NCBI RefSeq assembly: GCF_004208635.1
Contig: NZ_CP035806.1
Coordinates: 930,001-994,000 of the forward strand
Length of the DNA stretch: 64,000 nt
Source of the DNA: Leucobacter triazinivorans
GTDB lineage: Bacteria > Actinomycetota > Actinomycetes > Actinomycetales > Microbacteriaceae
Reading direction: 5' to 3'
A model generated the notes under the pieces. That model searched no databases and was not told the origin of the DNA. It saw nothing but the letters and a program-made list of their open reading frames with translations. Positions 1-64,000 of the stretch are shown here, piece by piece; the stretch's first letter is position 1; each line of letters starts with the position of its first letter. Both the position numbers and the translations under genes were made by a program.

Positions 1-661
1 TGCCCTGCAGCGCCGTGAAGTGGTACTTCACCCAGAAGCGCTCGCCGTCGGCGTTGATCCACTGGTAGGTGTGCGAGCCGAAGCCGGGCATGTGCCGCCA
101 GGAACGCGGCAGCCCGCGGTCGCCCATGAGATAGGTGACCTGGTGCGCGGACTCGGGTGAGAGGGTCCAGAAGTCCCACTGCATGTCGGCGTCGCGCAGG
201 CCCGATCCCGGAAGGCGCTTCTGGGAGTGGATGAAGTCGGGGAACTTGATGCCGTCGCGGATGAAGAAGACCGGGGTGTTGTTGCCCACGATGTCGTAGT
301 TGCCCTCGGCGGTGTAGAACTTCACCGAGAAGCCGCGCACGTCGCGCCAGGTGTCGGGCGATCCCTGCTCGCCAGCGACGGACGAGAAGCGCTGCAGCGT
401 GCCGGTGACGGCACCGGGCTGGAATACGGCAGCCCGCGTGTACGCGGAGACGTCACCGGTGACGACGAACTCGCCGAACGCCCCGCCGCCCTTCGCGTGC
501 ACGATGCGCTCGGGAATGCGCTCGCGGTTGAACTGCGCGAGCTTCTCGACCAGATAGCGGTCGTGCAGCCCGATGCTGCCGTCGGGGCCGGCGCTGAGCG
601 AGTGGGCATCGCTCGCGACCGGTGCTCCGGTCTGAGTGGTAGTGGGAGGGGTGCTGGACAT
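1..661 (-). CDS. katA: Catalase (heme, monofunctional), N-terminal part
   Basis: Heme catalase that dismutates hydrogen peroxide in the cytoplasm. About the first 220 residues are in the window; the rest runs off the left edge. The ATG at 661 gives [10 protein letters not shown] and agrees with the family start. Visible are the catalytic histidine H55 in [15 protein letters not shown], the catalytic asparagine in [14 protein letters not shown] (about residue 127), [10 protein letters not shown], and the [15 protein letters not shown] block. It lies 66 nt downstream of a Fur/PerR-type gene on the same strand, the usual peroxide sensor-catalase pair, so co-transcription and control by that sensor are inferred. 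Confidence 0.95.
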
Positions 662-727
662 GGTTCTCCTTCGGTTTTCGGGTACGACGAATCACGCCCC
701 CATTCGGCGGCGTTGCGGCGGCGTCGT

Positions 728-1150
728 CTACGCGGCCGGCTCCTGGCAGTCGGAGCAGAGGCCCCAGAACGTGACCTCGGCCGTCTGAATGGTGAAGCCC
801 GTCGTCGAGGACGGATCGAGACACGGCGCGTGTCCGACGACGCAGTCCACGTCGGCCACTGCCCCGCACCCGGAGCAGACGACGTGGTGGTGGTTGTCTT
901 CGATGCGCCGCTCGTAGAGCGCCGCGGATCCGGCCGGTTCGATCCGGCGGATGAGCCCCGCCGCCGTCAGATCCGCGAGGATGTTGTGCACCGACTGGAT
1001 CGACGTCGTCGGCAGCTCGCGAGCGACCACTCGGAACACCCGTTCGGCGTCCGAGTGGGGCATGGAGGCCAGTGCCTCGAGCACGGCGACGCGACCCGCA
1101 GTGGCCCGCAGGCCGGCAGTGCGCAGCGTCGTATCGATTCCGGCTTCCAT
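728..1150 (-). CDS. furA: Fur/PerR-family metal-dependent repressor
   Basis: Ferric-uptake-regulator-family DNA-binding protein, 140 residues from the ATG at 1150; in-frame codons continue upstream but lack a ribosome site. The N-terminal winged helix spans about residues 8-70. The dimerisation domain carries the metal-site run NHHH (86-89) and two CxxC pairs, C92/C95 and C132/C135, as in structural-zinc Fur and PerR proteins. A perfect TTTTGA-N5-TCAAAA palindrome lies 21 nt upstream of the start, suggesting autorepression. Because the next gene is catalase, a peroxide-sensing role (FurA/CatR/PerR type) is more likely than iron sensing, but sequence alone cannot settle this. Confidence 0.9.
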   Translation of the reverse strand: MEAGIDTTLRTAGLRATAGRVAVLEALASMPHSDAERVFRVVARELPTTSIQSVHNILADLTAAGLIRRIEPAGSAALYERRIEDNHHHVVCSGCGAVADVDCVVGHAPCLDPSSTTGFTIQTAEVTFWGLCSDCQEPAA

Positions 1151-1170
1151 ACCTGCAACCCTACCTTCTG

Positions 1171-1187
1171 TTTTGAGGAATTCAAAA
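1171..1187. promoter_or_regulatory. Fur-type operator palindrome
   Basis: TTTTGAGGAATTCAAAA is a perfect 6-5-6 palindrome in an AT-rich island of otherwise GC-rich DNA, directly upstream of the Fur-family gene. A further TTTTGAGG half-site follows at 1193-1200. Probable autoregulatory binding site of the Fur/catalase operon. Confidence 0.65.
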
Positions 1188-1232
1188 TACTGTTTTGAGG
1201 CGTTCACCGAATCGGCTCACGAGCACCCCCGC

Positions 1233-1329
1233 CGTCATCCTGCGCGAGGAACGAGTCGCAGGATCCACCTCGCGGCACCCCACTTGATCCACCAGGCCAG
1301 TGGATGCTGCGACTGCGCGCAGAATGACG
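1233..1329. repeat. Dispersed inverted repeat, GTCATyCTGCGCG family
   Basis: The left arm starting GTCATCCTGCGCGAG (1234-1268) and the right arm 1300-1328 form a long imperfect inverted repeat. Related half-elements occur at 42322-42347, 43731-43814 and 49281-49300. It fills the divergent gap between the Fur gene and plsC. No coding potential. Confidence 0.6.
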
Positions 1330-1425
1330 GGGTGGTGCGCACAGGATAACGGGTGCAGAAAGGACGATGGACGGTCGCAGGACGACGGACGAGTCCTTCA
1401 TCCCCGGGTCGCACGACCTCGGGGT

Positions 1426-1441
1426 TAGGCTCGGAGTCGTG
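1426..1441 (+). promoter_or_regulatory. Leaderless -10 for plsC
   Basis: TAGGCT at 1426-1431 is followed by 7 nt and a GTG at 1439. With no usable ribosome site at upstream starts, this favours GTG 1439 as a leaderless start. Confidence 0.5.
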
Positions 1442-2119
1442 AGCTCCGCACCCCTGCCCCTCGCGCGTCCCGGGCCCGTCTTCACGATCGGGCGCGCCGT
1501 GCTGCGACCGCTGCTGAGACTACGGTTCCGACCCCGCGTCTCCGGGGGCGAGCACCTCCCGCGGACCGGCCCCGTGCTCCTCGTCAGCAACCACCTCTCG
1601 GGGCTCGACACGATCCTCATCCCCTCGTTCTCTCCGCGCAAGGTGCAGTTCCTCGCGAAGGCCTCGCTGTTCCGCACGCGGATCGGGGGCTGGTTCTTCC
1701 GGCGGATCGGCGCGGTCCCAGTGCACCGCGGGGCCTCGTCGGCGGCACAGGCCGCGCTCGAGGCCGGCCGGGAGGTGCTCGCGGCGGGGAGCGTGTTCGC
1801 GGTGTTCCCCGAGGGCAGCCGCTCCCGCGACGGCCGCCTCTACCGCGGGCGAGGCGGAGCGGCATGGTTGGCGCTCGAAACCGGGGCCGCCGTGGTGCCC
1901 GTCGGCCTCATCGGCACGAACCGTGCGCTGCGCAACCCGAGAACCGGACGCCGCGATCGCGTCGAGGTGCGATTCGGGGCGCCCATCCCGCTCGACGATC
2001 TCGCGGGCATCCCGGGCGGGCGGGCTCGGCACGCGGCGACCGAGCGGATCATGGCCGCGATCCAGGCGCTCACGGGCCAGGAACTGGCCGACGGGCACGC
2101 CGCGGCGTCGGGCGCCTGA
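1439..2119 (+). CDS. plsC: 1-acyl-sn-glycerol-3-phosphate acyltransferase (PlsC family)
   Basis: Transfers an acyl group to lysophosphatidic acid in phospholipid synthesis at the inner face of the membrane. The 226-residue protein (from GTG 1439) carries the acyltransferase motif NHLSGLD with H52 and D57, the RRIGAVPVHRG block (88-98) and FPEGSRSRDG (123-132), the last being the substrate-binding EGTRS-like motif. Translation could begin up to 24 codons earlier, but the -10-like hexamer 7 nt before this GTG favours it. It stands alone between a divergent Fur gene and a leaderless FAD dehydrogenase gene. Family assignment is firm; acyl specificity is not visible. Confidence 0.88.
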   Translation: MSSAPLPLARPGPVFTIGRAVLRPLLRLRFRPRVSGGEHLPRTGPVLLVSNHLSGLDTILIPSFSPRKVQFLAKASLFRTRIGGWFFRRIGAVPVHRGASSAAQAALEAGREVLAAGSVFAVFPEGSRSRDGRLYRGRGGAAWLALETGAAVVPVGLIGTNRALRNPRTGRRDRVEVRFGAPIPLDDLAGIPGGRARHAATERIMAAIQALTGQELADGHAAASGA

Positions 2120-2176
2120 CCCGGCGCCGGCTTCCGCCGCTCACGCTGATCCGGCGAGGAAGCGGGATGCCGACCC

Positions 2177-2192
2177 TACACTGGTGGGCATG
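2177..2192 (+). promoter_or_regulatory. Leaderless -10 for FAD dehydrogenase
   Basis: TACACT at 2177-2182, 7 nt, then ATG 2190. No Shine-Dalgarno lies between, so the mRNA probably starts at or next to the ATG. Confidence 0.6.
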
Positions 2193-3872
2193 GACGCCGA
2201 CGTCATCATCGTGGGTGCCGGGCTTTCCGGGCTCGCCGCCGCACGCGAAGCGCACCGCGCGGGGCTGCGCACCGTGATCATCGACCAGGAGGGACCGCAG
2301 GATCTGGGCGGCCAGGCCTGGTGGTCGTTCGGCGGGCTCTTCCTGGTCGACTCCCCCGAGCAGCGGCGCCTGGGCGTGCGCGACTCCTTCGATCTCGCCT
2401 GGCAGGACTGGCGCGGCAGCGCGCAGTGGGATCGCCTCGACGGCGAGCACCCCGACGACGGCTGGGCGAAGCGCTGGGGACGGGCCTACGTCGAGTTCGC
2501 CGCCGGGGAGAAGCGCGCGTGGATCCGGGCGGTCGGCATCGATCTCACCCCGGTGGTCGGCTGGGCCGAGCGCGGCGACCTCACCGCGGGCGGCCACGGC
2601 AACTCGGTGCCGCGGTTCCACGTGCCCTGGGGCACCGGCACCGGTGTCGTCGATCCGTTCATCGCCGCCGCGCGGAACGCCGTCGACGACGGGCGCACGA
2701 GGATCCTGCACCGGCACCGCTGCGACGCGATCGTGTTCGAGAACGGGCGCGTCACCGGTGTGAGCGGCAGCATCCTCGCGGATGACACGAACGCACGCGG
2801 GGCGGTCTCGTCGCGCGAGATCGTCGGCGACTTCGAATTGCGCGCGGGCGCCGTCGTCGTGGCGAGCGGCGGCATCGGCGGCGACCACGAGCTGGTGCGC
2901 CGGTTCTGGCCCGATCGCCTCGGCGCTCCGCCGCAACGGATGGTGACCGGCGTACCCGCCTACGTCGACGGGCGCATGCTCGGGATCGCAGAGGCCGCGG
3001 GAGCGCGGCTCGTCAACCGCGATCGCATGTGGCACTACACGGAGGGCGTGCGCAACTGGAATCCCGTGTGGCCGGGGCACGCGATCCGGATCCTGCCGGG
3101 CCCCTCCCCGCTCTGGCTCGATGCGCTCGGCCGGCGCCTGCCGCCGCCCGGCCTGCCGGGACACGACACGCTCGCAACGCTGCGGATGCTGCGCACGCGC
3201 GACGGGCTCGCGGAGCATGACCACTCGTGGTTCATCGTGACGAGCCGCATCGCCGCCAAAGAGTTCGCGCTCTCCGGCTCCGAGCAGAACCCCGACGTCA
3301 CCGGCCGCGACCGCACGCTGCTGCTCAAGACCCGGCTCGGCCGAGGCGCGCCCGGCCCCGTGCAGGCGTTCGTCGACCGCGGCGCCGACTTCGTCGTCGC
3401 CGATGGCGTGCCCGAGCTCGTGGCCAAGATGAACGATCTCACCGACGAGCCCCTGCTGAGTGCCGACGGCGTCGAACGCGTGATCCGGGATCGCGACGCC
3501 GAGATCCGCAACCCGTTCTCGAAGGACGCCCAGGTGATGAGCATCCGCAACTCGCGGCGATATCTCGGCGATCGCCTCACGCGCACCACCGCCCCGCACC
3601 GGCTCCTCGATCCCGCGGCGGGACCGCTCATCGCGGTGCAACTGCACGTGCTCACCCGCAAGACGCTGGGCGGCATCCAGACGGACCTCGGCTCGCGCGC
3701 GCTCGGTGCGGGCGGCGATCCGATCCCCGGTCTCTACGCGGTGGGCGAAGCCGCCGGCTTCGGCGGGGGCGGCGTGCACGGCTACAACGCGCTCGAGGGC
3801 ACGTTTCTAGGGGGCTGCCTGTTCTCCGGCCGCGCCGCGGGGCGCGCCATCGCCGCGGACATCGGCGGATAG
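2190..3872 (+). CDS. FAD-binding dehydrogenase (FAD_binding_2 / KstD-like)
   Basis: Flavoprotein oxidoreductase of 560 residues. The N-terminus MDADVIIVGAGLSGLAAA is a GxGxxG dinucleotide-binding fold, followed by LGGQAWWSFGGLF and SPEQRRLGV, blocks I recall from the actinobacterial Rv0785-type FAD-binding dehydrogenases. The C-terminus has GLYAVGEAAGFGGGGVHGYN and a second glycine-rich FAD contact. The superfamily includes ketosteroid dehydrogenases and fumarate reductases, but substrate residues cannot be assigned, so no substrate is claimed. The start is set by the leaderless -10 at 2177. It stands alone; convergent with the reductase gene at 4062. Confidence 0.85.
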   Translation: MDADVIIVGAGLSGLAAAREAHRAGLRTVIIDQEGPQDLGGQAWWSFGGLFLVDSPEQRRLGVRDSFDLAWQDWRGSAQWDRLDGEHPDDGWAKRWGRAYVEFAAGEKRAWIRAVGIDLTPVVGWAERGDLTAGGHGNSVPRFHVPWGTGTGVVDPFIAAARNAVDDGRTRILHRHRCDAIVFENGRVTGVSGSILADDTNARGAVSSREIVGDFELRAGAVVVASGGIGGDHELVRRFWPDRLGAPPQRMVTGVPAYVDGRMLGIAEAAGARLVNRDRMWHYTEGVRNWNPVWPGHAIRILPGPSPLWLDALGRRLPPPGLPGHDTLATLRMLRTRDGLAEHDHSWFIVTSRIAAKEFALSGSEQNPDVTGRDRTLLLKTRLGRGAPGPVQAFVDRGADFVVADGVPELVAKMNDLTDEPLLSADGVERVIRDRDAEIRNPFSKDAQVMSIRNSRRYLGDRLTRTTAPHRLLDPAAGPLIAVQLHVLTRKTLGGIQTDLGSRALGAGGDPIPGLYAVGEAAGFGGGGVHGYNALEGTFLGGCLFSGRAAGRAIAADIGG

Positions 3873-3898
3873 GTCGCGCGCACCCCCGGCCTCATCGA

Positions 3899-3961
3899 GC
3901 GCGAGATCCCGATTCTGGTCGCTCCCAGGCTCAGGCACGGGCAGAAATCGGGATCTCGCGC
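3899..3961. terminator. Long hairpin between convergent genes
   Basis: GCGCGAGATCCCGATT (3899-3914) pairs perfectly with 3946-3961, 16 bp around a 31-nt loop. It lies between the FAD dehydrogenase (+) and the RibD-like gene (-) and could act as a bidirectional terminator. There is no T-tract. It may instead belong to the palindromic elements described in the findings. Confidence 0.5.
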
Positions 3962-3990
3962 GCGCCCGCCGGGAGATCCGTCCGTTCGGG

Positions 3991-4066
3991 CCGGCAGCAC
4001 GAAGCTGGGCCGGCAGCACGAAGCTGGGCCGGCAGCACGAAGCTGGGCCGGCAGCATGAAGCTACG
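3991..4066. repeat. Tandem repeat, four 19-bp units, overlapping a gene end
   Basis: The unit CCGGCAGCACGAAGCTGGG occurs at 3991, 4010 and 4029, with a diverged fourth copy at 4048. The stop codon of the RibD-like gene (4062-4064) lies in the fourth unit, and CCGGCAGCACG follows within the coding sequence, so the array looks like repeated copying of the gene's 3' end. Confidence 0.8.
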
Positions 4067-4619
4067 CCGGCAGCACGTCGTAGACGAGGCGCGCGAACTG
4101 GCCGACCGCTCGCGCGGACACCAGCCGCAGGCGATCCGGGCCGACGCGACGCGGGAAGAGCGGCGCGCCGGCGGACAGCGCGGCCGGCGCGACCGAGAGC
4201 TCGACGCGATCCAGCGCGCCGGCGTCGAGGAACTGCCCCGCGAGATCACCACCGCCGACCACCCAGATGTCGCCGTCGCCGGCGGCGGCCCGAATCTCGG
4301 GCAGTGCACTCGACACGTCACCGGACACCAGGCGCACGTCGGCCCCCGCCGGCACCGGGAGGCGGCGAGACGTGAACACGAACGTGGGCGTCTCGCCGTA
4401 CAGCTCTCGCCAGCGCTCGGGCCGCTCGAGCAGCTGCTCGTGCCGCAGCACCCACTCGTAGGTCGAGGATCCCTCGACCAGCACGGCGGCGTCGGCGGGA
4501 TACAAGCCCTCTGCCGGATCGTCGCCGTTCTCGACCGCGAAGAGCCAGTCGAGGGAGTGGTGCTCGTCGGCCAGGAAGCCGTTGATCGTGGTGGCGGTGT
4601 CGAAGATGATGCGTCCCAT
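4062..4619 (-). CDS. Dihydrofolate reductase-fold protein (RibD C-terminal family)
   Basis: 185-residue single-domain protein of the RibD_C/DHFR-like family. It starts MGRIIFDTATTINGFLADEH, has the WVVGGGDLAGQFLDAGALD nucleotide-binding block, and ends near FARLVYDVLPA. Such stand-alone proteins are putative NADPH-dependent reductases of unknown substrate; this is not the essential folate enzyme. The ATG at 4619 follows a -10-like hexamer by 7 nt. The 3' end is embedded in a tandem repeat. No operon partner: the upstream 480 nt are non-coding repeats. Confidence 0.82.
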   Translation of the reverse strand: MGRIIFDTATTINGFLADEHHSLDWLFAVENGDDPAEGLYPADAAVLVEGSSTYEWVLRHEQLLERPERWRELYGETPTFVFTSRRLPVPAGADVRLVSGDVSSALPEIRAAAGDGDIWVVGGGDLAGQFLDAGALDRVELSVAPAALSAGAPLFPRRVGPDRLRLVSARAVGQFARLVYDVLPA

Positions 4620-4626
4620 GCCGGTG

Positions 4627-4632
4627 ACAGTA
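4627..4632 (-). promoter_or_regulatory. Leaderless -10 for RibD-like gene
   Basis: TACTGT on the minus strand, 7 nt before ATG 4619, no ribosome site between. Confidence 0.5.
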
Positions 4633-4738
4633 CCCTGCGCCACTGACACTCGCGCCTCGCCCGCCTGACCCACCTGCGCCGCGCCCGTCCCCGCCCACGC
4701 GCCCGCGACGCGCCCCACCTCGACCCCGCCGGTCCGAC

Positions 4739-4791
4739 GCGCGCCAGGAGATGTCGCCAAACCTCCAGAATGGCAGCAACTCCTGGCGCGC
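4739..4791. repeat. 53-nt palindromic element, copy 1
   Basis: GCGCGCCAGGAG (4739-4750) pairs with CTCCTGGCGCGC (4780-4791). The interior contains TGTCGCCA and TGGCAGCA, a partial inner stem. Its reverse complement aligns without gaps to 49820-49872, with a compensatory change in the stem. Confidence 0.75.
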
Positions 4792-4859
4792 GAAGGAGCA
4801 CGCTGAGGAGTTCGAGGGCGCGCGGCACGGACGCGGGAGAGGCGAGCGAGAGGCGAGCG

Positions 4860-5010
4860 AGTTGCGCGGGGCGGGCGCGGGATCGGGCGAGGGCCGGCGC
4901 GGGATCGGGCGAGGTCGAGGCGAGGGATCGGGCGAGGTCGGGCGCGGGATCGGGCGAGGTCGGGCGCGGGATCGGGCGAGGTCGAGGCGAGGCGAGGCGA
5001 GGCGAGGCGA
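4860..5010. repeat. G-rich tandem repeats in a gene-free stretch
   Basis: The span 4635-5114 holds no credible gene. It contains the 53-nt palindrome at 4739, then five copies of GGGATCGGGCGAGG (4879, 4901, 4924, 4946, 4968), then a run of GAGGC units to about 5010, and imperfect CGGGACGGGATCG-type repeats to about 5110. Strong strand asymmetry, with G on the plus strand. Confidence 0.7.
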
Positions 5011-5114
5011 GGGAAGCGTGCGGGACGGGGCACGGGACGGGATCGCGCGCGGGATGGAGCACGGGCTCGGGTCGGAGCACGGGCCGGGAACGCGCGGGAC
5101 GGGATCGGACGCGC

Positions 5115-6038
5115 TCACACCGTGCGGCTGCGGGCCAGACGGTCGAGACTCCACTCGTAGCGCTCGAGCCAGACGAAGGCGTGCACCCAGGTCTCGACGC
5201 GGTACACGCCCGGGTGCGAGCGGATCCTCCGCACGATGTCCGTGTAGTCGGCCAGAGAGCGTGCGGCGATCGTCGCGATCAGGCCGTAGCGGCCGAGCGT
5301 GCGCGCCGCGAACTCGATGGTGGGAATGCCGAGCAGCACCTCCTCCGCGGCCGCCGCCTGCTCGGGATCGGCGTGCAGCACCACGCCCACTCCCGACAGC
5401 ACCGAACTCGTCGTGCTGCGCCGGCTGCGCACCGCGCCGATGCGCATGACCCCCGAGCCGAGCAGCCGCATCACGCGAGCGCGGCAGGCGGAGGCTGAGC
5501 ACCCCGTGCGCCGTGCGAGCTCGCCGAACGTCAAGCGGCCGTCGAGCTGCAGCTCTGCGATGAGCGCGATGTCAAAGTCGTCGAACACCAGGTCGGTGAG
5601 TTCTGGATCCTCGCCGAGCCGCAGGCGGCGGAGCACGCGGTCGTAGAGCGAGAACTGCATCTCCTCGACCCCCTCGATCGCCTGAATCGCCCGGACGGAG
5701 CGGGCCACGTCCTCGCGATCCGCCGCCCACACCTCGACCACGGCCTGGTTCTGGCCGCTGATCTCGGATAGGAAGACGACGTTGGTGAAGGTGCTCAGCC
5801 GCTCGAACACGGGAGAGGTCGGCCCGCTGATGCGCAGCTGCAGATTCGCCTGGATCGGAAGCCCCACCGCGCTGGGGTGCACCGCCGCGTGAATGCGGAT
5901 CTCGCCAGAATCGAGCAGCTCGCGCACCCGTTGCGCGACGAGCGTGCGGTGCACGCCGAGTTCGGCGGCGAGCGCCGAGAACTGCGCCCGACCGTCGAGC
6001 TGCAGGGCCCGGATCAGATCCTCATCGAATTCATCCAT
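5115..6038 (-). CDS. Two-module Lrp/AsnC transcriptional regulator
   Basis: 307-residue regulator with two Lrp/AsnC units in tandem. The first helix-turn-helix is about residues 3-47 (FDEDLIRALQLDGRAQF onward), followed by a ligand-binding (RAM-like) domain. The second DNA-binding unit begins about residue 150 with FDDFDIALIAELQLDGRLTF, followed by a second sensor domain. Duplicated Lrp proteins of about 300 residues are common in actinobacteria. The ATG at 6038 follows a CATGAT hexamer by 6 nt. It diverges from the amidohydrolase operon and is the obvious candidate for its control. Ligand unknown; Lrp proteins usually sense amino acids or related carboxylates. Confidence 0.88.
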   Translation of the reverse strand: MDEFDEDLIRALQLDGRAQFSALAAELGVHRTLVAQRVRELLDSGEIRIHAAVHPSAVGLPIQANLQLRISGPTSPVFERLSTFTNVVFLSEISGQNQAVVEVWAADREDVARSVRAIQAIEGVEEMQFSLYDRVLRRLRLGEDPELTDLVFDDFDIALIAELQLDGRLTFGELARRTGCSASACRARVMRLLGSGVMRIGAVRSRRSTTSSVLSGVGVVLHADPEQAAAAEEVLLGIPTIEFAARTLGRYGLIATIAARSLADYTDIVRRIRSHPGVYRVETWVHAFVWLERYEWSLDRLARSRTV

Positions 6039-6044
6039 GCCACG

Positions 6045-6050
6045 ATCATG
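6045..6050 (-). promoter_or_regulatory. Possible leaderless -10 for the Lrp-type gene
   Basis: CATGAT, 6 nt before ATG 6038. It matches the -10 consensus at four of six positions. Confidence 0.35.
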
Positions 6051-6071
6051 CCAGAACGGCACTCGCAACGA

Positions 6072-6101
6072 TTGACAAAAACACTGCAGAATACGAATAC
6101 T
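6072..6101 (+). promoter_or_regulatory. Promoter of the amidohydrolase operon
   Basis: TTGACA at 6072-6077 and AATACT at 6096-6101, spacing 18. It predicts a 5' leader of about 130 nt before GTG 6237. It lies in an AT-rich island between two divergent genes. Confidence 0.5.
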
Positions 6102-6132
6102 CGGCTCATCCGGGGCCATATCTGCCCGCTCA

Positions 6133-6200
6133 CGCCGACATATCCGCGTTTGGATCGAATCCTACGCACATTCTGCTTCGCGCCGCGGGAAATGTCGGCG
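6133..6200. promoter_or_regulatory. Inverted repeat in the Lrp/amidohydrolase divergent region
   Basis: CGCCGACAT (6133-6141) and ATGTCGGCG (6192-6200) are perfect inverted copies 50 nt apart, inside the predicted leader of the amidohydrolase mRNA. Either two half-sites for the Lrp-type regulator or a stem in the leader. Confidence 0.4.
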
Positions 6201-6236
6201 TACCCTCGTATCGATTCGAGACGAAGGAGTTCCCCC

Positions 6237-7907
6237 GTGCGCAAGCTCGCGTTCACCCAGGCGCCCACCCCGACCGCGCCGAAGATCATCACCGCCGCCC
6301 AGATCCATGCCCTCGACGCGTCGGGGAGCGCCCCCGAGGCGTTCCTCGTGATCGGCGACCGGATCCGGCACGTCGGCACGATCGACGCGTGCCTCGCCGC
6401 CGCCGCCGAGGTGAGCGCCCTCGCCCCCGAGATCCTGGATCTCGGGGACTCCGTCGTGCTCCCCGGGTTCATCGACGCCCACGCGCACCCCCTCATGCTC
6501 GGTCAGATGATGAGCTGGGTCGACTGCGGCCCCGAGCGGGCCGGCTCGATCCCCGAGATCATCGAGCTGCTGCGCGACGCGGCCTCGTCCCTGCCCGCGG
6601 GCCGCCCCATTCGCGGGTACGGCTACGAGCAGCGCAACCTCGCCGAGCAGCGCCACCCCACCCGCTTCGAGCTCGATCAGGTCGCGACCGACCGCGAGGT
6701 CTACCTGATGAACGCCTCGGGTCACGGCGGCGTCGTCAACTCCTACACCTTCGAACTGCACGGGGTCACGAGAGACACGCCCAACCCGAAGGGCGGCGAG
6801 TTCTTCCGCGACGATCAGGGAGAGCTCACTGGCGAGCTCTCCGACGCGGCCTGCAACGTGCTCACCGGGCTCGAGGGGGTGAAGATCGGGCACCACGGCC
6901 CGAACTTCCACCTCGCCGATGAGCCGGAGGAGCACAAGCGGCAACTCGCCGCGGCGCAGGAGAACTTCCTCGCGGGAGGTGTCACCACGATCGGCGACGC
7001 CCAGGTCAGCCGCCGAGAGTTCGACATGTACCTCCGCCTCGCAGAATCCGGCGACCTCAAGGTGCGTGTGAGCATGTATCTGCTCTCACACCTGCTCGAC
7101 GAGGCCATCGAGATGGGGCTGCACGGTCAGTTCGGCAACGAGCACCTGAGCTTCGCGGGCATCAAGTTCTACTCCGACGGCACCCTCGGCGGCTGGACGG
7201 CCTACTTCCCCGACGGCTACGTCGGGGATCCCTGCCGCACCGGGCAGCTCTACCACGAGCCCCGCGACTACGCCGAGCTGATCCGCAGGGCCCACAGCGT
7301 CGGCCTGCAGACCGCCACGCACTCCCAGTCGCCCACCGCCCTGGAGATGGTGATCGGCGCGATCGAGGCGGCCCTCGCCGACCGCCCCGACGCCGACGCC
7401 CGGCATCGCATCGAGCACTGCGGCCTGCCCACCCCCGAGCAGATCGCGCGCATGGCCGCCGCGGGCATCTACCCGGTCAACCAGCCGCAGCACCACTACA
7501 ACTGGGGCGAGGGCGTCGAGCAGGCCGTCGGCACCCCCGGCGAGCGCTTCAACCCGCTCGGCGAATTCGAGCGGGCCGGCGTGCCGGTCACGATCTCCTC
7601 GGACGCGCCGGTCGCCGATCCGCGCCCGATGGAGGCCGTCCAGGCCGCCGTCTCGCGCATCACCCGACGCGGCACCCAGCTCGGATCCGACGATCTCGCC
7701 GTGTCGGTCGACACCGCCCTGCGCGCCCACACCATCTCGGCGGCCCGCGCGCTCGGGCGAGAGGACGAGCTGGGCAGCATCGAGACCGGGAAGCGCGCCG
7801 ACTTCGCGGTGCTGGATCGCGACCCCTACACCACCCCGACGAGCGGCCTCTCCGGCATCGACGTCGTCTCGACCTGGGTCGGCGGCGAGCGCGTCTACGC
7901 GCGCTGA
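6237..7907 (+). CDS. Metal-dependent amidohydrolase (YtcJ-like)
   Basis: 556-residue amidohydrolase_3/YtcJ-type enzyme that hydrolyses an amide or related bond in the cytoplasm. Metal ligands can be seen: HAH at 82-84, a lysine in GIKFYSDGTLGG, histidines in TATHSQSP and RIEHCG, and the aspartate of TISSDAPVAD. The closing GSIETGKRADFAVLDRDPY is the typical C-terminal beta-domain return. The GTG at 6237 has the ribosome site GAAGGAG 8 nt upstream. It is the first gene of an operon with an MHS transporter, a ThDP enzyme and a 2-hydroxyacid dehydrogenase, so it probably opens the catabolism of an imported acyl-amide. Substrate unknown. Confidence 0.9.
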   Translation: MRKLAFTQAPTPTAPKIITAAQIHALDASGSAPEAFLVIGDRIRHVGTIDACLAAAAEVSALAPEILDLGDSVVLPGFIDAHAHPLMLGQMMSWVDCGPERAGSIPEIIELLRDAASSLPAGRPIRGYGYEQRNLAEQRHPTRFELDQVATDREVYLMNASGHGGVVNSYTFELHGVTRDTPNPKGGEFFRDDQGELTGELSDAACNVLTGLEGVKIGHHGPNFHLADEPEEHKRQLAAAQENFLAGGVTTIGDAQVSRREFDMYLRLAESGDLKVRVSMYLLSHLLDEAIEMGLHGQFGNEHLSFAGIKFYSDGTLGGWTAYFPDGYVGDPCRTGQLYHEPRDYAELIRRAHSVGLQTATHSQSPTALEMVIGAIEAALADRPDADARHRIEHCGLPTPEQIARMAAAGIYPVNQPQHHYNWGEGVEQAVGTPGERFNPLGEFERAGVPVTISSDAPVADPRPMEAVQAAVSRITRRGTQLGSDDLAVSVDTALRAHTISAARALGREDELGSIETGKRADFAVLDRDPYTTPTSGLSGIDVVSTWVGGERVYAR

Positions 7908-7929
7908 CCCTCCCGCACCCCCATCCGCC

Positions 7930-7968
7930 GCGCTGCCGGGGGCCGATCCTCTCGATCCCCGGCAGCGC
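7930..7968 (+). terminator. Intercistronic hairpin after amidohydrolase gene
   Basis: GCGCTGCCGGGG (7930-7941) and CCCCGGCAGCGC (7957-7968) form a perfect 12-bp stem. With no T-tract it may attenuate or protect the mRNA rather than end it. Confidence 0.5.
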
Positions 7969-8009
7969 CCGCAGACACCCCCACCAGTCACCGAGCAAAG
8001 GAGCTTTGC

Positions 8010-9377
8010 ATGTCCACCCCCGCACCGAGCGGCACCGCGCCGCGCGCGAACTCGCACCGGCGAGCGCTGAAGGGCGGCATGGCCGCCCTCGTCGGCACCT
8101 CCATCGAGTGGTACGACTTCTACGTCTACGCCACTGCCGCGGCCATCATCTTCCCGCACGTCTTCTTCCCCGAGGATCTCGATCCCGCACTCGCCACGCT
8201 CGCCTCGTTCGGCACCTACGCGGTCGCGTTCTTCATGCGCCCGCTCGGCGGCATCATCTTCGGGCACGTCGGCGACAAGCTCGGCCGCAAGCCCGCGCTC
8301 ACCATCACGCTCGTGCTGATGGGCGTCGCCACGACGCTCGTCGGCGTGCTGCCGGGATACGCGACCATCGGCATCTGGGGTCCGATCCTGCTGATCCTGT
8401 GCCGCATGGCGCAGGGCCTCGCGGTCGGCGGCGAGTGGGGCGGCGCGAGCCTCATGGCCGTCGAGAGCGCCCCGCAGAAGTGGAAGACCTTCTACGGCGG
8501 CTTCACCCAGGTCGGCAACCCGCTCGGCGCGCTGATGGCCACCGGCGCCTTCTGGGCGCTCTCCGCGCTCGGGCAGGATGCCCTGCTGAGCTGGGGATGG
8601 CGCGTGCCCTTCCTGTTCAGCATCGTGCTGATCGGCGTGGGCTTCTGGGTGCGCTACCGCGTCGAGGAGACCCCCGTTTTCGCCGAGAAGGTCGAGGGCC
8701 ACGAGCAGTCCACCCCGCTCCTGTTCGCGCTCAAGAACAACTGGGGCCCCATCCTGCTCGGTTTCTGCATCATCGCAATGTCCTCGGGCGGCTACGTCAT
8801 CGCGACGACCTTCGTGCAGAACTACGCGGATTCCCCCGAGATCGGCCTCGATCCGACCATCATCCTGGGCGCGCTGACCATCGCCTCGCTCGTCGAGATG
8901 CTCGTGACCCTGCCGATCGCGGCGCTCGGCGACAAGATCGGGCCGAAGATGGTCATGTATCTCGGGATCATCCCGTCGTTCCTCGTGATCATCCCGCTGG
9001 TCCTCTCGATCCAGGCGAAGAACGTCGCCCTCATCTGGGTCTTCGTGATCCTCATCCGCGTCACGCTGAGCGGCGCCTGGGCACCGCTCTCCACCCTCAT
9101 GGCGCAGATGTTCCGCCCGCAGTCCCGGTACACGTCGATGTCGCTCTCCTACGGCATCGGAGCAGCGGTCTGGGGCGGCCTCTCCCCCGCCATCGCCTCC
9201 CTGCTGCTCGTCGTCACCGACGGCAACTTCTGGTCGGTGGTCGCGTTCTTCGGCCTGCTCACCGTCGTGGCCTGGATCGGCGTGCGCTTCGCACCGCAGC
9301 ACTCCGACGCGGCGCCGGTGACCGGCTCGTTCACGCCTCGGCTCGACACCACGGCGATCGACAACCCCGGGAAGTAG
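8010..9377 (+). CDS. MFS transporter, metabolite:H+ symporter (MHS) type
   Basis: 455-residue, 12-span inner-membrane transporter. The N-terminus GTSIEWYDFYVYATAAAIIF is the signature of the MHS family (relatives carry alpha-ketoglutarate, citrate, shikimate, proline/betaine). The loop-2 motif GHVGDKLGRK and GLAVGGEWGGASLM after helix 4 are present. Ribosome site AAAGGAG 6 nt before ATG 8010. It sits inside the amidohydrolase operon, 102 nt after the hydrolase, and is most simply the importer of that pathway's substrate, probably a carboxylate or zwitterion. Confidence 0.9.
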   Translation: MSTPAPSGTAPRANSHRRALKGGMAALVGTSIEWYDFYVYATAAAIIFPHVFFPEDLDPALATLASFGTYAVAFFMRPLGGIIFGHVGDKLGRKPALTITLVLMGVATTLVGVLPGYATIGIWGPILLILCRMAQGLAVGGEWGGASLMAVESAPQKWKTFYGGFTQVGNPLGALMATGAFWALSALGQDALLSWGWRVPFLFSIVLIGVGFWVRYRVEETPVFAEKVEGHEQSTPLLFALKNNWGPILLGFCIIAMSSGGYVIATTFVQNYADSPEIGLDPTIILGALTIASLVEMLVTLPIAALGDKIGPKMVMYLGIIPSFLVIIPLVLSIQAKNVALIWVFVILIRVTLSGAWAPLSTLMAQMFRPQSRYTSMSLSYGIGAAVWGGLSPAIASLLLVVTDGNFWSVVAFFGLLTVVAWIGVRFAPQHSDAAPVTGSFTPRLDTTAIDNPGK

Positions 9378-9385
9378 TCCCCGCT

Positions 9386-9423
9386 CCGGGCCCGCGCGGG
9401 CACGACCGCACGCGCGGGCCCGG
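9386..9423 (+). terminator. Intercistronic hairpin after MHS transporter gene
   Basis: CCGGGCCCGCGCG (9386-9398) pairs perfectly with 9411-9423 across a 12-nt loop, just after the stop codon. Confidence 0.5.
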
Positions 9424-9469
9424 GTCCGACCCCGCGGTGCCGCACCGCTGAATCACTCCGAGAGGAATC

Positions 9470-11092
9470 ATGGAAACCGTCCACAAGCGCACCATCGGCT
9501 GGGTGATGATCGAGGCCCTGCACCGCTACGGTATCGATACCGTGTTCGGGATCCCCGGCACGCACAACCTCGAGTTCTACCGTCCGCTCGGCGCGCTCGG
9601 CATCCGCGCCATCACTTCGCGCCACGAGCAGGGCGCCGGGTACGCGGCCGACGGCTGGTCGCTGCAGTCGGGCAAGCCCGGCGTGGTCATCACGACGAGC
9701 GGCCCCGGCCTGCTGAACGCGCTCTCGGCGGCGGGCACCGCGTACTGCGAGTCGCGCCCGATGATCATCCTCTCCCCCGGCCCGGCCCGTGGCGCGGAGT
9801 TCGCCGATGTGGGCACCCTGCACGAGACGAAGGACCAGCTGGGCGCCGCCTCGGCCATCGTGGAGTGGGGCCGCCGCGTGCAGACCGCAGAGGAGGCCGT
9901 CGAGGCCGTCCACGACGCGTTCGAGCTCTTCGCGACGACGCGGCCGCGACCCGTCTACATCGAGGTCCCCCTCGATCTGCTGGAGGAGACTACCGAGATC
10001 TCGGCCACCGCCCTCGAGGCGCGCGAGTTCTCACGGTCTGCGAAGCCGGATCCCGCGGCCGTCGTCGAAGCGGCCGCGCTGCTCGCCGCCGCCGAGGATC
10101 CCGTGATCCTCGCGGGCGGCGGATCCCGCGGCGCGGCCGCGGAGCTTCGAGCCCTCGCCGAGCGGCTCGGTGCGCCGGTCGTGACCACCGGCAACGCGAA
10201 GGGCGTGCTCGACGAGCACCACCCGCTCGCCCTCGGCGCGAATCTGCGCCTCGCCGCCGCCCGCAACCGCGCCCGCGACGCCGATGTGCTGCTCGTCGTC
10301 GGCTCGAAGCTGGGCGAGGCCGAACTCTGGGTGGAGCGTCTGGAGGCACGGGGCACGGTGATCCGCATCGATGTGCTCGCCTCCCAGATCGACAAGAACC
10401 AGCCGGCGACGATCGGCATCGTGAGCGACGCGACGACGGCGCTGAGCGCCATCCTGAACGAGCTGGGCGAGGGCGCGCCGCGCGACGGCGCTCCCGGGGT
10501 GGCGCGGACGCTCGCCGCTGCGCGCGCCGAGTGCGCCGAGCTCTCCCCCGAGAACACCGCACTCGCGGAGGTCATCGCCGCGGCGCTGCCCGAGAACGCG
10601 ATCGTGTCGACCGATTCGTCCCAGATCGCGTACTGGGGGCTGCTCAACGTGCTGCGCGTCTCCGAGCCGAATTCCACGCCCTACATGACCACGTACGCCA
10701 CCCTCGGGTACGGCCTGCCGGCCGCCCTCGGGTCGCGCATCGCCCGCCCCGAGCGCCCCTCCTTCGTGGTGATCGGCGACGGTGCGCTCATGTTCTCGAT
10801 GAACGAGTTCATCACCGTGGTCGAGCAGCGCGAGGACGTCACCGTGATCGTGGTCGACAACGGCGGCTACGCCGAGATCAAGCAGAACGAGGCCGACGCC
10901 GGGATCGCCCCGATCGGCGTCGACCTGGCGCAGCCCGACTGGGTCGCGGTCGCCGCGGCGTTCGGCGGCACCGGGCATCGCGCCGCCACCCCCGGCGAAC
11001 TGTCCGCGGCCGTCGAGACCGCCGTCCGCGACGGCGGCCTGCAGCTCATCCACATCGACCAGGCGGGCTTCGCGCTCGCGGAAGGAGCGTGA
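9470..11092 (+). CDS. Thiamine-diphosphate-dependent 2-oxoacid decarboxylase/lyase-like enzyme
   Basis: 540-residue ThDP enzyme of the acetolactate synthase/benzoylformate decarboxylase superfamily. The N-terminal pyrimidine-binding domain has the cofactor-activating glutamate E53 in SRHEQGAGYAADG and GPGLLNALSAAGTAY. The C-terminal domain has the magnesium motif GDGALMFSMNEF with the asparagine of VVDNGGYAEI. FGIPGTHNLEFYRPL resembles the clade that includes 5-guanidino-2-oxopentanoate decarboxylase, but this is recall, not proof. SD GAGAGGAATC before ATG 9470. Paired by 4 nt with a 2-hydroxyacid dehydrogenase; together they suggest a 2-oxoacid/2-hydroxyacid step. Confidence 0.87.
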   Translation: METVHKRTIGWVMIEALHRYGIDTVFGIPGTHNLEFYRPLGALGIRAITSRHEQGAGYAADGWSLQSGKPGVVITTSGPGLLNALSAAGTAYCESRPMIILSPGPARGAEFADVGTLHETKDQLGAASAIVEWGRRVQTAEEAVEAVHDAFELFATTRPRPVYIEVPLDLLEETTEISATALEAREFSRSAKPDPAAVVEAAALLAAAEDPVILAGGGSRGAAAELRALAERLGAPVVTTGNAKGVLDEHHPLALGANLRLAAARNRARDADVLLVVGSKLGEAELWVERLEARGTVIRIDVLASQIDKNQPATIGIVSDATTALSAILNELGEGAPRDGAPGVARTLAAARAECAELSPENTALAEVIAAALPENAIVSTDSSQIAYWGLLNVLRVSEPNSTPYMTTYATLGYGLPAALGSRIARPERPSFVVIGDGALMFSMNEFITVVEQREDVTVIVVDNGGYAEIKQNEADAGIAPIGVDLAQPDWVAVAAAFGGTGHRAATPGELSAAVETAVRDGGLQLIHIDQAGFALAEGA

Positions 11093-11096
11093 CCGC

Positions 11097-12089
11097 GTGA
11101 ACGCCGCCGCCCCACGACCGCTCGCGGTCTACACCGACGTCGACGACACCGACCCCGCGATCGGGATCCGCCTCCTGGAGGAGCACGGGTTCGAGGTGCG
11201 GGTGCTCGGCACTCGCGACGCCGACGAGATCATCGCCGGTGCGCGCGACGCCGTCGTGCTGCTCCCCGGGTACGCGTCCGTGACCCGCGAGATCATCGAG
11301 GCACTGCCGCATCTGCGGCTCGTGTCGCTCATGTCGATGGGCTTCGACTACGTCGACGTCGCGGCGGCGAGCGAGCGCGGGATCTGGGTGACCAACGTGC
11401 CGGGCGCCGCGACCGAGGAGGTGGCGACGCACGCGCTCGCGATCCTGCTCAGCAGCGTGCGCCAGCTGGCGTTCTACACCGGATCGGCCACCCCCGCGCA
11501 CTGGAACGACCGGGCCCCGGTCGCGCCGCCGCGGCTGAGCGAGACCGCACTCGGCATCGTCGGCCTCGGCAAGATCGGGCGCGAGCTGGCCCGAGTCGCC
11601 GGGCCCCTGTTCGGTTCGATCGTGGGCTACGATCCTCTGCTGCCGGATACTCCCGAGGTGCGCGCCGAACTCGATGCGCTCGGGATCACCCGCACGAGCC
11701 TCGAGGACGTGCGCCGAAGTGCCGACGTGCTCTCGCTGCACCTGCCGCTCACCCCGGAGACCTCGGGCATGATCGACGCCGCGTTCCTGGCCGAGATGCC
11801 CCGCGGCTCGGTGCTCGTGAACGTCTCGCGCGGCGGGCTGATCGACGCCGAGGCGCTCGCCGCGGCCCTCGACGCCGGGCAGCTCTCGGGCGCGGCGCTC
11901 GACGTGCTCGACCAGGAGCCCCCGTCGCCGGAGCATCCCCTGCTCGGACGGGACGACGTGGTGCTCACGCCGCATATCGCCTACTTCTCGGGTCGCACGG
12001 AGATCGAGTACGTGCGCATCCAGGCGCAGAACGCGGTCTCGCTCGTCGAGTCGGGCGCGCCCGACTCGCCGGTCAACCGCCCGGCGTAG
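11097..12089 (+). CDS. D-isomer-specific 2-hydroxyacid dehydrogenase
   Basis: 330-residue NAD(P)-dependent dehydrogenase interconverting a 2-hydroxyacid and a 2-oxoacid. The Rossmann motif is GIVGLGKIGRELARVAG, and the catalytic triad is the arginine in VNVSRGGLID, the glutamate in LDQEPPSPEHPL and the histidine in LTPHIAYFS. GTG start at 11097 with SD GAAGGAG 9 nt upstream, overlapping the end of the preceding gene, which it follows by 4 nt, so translation is probably coupled. Last gene of the Lrp-linked operon. Substrate not determinable; phosphoglycerate, hydroxypyruvate and broader D-2-hydroxyacid enzymes share these motifs. Confidence 0.9.
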   Translation: MNAAAPRPLAVYTDVDDTDPAIGIRLLEEHGFEVRVLGTRDADEIIAGARDAVVLLPGYASVTREIIEALPHLRLVSLMSMGFDYVDVAAASERGIWVTNVPGAATEEVATHALAILLSSVRQLAFYTGSATPAHWNDRAPVAPPRLSETALGIVGLGKIGRELARVAGPLFGSIVGYDPLLPDTPEVRAELDALGITRTSLEDVRRSADVLSLHLPLTPETSGMIDAAFLAEMPRGSVLVNVSRGGLIDAEALAAALDAGQLSGAALDVLDQEPPSPEHPLLGRDDVVLTPHIAYFSGRTEIEYVRIQAQNAVSLVESGAPDSPVNRPA

Positions 12090-12148
12090 CGCGCAACACC
12101 GTGTGCGCTGCGGTGCGGCGCGGCGCCGCGCCGCGCCGCGCCGCGAAC

Positions 12149-12201
12149 GGGAGTCCCGATGTGCCGCTTCTCCTCGGGCGAAGCGGCACATCGGGACTCC
12201 C
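12149..12201. terminator. Perfect 22-bp hairpin, 53 nt long
   Basis: Arms 12149-12170 and 12180-12201 are exact inverted copies (22 bp) around the 9-nt loop TCCTCGGGC. It begins 60 nt after the 2-hydroxyacid dehydrogenase stop and is preceded by a GCGCC/CGCGC microsatellite at about 12115-12145. Terminator-like, but without a T-tract, and equal in length to other palindromes in the window. Confidence 0.6.
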
Positions 12202-12296
12202 ACTTCCGGGCGCACGACGGCAGGCGTCCGCCCGGGCGTGCGAGACTGGGATGACGCTCCCGTGAGGGGCGGGCGTCCGCAGGCGAGGAGGCACCG

Positions 12297-13424
12297 ATGA
12301 GCAACCCCGAACGCGCCCCCGAGGAGACCGTTTGCGTCTCCCCCGGCCCCGGTCCCGGGCCCGGCCCCGCCGCCGCTCTCACACCCGATCGCGCACTCGA
12401 AATCCTCGAGCCTCGCGAGGTGCCGCTCGGCGGATTGCGCGCCATGGGCGTGCGCCGCACGCTGCCTCAGCGCGAACGCTCGCTCATCGGCGCCTGGTGC
12501 TTCCTCGACCACTACGGCCCCGACGACGTCGCGACCACCGGCGGCATGGACGTGGCGGCGCATCCGCATATCGGCCTGCAGACGGTGAGCTGGCTGTTCT
12601 CGGGCGAGATCGAGCACCGCGACAGCGCAGGCTTCCACGCGATCGTGCGGCCCGGCGAGCTGAACCTCATGACCGCGGGTCGGGGCATCAGCCACTCGGA
12701 GCGCTCGACACCGGCCACGACGACGCTGCACGGCGCACAGCTGTGGATCGCGCTGCCGGAGCGCCGGCGCGGCATCGCCGCGGGGTTCGAGCACTACGGC
12801 CCACCGGAGCTGAAGGGCTCCGGGTGGCGCGCACAGGTATTCCTGGGATCGCTGCTCGGCGACCGCTCACCCATTCGCACGCACACGCCGCTGCTCGGTG
12901 CCGAGATCGGGCTCGATCCAGGCGCCGTGCTCGACCTGGGGCTCGACACCGTCTTCGAGCACGGCGTGCTCGTCGATCTCGGCACCGTCGCCGTCGAGTC
13001 GCCGGGCGGGACGGTCGCGGGCGCGGGCCGCACCGTCGAGAAGGATCGCCTGGCGTTCCTGCCCGCGGGGATCGCGCGGCTGCGCCTCACCGCCGGGGCC
13101 GAAGGCGCGCGCCTGCTGCTGCTCGGCGGCGAGCCGCTCGGCGAGCGGATCGTGATGTGGTGGAACTTCATCGGCCGGGACCACGACGAGATCGCGCAGG
13201 CGCGGATCGACTGGCAGGCGCGACTCGCGGCCATCGGAGTGCCGGAACCCGCGGAGCGGGGCGTGGCGGGCGGCCCGAGCCGGGCGCCCGCGCCGGCCGC
13301 GCGCCCCGGCGGCGACGCGCCGCCGCCCGACCCGGACCGCTTCGACCTCCCCCGCGACGAACCGGAACCGCCGCTTTCTGCTCCCGCGTTGCCCGTCGCA
13401 CGGCTGCTTCCCCGGAAGCAATGA
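12297..13424 (+). CDS. Pirin-family cupin protein
   Basis: 375-residue bicupin of the pirin family. The N-terminal cupin carries the metal ligands in AAHPHIGLQTVSWLFSGEIEH and the histidine and glutamate of GRGISHSERS. Members bind iron; some bacterial relatives act as quercetin dioxygenases or as regulators of metabolic enzymes, so the exact role is open. The last roughly 70 residues are a proline- and alanine-rich tail that the family does not need. SD GAGGAGG, 5 nt before ATG 12297. Followed 75 nt later by a small acetyltransferase gene in the same direction. Confidence 0.9.
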   Translation: MSNPERAPEETVCVSPGPGPGPGPAAALTPDRALEILEPREVPLGGLRAMGVRRTLPQRERSLIGAWCFLDHYGPDDVATTGGMDVAAHPHIGLQTVSWLFSGEIEHRDSAGFHAIVRPGELNLMTAGRGISHSERSTPATTTLHGAQLWIALPERRRGIAAGFEHYGPPELKGSGWRAQVFLGSLLGDRSPIRTHTPLLGAEIGLDPGAVLDLGLDTVFEHGVLVDLGTVAVESPGGTVAGAGRTVEKDRLAFLPAGIARLRLTAGAEGARLLLLGGEPLGERIVMWWNFIGRDHDEIAQARIDWQARLAAIGVPEPAERGVAGGPSRAPAPAARPGGDAPPPDPDRFDLPRDEPEPPLSAPALPVARLLPRKQ

Positions 13425-13498
13425 GAGAGTGGGGCTCCCGGCGCCGCGGCCGCGCCGGCCCAGCGCCCATCACCGCACCCGACTCGGAGGAGGCCCCC

Positions 13499-13837
13499 AT
13501 GAACGACCAGGAGAACGTGACGGTTCGCGAGGACGCCGACGCCCATCGCTTCGTGATCGAGGTCGACGGCGCAGTCGCCGGATTCGCCCGGTACCGGCGG
13601 CTCGACAACGGCTCGACGTACGACTTCGTCCACACCGAGATCGACCCCGCGTTCGAGGGCCGCGGCCTCGGCAGCACGCTCGTCTCGCGGGCGCTGGAGC
13701 ACACGCGGGAACTCGGGCACACGATCGTGCCCCATTGCCCGTTCGTCGCCGCGTGGCTGCGGCGTCACCCGGAGTTCGTCGCCGCGGTGGAGTGGCCGGA
13801 CGGCGAGAGCCCGATGGGCGAGCCGTCGGGCGCATAA
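13499..13837 (+). CDS. Small GNAT-type N-acetyltransferase
   Basis: 112-residue protein of the YidJ/GCN5-related short acetyltransferase type. It shows IEVDGAVAGFARYRRLDNGS, the glutamate in HTEIDPAFEGRGLGSTLV, where RGLGS is the acetyl-CoA pyrophosphate loop, and HCPFVAAWLRRHPEF, a block I know from this small family. SD CGGAGGAGG 5 nt before ATG 13499. Its 3' end overlaps the convergent HNH nuclease gene by 73 nt. Substrate unknown. Confidence 0.88.
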   Translation: MNDQENVTVREDADAHRFVIEVDGAVAGFARYRRLDNGSTYDFVHTEIDPAFEGRGLGSTLVSRALEHTRELGHTIVPHCPFVAAWLRRHPEFVAAVEWPDGESPMGEPSGA

Positions 13838-14562
13838 GCCGGCTGTTCGGGGCATCCCGCGAGCACACGCCGCATCGCCTCCCGCTCGGGGCCGGTGATC
13901 CAAAGCCCGTAGGCCGCCTTCACCGAGACCTGGCGCGCCACGTAGGCGCAGCGAACGCCCCGCTGCGGTGGCAACCAGCTGGCGGCATCGGCGTCGCCCT
14001 TCCGGCTGTTGGTGGGCCCATCGACCGCGAGGAGGTTGAGCGGGTCGTTGGCGAAGTCCACGCGACGCTCGTCCGAGAGCGTCTGCGCGCCCTTCTGCCA
14101 CGCATCCGAGAGCGCGACGACGTGGTCGATCTGCACCGCCTGCGAGCTGGACGGCCCGCGCACGAACTCGATGCGCGCGCCGGTGTACGGGTCGGACAGC
14201 ACACCGGAGAGCACCGTGCACGGCCCGTCGAGCACGGCCCCGTCGAGATCCCGCTGCAGGGTGTCGTTGCGCGCATCGCAACCGTTGCGGTCCGGATCCT
14301 TCCAGCCCGCGCCGAACTGCTCGCGATCGTACCCGGTGCGCGGCGCGCGCCCCTTCACGGGCAGCTCTTCGAGCAACGCGGCCGCGGTGCCGGCTTCGAC
14401 GCCCTCGTGCGGCTCAGCGCCTCCCGCACGACCGGATTCGGGTGCTGAACCGGGAGCGGACTCCAGACCGATCGCGGCGACCGCCCAGATCACCGTCACC
14501 AGCAGCGCCGTGCCGAGCGCGGCACCGAGCCTCCTTCGCGCCTTGCTCGCCTGTGTGTTCAT
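13765..14562 (-). CDS. Secreted HNH endonuclease-family protein (DUF1524/GmrSD-like)
   Basis: 265-residue exported protein. The N-terminus has a positively charged stretch and a hydrophobic segment at about 13-33 (signal peptide or anchor). The nuclease part includes RTGYDREQFG, GWKDPDRNGCDARND, the HNH histidine in VQIDHVVALSDAWQKGA, and NDPLNLLAVDGPTNSRKGD. Cysteines pair plausibly outside the cell. Family members are extracellular nucleases with unsettled function. The final roughly 24 residues overlap the opposite-strand acetyltransferase gene. The ATG at 14562 follows a TACCGT hexamer by 8 nt. Confidence 0.87.
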   Translation of the reverse strand: MNTQASKARRRLGAALGTALLVTVIWAVAAIGLESAPGSAPESGRAGGAEPHEGVEAGTAAALLEELPVKGRAPRTGYDREQFGAGWKDPDRNGCDARNDTLQRDLDGAVLDGPCTVLSGVLSDPYTGARIEFVRGPSSSQAVQIDHVVALSDAWQKGAQTLSDERRVDFANDPLNLLAVDGPTNSRKGDADAASWLPPQRGVRCAYVARQVSVKAAYGLWITGPEREAMRRVLAGCPEQPAYAPDGSPIGLSPSGHSTAATNSG

Positions 14563-14570
14563 CGCGTTCT

Positions 14571-14576
14571 ACGGTA
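14571..14576 (-). promoter_or_regulatory. Possible leaderless -10 for HNH gene
   Basis: TACCGT, 8 nt before ATG 14562; no ribosome site between. Confidence 0.35.
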
Positions 14577-14778
14577 TCGGCCCCCACCGACATCGACGGA
14601 GCGACTTGCGGCTGGACCGCCGGCCGGGGCCCCCACGGCTGCATGCACCTCGGACCGCGTAGCGGCTCCCCCGTGTTCGTGCAACGGGGTGACGCAACCC
14701 TTCCGAGCGCGCTTGGCTGGACATGTTCGAAACGACCGGCTGTTTCGCAACGACCGACCAGACAGGCAGGAGAGCAAG

Positions 14779-15327
14779 ATGACCCATCTGACAGGCAAGC
14801 GCGTGGCGATCCTCGCGACCAACGGGTTCGAGGACTCGGAGCTGACCGAGCCCCTTGCGGCGCTCCGCGAGCACGGCGCCGAGATCGAGATCGTCTCGAC
14901 CAACACCGGCACCATCCGCGGCAAGAACGGGCACGAGGCGCACGTCGCGCGCGCCAGCTCCGCGGTGCGCGCCGAGGACTACGACGCACTCGTGCTCCCC
15001 GGCGGCGTCGTGAACGGCGACCACATCCGGCTCGATCAGCACGCGGTGGACTTCACCCGCGGCTTCTTCGAGCAGCACAAACCGGTCGCGGCGATCTGCC
15101 ACGGCGGCTGGATCCTCACCGACGCCGACGTGCTGCGCGGGCGCACCGTGACCTCCTACCCGAGCCTGCGCACCGATCTGAAGAATGCCGGCGCGACCTG
15201 GGTCGATGAAGAGGTGGTGGTGGATCAGGGGCTCGTGACGAGCCGCACGCCCGACGATCTCCCGGCGTTCAACGCGAAGCTCGTCGAGGAGATCGCCGAG
15301 GGGAAGCACTCGGGGCAGACGGTCTGA
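14779..15327 (+). CDS. DJ-1/PfpI-family protein
   Basis: 182-residue cytoplasmic protein of the PfpI/YhbO/YfkM group, linked to stress protection and to deglycase or protease activity in relatives. Glutamate E18 in NGFEDSELTEPL and the nucleophile C107 in AAICHGGW (nucleophile elbow, next residue H108) are in place, as is VTSYPSLRTDLKNAGATW. SD AGGAG 6-10 nt before ATG 14779. It stands alone, with a convergent SDR gene downstream. About 215 nt of upstream DNA show no gene. Confidence 0.92.
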   Translation: MTHLTGKRVAILATNGFEDSELTEPLAALREHGAEIEIVSTNTGTIRGKNGHEAHVARASSAVRAEDYDALVLPGGVVNGDHIRLDQHAVDFTRGFFEQHKPVAAICHGGWILTDADVLRGRTVTSYPSLRTDLKNAGATWVDEEVVVDQGLVTSRTPDDLPAFNAKLVEEIAEGKHSGQTV

Positions 15328-15348
15328 ACCGGGCCGCCGAGGGACCGC

Positions 15349-16137
15349 TCAGCCGCGCGGTCCTCCGGCGACGTACAGCACCTGTCCCGAGACGAATCCG
15401 CTCGCCTCGGACGCGAAGAACGCGACCGCGTTCGCGATGTCCTCGGGCGCGCCGACCCGTCGCACCGCCGTCGCCGCGGCCTCGCGCGCGACGAGCTCGT
15501 CGAACCCGATCCCCAGTCGCTCGGCCACCGATCGGGTCATGTCGGTGACGGTGAACCCGGGGGCGACGGCGTTCGCCGTGATCCCGAACCGGCCCAGTTC
15601 GAGGGCAAGAGTCTTCGTGAAGCCCTGGATCCCAGCCTTCGCGGTGGCGTAGTTCGCCTGACCGGCATTGCCGAGCGCCGAGGTGCTCGAGAGGTTGACG
15701 ATCCTCCCCCAGCCGCTCTCGACCATGTGCGACTGCACCTCGCGCGTCATGAGGAAGGCGCCCTTGAGATGCACGTCCATGATCGTGTCCCAGCTCTGCT
15801 CGCTCATCTTGAACAGCAGGTCGTCGCGCAGCACCCCCGCGTTGTTGACGAGGATCAGCGGCGGTCCGAGCCGCGCGGCCGCGGCGGCGACACCGGCGCG
15901 CACGCTCGTCTCGTCGCTCACGTCGACTGAGAAGGCCGCTGCCATCCGTTCGGCTTCCCCGGCCGCCCCGTCGCTTCGTCCGGCTCCCCCGGCGTCGCGC
16001 ACGAGCCGCGCGGTCTCCTCCGCGCCCGCGAGGTCGAGGTCGAAGAGGGCCACCCGCTCGCCGCGGCGCGCCAGTTCGAGCGCGATGGCCCTGCCGAGGC
16101 CCCGGGCCGCCCCGGTGACGATCGCCGCGCGGTTCAC
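15349..16137 (-). CDS. Short-chain dehydrogenase/reductase (FabG-like)
   Basis: 262-residue NAD(P)-dependent oxidoreductase. TGAARGLGRA (8-17) binds the cofactor; NNAG is at 98-101, the catalytic serine at about 151, Y163 and K167 of YATAK; PGFTVTDM follows. FabG-like SDRs reduce 3-oxoacyl thioesters, but many act on other ketones. It starts with GTG 16137, which overlaps the TGA of the upstream gene in a 4-nt GTGA, so the two are translationally coupled. An insertion rich in Gly and Ala (about 50-65) is longer than usual. Confidence 0.9.
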   Translation of the reverse strand: MNRAAIVTGAARGLGRAIALELARRGERVALFDLDLAGAEETARLVRDAGGAGRSDGAAGEAERMAAAFSVDVSDETSVRAGVAAAAARLGPPLILVNNAGVLRDDLLFKMSEQSWDTIMDVHLKGAFLMTREVQSHMVESGWGRIVNLSSTSALGNAGQANYATAKAGIQGFTKTLALELGRFGITANAVAPGFTVTDMTRSVAERLGIGFDELVAREAAATAVRRVGAPEDIANAVAFFASEASGFVSGQVLYVAGGPRG

Positions 16138-16778
16138 GAGGCCAGTGCCTGCGCGATGGGCTGCTCGCCGTCGTTGAAGCGGATGGTGCGGTGGATCGTG
16201 CCGTCGTCGGCGAGGGCCGCGACGATCACCCGCGCCACATTGCCGCGGGAGACCCGGCTCGACGCCGCGGCCCCGGTGTCGACGCGCCCGGTCGGCGGGT
16301 CGGAGGTCAGCGTGCTCGGGCCGAGCACCGTCCAGTCGAGACGGGTCGCGCGCAGATGCTCGTCGGCCGCCGCCTTCGCCTCGGCGTAGGAGAAGAAGGG
16401 CTGCTGCGGATCCACTCCGTGCTCGGGAGACGAGCCGAAGTACGACACCATCACGTAGCGCGAGACTCCCGCGAGAAGCGATGCGTCCATCGATCGGATC
16501 GCCGCGTCGCGGTCGACGGCCATCGTGCGGGCGGGATCGCCGCCGCCGGCGCCCGCCGACCACACGACGGCATCGTGCCCTCGGACGAGGTCCGCGATCC
16601 CCGTCGTGTCGAGCCGCTCGACGTCGGCGACGAGCGGGCGCGCGCCGGCCGCCCGCACGTCCGCCTCATGATCCGGGTTGCGGATCACCGCCGTCACCTC
16701 GTCGCCGCGTTCCGCGAGCAGCGCCTCCGCGAGCAGTGCGATCTTGCCGTGTCCACCGAAGATGATGATGCGTGCCAT
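16134..16778 (-). CDS. NAD(P)H-binding atypical SDR (NmrA/YwnB-like)
   Basis: 214-residue Rossmann protein of the atypical SDR group. MARIIIFGGHGKIALLAEAL contains GGxGxI near the start; SRYVMVSYFGSSP and SYAEAKAAADEHLR follow the SDR5/NmrA pattern, with an active-site tyrosine possible but not certain. Such proteins are NAD(P)H-dependent reductases or redox sensors. The ATG at 16778 follows TAGGGT by 6 nt. It forms a two-gene operon with the FabG-like gene via a GTGA overlap, so the products likely act on related substrates or in one response. Confidence 0.85.
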   Translation of the reverse strand: MARIIIFGGHGKIALLAEALLAERGDEVTAVIRNPDHEADVRAAGARPLVADVERLDTTGIADLVRGHDAVVWSAGAGGGDPARTMAVDRDAAIRSMDASLLAGVSRYVMVSYFGSSPEHGVDPQQPFFSYAEAKAAADEHLRATRLDWTVLGPSTLTSDPPTGRVDTGAAASSRVSRGNVARVIVAALADDGTIHRTIRFNDGEQPIAQALAS

Positions 16779-16784
16779 ACCCCC

Positions 16785-16790
16785 ACCCTA
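16785..16790 (-). promoter_or_regulatory. Leaderless -10 for SDR operon
   Basis: TAGGGT, 6 nt before ATG 16778. Confidence 0.5.
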
Positions 16791-16931
16791 CGCGCGCGAC
16801 GCGCGGACGTCGCGGGGTGCGGCCGTGCGTGCTCGATGCGGCCGCGGTGCAGGGCCCTCCGAGAGGCGGATATCTCGGGCGATTCCCGTGAATCAGCCGG
16901 GTTCTCCGCCGGCCGCCCGGTCGCCCCAGAC

Positions 16932-18467
16932 CTAGGTGCCGCAGAAGGTGACGTGCCGGCTGGATCCGGGCGGGGCCGGCTGCTCGTAGCGTTCGAAGCC
17001 GGGGCGTGCCTCGAACGGGCGGGTCACCGCGTCGAGCATGCGTGCGAACGGCCCGAGGTCCCCGGCCGTCGCGGCTTCGAGCGCCTCGTCGACGAGGTGA
17101 TTGCGCGGGATGTAGCGGGGGTTCGCGGCGTCCATGGCCGAGGCATCGGGATCCAGCGTCCGCCACTCGGCGAACCAGGCGCCGGGCTCGCCGCCCACCA
17201 GGGCGCGGTAGGGCGCCTCGTCGCCCCTCGCCGCCGCGCCGAGCGCGCGGAAGGCGGAGGTGTAGTCGATCCCGTGGTCGTGCAGCTCCTGGAGCAGCCC
17301 CGAGGTCACCCGCGCCAGCGTCTCGTCGCCGACCGGCCGGCGCGCGTCGGCGGTCCCCGCGATCCCGAGCTTCGCCCGCATGCCGTCGCTCCACGCGGCG
17401 CTGTAGATCTCCGCGAAACGATCGAGCGCCCCGAGGGCGAGCTGCTTCGCAGGCTCCGGATCGACGGGCCCGGATCCCGACTCCCCGGCTCCCGGCTCCC
17501 CGGGCCCGCGGCTCGCCAGCAGCGGCAGCAGGGACTCCGCGAAGCGAGTCAGATTCCAGAGCACGACGCCGGGCTGGTTGCCGTACGCGTATCGTCCGCG
17601 ATGATCGATCGAGCTGAAGACCGCGGCCGGATCGTAGGCGTCCACGAACGCGCACGGACCGTAGTCGATGGTCTCGCCCGAGATCGTCGTGTTGTCGGTA
17701 TTGATGACGCCGTGCACGAAGCCGACGAGCATCCACGCGGCGACGAGGCGAGCCTGCGCGGCGATCACCGCCTCGAGCAGCCCGAGGTACGGCGACTCGC
17801 TCTGGGCGAGCTCCGGGAAGTGCCGCTCGATGGCGTGATCCGCGAGGCGGCGCAGCACGTCGATCTCGCCGAGCGATCGCGCGAACTGGAAGCTGCCGAC
17901 GCGCAGATGGCTGCTCGCCGTGCGCACGAGCACGGCGCCGGGCAGGGCGTCGAGGGCGTCGTCGCGCAGCACGCGCTGCCCCGTCGCCACGACGGCGAGC
18001 GCACGAGTGGTGGGGATCCCGAGAGCGTGCATCGCCTCGCCCATCAGGTACTCGCGCAGCATGGGTCCCACCGCAGCGAAACCGTCGGCCCCGCGGGCGA
18101 AGGGTGTGCGCCCCGATCCCTTCAGGTGCAGATCGCGCCGCCGTCCGCCGGCGTCGACGAGCTCGCCGAGCAGGAGCGCCCGCCCGTCCCCGAGGCGAGG
18201 CGCATAGGCGCCGAACTGGTGTCCCGCGTACGCCTGGGCGACGGGCGCCGCCCCCTCCGGCAGCTCGTTCCCCAGCAGGAAGCGCACCCCTGCCGCGTCG
18301 CGCAGCCACAGGGGATCCAGGCCGAGCTCGCGCGCCAGCGGCTCGTTCAGCGCGAGGAGCTCGGGCGCCTCGGGGCGCACCGCACGCCAGGGCACGGCCA
18401 GCTCGGGCACGGCGCGCGCGAATGCGTCGCCGAGCTGCGCACCGGTCTGGAGTCCACGGGAGGTCAT
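16932..18467 (-). CDS. selO: SelO/YdiU pseudokinase-type AMPylator
   Basis: 511-residue protein of the SelO family, which transfers AMP to Ser, Thr or Tyr of target proteins in redox homeostasis. [50 protein letters not shown] and [20 protein letters not shown] (metal-binding Asn and Asp) are all present. The C-terminus is FCGT: a cysteine at position 509, third from the end, sits where many relatives carry selenocysteine. The ATG at 18467 follows TACCCT by 6 nt. The length matches the family. Single gene. Confidence 0.93.
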
Positions 18468-18473
18468 GCCCCG

Positions 18474-18479
18474 AGGGTA
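18474..18479 (-). promoter_or_regulatory. Leaderless -10 for selO
   Basis: TACCCT, 6 nt before ATG 18467. Confidence 0.5.
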
Positions 18480-18651
18480 CGCCGCGCGCCTCAGCGGGCG
18501 TTCAGCTTCGCGGCGGCCGGGGCCGGCCGGAGCCGAGCCCGGCCGTGCCCGGCCCCGAACCCGGCCGTCCCGAGCCCGAACCTGAGCCGTTTGTTCGAAT
18601 CCGACTCGACCAGCGCCGCTGAACGGCTCGGTCTCGCACAACGGGATCGGT

Positions 18652-18687
18652 CTCGGCGCCCTGCTCGGCGCCCTGCTCGGCGCCCTG
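18652..18687. repeat. 12-bp unit repeated three times
   Basis: CTCGGCGCCCTG occurs three times without change, in the 486-nt stretch between selO and the next gene. The rest of that stretch shows GCCCGGCC-type low complexity and a promoter-like TACACT at 18758-18763. Confidence 0.75.
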
Positions 18688-18757
18688 CGCGAAGCGCAGC
18701 TCGGCAGCCCGCTCGCGGCACCCCGCTCGCCGGCCCCGGTCTCCCGCCCGGTCGAGA

Positions 18758-18763
18758 TACACT
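18758..18763 (+). promoter_or_regulatory. Candidate -10 upstream of the DNA-glycosylase-like gene
   Basis: TACACT. A start near 18770 would give a leader containing the small open frame at 18787. Confidence 0.35.
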
Positions 18764-18786
18764 GGGCAGGACGATCGGGGGGGCCG

Positions 18787-18957
18787 ATGGGCCTCGACGG
18801 CCGCCCGCTGCCGACGGGCCGCCCGCTCCCGGGAGCGGGCACCGAACGCCGGATCGGGTACCGCTCCGGCGACAGCGCCGGGTCCCGCGACGCCGCACAC
18901 CGCTCTGCCGCAGACCGGCTGCCGAGCTCCCCGCCGAACGAGAAGGACCGCGCATGA
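18787..18957 (+). CDS. Possible 56-codon leader ORF
   Basis: ATG 18787, preceded by GGGGGGGCC, opens a 56-residue frame beginning [18 protein letters not shown]. It ends in TGA at 18955-18957, overlapping the ATG of the next gene as ATGA. The composition (Arg, Pro, Gly, Ser) is what random GC-rich DNA gives, and the next gene has its own ribosome site (GAGAAGGA), so this may be spurious. Confidence 0.22.
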
Positions 18958-19547
18958 GGATCTGGTCGCTGCACCCATCGCACCTCGACCGGATGGGACT
19001 GGTGGCCTGCTGGCGCGAGACGCTGCTCGCGCAAGCCGTACTCGCCGGGCGCACGAAGGGCTACCGCAACCACCCCCAGCTCGATCGGTTCCGCGCGCAG
19101 CCCGAGCCGCTCGACGCGGTCGGCGCCTACCTGAGCGCGGTGGCCAACGAGGCGCGGGCGCGCGGTTACCGGTTCGACGCCTCGCGCATCCTGCGAGCGC
19201 CGGGCACGGCGGCCGTCGCAGACGACAGCCCGGCGGCGGGCACGCCCGCAGGCGCAGCGCAGGGCGCGGTGACTCGCGCCAGGGTCGCCGACCCCGGGGA
19301 ATCAGCGCACGCATCAGGAGATGGCGCCGGGGCGGCACCCGTGTCGGGACGAGGAGCATCGCACCCGAGCGCTGCGGCAACCATCCCGGTGACCCGCGGG
19401 CAGCTCGACTTCGAGTGGGCGCACCTGGGACGCAAGCTGCGGGAGCGGAGTCCGGAGCAGGCGGTCCGCTGGGAGGCGGAGACCCCGACGGCGCATCCGC
19501 TCTTCCGGGTCGTCCCGGGAGACATCGAATCGTGGGAGCGGCCGTAG
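18954..19547 (+). CDS. Pyrimidine-dimer DNA glycosylase/endonuclease V-family protein
   Basis: 197-residue protein whose ends match an actinobacterial family placed with T4 endonuclease V-like enzymes: [33 protein letters not shown] and [10 protein letters not shown], then [21 protein letters not shown] and [18 protein letters not shown]. The canonical T4 catalytic residues are not obvious, so enzymatic activity is inferred from family naming only. Between about residues 85 and 140 lies an Ala/Gly/Ser-rich insertion not needed by the fold. SD GAGAAGGA before ATG 18954. Followed 34 nt later by an epimerase-like gene. Confidence 0.75.
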
Positions 19548-19581
19548 GCGGCGGCGATCCCGAGACCCAGGAGGCAGCACG

Positions 19582-20481
19582 ATGAGCAGCAGACGAGTGG
19601 TGATCGCCGGAGCATCCGGCCTGATCGGCGGGGCGCTCACGTGGTCCCTGCAGTCCGACGGATTCGATGTCGTGCACCTCGTGCGGCGGCGTCCGCGCAC
19701 AGCACACGAGGTGGAGTGGCTCACCGGATCCCGCCCGCTCGACCCGGTGGTGCTGGCGGGCGCAGATGCCGTGGTCTGCCTCAACGGAGCGAGTATCGGC
19801 CGGCTCCCCTGGACCCGCGGCTACCGCGCCGAGCTGCGCGAGTCGCGGCTCGTGCCGACCCGCGCGATCGCCGCCGCGCTGCACGAACTCGGTACCGACG
19901 CCCCTGCGTTCCTCTGCGCCTCGGCCGTGGGCTACTACGGCGACCGCCCGGGCGAGGATCTCGACGAGCGGAGCGGTCCGGGACGCACGTTCCTCGCCGG
20001 CCTCTGCGAGGAGTGGGAGCAGGCAGCAGCGGGCGCGGGTCCCGGGTGCCGGATCGTGCACCTGCGCACGGCCCCGCTCCTGCACCGGCGCGCCGTGCTG
20101 AAGCCCCTGATCGCCCTCACCGGACTCGGTCTGGGCGGGCCGCTCGGCCGGGGCACGCAGATCTGGCCGTGGATCTCGCTCGACGACGAGATTCGGGCCA
20201 TCAGGCATCTCATCGACTCGGAGATAGCCGGACCCGTGAATCTCGCGGGTCCCGCAGTCGCATCGGCCGCCGACATCGGCCGGGAGCTTGCACACCAGAT
20301 GCGCCGCCCCTTCCTGCTCCCCGCGCCTGCGCCTGCGCTGCGCCTCGGTCTCGGCAGGGACGCGGCCGATGCGCTGCTGCTGGCGGACGCCCGGGTGCGG
20401 CCCGGAGTGCTCGAACGGTCGGGCTTCGAGTTCGTGCACCGCACGCCCCGGCAGGCCATCGCCTCGGCGCTCGCCGAGTAG
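19582..20481 (+). CDS. TIGR01777-family NAD-dependent epimerase-like protein
   Basis: 299-residue Rossmann protein of the YfcH/TIGR01777 family. MSSRRVVIAGASGLIGGALT is the dinucleotide site; VCLNGASIGRLPWTRGYRAE, RESRLVPTRAIAAAL, CASAVGYYGDR with the YYG motif, and PLGRGTQIWPWISLDDEI are family blocks. Relatives are sometimes linked with cell division (SulA label) but lack a proven function. SD AGGAGG before ATG 19582. Probably co-transcribed with the preceding glycosylase-like gene. Confidence 0.9.
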   Translation: MSSRRVVIAGASGLIGGALTWSLQSDGFDVVHLVRRRPRTAHEVEWLTGSRPLDPVVLAGADAVVCLNGASIGRLPWTRGYRAELRESRLVPTRAIAAALHELGTDAPAFLCASAVGYYGDRPGEDLDERSGPGRTFLAGLCEEWEQAAAGAGPGCRIVHLRTAPLLHRRAVLKPLIALTGLGLGGPLGRGTQIWPWISLDDEIRAIRHLIDSEIAGPVNLAGPAVASAADIGRELAHQMRRPFLLPAPAPALRLGLGRDAADALLLADARVRPGVLERSGFEFVHRTPRQAIASALAE

Positions 20482-20550
20482 GCGCAGCCCGCTCGCGCCG
20501 CGGCCTTCCGCGACCCCGCTGCGCGGATCGGCGGCTCGTGTCACTCGCTT

Positions 20551-20603
20551 GGTATGCGCGATTCTCCCGATTCACCCGGGAATTCAGACGAGTTGCGCAT
20601 ACC
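20551..20603. terminator. 53-nt imperfect palindrome
   Basis: GGTATGCGC (20551-20559) and GCGCATACC (20595-20603) close a 53-nt imperfect palindrome with CCCG/CGGG inside. It lies between convergent genes, so it may terminate both. Its length equals that of the other palindromes in the window. Confidence 0.5.
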
Positions 20604-20650
20604 GGGCACCGGACGGAGCTGCGGCCCGCCGGGCCCGGCCGACCTCCGCC

Positions 20651-20917
20651 TCAGTAGTGCGCGGGCGGATCGCTGACGGGAAACGATTCCTCGCCCCACT
20701 CATCGGCCAGAGCGTCCGCGTGCTCGTGAGGCACCGCGTCCGAGCCGGGCGTCTCGGCGATGTCCTGCTCGCGCGTGCCAGAGTCCGGGCGCTCGGCCGA
20801 CGTCTCTTCTCGCTCGCCCTGAGCCCCGTCTTCTCCCTGTTCCGACCCCGACGGGACGGATACCTGCAATCGGTCCTTCGGGTTCGAATCCCTCGGCGTG
20901 CCGTGCGATGCGCTCAT
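20651..20917 (-). CDS. Small acidic hypothetical protein with FPxSDPP tail
   Basis: 88-residue hydrophilic, acidic protein ending EWGEESFPVSDPPAHY, a C-terminal motif I recognise from short uncharacterised actinobacterial proteins. The middle is rich in Glu, Gly, Ser and Asp and is probably disordered. The ATG at 20917 has a clear SD AAGGGAG 4 nt upstream; that decides the start over the more distal in-frame codons. No function assignable. Single gene, convergent with the epimerase-like gene. Confidence 0.72.
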   Translation of the reverse strand: MSASHGTPRDSNPKDRLQVSVPSGSEQGEDGAQGEREETSAERPDSGTREQDIAETPGSDAVPHEHADALADEWGEESFPVSDPPAHY

Positions 20918-21130
20918 CGGTCTCCCTTTCCGCAGCTGCGTTTCCCGGCCGATCGCCGAGACCCGTCCACCGTTTCGCAATCGAGACCGCACCGTCAACG
21001 GGTTGCGGGCCGCGCGAATCCGTGCTCACGCGCGAGGTGCGCAGTGTGTCGGCGACGAGCCACCCCGCATGAGGGATTCGTGAGACCACTCACGATGAGC
21101 AGCGCATCGATGGTGGTCGCTTCGGGTGCC

Positions 21131-21201
21131 GCAACGGACTGTGTGAGCACCGCATTCAGATCTGCGGCGCATCCCCCATCCCCCAGAACACAGTCCGTTG
21201 C
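21131..21201. repeat. 14-bp inverted repeat with inner stem
   Basis: GCAACGGACTGTGT (21131-21144) and its exact inverted copy (21188-21201). Between them CCGCA and TGCGG (around 21150-21167) can form an inner hairpin. No gene overlaps it. It could be a structured RNA or an operator; neither is proven. Confidence 0.55.
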
Positions 21202-21358
21202 GAGGCTTCGGCCGGATATGAACCTGGCGGGGTTCCCGGTCCGTGTGTGTTGGGCGGAGACGGCCCACTCCTCAAGGTACCCCGGTCCACCGCTCATGAA
21301 GACCCCCGAAGGTCTAGGAAATCGATGGACTCCCGTCCAGTTCGCACCCGGTGCCTCC

Positions 21359-21406
21359 GCACACGCGCTCCTCTGCACACGCGCTCCTCCGCACACGCGC
21401 TCCGCC
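21359..21406. repeat. 16-bp direct repeat, three copies
   Basis: GCACACGCGCTCCTCT, GCACACGCGCTCCTCC and GCACACGCGCTCCGCC follow one another directly, just past the 3' end of the histidine kinase gene. Confidence 0.75.
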
Positions 21407-21422
21407 AGTCGCGCTCCGCCCG

Positions 21423-22574
21423 TCACGCCACCGGCAGCCGGGCCGAGACGAGCCACGCCGCCCCGCTGGGGCCGGCACTGAACTCGCCGCTGACTCCGAG
21501 TACCCGCTCGGCCATGCGGTTGAGGCCCGTTCCGGTCGACGGGAGGTCTCGGCGCGGCGCGGTCGGCAGCGGGCTCAGGATCCGCAGCGAGATCGACTCG
21601 GGATCGAGTTCCAGCACGAACCGCACGTCACCCGGCCCCGCGTACTTGAGGATGTTCGTCGCGGATTCGCGCACGACCCTGGCGAGGATGAGATCGGCCC
21701 CGCGGGGGATCCCCTCGTCGCTCGGATCACCGTCGCACACCACCGGGTGACCCGTCGCCTCGAACTCCTCTCGGGCCTCTTCGATCGCCGCGGCGAGATC
21801 TCCGGAGGGCACAGTGGTGCCCCGCGGCGCCTCCTCGGCGAGTTCGATGACGAATCTGAGGTCGCTCAGCGCCTTCCGGGCGGCGACCCGAATGGCCTCC
21901 TGCGACCCCGGTCGCGCGTCGTCATCGTCGAGGAGCTGCACGTGCATGGCGACGACGGTCAGATGATGGGCGATGCTGTCGTGCAGCTCCCCCGCGATCC
22001 AACGCCGCTCGGCCAGCACGGCCTGGCGCTCGAGTTCGGCGCGCTCCGCGAGCTGGTGCTCGAGCCGCCGTCCACGGGTGTAGGCCAGGCGCAGCGCGAG
22101 CCCGACGGCGCCCGCGACCGTGGCGAGGATGAGGAACAGCGCGACATTGGTGGGTGCAGCCTCGCCGTCGCCGTATCTGAAAACGTAGAGGGCGTTGCAG
22201 AGCAGGAATCCTCCGGCGTAGCCGATGACCAGCGGTGTGGTCGCCAACCGCAGCACGAGACCGGCCGCGATAGCACCGGCCATGAGGCCTGCCGTAGGAT
22301 CGCCGATCACGAACGCCAGCGCGACGGCGAGGCCGAGGGCCGAGGTTGCCATGAGGGGCGAGCGGAGGTACAGGGCGAAGGCGAGCGTGGTGGCGATGCT
22401 GATCGCGCTCAGCACCGGATCTGCGTCGGGCGCGGAGATGAGCCCGAGAAGGTCGAGCGCGACACTGCCCGCGACGACGATCAGCAGCGCGATCCGCTCC
22501 GCGCGGTTCAACCGTTCGGCACGTCCGAGATGGAAGCGGCGAGTCTCATCTTTCGCTTCCGCGCGCCTCGACAT
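21423..22574 (-). CDS. Sensor histidine kinase, NarL-type partner (HisKA_3)
   Basis: 383-residue membrane kinase. About five or six hydrophobic segments (roughly residues 27-165) precede a short coiled coil and the HisKA_3 dimerisation motif AERRWIAGELHDSIAHHLT with phospho-acceptor H198. The ATPase domain has the N-box RESATNILKYAG and the G-box GTGLNRMAERV. No large extracellular sensor domain, so the signal is probably sensed in or at the membrane. The ATG at 22574 follows GATACT by 6 nt; an alternative ATG at 22592 is possible. It diverges from its likely partner response regulator at 22833, with a 14-codon ORF in front of it on the same strand. Confidence 0.92.
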   Translation of the reverse strand: MSRRAEAKDETRRFHLGRAERLNRAERIALLIVVAGSVALDLLGLISAPDADPVLSAISIATTLAFALYLRSPLMATSALGLAVALAFVIGDPTAGLMAGAIAAGLVLRLATTPLVIGYAGGFLLCNALYVFRYGDGEAAPTNVALFLILATVAGAVGLALRLAYTRGRRLEHQLAERAELERQAVLAERRWIAGELHDSIAHHLTVVAMHVQLLDDDDARPGSQEAIRVAARKALSDLRFVIELAEEAPRGTTVPSGDLAAAIEEAREEFEATGHPVVCDGDPSDEGIPRGADLILARVVRESATNILKYAGPGDVRFVLELDPESISLRILSPLPTAPRRDLPSTGTGLNRMAERVLGVSGEFSAGPSGAAWLVSARLPVA

Positions 22575-22580
22575 GCTTCC

Positions 22581-22586
22581 AGTATC
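22581..22586 (-). promoter_or_regulatory. Possible leaderless -10 for histidine kinase
   Basis: GATACT, 6 nt before ATG 22574. If used, the kinase mRNA starts downstream of the micro-ORF at 22605. Confidence 0.35.
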
Positions 22587-22604
22587 CCCCATTTCGCGGG
22601 TATA

Positions 22605-22649
22605 TTAGCGAATGCCGAAGAGCTTGGCGAGCTGACTCCAGAATGTCAC
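22605..22649 (-). CDS. 14-residue micro-ORF before histidine kinase gene
   Basis: GTG 22649 is preceded by AACGGAGGTGCGATC, a near-ideal ribosome site, and encodes MTFWSQLAKLFGIR before TAA at 22605. The peptide is short, cationic and, drawn as a helix, amphipathic (Phe, Trp, Leu, Leu, Phe, Ile against Ser, Gln, Lys, Arg). It lies just before the kinase gene on the same strand. No known family is recognised. It could be a signal peptide, a regulatory leader peptide or chance, but the ribosome site is better than that of most real genes in this window. Confidence 0.45.
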   Translation of the reverse strand: MTFWSQLAKLFGIR

Positions 22650-22730
22650 GATCGCACCTCCGTTTCTAGCTAAACGTCTTACCTGAGCACCATCCTTTCG
22701 GGCCATGCATTTACGCACATCCCACGAAGG

Positions 22731-22746
22731 GCCAGACATCCCTGGC
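22731..22746. promoter_or_regulatory. Palindrome in divergent kinase/regulator region
   Basis: GCCAGACATCCCTGGC is a 5-6-5 palindrome midway between the divergent micro-ORF/kinase and response-regulator genes. Candidate operator for the NarL-type regulator. Confidence 0.35.
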
Positions 22747-22819
22747 TAAAGGTCCAGGATGATGGATCGAACCGTAGCGACCGGACCGGGCGTCGAGCGG
22801 TCGGCGAGCTCTGCCGCAG

Positions 22820-22825
22820 TAGGAT
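22820..22825 (+). promoter_or_regulatory. Leaderless -10 for response regulator
   Basis: TAGGAT, 7 nt before ATG 22833. Confidence 0.5.
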
Positions 22826-22832
22826 CGGTTCC

Positions 22833-23486
22833 ATGGACGCGATCCGGGTGCTCATCACCGACGACGACCCGTTGGTGCGGGTAGCGCTCGCCCACTTCGT
22901 GTCGCGGGCTCCGGAGATCACCGTGGTTGCGGAGGCCGAGAACGGTGTCGAGGCCATCGACGCGGTCGAGCGGCACCAGCCGGACATCGTCATGATGGAT
23001 GTGCAGATGCCCGTCATGGGCGGCATCGAAGCGACGGGAGCGATCACCGCTCGCTGGCCGGACACCTGCGTCCTCGCCGTCACCACTCTCGACGGTCGGG
23101 AGACGGTGATCCCGATGCTGAGCGCGGGGGCCTCGGGCTACATGCTCAAGGATTCGAGCGCAGATGAGATCGTCGCGGCGCTGCGACAGGCTCGTCAGGG
23201 AACGAGCTCGCTGTCGCCGCGGATCGCGGCAATGCTCGTGCAGCACGTGCGCGAAGCGCACCCCACGGCATCGAGCGACGCGCTCGCCGGGCTCAGCGAG
23301 CGCGAGCACGAGGTGCTGGAGCGTCTCGCCCGCGGCATGTCGAATGCCGAGATCGCTGAATCGCTGCACGTCTCCGAGGGAACCGTCAAGTCGCACCTCG
23401 GCAGCATCATGTCGAAGTGGCACGTGCGGGACCGGGTGCAGGTGCTCGTCGCGGCGGCACGCGCCGGGCTCGTGACCTTCAGCTGA
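22833..23486 (+). CDS. NarL/LuxR-family response regulator
   Basis: 217-residue two-component regulator. The receiver domain has the acidic pocket at D10-D12, phospho-acceptor D56 in VMMDVQMP, and the lysine of MLKDSS. The C-terminal LuxR helix-turn-helix is LSEREHEVLERLARGMSNAE with TVKSHLGSIMSKW. Likely phosphorylated by the divergent HisKA_3 kinase. Its stop overlaps the convergent MBL gene by 8 nt. Target genes are not visible beyond the shared intergenic region. Confidence 0.93.
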   Translation: MDAIRVLITDDDPLVRVALAHFVSRAPEITVVAEAENGVEAIDAVERHQPDIVMMDVQMPVMGGIEATGAITARWPDTCVLAVTTLDGRETVIPMLSAGASGYMLKDSSADEIVAALRQARQGTSSLSPRIAAMLVQHVREAHPTASSDALAGLSEREHEVLERLARGMSNAEIAESLHVSEGTVKSHLGSIMSKWHVRDRVQVLVAAARAGLVTFS

Positions 23487-24102
23487 CCGGTTCGGGCACT
23501 CCCGGAGCGAGCCGGCGGTACCTCTGCGGCCCCAGAGTCGCGTTCAGCACGCCGTCGAAGATGTGCTGCCCCGCCTCGCTGAGCACACCGTCGTGCATCG
23601 GATGCGCCACCGCTGAGCCGAAGCCGCGCGCGTAGGCGATCGCGTCGGCCAGCCGCAGCCAGGGGGCGGCGATCGGGAGCAGCAGCGCGCGCACCTCCTC
23701 GGGAGCCTCGACCTCGGGGAGCGCATCGCCCGTGTGCAGAATGCGCCCCGCGATCAGGTGGGCGTTGTTGCGCGCCCGAGGCAGCTCGGGGTGCACCTCG
23801 GCGTGCTCGCCGCCGAACACCCGCACGTCGATCCCCGCAGCGCGGAATGCTGCTCCCGGCCCGACGACATGGATGCGCGCCTGGTCGATTCCCGAGTCGC
23901 GAAGCATCGGAGCGACGTCCTCGGGCGCCCAGACCTCGGCGTCGATACCGGCCAACGCCTCGGCCTCGAGATGGTCCGGGTGCCCGTGCGAGACGAGCAC
24001 GGCCTCGGCCGCCGCCAGCGGCCCGTGGTCGCTCAGTATTCCGGGATCGATCACGAGCGTCCGCCCCTCGTGCGCGACCGCGACCGAGGAGTGCCCGAGC
24101 AT
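23479..24102 (-). CDS. MBL-fold metal-dependent hydrolase (UlaG-like)
   Basis: 207-residue beta-lactamase-fold hydrolase. The metal motif is LVSHGHPDHLEAEAL (HxHxDH), and the late histidine is probably that in AHPMHDGVLS; LGHSSVAV near the start is typical of the UlaG-like branch. The ATG at 24102 has no close ribosome site. A CTG at 24117 in frame, with AAAGG 7 nt upstream, would add five residues and is an attractive alternative. Located between the response regulator (convergent) and prfA (same strand). Substrate unknown. Confidence 0.83.
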   Translation of the reverse strand: MLGHSSVAVAHEGRTLVIDPGILSDHGPLAAAEAVLVSHGHPDHLEAEALAGIDAEVWAPEDVAPMLRDSGIDQARIHVVGPGAAFRAAGIDVRVFGGEHAEVHPELPRARNNAHLIAGRILHTGDALPEVEAPEEVRALLLPIAAPWLRLADAIAYARGFGSAVAHPMHDGVLSEAGQHIFDGVLNATLGPQRYRRLAPGVPEPVS

Positions 24103-24198
24103 CGTGATGGTGGTCAGGGGAGGACCTTTCGCCGAGTGTGACTCCTACGCTAGGTCCCCGACGGCGCCAAGGCAAGACCAGCGACGCCGAGGCGCCCG

Positions 24199-25266
24199 CT
24201 ACATCGCGGCGAGCCGGGCCTCCTCGTCCATGCGGACACAGGACTCGATCACGGGATCCAACGCGCCGTTCATCACGGCGTCGAGGTTGTAGGCCTTGTA
24301 CCCCGTGCGGTGATCCGCGATGCGGTTCTCCGGGAAATTGTAGGTGCGGATGCGCTCCGAACGATCCATGGTGCGGATCTGGCTCGACCGGTGCGCTGAG
24401 GCCTCGGCTGCTGCCTCCTCCTGCTGCCGGGCGAGAAGCCGGGCGCGCAGCACGCGCATCGCGGCTTCACGGTTCTGCAGCTGCGACTTCTCGTTCTGCA
24501 TGGCGACCACGATGCCGGTGGGAAGGTGGGTGATACGCACGGCCGAGTCGGTGGTGTTGACCGACTGCCCGCCGGGGCCACTCGAGCGGTAGACGTCGAT
24601 CTTGAGATCGTTCTGGCTGATATCCACCTCTTCCGGCGCGTCCACTTCCGGGTAGACGAGCACGCCGGTGGTGGACGTGTGAATGCGCCCCTGCGACTCG
24701 GTGACGGGCACACGCTGCACGCGGTGCACGCCGCCCTCGTACTTCAGGTGCGCCCAGACACCCTGCGACGGGTCGTTCGCGTTCGACTTGATCGCCACCT
24801 GCACGTTCTTGTAGCCGCCCAGATCGCTCTCGTCCTTCTCGAGGATCTCGGTCTTCCACCCCTTCGCCTCGGCGAAGTGCAGGTACATGCGCAGCAGGTC
24901 GGCCCCGAAGAGGGCCGACTCGGCACCGCCCTCGCCGCCCTTGATCTCGAGGATCACGTCGCGTGCGTCATCGGGATCGCGCGGGATCAAGAGCCGCCGC
25001 ACCTTCTCCTGCGCCTCTGCCAACGCCGATTCGAGCAGCGGGATCTCCTCGGCGAAGCCCTCGTCCTCCCTGGCCAGCTCGCGCGCCGCGTCGAGGTCGT
25101 CGCCCAGCTGCTGCCACTGCTCGTAGGCCGCCTTGATCTTGCTGAGCTCGGCGTAGCGCCGGTTCACCTTCTTCGCGCGCGCCGCGTCGGCGTGGAGCGC
25201 CGGATCGGCGAGTTCCTCCTGCAGCTGCCCGTGCTCGACGAGCAGCTGCTCGACCTGCTCGAACAT
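24199..25266 (-). CDS. prfA: Peptide chain release factor 1
   Basis: Release factor recognising UAA and UAG on the ribosome. 355 residues, the usual size. GGQ at 232-234 in [16 protein letters not shown] catalyses peptide release; the PVT tripeptide at 187-189 is the RF1 stop-codon anticodon. Its ATG overlaps the TGA of the upstream rho-locus gene (ATGA), so expression is coupled to it. The following gene is an MBL-fold protein rather than the prmC methyltransferase often found here. Confidence 0.97.
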
Positions 25267-27404
25267 CAGAACGTGCCGGTGCGCTGGACCTCGGCGAGCA
25301 GCGCCGCGTTCGACGCCGAGCCGCGGAGACGCTGGAGCACCTTGTCGGAGGCGTCGTCCTCGCTCAGCGATTCGCGGATCGTCGCGTGCGCCGCGAGCTC
25401 GGCGCTGCCGAGCATCGCCTCGGCGTTGCGGGTCAGCGAGGCGGAGGGGTCGACGACCGGGGCCAGGCCGGGGAGCGACTTCTCGAAGCGGACCTCGCTG
25501 TTGGCGACGGCGCGCACCTCGCGCAGCAGCGTCTTGTCAGCCGCGATGCCGGTCTTGGCGTGGACCGTCGCGAGCACGGTGAGCGAGCCGCCGTTCTCGA
25601 CGTTGCGAGCCGCAGCGAGCAGACGCTTGATCTGGCCGAGAGCGAACTCGTCGATCTCGTCGAGGCCGAGTCGGGCGGGCGTGTGCTGCACCTGCGCGTA
25701 GGCCCGCGCCAGACGGTTCAGAGAGTCGACGAGAACGACGACGTCGTGTCCGAGCTCCACGAGGCGCTTGGCGCGCTCGATCGCAAGCTCCACAACAGTG
25801 GCCTGATCCTCCGCCGGACGGTCGAAGGTGGCGGCCACGACCTCACCCGCGATCGTGCGCTCGAGCTGCGTGGCCTCCTCCGGCTGCGCGTCGGTCAGCA
25901 CGAGCATGAGGTGCGCCTCCGGCGCGTTCGTGCTCACGGCTCGGGCCAGCTCGGCGAGTACGGGCGCACCGGCCTGGCGGGCGGGCAGCACGAGCAGTCC
26001 CCGCTGGCCGAGGCCCACGGGAGCGAGAAGGTCGATCGCACGGCCCAGCACGCGGTCGGCCGTGGTCTCGAGGCGCAGGCGATCCTGCGGGAAGAGGGGC
26101 GTCAGCTCGGCGATATCGGTGCGCTTCTCGTTCTCCTCGACGGGTCGTGCGTTGACGCTGTCGATCTTGACGATCGCGTTGTACTTCTGGCGCCCGCCGC
26201 TCTCGCCCTCTCGCGGCTGACGGATCGCACCGACCACGGCGTCGCCTCGACGCAGGCCGTACTTCTTGACCTGGCCGAGCGAGACGTACACGTCGCTCGT
26301 CCCCGGCAGATAGCCGCTCGTGCGCACGAAGGCGTAGTTGTCGAGGACGTCGAGGATGCCCGCGATCGGCAGCAGCACGTCGTCCTCAGTGATCTCGGGC
26401 TCGAGATCGTCGTTCTGGCCGCGGCGCTTGCGATCGCGCTGCCGCGTGCGACTGGAGCGCGACGAGGCGTCGCCGTTCTTGTCGTTCCTGTCGCCGTTCT
26501 TGTCGCCGTTCTGCGACTGACCGCGGTTCTTGCCGTCATCGCCCCCGGCGCTCTGCTCTGCGGCCTCGGTCGTATCGGCACCGTCGCTCTTCTGCCCGCG
26601 GCCGCGCCCACGACGGTTGCGGCCGGGCTTGTCGCCGTCGCCGGAGGCCTGCTCGCCCTCGGACTTGGTCGCCGAGGCCTTCGCCTCGGCGGGCTTCTGG
26701 TTCTCCGACTTCTGGCCCTCGGAGTTCTGGCGCTCGGGCTTCTCCGCCTGCGTCTTCGCCGCCTGGTTCTTCGATCCTTCGGAACCACCGACCTCGGTTT
26801 TCTGGCCCTCTGCATCACCGGCGTCGGCCGCGGTCTCCACGGTCTGGGCGCGGCGACTGCGGCCGCGCTTCGTCGGAGCAGTGCCGGTCGACTCGGTGGC
26901 AGACGCGGCTTCGCCGGACTCCGCCGCCGGAGCCTCAGCGGCCGAAGTCTGCGCGGCCGGAGACTCAGCCGCCGAAGTCTTCGCGGCCGGAGCCTCGTCG
27001 GCCGGTGCCTCGACGGGCTTCTTGCGGCTGCGCGTGGCGCGCTTCTTCGGCGCCTCCACCGGGGCATCCTCGCTCGCGGCAGCGGCGGGCGCGGGCGCGG
27101 TCGACGCCGCCTCGGGCGCGGTCGACGCCGCCTCGGGCGCGGTCGACGCCGCCTCGGCCGCAGGCTCTTCGACCTTCTTGCGACTGCGCGTGGCGCGCTT
27201 CTTCGGCGCCTCCTCGGCAGCCGGAGCAGCCTCAGCGGCCGGAGCCGTGTCGGCAGCAGGAGCAGCGTCAGCAGCCGGAGCCGCCTCGGCCCCCACGGTC
27301 TCGCTGGTCGCGCCGGCTGCGGCGGTCGCACGTCGCGAGGCGCGTCGGCGCACCGGCGCGGTCTCCTCGGCGGGCGTGCTGGTGGTCTCTTCGTTCGTTT
27401 CCAC
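25266..27404 (-). CDS. rho: Rho homologue with degenerate ATPase site
   Basis: 712-residue protein at the canonical actinobacterial rho position, upstream of and overlapping prfA. Residues 1 to about 330 are disordered, rich in Ala, Glu, Lys and later Gly/Arg/Asn/Asp; I see no Rho_N (SAP-like) domain. The RNA-binding cold-shock part (about 338-440; [33 protein letters not shown]) is well kept. In the ATPase part the Walker A region reads [11 protein letters not shown] instead of APPKAGKTMLL, the catalytic glutamate is gone (TDAQPEE for IDERPEE), and Q-loop and R-loop sequences are unrecognisable; Walker B ([15 protein letters not shown]) remains. Start GTG 27404 with SD GAGAGGAAG. It should bind RNA but not hydrolyse ATP. 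Confidence 0.9.
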
Positions 27405-27629
27405 GTTCTTCCTCTCGGAACGGCGCCGGAACAGCGGGCGCATTCGGCCTCGCCTTCCCGCGCTCATGCACAGATGTGCGTATCGGGATCACCGGACGAA
27501 ATGGTCGCGGTGAGGAAATCGACCCACATCCCACGCTGGTCGGGCGAGCGGCGACTGCTCACTGCCCGAACCCTTCGCTCGCGATTCGCTCGGCAACCGT
27601 CTGGGTCTCGGCGACGCGAACTGACGCGG

Positions 27630-28577
27630 TTATGACGGGATCGGCTCCACTGTAGCACCCTTCGTGTCGACCGCCAGGATCAGCGACCGCCAATCAGCGT
27701 GACGCTCGGCCACGAGATCCGCTGCGCCGAGCCGCTCAGCCGGGCTGTTCGCCAGCACGAGGATCGACGGACCCGCGCCGGACACCACGGCGGGGTGACC
27801 GGCCGCGCGCAGCTCGCCGATCAGGTCGCGCGTGGCGGGCATGGCGTCGCCGCGGTAGTCCTGGTGCAGACGGTCCTCGGTGGCCTCGAGCAGCAGCTCG
27901 GGGCTCTGCGTGAGCGCCGCCACGAGCAGCGCCGACCGCGACACGTTGAACACCGCGTCCTCGTGCGGCACGTGCTTCGGCTGCAGACTGCGCGCGAGCT
28001 CGGTCGACATGGTGAAGTCGGGCACGAGCACCAGCGGTGCGACGCCGCGGTGCACCATCAGCTTCTTGAACCGCGGACCCGCGGGCGTCGTCCACGCGAT
28101 CGTGAGTCCGCCGAAGAGCGCCGGTGCGACATTGTCGGGATGCCCCTCGAGCTCGGTCGCGAAGGCCAGCAGTTCGTCCTCGCTCACCTCGATCGGGTCG
28201 GCGGGATCGCTCTGCAGCAGCCCCGCGGCGATCATCACCCCCGCGACGATGGCCGAGCCCGAGGATCCCATCCCCCGCCCGTGCGGGATGCGGTTGTGCG
28301 CCGTGATCTCGAGCCCGGGAACGGCACGGCCGAGACGCTCGAATACGTGGGCGGCCGACCGCACCACCAGGTTCGACTCGTCAGTGGGCACCTCGCCCGC
28401 GCCGACCCCGGTGACCCGCACGATCGCGCCGGGCTTCTCACGGGTCGTCGCCACGAGCTCGTCGCCGTACGCGAGCGCAATTCCAAGCGTGTCGAAGCCG
28501 GGGCCCAGGTTGGCGCTGGTCGCGGGCACTCGAACGCGCACGGAGCGAACCGGCTGCGCGGAGGGCTCCGCGCTCAC
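27630..28577 (-). CDS. thrB: Homoserine kinase
   Basis: GHMP-family kinase making O-phospho-L-homoserine for threonine synthesis. 315 residues. PATSANLGPGFDTLGIAL (18-35) and the ATP loop PHGRGMGSSGSA (98-109) are diagnostic; GHPDNVAPALFGG and VSGAGPSILVL follow. GTG start at 28577 overlaps the stop of hom (GTGA). It is the last gene of the lysA-hom-thrB run; 225 nt then separate it from the rho-locus gene. Confidence 0.96.
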   Translation of the reverse strand: MSAEPSAQPVRSVRVRVPATSANLGPGFDTLGIALAYGDELVATTREKPGAIVRVTGVGAGEVPTDESNLVVRSAAHVFERLGRAVPGLEITAHNRIPHGRGMGSSGSAIVAGVMIAAGLLQSDPADPIEVSEDELLAFATELEGHPDNVAPALFGGLTIAWTTPAGPRFKKLMVHRGVAPLVLVPDFTMSTELARSLQPKHVPHEDAVFNVSRSALLVAALTQSPELLLEATEDRLHQDYRGDAMPATRDLIGELRAAGHPAVVSGAGPSILVLANSPAERLGAADLVAERHADWRSLILAVDTKGATVEPIPS

Positions 28578-29884
28578 TCGGCACCCTCCAGCCGCAGCAC
28601 GCTGGTCACGCTCAGCACGCGGTCGGCCGTGCGCAACGCGTCGACGGTCGCCGCGAGGTCGGCCTCGCGCGCGACATGCGTGCCGATGACCAGCGACGCT
28701 CGTGCGCCACCTCCCTGCGCCACCGATTGCTCGACGCTCGCCGCGGAGACCCCGTGCTCGGCCAGGACACCGGCGATGGCGGCCAGCACCCCCGGCTCGT
28801 CGCGCACGTCGAGCATGATCTGATAGGCCGTATTGACCTCGCCCACCGGCAGGATCGGCAGCTCGGCGTGCAGGGAGCCGGCGATGCCCGGGCCGCCGAC
28901 CACGTGCCGGCGCGCGGCTGAGACGAGGTCGCCGAGCACGGCCGATGCCGTCTCCGCACCGCCCGCACCGGCGCCGTAGAACATCAGCTCACCGGCCGCC
29001 TCGGCCTCGACGAAGACGGCGTTCTTGCCCTCGTGCACCGCCGCGAGAGGGTGATCGCGACGGATGAGCGCCGGGTAGACCCGGGCCGAGACGCCGTCCA
29101 CGCCGTCGCTCGAGGTGATGCGCTCGGCGATCGCGAGGAGCTTGATCACGTAGCCGGCGCTCTTCGCCGCCTCGACCTGCGCGGCGGTGATGCCGGTGAT
29201 GCCCTCGCGATGCACCGCGTCGACGGGAACCTCGGTGTGGAAGGCGATGCTCGCAAGGATCGTGGCCTTCTGCGCTGCGTCGTAGCCCTCGACGTCGAGG
29301 GTCGGATCGGCCTCGAGGAAACCGAGCTCGCTCGCCACTCGCGCCGCGTCCTCCGCGCTGTCGCCGAAGCGGTCCATGCGGTCGAGGATGTAGTTCGTCG
29401 AGCCGTTCACGATGCCCATCACCCGGGTGATGTGATCACCCGCGAGGCTCTCCCGCAGCGGGCGCAGAATCGGGATCGCCGCCGCGACGGCCGCCTCGTA
29501 GGAGAGCTGCGCGCCCACCTGTTCGGCGGCCTCGAACAGTTCGGGGCCGTGCTCCGCGAGCAGAGCCTTGTTGGCGGTCACGACGTCGGCGCCCCCCTGC
29601 AGCGCCTGAGTGATGAGCGCGCGGGCGGGCTCGATGCCGCCCATGAGCTCGATCACGATGTCGGCGCCCTGCACGAGCCGCTCGGCATCGGTGGTGAAGA
29701 GCTCGCGCGGCAACTCGACATCGCGGGGGGAATCGAGATTGCGCACGGCGATGCCGGAAAGCGTCAGACGCGCGCCGATCCGCGCGGCGAGCTCGTCGCC
29801 GTGCTCGAGGATCAGCCTGGCCACCTGTGCTCCGACCGAGCCGCAGCCCAGCAGTGCGACACGCAGGTCACGGTACCCGTTCAC
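28574..29884 (-). CDS. hom: Homoserine dehydrogenase
   Basis: NAD(P)-dependent reduction of aspartate semialdehyde to homoserine. 436 residues: VALLGCGSVGAQVARL (9-24) binds the cofactor; the catalytic domain has GIVNGSTNYILDRM and FLEADPTLDVEGYDAAQKA; residues from about 350 on form an ACT domain, normally the site of threonine feedback inhibition. GTG start 29884 overlaps the lysA stop by 4 nt. Middle gene of lysA-hom-thrB. Confidence 0.97.
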   Translation of the reverse strand: MNGYRDLRVALLGCGSVGAQVARLILEHGDELAARIGARLTLSGIAVRNLDSPRDVELPRELFTTDAERLVQGADIVIELMGGIEPARALITQALQGGADVVTANKALLAEHGPELFEAAEQVGAQLSYEAAVAAAIPILRPLRESLAGDHITRVMGIVNGSTNYILDRMDRFGDSAEDAARVASELGFLEADPTLDVEGYDAAQKATILASIAFHTEVPVDAVHREGITGITAAQVEAAKSAGYVIKLLAIAERITSSDGVDGVSARVYPALIRRDHPLAAVHEGKNAVFVEAEAAGELMFYGAGAGGAETASAVLGDLVSAARRHVVGGPGIAGSLHAELPILPVGEVNTAYQIMLDVRDEPGVLAAIAGVLAEHGVSAASVEQSVAQGGGARASLVIGTHVAREADLAATVDALRTADRVLSVTSVLRLEGAE

Positions 29885-31317
29885 TTGGTTGCTCCGTTCG
29901 TGTGTTCGTCCTGTCCGAAGATGCTCTTCGCCAGCAGCTCGTCCTCGGTCTCACCGCGCACGATGAGCCGCGCGCCGCCGTCGCGCACCGCCACGACCGG
30001 CGGTCGCGGCACGTAGTTGTAGTTGCTCGAGAGCGACCAGCAGTAGGCGCCGGTGGCGGCTACGGCGAGCGTATCCCCCGGGCGCACGTCGCCGGGAAGC
30101 AGGTCGCGCTGCACCACGATGTCGCCGGCCTCGCAGTGCTTGCCGACCACGCGCACGAGCGCCGCCACGGCGTCGCTTTCTCGATTCGCGATGCGCACCT
30201 GGTAGTCGGCGCCGTAGAGCGCGGGCCGGGCGTTGTCGCTCATGCCGCCGTCCACGCTCACGTAGAGCCGCTCGGCGTAGCCGAGATCGTCGGGATCGGC
30301 ATCGGCATCCGAGCCGGCCAGGTGCACGGCCTTCGTCGTCCCCACCGTGTACAGGGTCACCCCGGCCTGGCCGATCACGGCGCGCCCCGGCTCGAAGACG
30401 AGCCGGGGCAGCGCGATCCCGAACTCCTCCGCGCTCGCGGCGACGATGTCGGCGAGCTCGCGCGCGACGTCTGCGATCGCCGGAACCGCATCGGCCTCGG
30501 AGCTCGTGTAGGCGATGCCGAACCCTCCCCCGAGGTTGAGCTCGGGGATCGGCCGGCCGGCGATGCGCTCGAGTTCGGGGTAGCTGCTCAGCAGCCGCCT
30601 GGCGGACTCGCGGAAGCCGTCGGTGGCGAAGATCTGGGAGCCGATGTGGCAGTGCAGGCCGACGAAGTCGAGGCTGTCGTGGGCGAGGATCGCCGCGACG
30701 AGGCGCGGAGCCTCCGCGAGCGGCTGACCGAACTTCTGATCCTCGTGCGATGTCGCGAGGAAGTCGTGGGTGGAGGCGTGCACGCCGCTGTTGACGCGCA
30801 GGCGCACGCGCTGGCGCACCCCCGCAGCCGCCGCAGCGGCCGCGACGCGCTCGGTCTCGATCTCGCTGTCGATGATGATCGTGCCGACGCCGGCCTCCAC
30901 GGCGCGGGCGATCTCGCGCTCCGACTTGTTGTTGCCGTGGAAGCCGATGCGCGCGGGATCCACCCCGGCTGCGAGGGCCACGGCGAGCTCCCCGCCGCTG
31001 GCCACGTCGATGGCGAGTCCCTCCTCCGCCATCCAGCGCGCGACTTCCACGCACAGGAAGGCCTTGCCGGCGTAGTACACGGTGGCGGAGGTGCCGATCC
31101 GCTCGGCCTCGCGCTGCAGCGCAGTGCGCACCTCGCGGGCGCGATCCCGAGCCGCCTGCTCGTCGATCACCCAGAGCGGCGATCCGAACTCCGCAGTGAG
31201 ATCGGTGGCGCGCACGCCCCCCACCTTCAGCTGACGGCACTCGCTCCCCCGGCGCGCCGTCGGCGGGAAGACGCGCGAGTCGATGGCATTGGGATCTGCG
31301 GGGTGCGCACGCGTCAT
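29881..31317 (-). CDS. lysA: Diaminopimelate decarboxylase
   Basis: PLP enzyme that makes lysine from meso-diaminopimelate. 478 residues from ATG 31317, with SD ACAGGAGC 5 nt upstream. PLP lysine K85 in VYYAGKAFLCVE, HCHIGSQI, the glycine loop ELNLGGGFGIAY, EPGR, and the substrate tyrosine in GAYCWSLSSNYN are present. First gene of the aspartate-family run. A TACACT at 31504-31509 on the minus strand could start an mRNA with a leader of about 180 nt, room for control that I cannot identify. Confidence 0.97.
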   Translation of the reverse strand: MTRAHPADPNAIDSRVFPPTARRGSECRQLKVGGVRATDLTAEFGSPLWVIDEQAARDRAREVRTALQREAERIGTSATVYYAGKAFLCVEVARWMAEEGLAIDVASGGELAVALAAGVDPARIGFHGNNKSEREIARAVEAGVGTIIIDSEIETERVAAAAAAAGVRQRVRLRVNSGVHASTHDFLATSHEDQKFGQPLAEAPRLVAAILAHDSLDFVGLHCHIGSQIFATDGFRESARRLLSSYPELERIAGRPIPELNLGGGFGIAYTSSEADAVPAIADVARELADIVAASAEEFGIALPRLVFEPGRAVIGQAGVTLYTVGTTKAVHLAGSDADADPDDLGYAERLYVSVDGGMSDNARPALYGADYQVRIANRESDAVAALVRVVGKHCEAGDIVVQRDLLPGDVRPGDTLAVAATGAYCWSLSSNYNYVPRPPVVAVRDGGARLIVRGETEDELLAKSIFGQDEHTNGATK

Positions 31318-31503
31318 CGGTCGCTCCTGTTCGGGTACTTGGCCGCGCCGCGACGGCCGGTGGGTGCGGCCGCGGATCCGGTCCACGATCTGATGGTGTT
31401 CGTGCGCGCCCGCAGCGCCGCCACCGGGGCGGTCCTGGCGAGCGGACCCGGATTGGTCCCTGAAGCCGTGCGAACGGGGCCGAGGCCCGGTACGAACCAG
31501 ATC

Positions 31504-31509
31504 AGTGTA
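31504..31509 (-). promoter_or_regulatory. Candidate -10 for lysA operon
   Basis: TACACT on the minus strand, about 190 nt upstream of the lysA ATG. No clear -35. Confidence 0.4.
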
Positions 31510-31575
31510 GCGTGCCGCATATGCGCGAGGTCTGCGCACGGCCGCGGACGCACGCGATCGACGGACCGACACGCA

Positions 31576-31612
31576 GCACGGGCCGGCCGCGACTCACGCG
31601 ACCGGCCCGTGC
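31576..31612 (-). terminator. Hairpin after APC permease gene
   Basis: GCACGGGCCGGCCGCG (31576-31591) pairs with 31597-31612 with one mismatch and a 5-nt loop, 15 nt beyond the permease stop codon. No T-tract. Confidence 0.6.
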
Positions 31613-31626
31613 GAGCGGCGCACCGG

Positions 31627-33051
31627 TCAGCCGACGCCCTCGAGCATCTCGGTGTGGGTGTTGCCGACGTTCTGCAGCACGTCCGGCCGCTTGGCCCGGA
31701 TCCACCAGAACCGCGAGAACGCAATCAGCATGGTCGCGATGAAGAGGTAGGGGATCACGTTGAGCGGGAAGGCCGGAACGGGCCACACGTTGGCGAAGAA
31801 GACGTACGCCATCGCGACGACCGCGACCAGGGCGCAGATGCGCACCAGGGTGCTCGGCATCCCCATTCGGCGGGTGTAGACGACACCGGCGATCGCCACG
31901 AGCGCGTAGGCCACCATGTAGCCGTAGGTGCCGTAGGTGTCGACCCAGACCACGATGTCCATCGGGTGCGTGCCGAGCAGCAGCAGGATGATGTCGAGCA
32001 CGATCGCCGCGGGACCCGCGATGAGCAGGACCCGGTGGGGGGTGAGGTGGGTCTCGTGGGTGCGGCCGAAGCGCTCGGGGGCGATCCCCTCCTTGCCCAT
32101 CACGTAGATGATGCGCCCGACCACGTTGAGCGGGGCGACGACGACCGCGAAGAACGATGCGGCCACGCCGAACACGAGGATCGGGGCGAACCAGACCGGC
32201 ATGCCGATGCGGTCGTTGATGGCCTGCAGCGGGCTGGCCACCTCGCCCAGCTCATCGCCGAGCACGGCGATCTGCGTGTAGGCGGCGAAGACGTACAGCA
32301 CGCCCACCACGACGGCGCTCCACATGATTGCGCGAGGGATCGCGGTGTGCGGGTTGCGTGCCTCGCGCCCGAGGGCGTCGGCCGACGAGAACCCGACGAA
32401 GCCGAGGATGCCGAGCACCATGCCCGCGGCGACGCCCTGGAACGGGACGCCCTCGAACGAGAACTGCGAGGGATCCCACGCGTCCGGACCGAGCCAGACG
32501 AGTGCGGCGACGAGCAGCACGACGATGATGAACACCGACACCAGCTCGAGCACCAGGGAGACGCGTGCCGAGACGCGGATCCCGCGGATGGTGAAGAAGG
32601 TGGCGAGGCCGCCGATGACCACCGTGAGCACGATCAGCCAGACCGTACCCGTGGCCGGGATCCCGAACAGCTGCAAGAGGTCGGAGGCGTACGACACCGC
32701 GCCGCCGAGCGACCCCGCCGCGATGCCCCAGGAGCCGATCAGCAGTGCGACGCCGGCGGCGAAGGCGCCCGTAGGCCCGAGGCCCTTCGCGACATAGGTG
32801 TAGAGCGAGCCGGCCGATGCGTGTCTGCGGGCGAACACCGAGACGATGTAGCCGACGCAGAGGATCACGACCGTGGCGAGCCCGAAGGCCATCATGGTGC
32901 CGTTGCCGGCGCCGAGGAAGATGGCGGCGGCGGTGAAGGCGATGACCGCGCTCGGCGCGATGCTGGCGATGGCCTGGGCCGCGAGTTCGGGGCCCGACAT
33001 CACCCCCTCGCGCAGGCCGGCGTCGACCTTCCGTTCCGTGGTCTGAGTCAT
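31627..33051 (-). CDS. APC-superfamily amino acid/amine permease
   Basis: 474-residue inner-membrane transporter with about 12 hydrophobic spans. The first, ELAAQAIASIAPSAVIAFTA, and GFVGFSSADALGREARNPHT in helix 6 are typical of APC permeases, where an unwound glycine/serine stretch binds the substrate. SD CGAAGGAG before ATG 33051. It is 34 nt downstream of the zinc alcohol dehydrogenase gene, so the two likely form an operon controlled by the divergent PucR protein. The combination suggests uptake and oxidation of an amine or amino-alcohol; this is inference. Confidence 0.9.
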   Translation of the reverse strand: MTQTTERKVDAGLREGVMSGPELAAQAIASIAPSAVIAFTAAAIFLGAGNGTMMAFGLATVVILCVGYIVSVFARRHASAGSLYTYVAKGLGPTGAFAAGVALLIGSWGIAAGSLGGAVSYASDLLQLFGIPATGTVWLIVLTVVIGGLATFFTIRGIRVSARVSLVLELVSVFIIVVLLVAALVWLGPDAWDPSQFSFEGVPFQGVAAGMVLGILGFVGFSSADALGREARNPHTAIPRAIMWSAVVVGVLYVFAAYTQIAVLGDELGEVASPLQAINDRIGMPVWFAPILVFGVAASFFAVVVAPLNVVGRIIYVMGKEGIAPERFGRTHETHLTPHRVLLIAGPAAIVLDIILLLLGTHPMDIVVWVDTYGTYGYMVAYALVAIAGVVYTRRMGMPSTLVRICALVAVVAMAYVFFANVWPVPAFPLNVIPYLFIATMLIAFSRFWWIRAKRPDVLQNVGNTHTEMLEGVG

Positions 33052-33085
33052 GTTCTCTCCTTCGAGTGGAAGCGTGGTGGTGCGG

Positions 33086-34183
33086 TTACGGGATGAGCAG
33101 GGTGCGCAGCACGCCCCCGGCCTCGAGATCGTCGAGGGCCTCGGCCGCGTCGTCCAGCGGACGGCGGCCCGAGATGAGCGGATCGAGCTTCAGCTGGCCG
33201 TCCATGTACCGGTCCACGAGCGCGGGGATGTCGATCGAGGGACGCACCGATCCGTAGTTGGAGCCGAGGATGCGCTGATCCGCCTCGGCGAGCACCAGCG
33301 GCTCGAACGATGCCTTGGCCCCGGTCGGCGGCAGGCCGACGACGACAGCGGCGCCGCCGAGGCCGAGCATGCGGATCGACTGCTCGGTGGTGGCGGTGCG
33401 CCCGATCGCGTCGAAGGCGTAGTCGACCCCGTCGGGGATGAGCTCGAACAGCTGCTCGACGGCGTCGCGCTCGGAGGCGTCGATGCGATCCGTCGCGCCG
33501 AACTGCAGCGCCATGCGTGTCTTCTCGGGGACCACGTCGATCGCCACGATGCGCTCGGCGCCCGCGAGCTTGGCGCCCTGCACCACGTTCAGGCCGACAC
33601 CGCCGCAGCCGATGACCGCGACCGTCGCGCCGGGCTCGACCGCGGCCGTGTTCAGCACGGCGCCCACGCCGGTCGCCACCGCGCAGCCCACCACGGCGAT
33701 CACATCGAGCGGTGCGTCGTCGCGCACTTTGATGGCACCGGACGCGGGGACGACGACCTCCTCCGCGAACGAGGAGACGCCGAGGTAGTGGTGCAGCTCC
33801 TCGCCGTCGCGGCTGAGGCGCGACGTGCCGTCGAAGAGCACCCCCTGCGGCGCGACGACCGTGGCCACCTTCTGGCAGCGCGCCTCATGCCCCTGCAGGC
33901 AGTAGCGGCACTCGCCGCACGGCGGCACCCAGCTCAGCACCACGTGGTCGCCCACCGCGAGCGACGTGACCCCCGCTCCGAGCTCGACGACCACGCCGGA
34001 GCCCTCGTGCCCCATGATCATCGGAGCGGGCGCGACCCACTCCCCTCGCTTGACGTGCAGATCCGAGTGGCAGACGCCGGCGGCCGCGATCTTCACGCGC
34101 ACCTCGCCGGCCTTCGGAGCCGCGAGATCGACCTCCGCAACCTCTACCCGCGTCCCCGGATCGCGAAACACCACGGCCTTCAT
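33086..34183 (-). CDS. Zinc-dependent alcohol dehydrogenase (class III-like)
   Basis: 365-residue medium-chain dehydrogenase. Catalytic zinc ligands are in AGVCHSDLHVKRGE and IMGHEGSGVV; the structural zinc cysteines are in CGECRYCLQGHEARC. The cofactor motif is VAVIGCGGVGLNVVQGAKL, with IDVV after it. Relatives include aryl-alcohol and mycothiol/NDMA-linked alcohol dehydrogenases. The ATG at 34183, with GAGGGAG 5 nt upstream, is preferred over the GTG at 34189. First gene of the permease operon; diverges from PucR at 34344. Confidence 0.92.
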   Translation of the reverse strand: MKAVVFRDPGTRVEVAEVDLAAPKAGEVRVKIAAAGVCHSDLHVKRGEWVAPAPMIMGHEGSGVVVELGAGVTSLAVGDHVVLSWVPPCGECRYCLQGHEARCQKVATVVAPQGVLFDGTSRLSRDGEELHHYLGVSSFAEEVVVPASGAIKVRDDAPLDVIAVVGCAVATGVGAVLNTAAVEPGATVAVIGCGGVGLNVVQGAKLAGAERIVAIDVVPEKTRMALQFGATDRIDASERDAVEQLFELIPDGVDYAFDAIGRTATTEQSIRMLGLGGAAVVVGLPPTGAKASFEPLVLAEADQRILGSNYGSVRPSIDIPALVDRYMDGQLKLDPLISGRRPLDDAAEALDDLEAGGVLRTLLIP

Positions 34184-34311
34184 GTGCACTCCCTCGTTGC
34201 TCGATTCGCATTGCCGTCGCCCCGTGCCCGACCGGCGCCGGAGAGTGGCGACTCAGGAGATGCTACGGACCCGCGGCCGCGCCTGTCACTGCGCCAGATG
34301 ATGATTACGAT

Positions 34312-34323
34312 TGAACAGCTTCA
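34312..34323. promoter_or_regulatory. Small palindrome between PucR and ADH genes
   Basis: TGAACAGCTTCA is a 4-4-4 palindrome 9 nt upstream of the pucR-type -10. A candidate operator for autoregulation or control of the divergent operon. Confidence 0.3.
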
Positions 34324-34331
34324 CCACTTGG

Positions 34332-34337
34332 TACACT
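34332..34337 (+). promoter_or_regulatory. Leaderless -10 for PucR-type gene
   Basis: TACACT, 6 nt before ATG 34344. TTGAAC at 34311 is a possible -35 with a short 15-nt spacer. Confidence 0.55.
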
Positions 34338-34343
34338 CGGCGC

Positions 34344-35861
34344 ATGTCTCTCGACCTCGCCGCGATCGCCCGCGCGGTCGGCGGCACCTGCATCTCCCAC
34401 CGGCTCTCCGAGCGCACTCCCGTCGACGGCGTCTCTCGCCTGCACGACTTCGTCGTCATCGGCAATCCCGCCTACGCGACGCTCGTCACGGGCGACCCCG
34501 AGGCGCTGCTCGAGGCGCTGGGCGCCGGCGCATCCGGCGGCCCGGTCGCCGCAGCCGCACCCGGATCGTCGGGACGGGGGTCGCCCCGCGACGCGCGTCG
34601 CACGGACCGCGCCCACGGCGATCCGGAGCTCACGGGTGCCGTCTACGTGGGCCCGAGCGACGAGCCCGAGCTGCGCGAGGCCCTCGCCCGCCACGGGATG
34701 ACCGCGATTCTCGGCACCCGCCTCGGCGGTACCGCGCTGCACGCCACCCTGACGACGCTGATCGCCGACGACCGCGCCGCAGCCGACCGCCTGGTCACCG
34801 CGGGCATGAACGTACTGACCCAGGTCGCCCGGCGGGGCGGGGCGACCGCGGTGATCGCCGAGCTCGCCCACCGCATCGACGGCTGGGCGGTGCTGCTCGA
34901 CGCGCAGGGCCAGCTGGTGGCGAGCGCCGGCGCCGGGCGGCTGCACATCTCGGACGCCGCGGCGCTCGCGCTCGGCCGCCCCGTCCGCGTGCGCCATGAC
35001 GGGCTGCAGCTGCACCAGGTGGGATCGGATCGCGACCTGGCCGGGTATCTCGTCATCGCCACGCGATCGAGTCGCACCAGCCACTCGCGCGACCTGGCCT
35101 CGCTGGCGGCCGCGCTGTTCGATCTGCTGCTCCGCACCCACAATCCCTCGCTCACCGAGCACCTCGGGCGCGAAGCCCTGCTCGCGACCCTGCTCGCGGG
35201 CGGCAGCGGCGCCCGCGAGCTGCTGCGCCGCTGGGGCGTGCACGAGCCGAGCCTGACGGGCTTCGAGCTCGGGGCGAAGACCCGCACGATCGACCTCGAG
35301 CGCCTGCTGCGGCGCTGGTGCGACGAGCTCGGCGCCGAGCACGTCTTCGCCGAGGCGCACGACCGCGTGCGCGGTTTCGTGCGCGACGACCTGGCGGCAG
35401 AACTGGCCGCGCGCGTCGAGGCCTTCGCCCCGGTCGCGGGACGCAGCGTGCACCTGGGACTCGGGGCGCCGGCTCCGGTCGAGACCCTTTCGCGCAGCGC
35501 GGTGCAGGCGCGGCAGGCCCTCGGCACCGCGCTCGACGACGGGCAGCAGGTGGTCTCCTACGCCGCGCTCCCCACCGTCGACCTCGTGCTGTCGACGCTC
35601 GGCGACGCGTCCGGCAAAGAGCTCGCGACCGTGCTCGATCCCCTGCGCGACCCCTCAGGGGCGCACGGCGACCTCACCCGCACCCTGCGGGTCTACCTCT
35701 CCGAGCACGGCGCCCATCGCGCGAGCTCGGCTCGGCTCGGGATCCACCGCCAAACGCTCGTCAGCCGCATTCGACGCGTCGAGGACCTGACGGGCCTGTC
35801 CCTCGACCGCGCCGATGATCGTGCGGCCGCGTGGCTGGCGCTGCGGGCCGCCGGCTTCTGA
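34344..35861 (+). CDS. PucR-family transcriptional regulator
   Basis: 505-residue activator-type regulator. The N-terminal half is a purine-catabolism-like sensor region; the middle has a GGDEF-like CdaR module (about 260-400). The C-terminal PucR helix-turn-helix is TLRVYLSEHGAHRASSARLG and HRQTLVSRIRRVEDLTGL. Divergent from the alcohol dehydrogenase-permease operon, which it presumably switches on in response to the imported compound. A run of about 25 residues at 65-95 is low-complexity (Ala/Gly/Arg). The start is fixed by the leaderless -10. Confidence 0.87.
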   Translation: MSLDLAAIARAVGGTCISHRLSERTPVDGVSRLHDFVVIGNPAYATLVTGDPEALLEALGAGASGGPVAAAAPGSSGRGSPRDARRTDRAHGDPELTGAVYVGPSDEPELREALARHGMTAILGTRLGGTALHATLTTLIADDRAAADRLVTAGMNVLTQVARRGGATAVIAELAHRIDGWAVLLDAQGQLVASAGAGRLHISDAAALALGRPVRVRHDGLQLHQVGSDRDLAGYLVIATRSSRTSHSRDLASLAAALFDLLLRTHNPSLTEHLGREALLATLLAGGSGARELLRRWGVHEPSLTGFELGAKTRTIDLERLLRRWCDELGAEHVFAEAHDRVRGFVRDDLAAELAARVEAFAPVAGRSVHLGLGAPAPVETLSRSAVQARQALGTALDDGQQVVSYAALPTVDLVLSTLGDASGKELATVLDPLRDPSGAHGDLTRTLRVYLSEHGAHRASSARLGIHRQTLVSRIRRVEDLTGLSLDRADDRAAAWLALRAAGF

Positions 35862-35946
35862 GGACTCCTGCGCTGCCGACCGAGCGTGGCCTGCCGACCG
35901 CCCGCGGGAGAACGGCCCCGCGGGCGGCGCTGCCCGCTCGCCGGGA

Positions 35947-36708
35947 TCAGCCGCAGACGCCGGGCTCGAGCTGAGCGGGGTCGGAGAGGATCCGCGGGTC
36001 GAGATCCGCCTCGATCCGCACCGATCCGGTGCTCGACAGCACGATGCCGGTCAGCACCACGCCCGCCGGAATGCGGTCGCGCACGCAGACGGTCTGCGGC
36101 TGCAGGATCGGATCGAGCAGCGAGCCCGTGGCCTGCGAGAGCTGCTCGGCGCTGAGCTCGAGGCCCGCGGCCTCGACCCCGCGCGGCTCGATCTCGACAT
36201 CTCCCCCGTGCACGTCGAGAGCGATCCGGGCCGTGATGGTCAGCTGCTGACCGAACGCCTCCACCGTTCGCCCGACCGCGAGCTCGTCGCCGCGCACCTC
36301 GCCCGTCTGCGCGACGCCGGAGGTGAGCAGGGCGATGACCGGGCCGAGCTGATCCTTCGGCACCGTCAGCGAGGCGGTGCCGCCGCTGATCTCGCCCGTC
36401 TGGGGGTCGAACGGGGAGAAGTCGGCGTGCACCCTCGCGTCGAGCACGACGCCCTCGATGAGCGGTGCGTTCGGGATCTCGACGCTCACATCGCCGATGC
36501 CGCCGCGCAGGGCGTGCAGCAGCGCCGATCCGCCGAGACTCACGTCGACCGGATGATCCTCCGTGAGGTGCAGCTCGTCGCGCACGATGCCGCCGATCAC
36601 CCCCGGGATGATCAGCCGCAGCGCGAACTCGGCCGCGCCCGCGAGCAGCGCGATGCCGAGCAGCACCGCCAGCAGGCGGCGCCACCGGCGCGTCGTACGG
36701 ACCGCCAC
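35947..36708 (-). CDS. DUF2993 (LmeA-like) exported lipid-binding protein
   Basis: 253-residue protein with an N-terminal charged segment and membrane helix (about residues 9-32), then an extracytoplasmic DUF2993 domain (LPxDVSLGG-type repeats such as HPVDVSLGGSALLHALRGG). Mycobacterial LmeA of this family binds phospholipid and takes part in lipomannan elongation; a similar role here is inference. Starts with GTG 36708, 7 nt after the argS stop, so it belongs to the argS transcript. Confidence 0.83.
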   Translation of the reverse strand: MAVRTTRRWRRLLAVLLGIALLAGAAEFALRLIIPGVIGGIVRDELHLTEDHPVDVSLGGSALLHALRGGIGDVSVEIPNAPLIEGVVLDARVHADFSPFDPQTGEISGGTASLTVPKDQLGPVIALLTSGVAQTGEVRGDELAVGRTVEAFGQQLTITARIALDVHGGDVEIEPRGVEAAGLELSAEQLSQATGSLLDPILQPQTVCVRDRIPAGVVLTGIVLSSTGSVRIEADLDPRILSDPAQLEPGVCG

Positions 36709-36715
36709 GCGGCCC

Positions 36716-38386
36716 CTACAGTCGCTCGGGGGCCGAGACCCCCAGCAGGTCGAGGCCGTTGCGCAGCACCTGACCCGCGGCGTCGTTGAGCCACAGGCGC
36801 GTGCGGTGCAGATCGCCGATCTGCTCGCCGGCCAGAGGCAGCACCCGGCAGTTGTCGTACCAGCGGTGGTACGCCGCGGCCAGCTCCTCGAGGAATCGCG
36901 CGATGCGGTGCGGCTCGCGCAGCTCGGCGGCCCCCGCGACGATCCCCGGGTACTGCTGCAGCTTGCCCAGCAGCTCGGTCTCGGTCTCGTGGGTGAGCAG
37001 CTCGGGGGCGAAGGCGCTGCGGTCCAGACCGGCGTCCGCGGCGTTGCGGTCCACCGCGCAGGTGCGCGCGTGCGCGTACTGCACGTAGAAGACCGGGTTG
37101 TCGTTGGACCGGCTGCGCAGCTTCTCGCCGTCGAGCGCGAGCGGCGAGTCGGCCGGGTAGCGGGCCAGCCAGTAGCGGAGCGCGTCCGAGCCCAGCCACT
37201 CGAGCAGGTCGTCGAGCTCGACGATGTTGCCCGCGCGCTTCGAGAGCCGCGCGCCGTCGAGGTTAACGAGCTGGCCGATCAGCACGGTGATGTCGGTCTC
37301 CGTGTCGTCGCCCGCGGCCCCCGCGATCGCGGTCAGACGGCCGATGTAGCCGTGATGATCGGCGCCCAGCAGGTAGATCTTCTCGCCGAAGCCGCGATCC
37401 TTCTTCGAGAGGTAGTAGGCGGCGTCTGCGGCGAAGTAGGTGTAGACGCCGTTGCCGCGCGTGAATACGCGATCCTTGTCGTCGCCGAAGTCGGTGGTGC
37501 GCACCCAGATCGCGCCGTCCTCCTCGAAGACGTGTCCCTGCTCCCGCAGACGATCCACAGCGGCCGCGATGGGGCTCGGGGCCCCGCCGTCGCCGGCGGC
37601 GTGCAGGCTGCGCTCCGAGAAGAAGACGTCGAAGTGCACGTTGAAGCGCTCGAGCGAGTCCTTGATCTCGGCGAGCTGCAGCTGGTAGCCGAGCTCCTGG
37701 GCCTGTTCGAGCGCCGCCTCGCGATCGGTCCCGGCCAGCTCGGCGAGGTCGGGGAGCTGTTCGCGCACGCGGCGGCCGAGCGCCTGGATGTACTCGCCGG
37801 GATAGGCGTCCTCGGGCGCGTCCTCGCCGAGTGCGGCGGCGAGGACCGAGCGCCCGAACTTGTTCATCTGCGCGCCCGCGTCGTTGATGTAGTACTCGCT
37901 CGTCACCTCGGCGCCGGCGGCGCGCAGCACGCGGGCCGTGGAGTCTCCGAGCGCGGCCCAGCGGGTGTGCCCCATGTGCAGCGGGCCCGTGGGATTGGCG
38001 CTCACGAACTCGAGGTTGATCCGCTGGCCGGCGAGCGCGTCGCCCCTCCCGTAGGCCTCCCCCTGCTCCACGACGCGGCGCGCGGTCTCGCCTGCGCTGG
38101 CCGCGTCGAGGGTGAGATTGATGAAGCCCGGGCCCGCGATCTCGGCCTGGGCGACGCCGTCGATCGCGGCGGCCCGCTCTGCGATCTCCTGCGCCAGCTC
38201 GCGCGGGTTCGTGCCGAGGCGCTTCGCGAACTTCATCGCCGCGTTCGACGACCAGTCGCCGTGCTCCCGGTTCTTGGGTCGCTCCAGCTGCGTGTCCTGC
38301 TCGGTGATCGCGATGTCGGCGCCGCGCTCGGCGACGAGTTCGGTCAGGATACGGGCGAGGGCGCTGGCGAGTTCTTGAGGCGTCAC
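36716..38386 (-). CDS. argS: Arginine-tRNA ligase
   Basis: Charges tRNA-Arg. 556 residues, the usual class I enzyme length. The N-terminal Arg-tRNA additional domain is followed by the HIGH motif as HMGH (137-140) in ANPTGPLHMGHTR; the KMSKS-like site is GARLSKRAGNIV, as often in ArgRS; the C-terminal all-alpha DALR anticodon domain ends GLDLLGVSAPERL. GTG start at 38386, 8 nt after TAGACT. Transcribed with the DUF2993 gene. A tRNA-Arg gene lies 850 nt away but on a separate transcript. Confidence 0.97.
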   Translation of the reverse strand: MTPQELASALARILTELVAERGADIAITEQDTQLERPKNREHGDWSSNAAMKFAKRLGTNPRELAQEIAERAAAIDGVAQAEIAGPGFINLTLDAASAGETARRVVEQGEAYGRGDALAGQRINLEFVSANPTGPLHMGHTRWAALGDSTARVLRAAGAEVTSEYYINDAGAQMNKFGRSVLAAALGEDAPEDAYPGEYIQALGRRVREQLPDLAELAGTDREAALEQAQELGYQLQLAEIKDSLERFNVHFDVFFSERSLHAAGDGGAPSPIAAAVDRLREQGHVFEEDGAIWVRTTDFGDDKDRVFTRGNGVYTYFAADAAYYLSKKDRGFGEKIYLLGADHHGYIGRLTAIAGAAGDDTETDITVLIGQLVNLDGARLSKRAGNIVELDDLLEWLGSDALRYWLARYPADSPLALDGEKLRSRSNDNPVFYVQYAHARTCAVDRNAADAGLDRSAFAPELLTHETETELLGKLQQYPGIVAGAAELREPHRIARFLEELAAAYHRWYDNCRVLPLAGEQIGDLHRTRLWLNDAAGQVLRNGLDLLGVSAPERL

Positions 38387-38394
38387 GAGGACCC

Positions 38395-38400
38395 AGTCTA
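38395..38400 (-). promoter_or_regulatory. Leaderless -10 for argS
   Basis: TAGACT, 8 nt before GTG 38386. Confidence 0.5.
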
Positions 38401-38510
38401 CTCGCGCTCGACGGCGCCCCTCGCCGCCCCCTCGGGGCGGGATCGCACCACGGGGGCGCCGCGGCTCGTCGGCGGGGCGCGGGTGCTCGATCCCCGCGCC
38501 GCTGTCGCAG

Positions 38511-38516
38511 TAGTGT
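38511..38516 (+). promoter_or_regulatory. -10 element for DHFR-like gene
   Basis: TAGTGT, predicting a leader of about 40 nt that includes the ribosome site GGGAGAGGA. Confidence 0.4.
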
Positions 38517-38563
38517 GGGTCTCGCCGGGCCATCCCCCGCGCACCTCGAGGGAGAGGACCGCG

Positions 38564-39136
38564 ATGAGACCGCTGCGATACTCGATCAACGTGACGCTCG
38601 ACGGATGCTGCCATCACGAGGCAGGCATCGCCCCCGACGAGGAGTCGATGGCCTACTGGACCGCGCAGATGCGGCGGGCCGACGCACTGCTGTTCGGACG
38701 GGCGACCTACGAGATGATGGCCTCGGCCTGGCGGCGGCCGGCCTCCGGCGCGTGGCCGGATCGGATGGAGACGTGGGAGACGCCGTTCGCCGACGCGATC
38801 GACCGCGCGCGGAAGCACGTGGTGTCGCGCACGCTGAGCGACCCGGACTGGAATGCCGAGCCGATCCGGGGAGACCTGGAGACGGCGGTGCGGCGGTTGA
38901 AGCGGCAACCGGGCGAGGGCCTCTGGGTCGGTGGCGTGACGTTGCCGCTGGCGCTGGCCGACCTGGGACTGATCGACGAGTACGAGTTCCTGGTGCAGCC
39001 GGTCCTCGCGGGGCACGGACCGACCCTGCTGGCCGGTCTGCACCGGCGCATCCGCCTCGAACTCGTGGGCCGGAGGGAGTTCAGGTCCGGCGCGATGCTG
39101 CTGCGCTACCGCCCCGTCGACGCAGTGACCGGTTGA
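38564..39136 (+). CDS. Dihydrofolate reductase-fold protein (RibD C-terminal family)
   Basis: 190-residue protein of the same superfamily as that at 4062-4619 but a different branch: MRPLRYSINVTLDGCCHHEA, ADALLFGRATYEMMASAW, and EGLWVGGVTLPLALADLGLI. Putative NAD(P)H-dependent reductase of unknown substrate. SD GGGAGAGG before ATG 38564. Divergent from argS and convergent with the tRNA gene, with a shared hairpin between. Confidence 0.88.
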   Translation: MRPLRYSINVTLDGCCHHEAGIAPDEESMAYWTAQMRRADALLFGRATYEMMASAWRRPASGAWPDRMETWETPFADAIDRARKHVVSRTLSDPDWNAEPIRGDLETAVRRLKRQPGEGLWVGGVTLPLALADLGLIDEYEFLVQPVLAGHGPTLLAGLHRRIRLELVGRREFRSGAMLLRYRPVDAVTG

Positions 39137-39185
39137 CGGCCCTCCGGCCGGCCTCGCCGGATCCGCCGTGCGCCTCGGCGCATGC

Positions 39186-39223
39186 GCAGAGGCCCCCACC
39201 GCCGACGCGGTGGGGGCCTCTGC
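39186..39223. terminator. Bidirectional hairpin terminator
   Basis: GCAGAGGCCCCCACC (39186-39200) pairs perfectly with 39209-39223, an 8-nt loop, between the DHFR-like gene (+) and the tRNA-Arg gene (-). Ends with TGTTGT on the plus strand. Confidence 0.8.
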
Positions 39224-39233
39224 GTGTTGTCCG

Positions 39234-39306
39234 TGCCCCCGGAGGGATTCGAACCCCCGACCTACGGTACCGGAAACCGGCGCTCTATCCCCTGAGCTAC
39301 GGAGGC
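39234..39306 (-). tRNA. tRNA-Arg(CCG)
   Basis: A 73-nt cloverleaf on the minus strand: acceptor GCCTCCG pairs with CGGGGGC, D-arm GCTC/GAGC, anticodon loop TTCCGGT with CCG at 39271-39273 (reads CGG), T-loop TTCGAAT closed by GGGGG/CCCTC. Discriminator A; no encoded CCA. The outer anticodon-stem pair (27-43) is C-T, a mismatch. Confidence 0.95.
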
Positions 39307-39418
39307 GAGCACGTCGACAACAGCGACTAGCCTAGCGCACATTCGGAGTCGCATCGCGCAGCACCGCACCTCGAGTAGGCTCGAACCGTCCCCGAGCCGC
39401 CGAACCCGGAGTGTGACC

Positions 39419-39955
39419 ATGCCGCTGGACCTGCTTCCCGCCGCCGATGCGCCCGAGCTGCTCGCCGCCCCGGTGCGCAACGCGGTCGCGGAGCTCGATC
39501 CGCAGCTCTCGGCGAGCATCAGGGTGGCCGGGATCGATGCGGCTCTGGCGGACACCGCAGCATTCTGCGCGGCCTACGGCGTGGATCCCGCAGCCTCGGC
39601 GAACTGCATCGTCGTGGCGGGCCGCCGCGGCGAGGAGATCACCTACGCCGCGTGCGTGGTCCTCGCCACCACGCGGGCCGACGTCAACAAGACCGTGCGC
39701 AAGCTGCTCGGTGCGCGCAAGGCGAGCTTTGCTCCGATGGATGAGGCGGTCGCGCTCACCGGCATGGAGTACGGCGGCATCACCCCGCTCGGCCTGCCCG
39801 CGGCCTGGCGCGTGCTCGTCGACTCGCGCGTGCGGGAAGTGCCCGAGGCGGTCATCGGTGCCGGGATCCGGGCGGCGAAGATCGCACTGCCCGGGGAGAC
39901 CCTGTGCGCACTCCCCGGCGTCGAGGTGATCGACGGGCTCGCCGCGGAGCTCTGA
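39419..39955 (+). CDS. YbaK/EbsC-family aminoacyl-tRNA deacylase
   Basis: 178-residue YbaK-like protein that would hydrolyse mischarged aminoacyl-tRNA. The family core is visible: NCIVVAGRRGEEITYAACVV, the lysine in VNKTVRKLLGARKASFAPM, LTGMEYGGITPLGLP, and VIGAGIRAAKIALPGETLC. The GTG at 39413 is an upstream alternative, but the SD CCCGGAG is better placed for ATG 39419. Single gene, divergent from the tRNA. Confidence 0.92.
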   Translation: MPLDLLPAADAPELLAAPVRNAVAELDPQLSASIRVAGIDAALADTAAFCAAYGVDPAASANCIVVAGRRGEEITYAACVVLATTRADVNKTVRKLLGARKASFAPMDEAVALTGMEYGGITPLGLPAAWRVLVDSRVREVPEAVIGAGIRAAKIALPGETLCALPGVEVIDGLAAEL

Positions 39956-40003
39956 TCCGCGCGCGGCCCGCCTCATCGGCGCGCGCCGCCGCCGGGGACA
40001 CGG

Positions 40004-40297
40004 CTAGGCGAGTGAGAGGAAGAGCTTTTCCAGCTCCTCGGGCTGCGGGTTGCCCTCCGCCTCGGGGTCCGTCAGGCACTCCTTGAGCGCCGTCGAGATG
40101 ACGAGAAACCCGGCGCGGTCGAGTGCCTTCGACACCGCGGCGAGCTGCTGCACCACGTCGCGGCAGTGCGCCTCGCCTTCCACGGCGTCGATCACCGCCG
40201 CGAGCTGGCCCTGAGCGCGCTTCAGGCGGTTGACCACCTTCCGCTTCGCCTCGGGATCGTGCGCCGCGACGGCGAGGTCGGCTGCTCCCTCGGTCAT
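40004..40297 (-). CDS. CsoR/DUF156-family repressor, CstR-like
   Basis: 97-residue all-helical repressor of the CsoR family. KRKVVNRLKRAQGQLAAVID and GEAHCRDVVQQLAAVSKALD are diagnostic. The two family cysteines are C45 and C74, but the copper-ligand histidine four residues before the second cysteine is alanine (A70 in ISTALKEC). Copper sensing is therefore unlikely; the Cys pair without His resembles CstR-type persulfide sensors. SD AAGGGGCG before ATG 40297. A perfect 16-bp palindrome lies about 40 nt upstream. No sulfurtransferase or metal pump is adjacent. Confidence 0.9.
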   Translation of the reverse strand: MTEGAADLAVAAHDPEAKRKVVNRLKRAQGQLAAVIDAVEGEAHCRDVVQQLAAVSKALDRAGFLVISTALKECLTDPEAEGNPQPEELEKLFLSLA

Positions 40298-40334
40298 GTC
40301 GTCGCCCCTTCCTCGGCCGAGCCGCTGGTTCCGG

Positions 40335-40350
40335 ATACTCCTGGGAGTAT
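40335..40350. promoter_or_regulatory. CsoR/CstR-type operator
   Basis: ATACTCCTGGGAGTAT is a perfect palindrome 38 nt upstream of the repressor start, followed at 40351-40360 by a half-site GATACTCCCA. It resembles family operators with a central C/G tract flanked by ATAC/GTAT. Confidence 0.7.
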
Positions 40351-40370
40351 GATACTCCCACCTGACGCGC

Positions 40371-40449
40371 GGGGCCAGCGAAGCCAGCGGGGCGCGGCGG
40401 GGCCAGCGGGGCCAGCGAAGCCAGCGGGGCCAGCGGGGCCAGCGGAGCG
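40371..40449. repeat. 9-bp tandem repeat
   Basis: Direct copies of GGGGCCAGC and GAAGCCAGC alternate with diverged units through the gap between the MFS gene and the repressor operator. Confidence 0.75.
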
Positions 40450-40466
40450 CGGCGGAGCCCCGCGGC

Positions 40467-41861
40467 TCAGCGGTCGTCGAGCGCCTTTCCGCGGCGATCG
40501 ACGAGACCCCAGGCGGCAGCCGCGGCGACGATGAAGAACACCGAGAACACCGCGAAGGTGAGTCCGGCTCCCCCGGCGGTCAGCAGCACCGGCACCACGA
40601 GCGGCGCCACGATCGACGCGATGCGCCCGACCCCGGCCGCCCACCCGGCCCCCGTGGCCCGCAACGAAGTCGGATAGATCTCGGGAGTCACCGCGTACAG
40701 GGCGCCCCATGCGCCGAGATTGAAGAACGACAGCGCCATCCCGGCGCCGATGATCGCGGCTTCGGCGTGCACGGTGCCGAACACGATCGCAGAAACCGCG
40801 GATCCGGCCAGGAACACCGAGAGGGTGAGGCGCCGGCCCCACACCTCGATCAGCCAGGCCGCCACGGCGTAGCCCGGAAGCTGCGCGAGCGTGATGATGA
40901 GCGTGAAGCCGAAGGAGCGCACGAGGCTGAACCCGGCCTCGACGAGAATGCTCGGGATCCAGATGAACGCGCCGTAGTACGCGAAATTGACGCAGAACCA
41001 CACGACCCAGATCGAGACCGTGCGCCCGCGGAACTCGCCCGACCAGAGTGCGGCGAGGCGCCCGCCGGCCGAGGAGGCGAACCCGGCCCGACCCGCGGCG
41101 TCGGGCCGGGTCGCCGGGGTGCGCGCGGGGGTGCGCGCGGCGTCGCCCGTCGGTTCTGCGGCAACCGGGCCGCGGGCCGACCGCTCGAACTCGGCGACGA
41201 TGCGCGCGGCCTCGGCGCCGCGCCCCCGGCTCACGAGCCACCGCGGCGACTCGGGCAGGCCCCAACGCACCACGAGCGCATAGACGGCGGGGACGGCGCC
41301 GAGCGCGAAGGCCCAGCGCCAGCCGTTCTCGTCGACCGGCACGACGAAGTAGCCGATCACCGCCGCCGCGGTCCACCCCACGGCCCAGAACGCCTCGAGG
41401 ATCACGATCAGGCGGCCGCGGATGCGGGCCGGCGCGAACTCGCTGACGTAGGTCGAAGCGACGGGCAGCTCGGCCCCGAGACCGAGACCGACGAAGAAGC
41501 GCAGCACGAGCAGCAGGGCCACGCCGCCCACGAGGGCGCTCGCTCCCGTCGCGATCCCGTAGACCAGCAGGGTGAGCGCGAACACCTGGCGGCGCCCGAA
41601 GCGGTCGGCCAGCAGGCCGCCGAGGCTCGCGCCCACCGCCATGCCCGCGAAGCCGATCGACGCGATGAGGCCGCTCTCGGCCCGGCCGATGCCCCAGTGC
41701 TGCGTGAGCGCCGCGATGATGAAGGAGATGAGTCCGACGTCCATGGCGTCGAGGGCCCAGCCGATCCCCGATCCGGTGAGCACGCGACCGTGCTTGCGCG
41801 TGAAGGGCAGGGCATCGAGGCGCTGGGAGAGCGAGTTCTGGCTCGCCGGTGTTCCGCTCAT
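40467..41861 (-). CDS. MFS transporter, aromatic-acid/sugar-porter-like
   Basis: 464-residue, 12-span transporter. Loop motif ADRFGRRQVFAL between helices 2 and 3, GLGLGAELPVASTYVSEFAP in helix 4, PESPRWLVSRGR after helix 6, and VTPEIYPTSLRATGAGWAAG in the second half place it with niacin/4-hydroxybenzoate/SV2-like carriers. A central loop of about 45 residues is rich in Ala, Arg, Pro and Thr. The ATG at 41861 is 6 nt after TACGAT. Single gene; substrate not assigned. Confidence 0.9.
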   Translation of the reverse strand: MSGTPASQNSLSQRLDALPFTRKHGRVLTGSGIGWALDAMDVGLISFIIAALTQHWGIGRAESGLIASIGFAGMAVGASLGGLLADRFGRRQVFALTLLVYGIATGASALVGGVALLLVLRFFVGLGLGAELPVASTYVSEFAPARIRGRLIVILEAFWAVGWTAAAVIGYFVVPVDENGWRWAFALGAVPAVYALVVRWGLPESPRWLVSRGRGAEAARIVAEFERSARGPVAAEPTGDAARTPARTPATRPDAAGRAGFASSAGGRLAALWSGEFRGRTVSIWVVWFCVNFAYYGAFIWIPSILVEAGFSLVRSFGFTLIITLAQLPGYAVAAWLIEVWGRRLTLSVFLAGSAVSAIVFGTVHAEAAIIGAGMALSFFNLGAWGALYAVTPEIYPTSLRATGAGWAAGVGRIASIVAPLVVPVLLTAGGAGLTFAVFSVFFIVAAAAAWGLVDRRGKALDDR

Positions 41862-41867
41862 GGAATC

Positions 41868-41873
41868 ATCGTA
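41868..41873 (-). promoter_or_regulatory. Leaderless -10 for MFS gene
   Basis: TACGAT, 6 nt before ATG 41861. Confidence 0.5.
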
Positions 41874-41919
41874 GAGCCCTGCGGGTGCGCCCCTCGTGGA
41901 TCCGGATCTCGCGGCGCGG

Positions 41920-42297
41920 CTAGATCTCGGCCCCGTTGTCTGCGGCGTACTGCTCGGCGCTCAGGAGCGGGCCCTCCTCGGAGACCGCCACGCGGAACAG
42001 CCAGCCTTCGCCGTAGGGATCGGAGTTGATGAGCGCGGGATCCCCCACCGCGGCCTCGTTGACCGCGACGACCTCGCCGGCGACGGGCGAGAAGAGCTCC
42101 GAGACCGACTTCGTCGACTCGACCTCCCCCACGACCTGTCCGACGGCGATGCTCGCTCCGACCTCGGGCAGATCGACGTAGACGATCTCTCCGAGGGCGT
42201 CGGCGGCGACCTCGCTGATACCGATCGTCGCGGGAGTGCCGCCGTCGATCCACTCGTGCTCGGCGGAGTAGCGCAGTCCGGTCTGTACCTTGCTCAT
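41920..42297 (-). CDS. gcvH: Glycine cleavage system H protein
   Basis: 125-residue lipoyl carrier that shuttles the aminomethyl group between P, T and L proteins. Lipoyl lysine K63 in [20 protein letters not shown] and YVDLPEVG are family marks. The ATG at 42297 has SD AAGGAAT 9 nt upstream. Last gene of gcvP-gcvT-gcvH; a dispersed repeat (42322-42347) lies between it and gcvT. No lipoate synthesis or lpd genes in the window. Confidence 0.97.
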
Positions 42298-42321
42298 GAT
42301 GTGTATTCCTTGTCTGGAGGT

Positions 42322-42347
42322 GTCATCCTGCGCGAAGTCGCAGGATC
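42322..42347. repeat. Dispersed repeat, GTCATyCTGCGCG family, half element
   Basis: GTCATCCTGCGCGAAGTCGC and the following AGGATC, in the gcvT-gcvH gap. The same gap (to about 42460) continues with CGAGCGAGCACCGGCGAGCC-like sequence resembling 63427-63535. Confidence 0.65.
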
Positions 42348-42461
42348 TCGGTTCTTCTGGGTGAGGGTTTCGCCGGTCGAGCGAGCACCGGCGAGCCGAA
42401 CCCGAGGAGCCGAAGGTGTCGACTCGTCGCTTCGCTCCTCGCTCAGCCGGCGCGGGCTCGC

Positions 42462-43679
42462 TCAACCCGTGGCGGGTCGGCGGTAGAACGGCAGGGGCAC
42501 GACCTCGAAGGGCTCCGGCCTGCCGCGCAGGTCGACCTCCAGCCGGGTGCCGATCTCCGCATGCTCGGGCGAGACGTAGGCGAGCGCGACGGGGTACCCC
42601 AGCGTGGGGCTGGGCTGACCGCTCGTGATGCGGCCGACCACCTCGCCGCCCGAGAGCACCGAGTAGCCGGCCCGGCCCGCACGCCGACCGGAGCCCCTGA
42701 GGCCGACGAGGCGCATGCCGGGACCCGCCTCTCGGCGGGCCTCCAGCGCATCGCGCCCCGCGAAGCGCTCCTCCTTCGCGAACGAGACGACCGGGCCCAG
42801 GCCCGCCTCGAAGGGCGTGACTTCGCGGCTCAGCTCGTTGCCGTAGAGCGGCATTCCCGCCTCGAGGCGCAGCGAGTCGCGCGACGCGAGGCCTGCCGGG
42901 ATCAGCCCGTGGGGCGCCCCCGCCGCGAGCAGCAGCCTCCAGAGCTCGGCGGCGCGGTCGTTCGGAACGAACAGCTCGAAGCCGTCCTCGCCGGTGTAGC
43001 CGGTGCGGGCGAGCAGCACGTCGATGGGCGCGCCGGCTGCGATGCCGGATCCCGTGTCAGCTCCGGATCCCCTATCGGGCATGGATCCGGTGTCGGGCCC
43101 TGATGCGGTCGCCGATCCGGATCCGCCGATCGATGCCGCGGCCCACGCGTAGTACCGCAGGCCGGTCACGGCCTCGTGCTGCCGCTCGTCGAGCAGGTCG
43201 AGCAGGATGCGCTCGGCGGCGGGCCCCTGCACCGCCACGAGGCTCGTCTCGGCCGAGGCATTGGAGACCTCCGCGTGGAAGCCCTCGGCACGTTCCGCGA
43301 GCAGCCCCGCGACCGTCTCGGCGTTGCCCGCGTTCGGCACCACCAGGTAGCGGGTGTCGGTGATGCGGTACACGATGAGGTCGTCGACGATCCCGCCGCC
43401 CGCGTCGCAGATGAGCGAGTACTTGGCCCGCCCCACCGCGACCGCCGCGAGGTTGCCCACGAGGGCCGTGTTGAGGAAGGCCGCGGCGTCGGGGCCGCTC
43501 ACCCAGACCTCGCCCATGTGGGAGAGATCGAAGAGGCCGGCGGCCTCGCGCACCGCCCGGTGCTCGGCCAGCTCGGAGCCGTACTTCAGCGGCATGTCCC
43601 AGCCGCCGAAGTCGGTGAACGAGGCGCCGAGCGCGGTGTGCTCCTCGTGCAGCGCGGTGCGCTTGGGGTCAGTCATCAT
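42462..43679 (-). CDS. gcvT: Glycine cleavage system T protein (aminomethyltransferase)
   Basis: 405-residue tetrahydrofolate-dependent aminomethyltransferase. [20 protein letters not shown] near the start, [36 protein letters not shown] and [18 protein letters not shown] are present. Residues around 180-205 form an insertion rich in Gly, Ser, Asp and Met with repeated GSGxDTGS units that the family lacks. Start ATG 43679 or the adjacent ATG 43676. Between gcvP and gcvH; the 167-nt gap to gcvP contains a dispersed inverted repeat. Confidence 0.96.
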
Positions 43680-43730
43680 GTCTCGTTTCTCGTCTGCAAC
43701 TCAGCTACGCAGCTGCGCGGCTCTCTCCGG

Positions 43731-43814
43731 GTCATTCTGCGCGAGCCTGCGAGTCGCAGAATCCAGCTCATGAGATCCTGCGTACTTCGACTCGCTCCGC
43801 TCGCGCAGCATGAC
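43731..43814. repeat. Dispersed inverted repeat, GTCATyCTGCGCG family
   Basis: The left arm GTCATTCTGCGCGAG onward (43731-43764) and an inverted partner ending GCGCAGCATGAC (43772-43814), in the gcvP-gcvT gap. Confidence 0.6.
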
Positions 43815-43846
43815 GGGCCTCTCTCCTTCGTCGCGCAGCATGACCA

Positions 43847-46729
43847 TCACCCCTCGAACGCCTCGGGGGCCGGGCAGGAGCAGACCAGGTTGCGGTCGCC
43901 GTGCGCGCCGTCGATCCGGCCCACCGGCGGGAAGTATTTGTCGACGCGCAGGGAGGGGACGGGGAACGCGGCCTGCTCGACGGGGTACGGCCGATCCCAG
44001 TCGCTCGACACGACGGCGGCGGCCGTGTGGGGCGCGCGGCGCAGCGGAGACTCCAGGAGCGGGAAGTCGCCTGCGGCGACCTGGTCGATCTCGCGGCGGA
44101 TCGCGATCATCGCCTCGATGAATCGCTCGAGCTCGCCGAGATCCTCCGACTCGGTCGGCTCGACCATCAGTGTGCCGGCCACGGGGAACGCGAGGGTCGG
44201 CGCGTGGAAGCCGAAGTCGATGAGGCGCTTGGCCACGTCCTCGGCGGTGACGCCCGTCTTCGCGGTGAGCTCGCGCAGGTCGAGGATGCACTCGTGCGCC
44301 ACGAGACCGCTCTCGCCCGTGAACAGCACCGGGAAGTGATCCCGCAGCCGGGAGGCGATGTAGTTGGCGCCCAGCAGCGCGTGCCGGGTGGCCCGGGTGA
44401 GCCCGTCGGCGCCGAGCATCGCGATGTACGCCCACGAGATCGGCAGCACGCCCGCCGAGCCGAAGAGCGTCGCGACCACGGGGATCCCGTCGCGCACCGC
44501 GACCGTGTCTCCGGTGCCGCTGCTCGCGGCGACGGCACTGCCGGTCGGGTCGCCCGGCAGATGCGGCAGCAGGTGCTCGGCGACCGCCACCGGGCCGACA
44601 CCGGGGCCGCCGCCCCCGTGCGGGATCGCGAAGGTCTTGTGCAGGTTGAGGTGCGACACATCGCCGCCGAACTCGCCCGGCTTCGCGAGCCCGACGAGCG
44701 CGTTCATGTTCGCGCCGTCGATGTACACCTGCCCTCCGGCCGCGTGGACCCGATCGCACACCTCACGCACGTCGACGTCGTAGAGGCCGTAGGTGGACGG
44801 GTAGGTGATCATGATGGCGGCGAGCGCGTCTCGGTGCTCGGCGATCTTCGCATCCAGGTCGTCGAGGTCGATCGCGCCGGCGTCGGTGTTCTTCACGACC
44901 ACCACGCGCATGCCCGCGAGCACCGCCGAGGCAGCGTTGGTGCCGTGCGCCGAGGCCGGAATGAGGCAGACGTCGCGCTGCGCGTCGCCGTTCCCCCGGT
45001 GGTAGCCGCGGATGGCGAGCAGGCCCGCGTACTCTCCCTGCGATCCCGCGTTCGGCTGCAGCGAGATGCCGGCGTACCCGGTGATCTCGACGAGGCGGCC
45101 CTCGAGGTCGGCGATGAGCTCGCGCCAGCCCGCGGTCTGGTGTTCGGGCGCGTAGGGGTGGATCCCGGCGAACTCGGGCCAGGAGATCGCCTCCATCTCG
45201 GCCGTCGAGTTGAGCTTCATGGTGCAGGATCCGAGCGGGATCATAGTGCGGTCGAGCGCGAGATCGCGGCCCGAGAGGCGGCGCAGGTAGCGCAGCATCT
45301 GGGTCTCGGAGCGCACCGAGTGGAAGATCGGGTGGGTGAGGTAGTCGCTCTCCCGCACGAGTCCCGGGGCGAAGCCGTAGTCGCCCTCCGCGACCGTCTC
45401 GGCGACCGACGCCCCGAAGACGCCGGCGACGGTCGCGATGATCTCGGCCGTCGTGGTCTCGTCGGTGGAGACGCCGACGGTGTCGGCGTCGATGCGGCGC
45501 AGGTTGATGCCGGCCGCCTCGGCGTCGGCGATGACCCGCTCGGCACGGCCCGGCACCCTCGCGACGACGGTGTCGAAGAACTCGCTGCGCGCGAGCTCGA
45601 TGCCGGCCGCGGTCAGCGCCGCGGCGAGGGTGCGCGCGTGCGCGTGCGTGCGCTCGGCGATCGCTTTCAGCCCCTCCGGGCCGTGGTAGACGGCGTACAT
45701 CGAGGCGGTGATCGCGAGCAGCGCCTGAGCGGTGCAGATGTTGCTCGTGGCCTTCTCACGGCGGATGTGCTGCTCGCGGGTCTGCAGGGCGAGGCGGTAG
45801 GCGGGGGTGCCCGCGTCGTCCTTCGAGACGCCCACGAGGCGGCCGGGCATGGAGCGCTCGAGGCCGGCGCGGATCGCCATGTAGGCGGCGTGCGGGCCGC
45901 CGAAGAAGAGGGGCACCCCGAAGCGCTGGGTGTTGCCCACGGCGATGTCGGCGCCCTGCTCGCCGGGAGGGGTGATGAGCGTGAGCGCGAGCAGATCGGC
46001 GACGACCGTGACCATCGCCCCGCGCTCCTTCGCCGCGGCGATGATGGCGGTGTGGTCGACGACCGCCCCGTCATCGCCCGGCTGCTGCAGCACGATGCCC
46101 GACATGTCGCCCTCGGGCAGCCCCCGCGAGAGATCCGCGACCTCGACCTCGAAGCCGAGCGCCTCGGCGCGGCCGCGGATCACCGCGATCGTCTGCGGGA
46201 ACAGGTTCGCGTCGACGACGGTCTTCGCCGATCCCTGGGCCCGATTGGCGCGGCGCATGAGCAGCACGGCCTCTGCCGCGGCCGACGACTCGTCGAGCAG
46301 CGACGCATTGGCGATGGGCAGCGCGGTGAGGTCGGAGACCATCGTCTGGAAGTTCAGCAGCGCCTCGAGCCGGCCCTGCGAGATCTCGGGCTGGTAGGGC
46401 GTGTAGGCGGTGTACCAGGCGGGGTTCTCGAGCACCTTGCGCAGCACGATCGGCGGGGTGATCGTCCCGGAGAAGCCCTGGCCGATCATCTGCGTCTTCA
46501 GCACGTTGCGGTCCGCCATCTCCCGCAGTCGCGCGAGCGCTCCCTGCTCGGAGAGCGGAGCCGGGAGGTCGAGCGGCCGGTCGACGCGGATGTCGGCCGG
46601 GACCGCGGCATCGACGAGCGCCTCGACGCTGGGGAATCCGAGCTGCGCCAGCATCCGCTCGATATCGGCGCTCGCGGTCACCCCGATGTGTCGGTCGGCG
46701 AAGTCGGCTGCGTAGGGGGCAATGCTCAC
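43847..46729 (-). CDS. gcvP: Glycine dehydrogenase (decarboxylating), P protein
   Basis: PLP-dependent decarboxylase, first step of glycine cleavage. 960 residues, the single-chain form. [18 protein letters not shown] at the N-terminus, [20 protein letters not shown], and the PLP lysine in [18 protein letters not shown] are diagnostic. GTG 46729 with SD GGAG 6 nt upstream is preferred over the ATG at 46739-46741, which has no ribosome site. The gene lies directly after a tandem glycine riboswitch, and leads gcvP-gcvT-gcvH. Confidence 0.97.
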
Positions 46730-46774
46730 GAGGATCTCCATCTGGTGAACGCGCGGGAGCGCGTAGTGACGTGG

Positions 46775-46991
46775 GATCCTCCCCGCTCTGTTGCGAAACC
46801 TGAGAGATTCAGGCGCTCTGCGTGTTGCACGCGGGGCGCCCTTGCACCGTCGGTGAGCGCGGATCCGCGGGATCCGCGCTGCTTTCCAGAGTTGCCGCGC
46901 TGCAGCGGTACGGGGGCCTGAGAGATTCCCGGGGAGGGTTTGCTCCTACGGCGCCGGGTCGCAGTCACGCGGATCCCGAGCTCTCCCGCCA
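46775..46991 (-). promoter_or_regulatory. Tandem glycine riboswitch
   Basis: Read on the minus strand: GGCGGGAGAGC, then GCCGTAGGAGCAAACCCTCC, GGGAATCTCTCAGGCCCC and CAACTCTGGAAAGC close the first aptamer; the second has GGTGCAAGGGCGCC and CCTGAATCTCTCAGG and ends in CAACAGAGCGGGGAGGATCC. Both aptamers of the gcvT element are therefore present. The end of the second aptamer contains GAGGATC (46775-46781), complementary to GATCCTC that overlaps the gcvP ribosome site (46730-46736), which suggests control at translation initiation. Confidence 0.93.
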
Positions 46992-47052
46992 CAGCTTGAT
47001 GGCCGATATTCACGAGTGCGCTCAGTGTACCAGCCCCGGCGGCCCGCGGACC

Positions 47053-48006
47053 TCAGCGGTGCGCCAGGGCCGCCACCACCTCCGCCGCCGGGCGCACCGC
47101 GGTCACCGATCCCACGCCCTGGCCGGCGTCGAGCGGCACGACGGAGTAGTCGGCCGCCGCCACCGCCGCGCGAAACGCGGCGCGGGCCTCGGCGTCGGCG
47201 GCGAGCTCGTCCTCGCGCCCCTGCCAGCGGTCGACGAACGGCGTGCGCAGCAGGCGCTCCGGAAAGCGGCTCGGCCAGGGCCGCTCGAGCGCCACGTCGA
47301 GTACCCGCGAGACCCGGGTGTCGGCGCCGTCGGCCGCGACCAGCACGGCGCGGGCGGCGTCACCGGTCAGCGCCTCCTCGCAGGCCGCGAACGCGGTGCC
47401 GACCCAGGCCGCAGCCGCTCCCGCGGCGAGCACGCCCGCCAGGTCCTCGGCCGTGCTCACCGCGCCGGCGGCCAGCACCGGCACGTCGACCGCGTCCACC
47501 ACGGCGGCCAGCAGCTCGTCCCGCGGCTCGCGATGATCGCCGTGTCCGCCGCCCTCCAGGCCGCGGGCCACGACGGCGTCGACGCCCGCGTCGACCGCGC
47601 GGCGGGCCTCGGCGACCGTGGCGACCTGGGTCACGGCCAGGGCGCCCGAGGCGCGCACCGCCTCGATCCACGCGGGCCGCGGATCCTCCCCCTCCCAGTC
47701 GCCGAAACTCACCGAGACCAGCGCGGGCCCGGCGGCAAGGGCACGCTCGAGCATCGCGGGATCGCGTTCGATCCCCCAGGCGACGAGCCCGATCCCGAAC
47801 GGCCGGCCGCCGGTGTCGAGCAGGGCGAGCTCCCGCTCGAGCGCCGCGACCGATCCCGCGCTGCCCATGCCGATCATGCCGAGCGCGCCCGCGCGCGACA
47901 CCGCGCTCGCGAGCGCCCCGCCGGCCGCACCGCCCATCGGGGCGCACACCACCGGCACCGCGAGCCCGAGCCCCGCAGCCCACTCCGCCTGCGATCCGTT
48001 CGTCAT
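47053..48006 (-). CDS. Nitronate monooxygenase-family flavoprotein
   Basis: 317-residue FMN TIM-barrel protein of the 2-nitropropane dioxygenase family. VPVVCAPMGGAAGGALASAV, FGIGLVAWGIE, VSVSFGDWEGED, the phosphate-binding LEGGGHGDHREPRDELL and VPVLAAGAVSTAEDLAGVLA agree with the family; the catalytic histidine is in the GGHG stretch. ATG 48006 has SD AAGGGAA. It follows a small hypothetical gene by 76 nt on the same strand and may share its promoter. Confidence 0.9.
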   Translation of the reverse strand: MTNGSQAEWAAGLGLAVPVVCAPMGGAAGGALASAVSRAGALGMIGMGSAGSVAALERELALLDTGGRPFGIGLVAWGIERDPAMLERALAAGPALVSVSFGDWEGEDPRPAWIEAVRASGALAVTQVATVAEARRAVDAGVDAVVARGLEGGGHGDHREPRDELLAAVVDAVDVPVLAAGAVSTAEDLAGVLAAGAAAAWVGTAFAACEEALTGDAARAVLVAADGADTRVSRVLDVALERPWPSRFPERLLRTPFVDRWQGREDELAADAEARAAFRAAVAAADYSVVPLDAGQGVGSVTAVRPAAEVVAALAHR

Positions 48007-48082
48007 CGTCGTTCCCTTCGTCGTGCGCGATCCCGGATCCGGCGGTTTCCCCGCGGATTCCGAGCCGCCACCGGTTTCGGGT

Positions 48083-48349
48083 TCAGTCCCGCCGCCGACC
48101 ATCGGCCGCCAGCCGATCCCGCGCCCACCGCACCTCGCGCGGGTCGTGGAGCTCGAGCAGTTCCACCACCTCGCCGCCGTCGCAGCGCAGCAGCTCGACC
48201 ACGGCGCCGCGGTCGCCGACGCGGGCGACGCGGATCGCTCCGCCCGACAATTCCCACCGCTCCACGGCCGCGGGCGGCGCGGACGATGAGCTGTGGCCGG
48301 CCCGCTTCGCGTCAGCGCCCCGGTCGGCGGCCTCGGGATCCTCGCTCAT
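48083..48349 (-). CDS. Small hypothetical protein
   Basis: 88-residue protein; residues 30-75 (RWELSGGAIRVARVGDRGAV onward) look like a short beta-rich fold ending EVRWARDRLAADGRRRD. No family recognised. The ATG at 48349 lies 6 nt after a TAGAGT hexamer, which supports expression as a leaderless gene. Upstream of the nitronate monooxygenase gene on the same strand. Confidence 0.65.
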   Translation of the reverse strand: MSEDPEAADRGADAKRAGHSSSSAPPAAVERWELSGGAIRVARVGDRGAVVELLRCDGGEVVELLELHDPREVRWARDRLAADGRRRD

Positions 48350-48355
48350 GCCCCG

Positions 48356-48361
48356 ACTCTA
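48356..48361 (-). promoter_or_regulatory. Leaderless -10 for small hypothetical gene
   Basis: TAGAGT, 6 nt before ATG 48349. Confidence 0.45.
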
Positions 48362-48387
48362 CTCCCGCGGCGCGGGGAGGCCGGCGA

Positions 48388-49137
48388 TCACGACGCGCGG
48401 CGGTAGGCGAGATCGCGGATCGCGCGGCCCTTCTCGGCGCCCTTCTTCTCGAAGGCGGTGAGCACGCGTCCCTCGAAGCGCTCCGCCCAGTCCCCCGCGA
48501 AGTCGCGCTCGAAGCCGGGGGCGGCGTCGAGCACCTCGCGCATCCACTCGGCGTAGTCCTCCCAGTCGGTGGCGAGCCGCAGCACTCCTCCCGGGCGCAG
48601 CGAGAGCCGGGCGATGCGCGCGAAGTCGGCGCTGACCAGGCGACGCTTGTGGTGTCGCGCCTTGGCCCACGGGTCGGGGAAGAACACCCAGACCTCGTCG
48701 ACCGATCCGGCGGGCAGGAACTTCTCGAGCAGCTCGGGAGCGTTGACCTCGGCGAGGCGCAGGTTCTCGAGCCCGGCGAGCTCGGCCCGGATGATGGTGC
48801 GCGCCAGCCCCGCGCGGAACACCTCGACGCCCAAGAAGTTCGTCTCGGGATGCGCCTCCGCCGCGTGCAGGATCGCGTGCCCCTGCCCCGTGCCGACCTC
48901 GACGACGAGGGGCGCGCGGCGACCGAAGATGCGCTCGGGGTCGCCGGTCGCGTCGTCGGCGACGCTCGTCGCCGCCCGGCCGTGCGGGATGTCGAGCACG
49001 TACTCGGTGTGGTGCTGCTCCCACGCGCGCTCCTGCGAGGGGGTCATGCGTCCGCTGCGGCGCACGAACGACACCGGCTTGTCTCTGAAGGTGCTGGGAT
49101 CGAAGCTCTTGTGCGGCAGGGGCTGCTGGTCGTTCAC
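48388..49137 (-). CDS. trmB: tRNA (guanine-N7-)-methyltransferase
   Basis: SAM-dependent methyltransferase of G46 in tRNA. 249 residues. SFVRRSGRMTPSQERAWE at the start, the SAM site LVVEVGTGQGHAI, NFLGVEVFRAGLAR, VFFPDPWAKARHHKRRLVSA and TDWEDYAEWM are characteristic of TrmB. GTG 49137 is 6 nt after TACCGT. Single gene, divergent from aroQ. Confidence 0.95.
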   Translation of the reverse strand: MNDQQPLPHKSFDPSTFRDKPVSFVRRSGRMTPSQERAWEQHHTEYVLDIPHGRAATSVADDATGDPERIFGRRAPLVVEVGTGQGHAILHAAEAHPETNFLGVEVFRAGLARTIIRAELAGLENLRLAEVNAPELLEKFLPAGSVDEVWVFFPDPWAKARHHKRRLVSADFARIARLSLRPGGVLRLATDWEDYAEWMREVLDAAPGFERDFAGDWAERFEGRVLTAFEKKGAEKGRAIRDLAYRRAS

Positions 49138-49143
49138 CCGTCT

Positions 49144-49149
49144 ACGGTA
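49144..49149 (-). promoter_or_regulatory. Leaderless -10 for trmB
   Basis: TACCGT, 6 nt before GTG 49137. Confidence 0.45.
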
Positions 49150-49280
49150 GCCGATCCCACCCCCTCCTTCCCGACCCTCGCGGGCCGGAAGCCTCCCACC
49201 GGGCGCCGCGCTCCTCGCGCCAGGCAGGCGATCGCGGCTCAGGGGTGTTCACACGACCCTCTGTACCGCCGAGGGAAAGC

Positions 49281-49300
49281 GTCATCCTGAGTCGCGATCC
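49281..49300. repeat. Dispersed repeat, GTCATyCTGCGCG family, remnant
   Basis: GTCATCCTGAGTCGCGATCC upstream of aroQ, a shortened copy of the elements at 1233, 42322 and 43731. Confidence 0.45.
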
Positions 49301-49319
49301 ACCCCTCGAGCCGCGACGA

Positions 49320-49325
49320 TACGAT
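49320..49325 (+). promoter_or_regulatory. -10 element for aroQ
   Basis: TACGAT, predicting a leader of about 22 nt that includes the ribosome site ACGGAGGGAA. Confidence 0.5.
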
Positions 49326-49353
49326 AGACGGCAACGGACGGAGGGAACGCACC

Positions 49354-49794
49354 ATGACCAGACGGATCCTGCTGGTGAACGGCCCCAATCTCAACCTGCT
49401 GGGCACCCGCGAGCCCGAGATCTACGGCGACGACACCCTCGCCGACGTCGAGGCGCTGGTCGTGCGCGTGGCCGGAGACTTCGGCCTCGACGTGCGCGCG
49501 GTGCAGAGCAACCACGAGGGCGTGCTCATCGACGTGATCCACGCCGCGCGCGAGGACTGCGCGGCAATCGTCATCAACCCGGGCGCTTTCACGCACACCT
49601 CGATCGCGCTGCGCGACGCGCTCACGGGTGTTGCGCTGCCCGTCGCCGAGGTGCACATCTCCAACGTGCACGCGCGCGAGCCGTTCCGCCACCACTCCTA
49701 CATCTCGGACATCGCCGACTGCGTGGTCGTGGGCTGCGGCGTGCAGGGCTACGAGTTCGCGGTGCGCCGCCTCGCGGCGATCATCGCGGGCTGA
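49354..49794 (+). CDS. aroQ: 3-dehydroquinate dehydratase, type II
   Basis: Shikimate-pathway dehydratase. 146 residues, the usual type II size. [20 protein letters not shown] carries the lid arginine R19 and catalytic Y24; [46 protein letters not shown] and the general histidine are intact. SD GGAGGGAA before ATG 49354. Single gene. Confidence 0.97.
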
Positions 49795-49818
49795 TCCCAC
49801 CCCGCAATTCCTCCGCTA

Positions 49819-49873
49819 CGCGCGTCAGTAGGTGCTGCCATTTCTCCGCTGTGGCGACATCTCCTGACGCGCG
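49819..49873. repeat. Palindromic element, copy 2
   Basis: CGCGCGTCAG (49819-49828) pairs with CTGACGCGCG (49864-49873). The inner part GTGCTGCCATT and GTGGCGACATCTCC matches the reverse complement of 4739-4791. It lies between convergent aroQ and CPBP genes. Confidence 0.75.
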
Positions 49874-49963
49874 AATGGTGGTCCGGGGGTATCGGGCCGG
49901 GCCTCGACCGTCGAGTTCGATGCGCCCCCACGGCGGCGAGCGCGGCAGCCCGCGCGCGATCCG

Positions 49964-50806
49964 CTACGGCACCGTGATGAAGACGTCGAAGAGGCGGGGG
50001 TTGTGCGCGTGCACGAGCACCGCGAACACCACCGCGTCGAAGAGCAGGTGCACCGTCACGACGTAGGCCAGGGAGTGCGTGCGCAGGTAGATGTAGCCCT
50101 GCATCAGCGCGAACGGGATCGTCAGCAGCGGCCCCCAGGACCGGTATCCGAGCTCCCACAGGAACGAGACGAACACGATCGTCTGCAGCGCATTGGCGAC
50201 CCACGGCGGGAAGTGCCGCAGCAGCACGGTGAAGACGGTGCAGATGAAGAAGAGCTCGTCCCAGATCCCGACCGCGCCGACCCCGACGAACAGCCGCGCG
50301 ATGAGATCGGGGTCGTCGACGACGGGCCAGTTGCGGTACACGCCCGAAGAGATGAAGTACCAGGGCAGGATCAGCCACCCCAGCACCAGCACCGCGATCA
50401 GCCAACTCCAGTGCAGCCGGCCCCAGCGGCCGGAACCGAACCATGGGAAGGCGGTGGCCCGATCGCGGTAGAGGAACCGCGACACGAGGTAGGGCACCGC
50501 GACCGCGCCGCCCAGCGCCAGGGTGAAAGCGAGCATCGACCGGTTGTCGAGATGGGCGGCGAGCGGGATCGCGCGCACGATCGCCAGACCGATCGCGATG
50601 AGGGAGAGGTCGCGCAGCAGAGACGGTGTTCTGGGGATCTCGCGCCCGCCGCTGTGCTCGGCGCCCCAGGCGAGGATGAGGCCGGCGACCAGCATGCCGA
50701 AGCCGAGCACCGGTTGCTCGAGCACGAAGAATGCGGGGGCCGCGAGGCAGACGAGCAGCGCCGCGGTCAGGTGCAGCGGCCGCACGTGCCCGGGTGCTTC
50801 CCTCAT
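49964..50806 (-). CDS. CPBP-family intramembrane protein (CAAX-protease-like)
   Basis: 280-residue membrane protein with about eight hydrophobic segments. The CPBP region shows WDELFFICTVFTVLLRHFP, where the classical EExxxR motif is reduced to DE, FALMQGYIYLRTHSLAYVV and TVHLLFDAVVF with the late histidine. It belongs to the Abi/CAAX-protease superfamily by topology and spacing, but the changed first motif makes peptidase activity doubtful. The ATG at 50806 is 6 nt after TACGCT. Divergent from the UvrA-like gene. Confidence 0.78.
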   Translation of the reverse strand: MREAPGHVRPLHLTAALLVCLAAPAFFVLEQPVLGFGMLVAGLILAWGAEHSGGREIPRTPSLLRDLSLIAIGLAIVRAIPLAAHLDNRSMLAFTLALGGAVAVPYLVSRFLYRDRATAFPWFGSGRWGRLHWSWLIAVLVLGWLILPWYFISSGVYRNWPVVDDPDLIARLFVGVGAVGIWDELFFICTVFTVLLRHFPPWVANALQTIVFVSFLWELGYRSWGPLLTIPFALMQGYIYLRTHSLAYVVTVHLLFDAVVFAVLVHAHNPRLFDVFITVP

Positions 50807-50812
50807 GCCCCC

Positions 50813-50818
50813 AGCGTA
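50813..50818 (-). promoter_or_regulatory. Leaderless -10 for CPBP gene
   Basis: TACGCT, 6 nt before ATG 50806. Confidence 0.5.
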
Positions 50819-50911
50819 GCGATGGACGGGCGTCGGGCGCGTGCGACTGGGCTCGGACAGCGGCCGATCATCGGATCACGAATCGAGAAGTGCGATGTCC
50901 GACCCCCGCGC

Positions 50912-50917
50912 TACCCT
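50912..50917 (+). promoter_or_regulatory. Leaderless -10 for UvrA-like gene
   Basis: TACCCT, 6 nt before ATG 50924. Confidence 0.5.
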
Positions 50918-50923
50918 GGCTCC

Positions 50924-53320
50924 ATGACCGACGCACACGCCGCCGCTGCCGGCGCCGCCTCCTCCGAACGACACCCGGCCGACCGCCACGATCGCATCAG
51001 CGTGCGGGGCGCGCGCGAGCACAATCTCAAGGACATCAGCGTCGACCTGCCGAAGCGGCGGCTCACCGTGTTCACGGGGGTCTCCGGATCCGGCAAGAGC
51101 TCGCTCGTCTTCAGCACCATCGCCGCAGAGTCGCAGCGCCTCATCAACGAGACCTACAGCGCGTTCGTGCAGGGTTTCATGCCCTCGCAGGCGCGACCGG
51201 ACGTCGACGTGCTCGAGGGTTTGACGACCGCCATCCTCGTCGACCAGGAGCGCATGGGGGCCAACCCGCGATCCACCGTCGGCACGGCGACCGACGTCAA
51301 CGCGATGCTGCGGATCGTCTTCTCCCGGCTCGGCCGGCCGCGCATCGGCTCGCCCAACGCGTTCTCGTTCAACGTGGCCTCCATCAGCGGCGCGGGCGCC
51401 GTGACGCTCGAGAAGGGCGGCAAGAAGGTCAAGGAGCGCCGCAGCTTCGAGATCCTCGGCGGGATGTGCGCCACCTGCGAGGGCCGGGGCAGCGTGAGCG
51501 ACTTCGATCTCGACGAGCTCTACGACGCCGAGCTGACGCTGAGCGGGGGCGCGCTGAAGGTGCCGGGGTACAGCATGGACGGCTGGTACGGGCGCCTCTT
51601 CTCGGCGCTGCTGCCGATGGACACGCCGATCCGCGAGTTCACGGCGCAGCAGATGGACGACCTGCTGCACAAGGAACCCACCAAGATCAAGGTCGAGGGC
51701 ACCAATCTCACCTACGAGGGACTGATCCCGCGCATCCAGAAGTCGATCCTGTCGAAGGATCGCGAGGCCATGCAGCCCCATATCCGGGCGTTCGTGGATC
51801 GCGCGATCGTGTTCCACGCCTGCCCCGACTGCGGCGGCACGCGGCTCAACGAGACGGCGCGATCCTCGAGGATCGACGGACGCTCCATCGCCGACGTCTG
51901 CGCCATGCAGATCACCGACCTCGCCGAGTGGGTGCGCGGCATCGAGGACCCCGGCATGGCGCCCCTCATCGACAAGCTCGTCGACACGCTCGACTCGTTC
52001 GTGCAGATCGGGCTCGGGTACCTCTCGCTCGATCGCCCGACGGGCACGCTGTCCGGCGGCGAGTCGCAGCGCACCAAGATGATCCGCCACCTCGGATCCG
52101 CCATCACCGACGCGACCTACGTGTTCGACGAGCCGTCGATCGGGCTGCACCCCCACGACATCCAGCGCATGAACCAGCTGCTGCTCAGGCTGCGCGACAA
52201 GGGCAACACGGTGCTGGTGGTCGAGCACAAACCCGAGATGATCGCGATCGCCGACCACGTGGTCGACCTCGGACCCCGGGCGGGCGCCGACGGCGGCGAG
52301 ATCTGCTTCGAGGGCACGGTCGAGGGGCTGCGGGCCTCGGGCACGCTCACGGGCAGGCACCTCGACGATCGCGCGCGCCTCAAGGACTCCGTGCGCAGCG
52401 CGACGGGCACGATCGAGGTGCGGGGCGCGGATCTCCATAACCTCCGCGACGTCGACGTCGACGTGCCGCTCGGCGTGCTGTGCGCCGTCACCGGAGTCGC
52501 GGGCTCGGGCAAGAGCTCGCTGATCCACGGCTACGTCTCGAAGCGCGAGGGCGTCGTGGCGGTGGATCAGGGCGCGATCAAGGGGTCGCGCCGATCCAAC
52601 CCCGCCACCTACACCGGCCTCCTCGACCCCGTGCGCACCGCGTTCGCGAAGGCCAACGGCGTGAAGCCGGCGCTCTTCAGCGCGAACTCGGAGGGCGCGT
52701 GCCCCGAGTGCGCGGGCGCCGGCATCATCTACACCGACCTCGGCATGATGGCCACCATGGAGAGCGTGTGCCAGGTCTGCGAGGGCAAGCGCTTCGACGC
52801 GGCGGTGCTCGACTACACCCTCGGCGGCAAGAACATCGCCGAGGTGCTCGATCTGTCGATGGCGGAGGCGCTCGAGTTCTTCTCTGGGGGCGACTCGCGG
52901 ATCCCGAAGGCGGTCAAGATTCTCGAGCGCCTCGTCGACGTGGGCATCGGGTACATCAAGCTCGGGCAGGCGCTCTCCACGCTCTCCGGCGGCGAGCGCC
53001 AGCGCCTGAAGCTCGCCATCCACATGATCGAGGACGCCGACGTCTACGTGCTCGACGAGCCCACGACCGGCCTGCACCTGGCCGACGTCGAGCAGCTGCT
53101 CGGGGTGCTCGACCGGCTGGTCGACGCAGGCAAGAGCGTCATCGTGATCGAGCATCACCAGGCCGTGATGGCGCACGCCGACTGGATCATCGACATCGGG
53201 CCCGGCGCCGGGCAGCAGGGCGGCACGATCGCATTCGCGGGCACCCCGCACGATCTGATCGCGGCGGGATCCACGCTCACCGGTCAGCATCTCGCGGAGT
53301 ACACGGCCGCGGGCTCCTGA
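50924..53320 (+). CDS. Short UvrA-like ABC ATPase (UvrA2/DrrC type)
   Basis: 798-residue duplicated ABC protein of the excinuclease A family. It is shorter than housekeeping UvrA (about 950) because the UvrB-interacting and DNA-gripping insertions are reduced. First module: Walker A GVSGSGKSS (about 53-61), CATCEGRG and CPDCGGTR cysteine pairs, signature LSGGESQRTKM, Walker B VFDEPSIGLHPHD. Second module: GVAGSGKSSL, CPECAGAG and CQVCEGKR, LSGGERQRLKL, VLDEPTTGLHLAD. Such paralogues are tied to tolerance of DNA-binding antibiotics (DrrC of anthracycline producers) or alkylation damage. Single leaderless gene. Confidence 0.92.
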   Translation: MTDAHAAAAGAASSERHPADRHDRISVRGAREHNLKDISVDLPKRRLTVFTGVSGSGKSSLVFSTIAAESQRLINETYSAFVQGFMPSQARPDVDVLEGLTTAILVDQERMGANPRSTVGTATDVNAMLRIVFSRLGRPRIGSPNAFSFNVASISGAGAVTLEKGGKKVKERRSFEILGGMCATCEGRGSVSDFDLDELYDAELTLSGGALKVPGYSMDGWYGRLFSALLPMDTPIREFTAQQMDDLLHKEPTKIKVEGTNLTYEGLIPRIQKSILSKDREAMQPHIRAFVDRAIVFHACPDCGGTRLNETARSSRIDGRSIADVCAMQITDLAEWVRGIEDPGMAPLIDKLVDTLDSFVQIGLGYLSLDRPTGTLSGGESQRTKMIRHLGSAITDATYVFDEPSIGLHPHDIQRMNQLLLRLRDKGNTVLVVEHKPEMIAIADHVVDLGPRAGADGGEICFEGTVEGLRASGTLTGRHLDDRARLKDSVRSATGTIEVRGADLHNLRDVDVDVPLGVLCAVTGVAGSGKSSLIHGYVSKREGVVAVDQGAIKGSRRSNPATYTGLLDPVRTAFAKANGVKPALFSANSEGACPECAGAGIIYTDLGMMATMESVCQVCEGKRFDAAVLDYTLGGKNIAEVLDLSMAEALEFFSGGDSRIPKAVKILERLVDVGIGYIKLGQALSTLSGGERQRLKLAIHMIEDADVYVLDEPTTGLHLADVEQLLGVLDRLVDAGKSVIVIEHHQAVMAHADWIIDIGPGAGQQGGTIAFAGTPHDLIAAGSTLTGQHLAEYTAAGS

Positions 53321-53374
53321 GCTCGAGTCCGATCCCGAGCCCGATCCCGCGGAGCCGATGGAGGTGCACGAACG

Positions 53375-54319
53375 ATGGTCGATCCCGGCTTCACGCTGAC
53401 GCAGCTGCGGTACTTCGCCGAGGCCGCCCGCGCGGGCAGCATGACGGAGGCCGCCCGCAGGCTGCACGTCTCCCAGCCCGCGCTCTCGTCGGCGATCACG
53501 CAACTCGAGCGCGACCTGGGGGTGCAGCTCTTCGAGCGAGTGCCACGCCGAGGGATCCGCCTGACCTCGGCGGGGCGCCAGTTCCACGTCGACGCCGAAG
53601 GCCTGCTCTCGCACGCCGAAGGAGTGCGCGAGCGCGCGGGGAGCTTCTCGCAGACCCTCAGCGGCACGCTGCGCGTCGGCATGTATCTGCCGCTCGCACC
53701 GTTCCGGGCCCCATCGCTGCTCCAGGCCTTCGTGCGGCGCCACCCGAACATCGCGGTAGAGCTCTGGGAGGCCGACCACGATCAGCTGGTAGACCTGCTC
53801 GACAATCGCGAGATCGACCTCGCGATCGCCTACGACATGGCACCGTTCGAGCAGCACCACACCGAGGCGCTCGAGACCATCGCCCCGCACATGATCGTGG
53901 CCCCCGAGCACCCGCTGGCGGGCTCGGACGCGCCGGTCAGCCTCACCCGATTCGCCGCCGACCCGCTCGTGCTGCTCGACCTGCCGCACACGGCCCACTA
54001 CTACCTCACCCTCTATCGGTCGCTGGGCCTCACTCCGGAGGTGCGCTATCGCATCCAGGGCTTCGAGACGGTGCGCGGCCTGGTGGGCCGGGGCTTCGGC
54101 GTGGCTCTGCTGAACCAGCGCATCGGGCACGACGTCACGTACGGCGGCGCGCAGGTCAGCACCATCGAGCTCGCCGAGGATCTCCCCGGCCTCACGCTGC
54201 TGCTCGTGCGTCGCCGAGAGGAGGAGTCGCAGCGCATGCGAGCCTTCATCGATGTCTGCCGCCGCTTGTTCTCCGGCTCCGACACCGCGCTCGAACCGGG
54301 CCGCGGAGCACGGGAATAA
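53375..54319 (+). CDS. LysR-family transcriptional regulator
   Basis: 314-residue LTTR. The winged helix-turn-helix is LTQLRYFAEAARAGSMTEAA with RRLHVSQPALSSAITQLERD; the periplasmic-binding-like co-inducer domain follows (about 90-300; ELWEADHDQLVDLLDNREID). SD GGAGG at 11 nt before ATG 53375. Upstream of and parallel to the MHS transporter-M20-amidase operon; it probably regulates those genes through the palindrome at 54327. Confidence 0.93.
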   Translation: MVDPGFTLTQLRYFAEAARAGSMTEAARRLHVSQPALSSAITQLERDLGVQLFERVPRRGIRLTSAGRQFHVDAEGLLSHAEGVRERAGSFSQTLSGTLRVGMYLPLAPFRAPSLLQAFVRRHPNIAVELWEADHDQLVDLLDNREIDLAIAYDMAPFEQHHTEALETIAPHMIVAPEHPLAGSDAPVSLTRFAADPLVLLDLPHTAHYYLTLYRSLGLTPEVRYRIQGFETVRGLVGRGFGVALLNQRIGHDVTYGGAQVSTIELAEDLPGLTLLLVRRREEESQRMRAFIDVCRRLFSGSDTALEPGRGARE

Positions 54320-54326
54320 GTTGGTC

Positions 54327-54343
54327 ATTCACATAATCAGAAT
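54327..54343. promoter_or_regulatory. Candidate LysR-type box
   Basis: ATTCACATAATCAGAAT is an ATTC-N9-GAAT palindrome (T-N11-A pattern) in an unusually AT-rich patch just after the lysR-type gene and 215 nt upstream of the transporter gene. Confidence 0.45.
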
Positions 54344-54514
54344 CTATCGAAACAATCTTCCGGAGCCTCGGTCATCCCTCGACAGCGCCGCGCGAATCGG
54401 CACGATCACGGCGATCTCAGGCCCGCTTCTACGCGATAGCTCGGGGCCTCGTTCGGCCGCGTCACCGCGACACACGCCATCAGCATCGGCCCTGCCGCGC
54501 CTCCACGGCAGACC

Positions 54515-54550
54515 CTGTCATTGACAGAAACTATGCGAACTCCTTAGATT
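54515..54550 (+). promoter_or_regulatory. Promoter with operator-like palindrome for MHS operon
   Basis: TTGACA (54521-54526), 18 nt, TAGATT (54545-54550), then 8 nt to ATG 54559. CTGTCATTGACAG, a perfect 13-nt palindrome (54515-54527), covers the -35, a placement typical of a repressor site or an activator contact. Confidence 0.65.
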
Positions 54551-54558
54551 CTGGATCC

Positions 54559-55920
54559 ATGACTCCTAGCAATGAAGCTCAGTCTCCACTCCTGACCGCC
54601 GACACGGCTGAGCGCCCGGGCGCCGGCATCACACCCATGCAGCGCCGGGTGCTCGCGGGGGCGAGCGTCGGCCAGTTCATCGAGTTCTACGACTTCGCGC
54701 TCTACGGCGTCTCCGCGGTCGTGCTCGCCCAGCTCTTCTTCCCCTCCGACAATCCGCTCACCGGACTGCTCGTGCTCTTCGCGACGTTCGGGGTCGCGTT
54801 CTTCATCCGCCCGCTGGGCGGGCTCTTCTTCGGCTCGCTCGCCGATCGGATCGGGCGCCGCAACGTGCTCGTGATCACGCTGCTCACGATCGGCGTCGCC
54901 ACCACGGGCATCGGCCTCCTCCCCTCGTTCGAGACGATCGGCATGGCGGCACCGATCCTGCTCGTGCTCCTGCGCCTGCTGCAAGGGCTCTCCGCGGGCG
55001 GCGAATCGGCCGGCGCACCCTCGTTCGTGTTCGAGCACGCCCCCGTCCGCCGCCGCGGGCTGTTCGTCAACATCACACTCGCCGCGACCGCGCTGCCCTC
55101 CGTCTGCGCCGCGTTCTTCGTACTCTTCCTCTCCACCTCCATGAGCGATGAGGCGTTCATGTCCTGGGGCTGGCGGATCCCGTTCATCATCGCGCTGCCG
55201 CTCGCACTCGTCGGGCTCTGGATCCGCGCGAAGACCGAGGAGTCGCCCGCATTCACAGAGATGATGCGGGAGCAGGTCGAGCGCGCCGAGCGGGCCGAAC
55301 GCAGCGGGGACGCCGAGCTCGCCGCGCACACCACGATCCGCGAGGCCTTCCGCAAGAACTGGCTGCAGATGATCCAGGTGGTCTTCGTGATGGGCCTCAC
55401 CGCGATGGGGTTCTACTTCCTCTCCGGCTACTTCATCTCGTACGTCTCGACCACGGGCAATCTGAGCCGGGATCAGTCGCTGCTCCTCAACGGCGCAGCC
55501 ATGCTCGCCTACACGGTGCTGCTGCCGGTCGCCGGCGCGATCGGCGACCGCGTCGGTCGCAGGCCGATGCTCATCGGCGGGGCGATCGCCATCGCAGTGC
55601 TCGCGATCCCCGCATTCTCGCTCGTGACCAGCGGCAGCGTCGGCCTCGCGCTCCTGGGCCAGCTGATCTTCGTCGTCGCGATCTGCTTCTACGGAGGCGG
55701 GTGCTACACCTTCTTCATCGAGGTCTTCGACACCAGGAACCGCTTCACCTCGGCAGCGTTCAGCTACAACCTCGGCTACGCGATCCTCGGCGGCACCGCA
55801 CTCGTCGAATCGACCGCGGTGCCCTACTCCCCTGCCTACTACGTCATCGGGGTCGCCGTGCTCACCCTCATCGTGATGGCCATCACGCGAGTGCCCGAGA
55901 CGCGCGGCTGGACCAAGTAG
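54559..55920 (+). CDS. MFS transporter, metabolite:H+ symporter (MHS) type
   Basis: 453-residue, 12-span symporter. ASVGQFIEFYDFALYGVSAV, SLADRIGRRNVLVITLL and LQGLSAGGESAGAPSFVFEH are MHS motifs; GAIGDRVGRRPMLIGG opens the second half. Distinct from the MHS protein at 8010-9377. First gene of an operon with an M20 amidohydrolase and an amidase, so it likely imports their substrate, a carbamoyl- or amide-bearing acid. Start set by the promoter at 54521 and by 8-nt spacing; essentially leaderless. Confidence 0.92.
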   Translation: MTPSNEAQSPLLTADTAERPGAGITPMQRRVLAGASVGQFIEFYDFALYGVSAVVLAQLFFPSDNPLTGLLVLFATFGVAFFIRPLGGLFFGSLADRIGRRNVLVITLLTIGVATTGIGLLPSFETIGMAAPILLVLLRLLQGLSAGGESAGAPSFVFEHAPVRRRGLFVNITLAATALPSVCAAFFVLFLSTSMSDEAFMSWGWRIPFIIALPLALVGLWIRAKTEESPAFTEMMREQVERAERAERSGDAELAAHTTIREAFRKNWLQMIQVVFVMGLTAMGFYFLSGYFISYVSTTGNLSRDQSLLLNGAAMLAYTVLLPVAGAIGDRVGRRPMLIGGAIAIAVLAIPAFSLVTSGSVGLALLGQLIFVVAICFYGGGCYTFFIEVFDTRNRFTSAAFSYNLGYAILGGTALVESTAVPYSPAYYVIGVAVLTLIVMAITRVPETRGWTK

Positions 55921-55985
55921 CCGCGTCCTCGGCAACCCCCGACGCATCGATCCCACCATCCACTCACCGGAGAATACGTACGAAC

Positions 55986-57293
55986 ATGAACGAACAGGCC
56001 TCGCCCTTCCACCAAACGTCCGCGGAGGCGTTCCTGCAGGATTTCCATCACGTCGCGTCGATCGGCGCCACCGATCGCGGCGGCGTGGAGCGCCAGGCCG
56101 CGACGGACGCGGATCGCCGCACCCGCGACTGGTTCTCCGAGTTCGCCCGCTCCCGCGGCTGGTCCGTCGAGGTCGACGGCATCGGCAACGTGTTCGCCAC
56201 CGTGGAGTTCGTGCCCGGCGCGCCGGCGATCCTCAGCGGATCGCACCTCGACTCGCAACCGCGCGGGGGCCGCTTCGACGGCGCCTACGGCGTGCTCGCC
56301 TCCCTGCACGCCGCGGCGGAGATCCAGCGACGAGTCGAGGCCGGCGAGCTCGCGCCGAAGTACAATCTCATCGTCGTCGACTGGTTCAACGAGGAGGGCA
56401 GCCGATTCGCGCCGTCGATCATGGGCAGTTCGGTGTTCTCGGGGCTCATGGACCGCGACGAGATCCTCGCCGTGCGCGACTCGGGCGGCACCACGGTGCG
56501 CGAGGCGCTCGAGGGGATCGGATACCTGGGCGCCGCGCGGGGCCCGCAGCAGCTCGCGGGCTACGCGGAGGTGCACATCGAGCAGGGGCGCATCCTCGAG
56601 CGCGAGGGGGTCGCGCTCGGCGCGGTCGACTCGAGCTGGTACACCCAGAAGCTCGACATCGAGATCCTCGGCGAGCAGTCGCACACGGGCGCCACCGCCA
56701 TGGCGGACCGTCGCGACGCGCTCGTGGGCGCGTCGCGCGTGACGCTGCTGGTGCGCGACATCTGCTCCGAATACCCCGCCGAGGCGCTCGTCTCCTCCGT
56801 CGGGCAGATCACAGTGGAGCCGAACTCCCCGATCGTGGTCAACAGCCGCGTGCACCTGGTCGCCGACCTGCGCGCGAACGACCCGGAGATCGTCAGGGGG
56901 GCGCGCGACGCCCTCCTGGAGCGGTTCCGCACCGTCGCCGAGGAGGAGCGCCTCGAGATCGTCGCGAAGGACTTCGACGTCCGCCCGAATCGGTACTACC
57001 CGCGGGAGGGCGTCGAACTGCAGGAGCGCGTCGCGGACTCCCTCGGCCTCGGCATCCGCCGCATCCAGACGATGGCGGGTCACGACTCGGTGGCGCTGAA
57101 CACCGTCACCCCCTCCGTGATGATGTTCGTGCCCTCCGTCGACGGCGTCTCCCACTGCGAGCGCGAGCTCACGAGGGACGAAGACCTGGTGAACGGCCTG
57201 GCCGCACTCACCAGGGTGGTCTCTGAGATGCTGACCGGCGCGCTCGACGGGGTGCCGTACCCGGGCCGTCCGGCCGTCGCAGTGGGGGCGTGA
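55986..57293 (+). CDS. M20-family N-carbamoyl/hydantoin amidohydrolase (HyuC/AllC-like)
   Basis: 435-residue zinc hydrolase of the hydantoinase/carbamoylase branch (N-carbamoyl-amino acid, allantoate and ureidoglycolate hydrolases). Metal ligands: the His and Asp in GSHLDSQPRGGRFDGAYGV, the glutamates of WFNEEGSRFAPS, and the histidines of YAEVHIEQGRIL and GVSHCERE. EQSHTGATAMADRRDA is the dimerisation/lid motif. SD CGGAGAA upstream of ATG 55986. Three nt separate it from the amidase gene. The substrate is not determinable beyond a carbamoyl or similar amide. Confidence 0.92.
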   Translation: MNEQASPFHQTSAEAFLQDFHHVASIGATDRGGVERQAATDADRRTRDWFSEFARSRGWSVEVDGIGNVFATVEFVPGAPAILSGSHLDSQPRGGRFDGAYGVLASLHAAAEIQRRVEAGELAPKYNLIVVDWFNEEGSRFAPSIMGSSVFSGLMDRDEILAVRDSGGTTVREALEGIGYLGAARGPQQLAGYAEVHIEQGRILEREGVALGAVDSSWYTQKLDIEILGEQSHTGATAMADRRDALVGASRVTLLVRDICSEYPAEALVSSVGQITVEPNSPIVVNSRVHLVADLRANDPEIVRGARDALLERFRTVAEEERLEIVAKDFDVRPNRYYPREGVELQERVADSLGLGIRRIQTMAGHDSVALNTVTPSVMMFVPSVDGVSHCERELTRDEDLVNGLAALTRVVSEMLTGALDGVPYPGRPAVAVGA

Positions 57294-57296
57294 TCC

Positions 57297-58808
57297 ATGA
57301 CCGGGCCGCAGCCGTACTCGCTCGGCGCCCTCGAGGCGCTGCGCGCCTTCCGCTCCGGAGCGCTGTCGCCGGTCGACCTCTTCGACTCCGTCGTGGAGCG
57401 GATCGAGACCGTGGATCGCGCCGACCCCGACGGATCGGGGGCGATCAACGCCGTGATGCAGACCCTGCCCGGGGGGCGCGAAGCCGCGGTGCGGGCCGAA
57501 CGCCGCTACCGCTCGGGGGTCGACGAGCCGATCGGCACCGGATCGACGGCCCTGCTCGGGCTGCCCATCGCGACCAAGGAGAAGCACGGGATCGCGGGCG
57601 AGCCCCTCAGCCAGGGCCTCGTCGCGCTGCGCGAGGAGCTCGTCGGCGTCGATCATCCGGTGGTCGAGCGGATCGGCGGCGCAGGCGGGATCGTGCACGC
57701 CCGCACCACGTCGCCCGAGTTCAGCTGCGCCACGGTCACCCACTCCCGCCTCTGGGGGGTGACGCGCAACCCCTGGAATCGGGCCTTCTCCCCCGGGGGC
57801 TCCTCCGGGGGCGCGGGCGCAGCGCTCGCCGCCGGGTACGCACCGCTCGCCACCGCCTCCGACATCGCGGGATCCACCCGCATCCCCGCGGGCTTCAGCG
57901 GGGTGGTCGGGTACAAGGCCCCTTACGGCAGGATCCCGGGGCTGCCGCCCCTGTCGGCCGACTGGTACCGCGGCGACGGTCCCATGGCCCGCTCGGTCGC
58001 CGATGCGGCGCTGCTGACGAACGTGCTCTCGGGGATCCACCCGGCAGACCACGGCACCGTTCCCGGCGAGGGCCCGCTCCCGCTCGAGTATCCCGATGCA
58101 CCGGAGCGGCTCGCGGGGAAGCGGGTCGCCGTCTCGATGCGCCTCGGGGACTACCCCGTGCACCCCGAGGTGCAGGGGGCGGTCCTGCGGCTCGCGGCAC
58201 TCCTCGCCGACGCCGGCGCCATCGTCGAGGAGGTGGAGCTGCCATGGACGAGCTCCGGGATCCGTGACATCACCATGGGCCACTTCGGACACATCCTCGG
58301 CCCGGCCATGTCCCGCTTGACCGCGGGGATGCCGGCGCTCGCCGACTACACCGAGCGGTTCATCGCGGACACCCGCGCGGCCGGCGCGCGGATGAGCCTC
58401 GTCGAGACCCTCGAGGGCGAGGCCCGCATGCAGGCGGAGCTCGCCGCGGCGATGGCGGGTTTCGATGTGCTGCTCACCCCCGTCAGCGCGGTCGACGGCC
58501 TCGTCGCCGACGCCAGCTACCTCGACGGGATCACGGTGCCGGATCCCGACGCCGCGGATGGCGGCGGTGAGGGCGGCGGCGGTGATGGTGGCGTGCACCT
58601 CGAGCACTACTGGCAGGCGCACATGACGGTGCCCTTCAACGTCGGCAACCGCTGCCCGGTGCTCGCGGTACCGGCGGGCATCGCGAGCACCGGGGTGCCG
58701 ATCGGCGTGCAGATCGTCGGCCACCCCTACGCGGAGGAGTCGGTGTTCCGCGTCGGAGCGGCCATCGAGCAGTTGCAGCCCTGGCCGCTGCTGGCACCGC
58801 TGGCGTGA
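57297..58808 (+). CDS. Amidase-signature hydrolase
   Basis: 503-residue amidase of the Ser-cisSer-Lys class. Catalytic lysine in GLPIATKEKHGIAG, cis-serine in FSPGGSSGGAGAALAAG, nucleophile serine in SDIAGSTRIPAGFSG. A glycine-rich loop (GGGEGGGGDGG, about 423-433) near the C-terminus is unusual. Relatives include GatA, aryl-acylamidases and allophanate hydrolase; no GatB/C partner is present, so this is catabolic. Overlapping control with the M20 gene suggests the two cut successive amide bonds of one compound. Confidence 0.92.
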   Translation: MTGPQPYSLGALEALRAFRSGALSPVDLFDSVVERIETVDRADPDGSGAINAVMQTLPGGREAAVRAERRYRSGVDEPIGTGSTALLGLPIATKEKHGIAGEPLSQGLVALREELVGVDHPVVERIGGAGGIVHARTTSPEFSCATVTHSRLWGVTRNPWNRAFSPGGSSGGAGAALAAGYAPLATASDIAGSTRIPAGFSGVVGYKAPYGRIPGLPPLSADWYRGDGPMARSVADAALLTNVLSGIHPADHGTVPGEGPLPLEYPDAPERLAGKRVAVSMRLGDYPVHPEVQGAVLRLAALLADAGAIVEEVELPWTSSGIRDITMGHFGHILGPAMSRLTAGMPALADYTERFIADTRAAGARMSLVETLEGEARMQAELAAAMAGFDVLLTPVSAVDGLVADASYLDGITVPDPDAADGGGEGGGGDGGVHLEHYWQAHMTVPFNVGNRCPVLAVPAGIASTGVPIGVQIVGHPYAEESVFRVGAAIEQLQPWPLLAPLA

Positions 58809-58841
58809 GAGGCGGTACACCCGGCCGATCCCGCGGATCCG

Positions 58842-59963
58842 CTACGGGGCGCTCGGCAACTCGTTGATCGCGCGGATCAGCCGGTAGAGGTCGCCGACAG
58901 CGCGCTGCCGCGGGGTGAGCACGATCCGCGGCAGCTCGGGACGGTCCTGCTCGGCGATCTCGGCCCTGCGGGCCTCGGTCCGCTCGATGCGGCCGCGCAG
59001 GCACAGACCCGAGAAGCGCTCGTCGAGCTCCGCGAGCTCCGCGTCGCTCGGCTCCGAGCGCAGCCGCAGCACGAGCTCCTCGTCGAACCACCGCAACGAG
59101 TCGTAGTTGCGCCAGAAGCCGGCGATCTCGGCGATCGCCTCTTCGACGGAGTCGGTGACGAGCACCCGGTCGAGGTCGTTCACCGCGATGAGGCCCGATC
59201 CCGCGAGCTCCTCGGTCACGAACCGCGCGAAGCCCCGCCAGAACGTGCCGCCGGGGCGATCGAGCAGCACGATCGGCATCGGCACCATCTTGCCCGTCTG
59301 CTGCAGCGTGAGCAGTTCGAAGGTCTCGTCCATCGTGCCGAAGCCGCCGGGCAGGCAGATGAAGCCGCTCGACTCCTTCACGAGCATCAGCTTCCTGGTG
59401 AAGAAGTACTTCATCGCCACCCGGCGGTCGTCGTCGGCCACGACCGCGTTCGGCCGCTCCTCGAACGGCAGCCGGATCGACACGCCGAGCGATCGCTGCG
59501 GCCCTGCGCCCGTCGCGGCGGCCTCCATGATGCCCGGGCCCGCCCCGGTCACCACCATCCAGCCCTGCTCGGCGAGGCCGCGGGCCGCCGCCTCGGCCGC
59601 GCGCCACAGCGGGTCCCCCGCGCTCGTGCGCGCCGAGCCGAAGATCGACACCTTGGGAGTGTCGACGTAGGGGGCGAACAGGCGAAATGCGGTGCGCATC
59701 TCCTCCACGGCCGCTGCCGTGATCTTGAGGTTGAGGCGGCTCGTGCCGTCCTGCCCGAGCCCGATCCCGGTCGCGAGGATGCGCCGGATCAGGCCGCGCT
59801 GCCCCGAGACGCCCGCTTCGACGACGAGCTCGGCGATCCTCGCGTCGAGATCCGCGGCCGGCGTCGGCGCGTCTGACGGCTCCGCACCGCCCGCCGTATC
59901 GAGCAGGTCGGTGCTCGCGAGCAGATCGGTGTTCGGCTGTTCGGCGTTCGGCGAGGGCTTCAC
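58842..59963 (-). CDS. LOG-family protein (TIGR00730)
   Basis: 373-residue Rossmann-like protein of the lysine-decarboxylase-like LOG family, whose characterised members release cytokinin bases or hydrolyse nucleotide 5'-monophosphates. SIFGSARTSAGDPLW, VTGAGPGIMEAAATGA and the signature PGGFGTMDE (205-213) are present. The N-terminal about 90 residues and a C-terminal roughly 90 residues extend past the core. Start GTG 59963, 7 nt after TAGACT. Single gene, convergent with the amidase operon. Confidence 0.9.
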   Translation of the reverse strand: MKPSPNAEQPNTDLLASTDLLDTAGGAEPSDAPTPAADLDARIAELVVEAGVSGQRGLIRRILATGIGLGQDGTSRLNLKITAAAVEEMRTAFRLFAPYVDTPKVSIFGSARTSAGDPLWRAAEAAARGLAEQGWMVVTGAGPGIMEAAATGAGPQRSLGVSIRLPFEERPNAVVADDDRRVAMKYFFTRKLMLVKESSGFICLPGGFGTMDETFELLTLQQTGKMVPMPIVLLDRPGGTFWRGFARFVTEELAGSGLIAVNDLDRVLVTDSVEEAIAEIAGFWRNYDSLRWFDEELVLRLRSEPSDAELAELDERFSGLCLRGRIERTEARRAEIAEQDRPELPRIVLTPRQRAVGDLYRLIRAINELPSAP

Positions 59964-59970
59964 GTTCCCC

Positions 59971-59976
59971 AGTCTA
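59971..59976 (-). promoter_or_regulatory. Leaderless -10 for LOG-family gene
   Basis: TAGACT, 7 nt before GTG 59963. Confidence 0.5.
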
Positions 59977-60074
59977 GGACGGGCACCCGCGGCATCCCGG
60001 GCGTGTCGTGCGGGGCCCTCGACCCTCCCCGTTCCACGTGCCCCGCTCCCCGCTCAGCGCTCATCGCTCATCGC

Positions 60075-60536
60075 TCACTGCTCCAGGTGCGCCGCCAGAT
60101 TCTGCAGCGACGACGCGAGCCCCACGGCGTGATCCGCCGCCGAGATGCCGGGAGGGACGTTCTCGGCGCGGATCTCGACCCGGCTCCCCGTCGCGCTCGG
60201 CGCGACGCTCCACGTCATCCGCATGGGGCCGCGAACGGCCGGGTCGTCCGACACGAAGTCGATCTCCTGCACCACGCGCGTCCCGGGAACGAGCTCGACG
60301 AACCTCGCTTCCACGACGTCGGAGCCGTCGCCGGCCTTCCCCGGGGAGGCCGCCGGGTCGGCGTATCGCAGCACCATCCGGTACGAGCCGCCGGGTCGGG
60401 CATCGAAGTGCTCGAGGCTTGCGCGCATCCCCTCCGGCGGCAGCCAGGCGAGCAGCGCATCGGGGTCGATGAACGCGGCGTAGACGCGGTCCGGAGCAGC
60501 GGCGATCTCGCGGGCGGCGGTATCTGTTCTCGGCAT
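60075..60536 (-). CDS. SRPBCC (AHSA1-like) protein
   Basis: 153-residue START-fold protein of the activator-of-Hsp90-like group. IAAAPDRVYAAFIDPDALLAWLPPEG and DARPGGSYRMVLRYADPA are typical. Such small proteins bind hydrophobic ligands; no ligand can be named. The ATG at 60536 is 6 nt after TAGCGT. Between the LOG-family and ispG genes but with its own start signal. Confidence 0.88.
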   Translation of the reverse strand: MPRTDTAAREIAAAPDRVYAAFIDPDALLAWLPPEGMRASLEHFDARPGGSYRMVLRYADPAASPGKAGDGSDVVEARFVELVPGTRVVQEIDFVSDDPAVRGPMRMTWSVAPSATGSRVEIRAENVPPGISAADHAVGLASSLQNLAAHLEQ

Positions 60537-60542
60537 CCCCGC

Positions 60543-60548
60543 ACGCTA
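60543..60548 (-). promoter_or_regulatory. Leaderless -10 for SRPBCC gene
   Basis: TAGCGT, 6 nt before ATG 60536. Confidence 0.45.
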
Positions 60549-60634
60549 GCACGCCGGCATCCGAGTCGCCGGAGCACCCGTCGGAGCAGTCGCCTGCCGT
60601 CCCGCCGCAGAGCGACTCCGCGACCGGCGCCCCG

Positions 60635-61786
60635 CTAGGCGGTGACGACCTCGGGCGCTCCCGTTCCCGCAGACGCGGGCATCTCGGCGGCGATCCGATT
60701 CGCCTCCTCGATGAGCGTCGCCACGATCTCGCTCTCGGGAACGGTCTTGATGACCTCGCCCTTCACGAAGATCTGACCTTTGCCATTGCCCGAGGCGACC
60801 CCGAGGTCGGCCTCGCGCGCCTCGCCGGGACCGTTCACCACGCAGCCCATCACGGCGACGCGCAACGGCACGCTCATGCCCTCGAGTCCGGCGGTCACCT
60901 GATCCGCCAGCGTGTAGACGTCGACCTGGGCGCGCCCGCACGAGGGGCAGGAGACGATCTCGAGCTTGCGCTCGCGCAGGTTGAGCGACTGGAGAATCTG
61001 CAGTCCCACCTTCACCTCCTCGACCGGCGGGGCCGAGAGGGAGACCCGGATGGTGTCGCCGATGCCCTCCGAGAGCAGGATGCCGAACGCGGTCGCGCTC
61101 TTGATCGTGCCCTGGAACGCAGGCCCGGCCTCGGTCACGCCGAGGTGCAGCGGCCAGTCCCCGCGCTCGGCGAGCAGCCGGTACGCCTTGACCATGACGA
61201 TGGGATCGTTGTGCTTGACCGAGATCTTGAAGTCGTGGAACCCGTGCTCCTCGAAGAGGGACGCCTCCCAGACGGCGCTCTCGACGAGGGCCTCCGGGGT
61301 GGCCTTGCCGTACTTCTCGAGCAGGCGCCGGTCGAGCGACCCGGCGTTCACGCCGATGCGCAGCGACACGCCGGCCGCCTGCGCGCGCCGGGCGATCTCG
61401 CCGACCTGGTCGTCGAACTTGCGGATGTTGCCGGGGTTGACGCGCACGGCGGCGCAGCCGGCGTCGATCGCCGCGAACACGTAGTTCGGCTGGAAGTGGA
61501 TATCGGCGATGACCGGGATCTGGCTCTTCTTCGCGATGATCGGCAGCGCTTCGGCGTCGTCCCGGCTCGGGCACGCGACGCGCACGATGTCGCAGCCGGA
61601 AGCCGTGAGCTCGGCGATCTGCTGCAGCGTCGCGTTGATGTCGGTGGTGGGCGTGGTGGTCATCGACTGCACGGAGATCGGCGCACTGCCGCCCACCCGC
61701 ACCGAACCGACCGATATCTCGCGGGTCTTGCGCCTCGGGGCGAGCACTTCGGGCACCGACGGCATACCTAGATTGACTGCTGCCAC
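60635..61786 (-). CDS. ispG: (E)-4-hydroxy-3-methylbut-2-enyl-diphosphate synthase
   Basis: 4Fe-4S enzyme of the MEP isoprenoid pathway. 383 residues from GTG 61786. [47 protein letters not shown] and the cluster cysteines in [11 protein letters not shown] and [17 protein letters not shown] are diagnostic. GTG 61792 lies one nt from the -10 hexamer, so the GTG at 61786 (7 nt after TAGACT) is preferred. In the order dxr-rseP-ispG, common in bacteria, but with its own promoter. Confidence 0.97.
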
Positions 61787-61793
61787 GCGCACG

Positions 61794-61799
61794 AGTCTA
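61794..61799 (-). promoter_or_regulatory. Leaderless -10 for ispG
   Basis: TAGACT, 7 nt before GTG 61786. Confidence 0.55.
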
Positions 61800-61833
61800 C
61801 CCGCACGTACTGGGAGTCGATCGCCCGGGGCCC

Positions 61834-61853
61834 GGGGCCCGGCGCCGGGCCCC
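61834..61853. terminator. 20-nt GC palindrome between rseP and ispG
   Basis: GGGGCCCGGCGCCGGGCCCC, a perfect palindrome without loop, 24 nt beyond the rseP stop. It may terminate or pause transcription. Confidence 0.4.
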
Positions 61854-61877
61854 CGCGCAGCACGGCACCCGGAACCC

Positions 61878-63383
61878 CTACCCGAACAACTGCACCGGCT
61901 TCACGATGTCCGCGTACATCAGCAGCGCGCTCATGCCTCCGAGCACGATGATCACCACGAAGGTCACCGGAACCATTCGCGCGGTGTCGATCGGACCGGG
62001 ATCCGGCTTGCGACGCAGCCGCGCGATCCCGCGCTTCGCCCCCTCGTAGAGGGCGCCGGCGATGTGCCCGCCGTCGAGCGGCATGAGCGGCACCAGGTTG
62101 AACACGAAGAGCGCGACATTGAGGGATCCCAGCAGCCCGAACATCGTCTGCGCGCGAGCGGCGACCGGTGCCTCGTCGAGGCTGACGATCTCTCCCGCGA
62201 GCCGGCCGACGCCCACGACGCTGATGGGCCCGTTCGGATCGCGCTCCTCGGCGCCGAATGCGGCGTTCCAGATGTCGACCATGCGTTCGGGCAGGCGCGC
62301 GATCACCCCGACGACCTGCCGCACGTTCTCACCGACGAATGCGGGCACCTCCGTGATGGGCTGCGAGACCGTCTCGGACGCCGGGGTCGCGCCGATCATG
62401 CCGACCGTCTCCGTGAGCGGCGCCCCGCTCGCATCGGTGACGAGCCGCCCGTCGGCATCGGCCACGGCCCGCTCGTTGGCGACCGGGGTGAGCCGCAGCG
62501 TCTGCTGCGCGCCGTCCCGTTCGATCTCGACCTCCAGCGCGCGGCCGGGCGCGGAGCCCACGATCCCGCGGAACTGGTCCCAGGTCTCGATGGGGGCGCC
62601 GTCCACCGCGACGATGCGGTCGCCGGGGAGGAGGCCCGCCTCGGCCGCGGGCGCGGCCGGATCCTCGCTGCCGCACGCCGTCACGGTGCTCGAGGCGGGC
62701 ACAAGGCACTCGCTGACGCCGCCGATAGTGGTGCTGCTCTGCGGCAGGCCGAAACCGACGAGCACGATCCCGAAGAAGACGAATGCGAGCACCAGGTTCA
62801 TGAACGGCCCGCCGAGCATGATGACGATCTTCTTCCACATCGGCAGGCGGTAGAACGTGCGGTGCTCCTCGCCCGCCTCGATCGTCTCGGCGCTCGCCTG
62901 GCGGGCGTCGTCGACCATTCCGGCGATGCCGCGGCGCGGCTCGTCGGCGCCGGCGGTGTCCTCCGGGCCGACGGCATCGATGCCGGCGTCGTCGACGCCA
63001 GCCGGCGAGTCGGGATCGCCGATGCGCTCGAGCTCGGCGACCACGTCGCCGCGGGGGGGCCGCTTCGCAGTGCCCGCCCCCTCCTCGACCACCGAGTTGA
63101 GGAAACCCGTGGTGGACGCGCGCGGGGCCTCACCCGGTTTGCTCGGCGGGTACATGCCCGTCATCGCCACATAGCCGCCGAGGGGGATCGCCTTGACGCC
63201 GTACTCGGTCTCGCCCTTCTTGCGCGACCAGAGCGTCTTGCCGAAGCCCACCATGTACTGCGTCACCTTGACGCCGAAGAGCTTCGCGGGCACGAGGTGG
63301 CCGATCTCGTGCAGCGCGATGGACAGCGCGAGACCCGCCAGAATGATGACGATCCCGAGCACGTAGAGCAGCACCTCAGTCAC
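61878..63383 (-). CDS. rseP: Site-2 protease-type M50 metallopeptidase (RseP/Rip1)
   Basis: Membrane metallopeptidase of regulated intramembrane proteolysis, cutting anti-sigma factors. 501 residues. The zinc motif HEIGH (25-29) is in the first span; [18 protein letters not shown] and [16 protein letters not shown] follow. A cytoplasmic insertion of about 100 residues rich in Asp, Ala, Glu and Pro (about 75-175) precedes the second span, then a PDZ domain (about 220-310), and the second metal site [18 protein letters not shown] 63383 is 6 nt after TAGCCT. Downstream of dxr. Confidence 0.95.
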
Positions 63384-63389
63384 GCACTC

Positions 63390-63395
63390 AGGCTA
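63390..63395 (-). promoter_or_regulatory. Leaderless -10 for rseP
   Basis: TAGCCT, 6 nt before GTG 63383. Confidence 0.5.
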
Positions 63396-63426
63396 GTGCG
63401 CCGCGCTGGGGAGTTTCGGGGAGCCG

Positions 63427-63535
63427 CACCCGCCGGTCGAACGAGCGAGTCGACACCCGGGGCTCACAAGCAGGCGGCCTCCGAACGTTCGGTTTCGACT
63501 CGCCCCGCACGCTCCACCGGCGGGGCGCAACTCGC
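63427..63535. repeat. CGACTCGC-type inverted sequence between dxr and rseP
   Basis: CGCCGGTCGAACGAGCGAGT near 63430 and the partly inverted GCGCAACTCGCTCACCCGGC near 63525 flank the gap, with GGTTTCGACTCGCCCC inside. Similar CGAGCGAGC/TCGCTC runs occur at 42375-42475. Non-coding. Confidence 0.4.
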
Positions 63536-64000
63536 TCACCCGGCGGAGCGCGCGGCGATCACCCGCTCGGCGCGCTCCCGAGCCCAGCGCTCGGCCTCGG
63601 CCAGAGACTCGAGCGTCAGCCTCTCGGGGGCGGCGTGCGCCTCGAGCACCTCCCGCACGGTGTCGACGATGTCGAGGAATCCGATGCGGCCCGCGTGGAA
63701 CGCCTCGACCGCCTCCTCGTTCGCAGCATTGAACACGGCCGGATACGTGCGCCGGGCGCGCCCCACCTCTTTCGCGAGGTCCACCGCGGGAAACGTCGCC
63801 GTATCGAGCGGCTCGAACTCCCACGTCGACGCGCTCGTCCAGTCGAGCGGTGCGCCGACGTTGGCGAGCCGATCCGGCCAGCCGAGCCCGAGCGAGATGG
63901 GCAGTCGCATGTCGGGCGGCGACGCCTGCGCGATCGTGGACCCGTCGACGAACTCCACCATCGAGTGCACGATCGACTGCGGGTGCACCACGACGTCGAT
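63536..64000 (-). CDS. dxr: 1-deoxy-D-xylulose-5-phosphate reductoisomerase, C-terminal part
   Basis: MEP-pathway reductoisomerase, cut by the right edge. The 154 residues seen begin [20 protein letters not shown] (substrate and metal site) and continue with [50 protein letters not shown] and [12 protein letters not shown], all characteristic of the C-terminal domain. Upstream of rseP and ispG on the same strand; ispG is in the same pathway. Confidence 0.96.

Follow-up and report, generated by a model that had tools for sequence, protein, structure and literature searches.

A Rho-like protein of Leucobacter with a degenerate motor domain and a conserved RNA-binding domain

The transcription termination factor Rho is usually viewed as a motor, with its RNA-binding site serving to load that motor. 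A report drawing on >1200 species describes most key Rho residues as conserved across bacteria, and places Lys326 in the R-loop (PMC4499133). The same report states that E211A in Escherichia coli Rho abolishes ATP hydrolysis while leaving ATP binding and oligomerisation unaffected, that the equivalent E386A change in Mycobacterium tuberculosis Rho (MtbRho) gives no hydrolysis, and that MtbRho requires a hydrolysis-competent catalytic site to disrupt elongation complexes (PMC4499133). Some lineages have lost the gene altogether, as is reported for lineages of Bacilli (PMC13323073) and for cyanobacteria (PMC13289151).

Here we describe a rho-like gene of Leucobacter triazinivorans (a single-contig genome of 3.48 Mb with a completeness of 98.9%), found in a stretch of 64,000 nucleotides that we call the window. 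The encoded protein has in common with Rho (TIGR00767; E. coli, M. tuberculosis) its place before prfA, the RNA-binding domain, the fold, Walker B, and the arginine finger, but it lacks the Walker A lysine and threonine, the catalytic glutamate, Lys326, and Rho_N, and its Q-loop is rewritten. The glutamate-to-alanine change of the E211A and E386A laboratory mutants (PMC4499133) recurs in 37 of 38 motor-dead Leucobacter sequences, but here the P-loop and channel loops are lost as well, and the change is one that nature maintains. As in the rho-less lineages, no working Rho motor is expected; the gene is lost there, whereas its RNA-binding half is retained and constrained in Leucobacter. A further Rho relative, NF041509 (paralog_Rho2, "Rho, short form"), is matched across its whole core, but the window protein fails its cut-off (331.8 against 628 bits) and has no normal Rho alongside. 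Our literature searches returned no description of a motor-dead Rho; the survey likeliest to have come upon such sequences, a 2024 NAR paper on Rho diversification (PMC11347177), lies outside their coverage.

The rho-like gene and its altered motor

The frame is open from 25266 to 27467 (733 codons). The GTG at 27404, which the initial annotation took as the start, is made plausible by a GAGGA 5 nt upstream and by relatives, which carry VETN, VEQN, or MESN at the same point. The features of the locus, with residues paired to E. coli Rho numbering, are as follows.

25266..27404, minus strand: gene for the Rho-like protein, a putative pseudo-ATPase, with GTG start at 27404
27410..27414, minus strand: Shine-Dalgarno-like GAGGA, 5 nt before the GTG
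26388..27404, minus strand: low-complexity N-terminal part (residues 22-360), Ala/Pro/Glu-rich then Arg/Gly-rich, without Rho_N
26139..26363, minus strand: Rho_RNA_bind by Pfam, the primary RNA-binding site (residues 369-443)
25437..26042, minus strand: degenerate ATPase core (residues 476-677), weak Pfam ATP-synt_ab match of 43.5 bits
25957..25989, minus strand: Walker A region, 11 residues, K184 to G500 and T185 to A501
25875..25895, minus strand: catalytic loop TDAQPEE, E211 to A527 and R212 to Q528
25716..25745, minus strand: Walker B strand, D265 kept as D581
25617..25673, minus strand: former Q-loop region, now a rewritten stretch of 19 residues
25542..25544, minus strand: R-loop position K326, now A642
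25428..25430, minus strand: arginine-finger position R366, kept as R680
24199..25266, minus strand: prfA, its start overlapping the stop of the rho-like gene (TGATG)

The protein passes the Rho_RNA_bind profile PF07497 (84 bits against a cut-off of 27), fails the curated TIGR00767 equivalog (357.3 against 509.45 bits), and just passes the looser NF006886 (315.9 against 315). Of the solved structures, that of M. tuberculosis Rho (7oqh) is nearest in sequence, at 393 bits, and the protein matches the Rho fold, a match aided by an alignment built from Rho relatives. The low-complexity N-terminal part closes with a basic stretch of 14 residues, present in relatives too.

In E. coli Rho numbering, the motor carries the changes K181 to R, G183 to A, K184 to G, T185 to A, E211 to A, and R212 to Q, and D265, R269, and R366 are kept. 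These residues bear out most of what had been read from the window: the lysine and threonine of Walker A are gone (Gly500, Ala501), IDERPEE has become TDAQPEE with loss of the catalytic glutamate and arginine (Ala527, Gln528), and Walker B persists (Asp581). The Q-loop and R-loop had also been described as replaced, and both are, with T286 now L602 and K326 now A642, so that no secondary RNA site of the Q-loop plus R-loop kind was recognised; however, the KGTGNME stretch named as the R-loop is not one, Lys326 sitting about ten residues earlier. That stretch is likewise replaced in the window protein. Pfam finds no Rho_N domain, as the initial annotation had it, but this absence is not tied to motor loss, because L116, a relative with every checked motor residue kept, also lacks Rho_N; the domain is likewise missing by Pfam from L036 and present in L056 and L061.

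The RNA-binding part had been called close to canonical, and its RNA site shows the same strict conservation as in normal Rho. All seven positions that we take from the structural literature to be RNA-site residues, namely F62 (Tyr), F64, R66, D78, Y80, R109 (Lys), and Y110, are the same as in normal relatives. The search for a second, intact Rho proposed with the initial annotation was run with TIGR00767 over the whole genome and returned none: besides the rho-like gene there was one 39-bit match, F1 AtpD (495 bits). One of the two roles first suggested, a regulator competing for Rho sites, is unsupported because that search gave no other Rho to compete with. The underlying description, an RNA-binding protein unable to translocate, agrees with the loss of the ATP and channel sites, the kept RNA site, and the lack of an intact Rho in this genome. 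It had been framed around a single gene and has to be widened, since the loss extends to most of the genus and, separately, to other genera.

Motor loss in Leucobacter and its relatives

Among 54 Leucobacter genomes, our own included, 52 have one match each (the window protein plus 51 others), and the two without a match are 72% and 76% complete. The gene is present in 45/45 genomes with ≥90% completeness and ≤5% contamination; 8 of the 52 matches have a stop inside the aligned stretch. K184 is lost in 38 sequences, hereafter motor-dead, and kept in 14. E211 is kept in 14/52, Ala in 37/52 (37 of the 38 motor-dead), and Thr in 1/52. D265 is kept in 49/52, R366 in 27/52, and a Lys or Arg at position 326 (Arg being counted as kept) in 5/52, and the seven RNA-site positions are kept in 52/52. 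A read error as the source of the Walker A change is excluded by the absence of that lysine from 37 other Leucobacter sequences.

Nine of the 14 sequences with an intact ATP site have neither Lys nor Arg at 326; judging from these residues, the RNA-channel contacts may have been lost before the ATP site, and such strains offer a naturally graded set for finding out which function of Rho is lost earliest. TIGR00767 scores fall stepwise within the genus, from 546 bits in L036 through 462 in L042, 402 in L047, and 347 in L011 to 279 in L050. Among all the Rhos with a lost motor that we examined, some are also C-terminally shortened (L033-L035, L049-L055, L104, L105, and L108-L111), with cores of 294-341 residues against 378 in the window protein; their checked RNA-site residues are kept.

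For the family we sampled 398 genomes from 85 genera, with a match threshold of 1e-30. A match was found in 391, of which 343 pass the TIGR00767 cut-off and 48 fall below it, 10 of these being Leucobacter by our own count. We inspected 28 of the other 38. In six (G096, G114, G152, G197, G233, and G316) the matches are contig-end pieces and were excluded from the counts. The contig-end pieces L094, L096-L098, L103, and L114 have normal motifs where covered, and two more, L113 and L115, lie outside the alignment and were likewise excluded. The remaining 22 genomes, from eight genera, all have altered motors. The lysine is lost in g6 (5/5, with five different P-loops) and replaced by Arg in g67 (6/6), g15 (1/1), and g27 (1/1); it is kept but the glutamate is lost in g13 (2/2) and g18 (1/1). 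Arg212 is lost in g30 (4/4), and the channel loops are altered in g51 (2/2). For the Rho of g67, matching proteins come from freshwater metagenomes and from uncultured Microbacteriaceae. In L099, a g15 sequence from a 0.9-Mb genome, the P-loop reads SGRTT and the catalytic loop VGIRPEE, with F62 changed to Cys and Y110 to His; by these substitutions the RNA grip may also be being lost there.

Our first normal set, the 30 best-scoring relatives, flatters the contrast with Leucobacter, and we added 26 lower-scoring sequences from 12 genera that also pass the cut-off. E211, R212, and D265 are kept in 26/26 of these, K184 in 24/26, and R366 in 16/26. The two without K184, L295 and L301, both belong to g16 and have the P-loops AGTT and AGRT; the motor change therefore extends above the cut-off and reaches a sixth lysine-less genus, with lysine loss in five genera besides Leucobacter. 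The ten without R366 comprise nine from g20 and g73 and one from g16. The arginine-finger position is Leu or Met in the g20 and g73 sequences (L290-L293, L296-L300) and Val in L301, all of which pass the curated cut-off.

A draw across the class gave 143 passing genomes out of 148. Those that fail are G000, in which residues were inspected, two fragmented drafts (G448 and G501), and G463 and G557. The last two belong to another family and are listed as 100% complete, with Rho matches below the cut-off (E 1.3e-144 and 2.8e-142); Rho scores vary widely among other members of that family. Leucobacter is absent among the 80 best loci listed by a contig profile scan. One of 80 named actinobacterial loci, L161 of Nocardioides sp. 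Root190, has an intact P-loop lysine (SDAGKT) with VDARPEE, that is, Ala at E211, and is alone among the 80 in this combination.

We used prfA as the yardstick of divergence and as the basis of a tree; a prfA match lies beside rho in 29/30 of the best-scoring relatives, within the stretch examined. The tree has 112 rows, with the 26 added relatives outside it, and as a one-gene tree it has many weak forks. Leucobacter clusters with g6 and g51 in a single clade adjoining the normal-motor L116, and g67, with g15, g30, g27, g13, and g18, is placed elsewhere among normal genera. The lysine state needs a minimum of 10 changes on this tree. On PrfA, the AU test does not reject a single loss for the motor-dead Leucobacter as a whole (p 0.124), and a single origin shared with g6 is doubtful (p 0.032). 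As a cautious count, which is a matter of judgement, we put the separate lysine losses at at least four, g16 included.

Constraint on the two halves of the protein

Identity was compared for pairs at 85-95% PrfA identity, which share ancestry and are not independent:

Motor-dead Leucobacter (38 sequences, 625 pairs): RNA domain 88.3%, motor domain 59.9%
Lysine-keeping Leucobacter (14 sequences, 86 pairs): RNA domain 86.8%, motor domain 63.9%
Best-scoring normal relatives (30 sequences, 84 pairs): RNA domain 88.7%, motor domain 94.1%
Lower-scoring normal relatives (26 sequences, 36 pairs): RNA domain 86.1%, motor domain 82.9%
All normal relatives (56 sequences, 147 pairs): RNA domain 86.8%, motor domain 90.4%
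Named actinobacterial loci (80, 146 pairs): RNA domain 94.0%, motor domain 96.2%

Since motor identity is already down to 82.9% in the lower-scoring normal relatives, how large the contrast is varies with the set chosen for comparison. Nor is the RNA domain frozen everywhere: its identity is 76.4% in g6, and the single g15 sequence differs at F62 and Y110. RNA-domain pN is 0.071, against 0.070 in the 30 best relatives, and motor-domain pN is 0.253, against 0.036, with pS high and partly saturated. Where a column is fixed at 95% among the 30 best relatives, the 38 motor-dead sequences retain it at 47/50 positions of the RNA domain and 61/224 of the motor domain; 16 motor columns are fixed anew to another residue at ≥80%, among them E211A, S230A, H239Q, and E333R. 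Where YN00 gave a value for a close pair, omega was 0.01-0.11 in the motor and 0.00-0.04 in PrfA. The motor domain is therefore still under purifying selection, constrained rather than neutral, and this sustains the earlier view that the protein is maintained.

Transcription termination and the role of the protein

Terminators and composition were compared across 41 genomes, using 40 kb of each (64 kb in the case of the window) and a crude, home-made gene caller (coding fraction 0.67-0.90), for which reasons these tests weigh little. Intrinsic terminators at convergent gene ends are not commoner in motor-dead genomes (10/120) than in normal relatives (12/164). At co-directional ends the counts are 10/186 and 5/182, and these matches are background, because antisense controls give similar counts (9/186 and 10/182). 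Nor was there a greater excess over shuffled sequence (2.9 per 100 kb in motor-dead against 4.8 in normal genomes, p 0.22), in a test of low power owing to the gene caller. Four terminator-like hairpins lie antisense to the rho-like gene (window 26162-26693, plus strand; 4 against 1.9 expected) and are probably chance.

Relaxed purine bias is reported for rho-less Bacilli (PMC13323073). Coding-strand purine content in motor-dead genomes is close to that of normal relatives (0.4935 against 0.4911, p 0.43), and their G minus C value (-0.009 against -0.025, p 0.011) runs contrary to relaxed Rho avoidance; against lysine-keeping Leucobacter, purine content (0.4935 against 0.5006, p 0.029) favours such relaxation, with p 0.34 for G minus C. 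The initial suggestion that Rho-dependent termination has been given up follows, as far as the motor-driven kind is concerned, from the protein sequence, and termination of that kind has probably been lost in this genome, but the terminator test is flat and composition is mixed.

We think it reasonably likely that the protein is a descendant of Rho turned pseudo-ATPase, with a retained passive job that relies on its RNA grip, and that motor-driven Rho-dependent termination has been abandoned in most of Leucobacter. Such a protein would fold and probably still assemble like Rho and would bind pyrimidine-rich single-stranded RNA, but it would be unable to hydrolyse ATP, to pull on RNA, or to end transcription by translocating; nascent RNA might be shielded, parked, or recruited, possibly assisted by the basic low-complexity tail. 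More tentatively, the RNA grip of Rho may have a motor-independent function of its own, held while the motor was repeatedly dismantled in Leucobacter, g6, g67, g27, g16, and others. It seems improbable that transcription in these bacteria is ended or arrested by a Rho acting through binding alone.

The protein could instead be a relict in slow decay, Rho having become dispensable and a folded RNA-binding protein being tolerated and kept mainly since misfolding is harmful. The graded series within one genus, from L036 down to the C-terminally shortened L050, and the raised motor-domain pN fit such decay; however, the RNA domain shows none in Leucobacter, motor omega is far below 1 with 16 columns fixed anew, and every near-complete Leucobacter genome has the gene (8 of the 52 matches having an internal stop), and we regard this account as unlikely. 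We give still less credence to a terminator that binds RNA and RNA polymerase and traps the complex without a motor. The kept RNA site, fold, and Walker B, the arginine finger kept in the window, and the lack of a rise in intrinsic terminators to replace Rho are consistent with it, and for MtbRho a mechanism uncoupled from the motor had at one time been put forward, but the report that mentions it has MtbRho needing a hydrolysis-competent site against elongation complexes (PMC4499133). Another cellular ATPase or helicase might drive termination with the rho-like protein as its RNA-binding partner, which would reconcile the kept grip with the lost motor; nothing positive points to it, and the genome-wide TIGR00767 search gave AtpD alone besides the rho-like gene; we consider it very unlikely.

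Translational coupling to prfA as the sole reason for the kept frame is suggested by the TGATG overlap in the window and in 7 of the 36 further motor-dead loci of the genus for which prfA was matched, but it is largely refuted by the 99-157 nt that separate the genes in 16/37 motor-dead loci, leaves the conserved RNA site unexplained, and has hardly any probability left. A sequencing or assembly artefact has next to none, being refuted by 37 further Leucobacter sequences, and by other genera, that show the loss too.

Repeated loss of the motor within one family, with the loading site kept, makes a translocation-free role of Rho RNA binding testable, as well as how these high-GC bacteria terminate transcription. 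It also calls for caution in annotation, as many motor-dead proteins go under the name "transcription termination factor Rho"; a rho match is no proof of Rho-dependent termination, because the lysine-less L295 and L301 pass the curated cut-off. For the Leucobacter proteins P0010, P0018, P0020, P0024, P0026, and P0039, public names are split between "hypothetical protein" and "transcription termination factor Rho."
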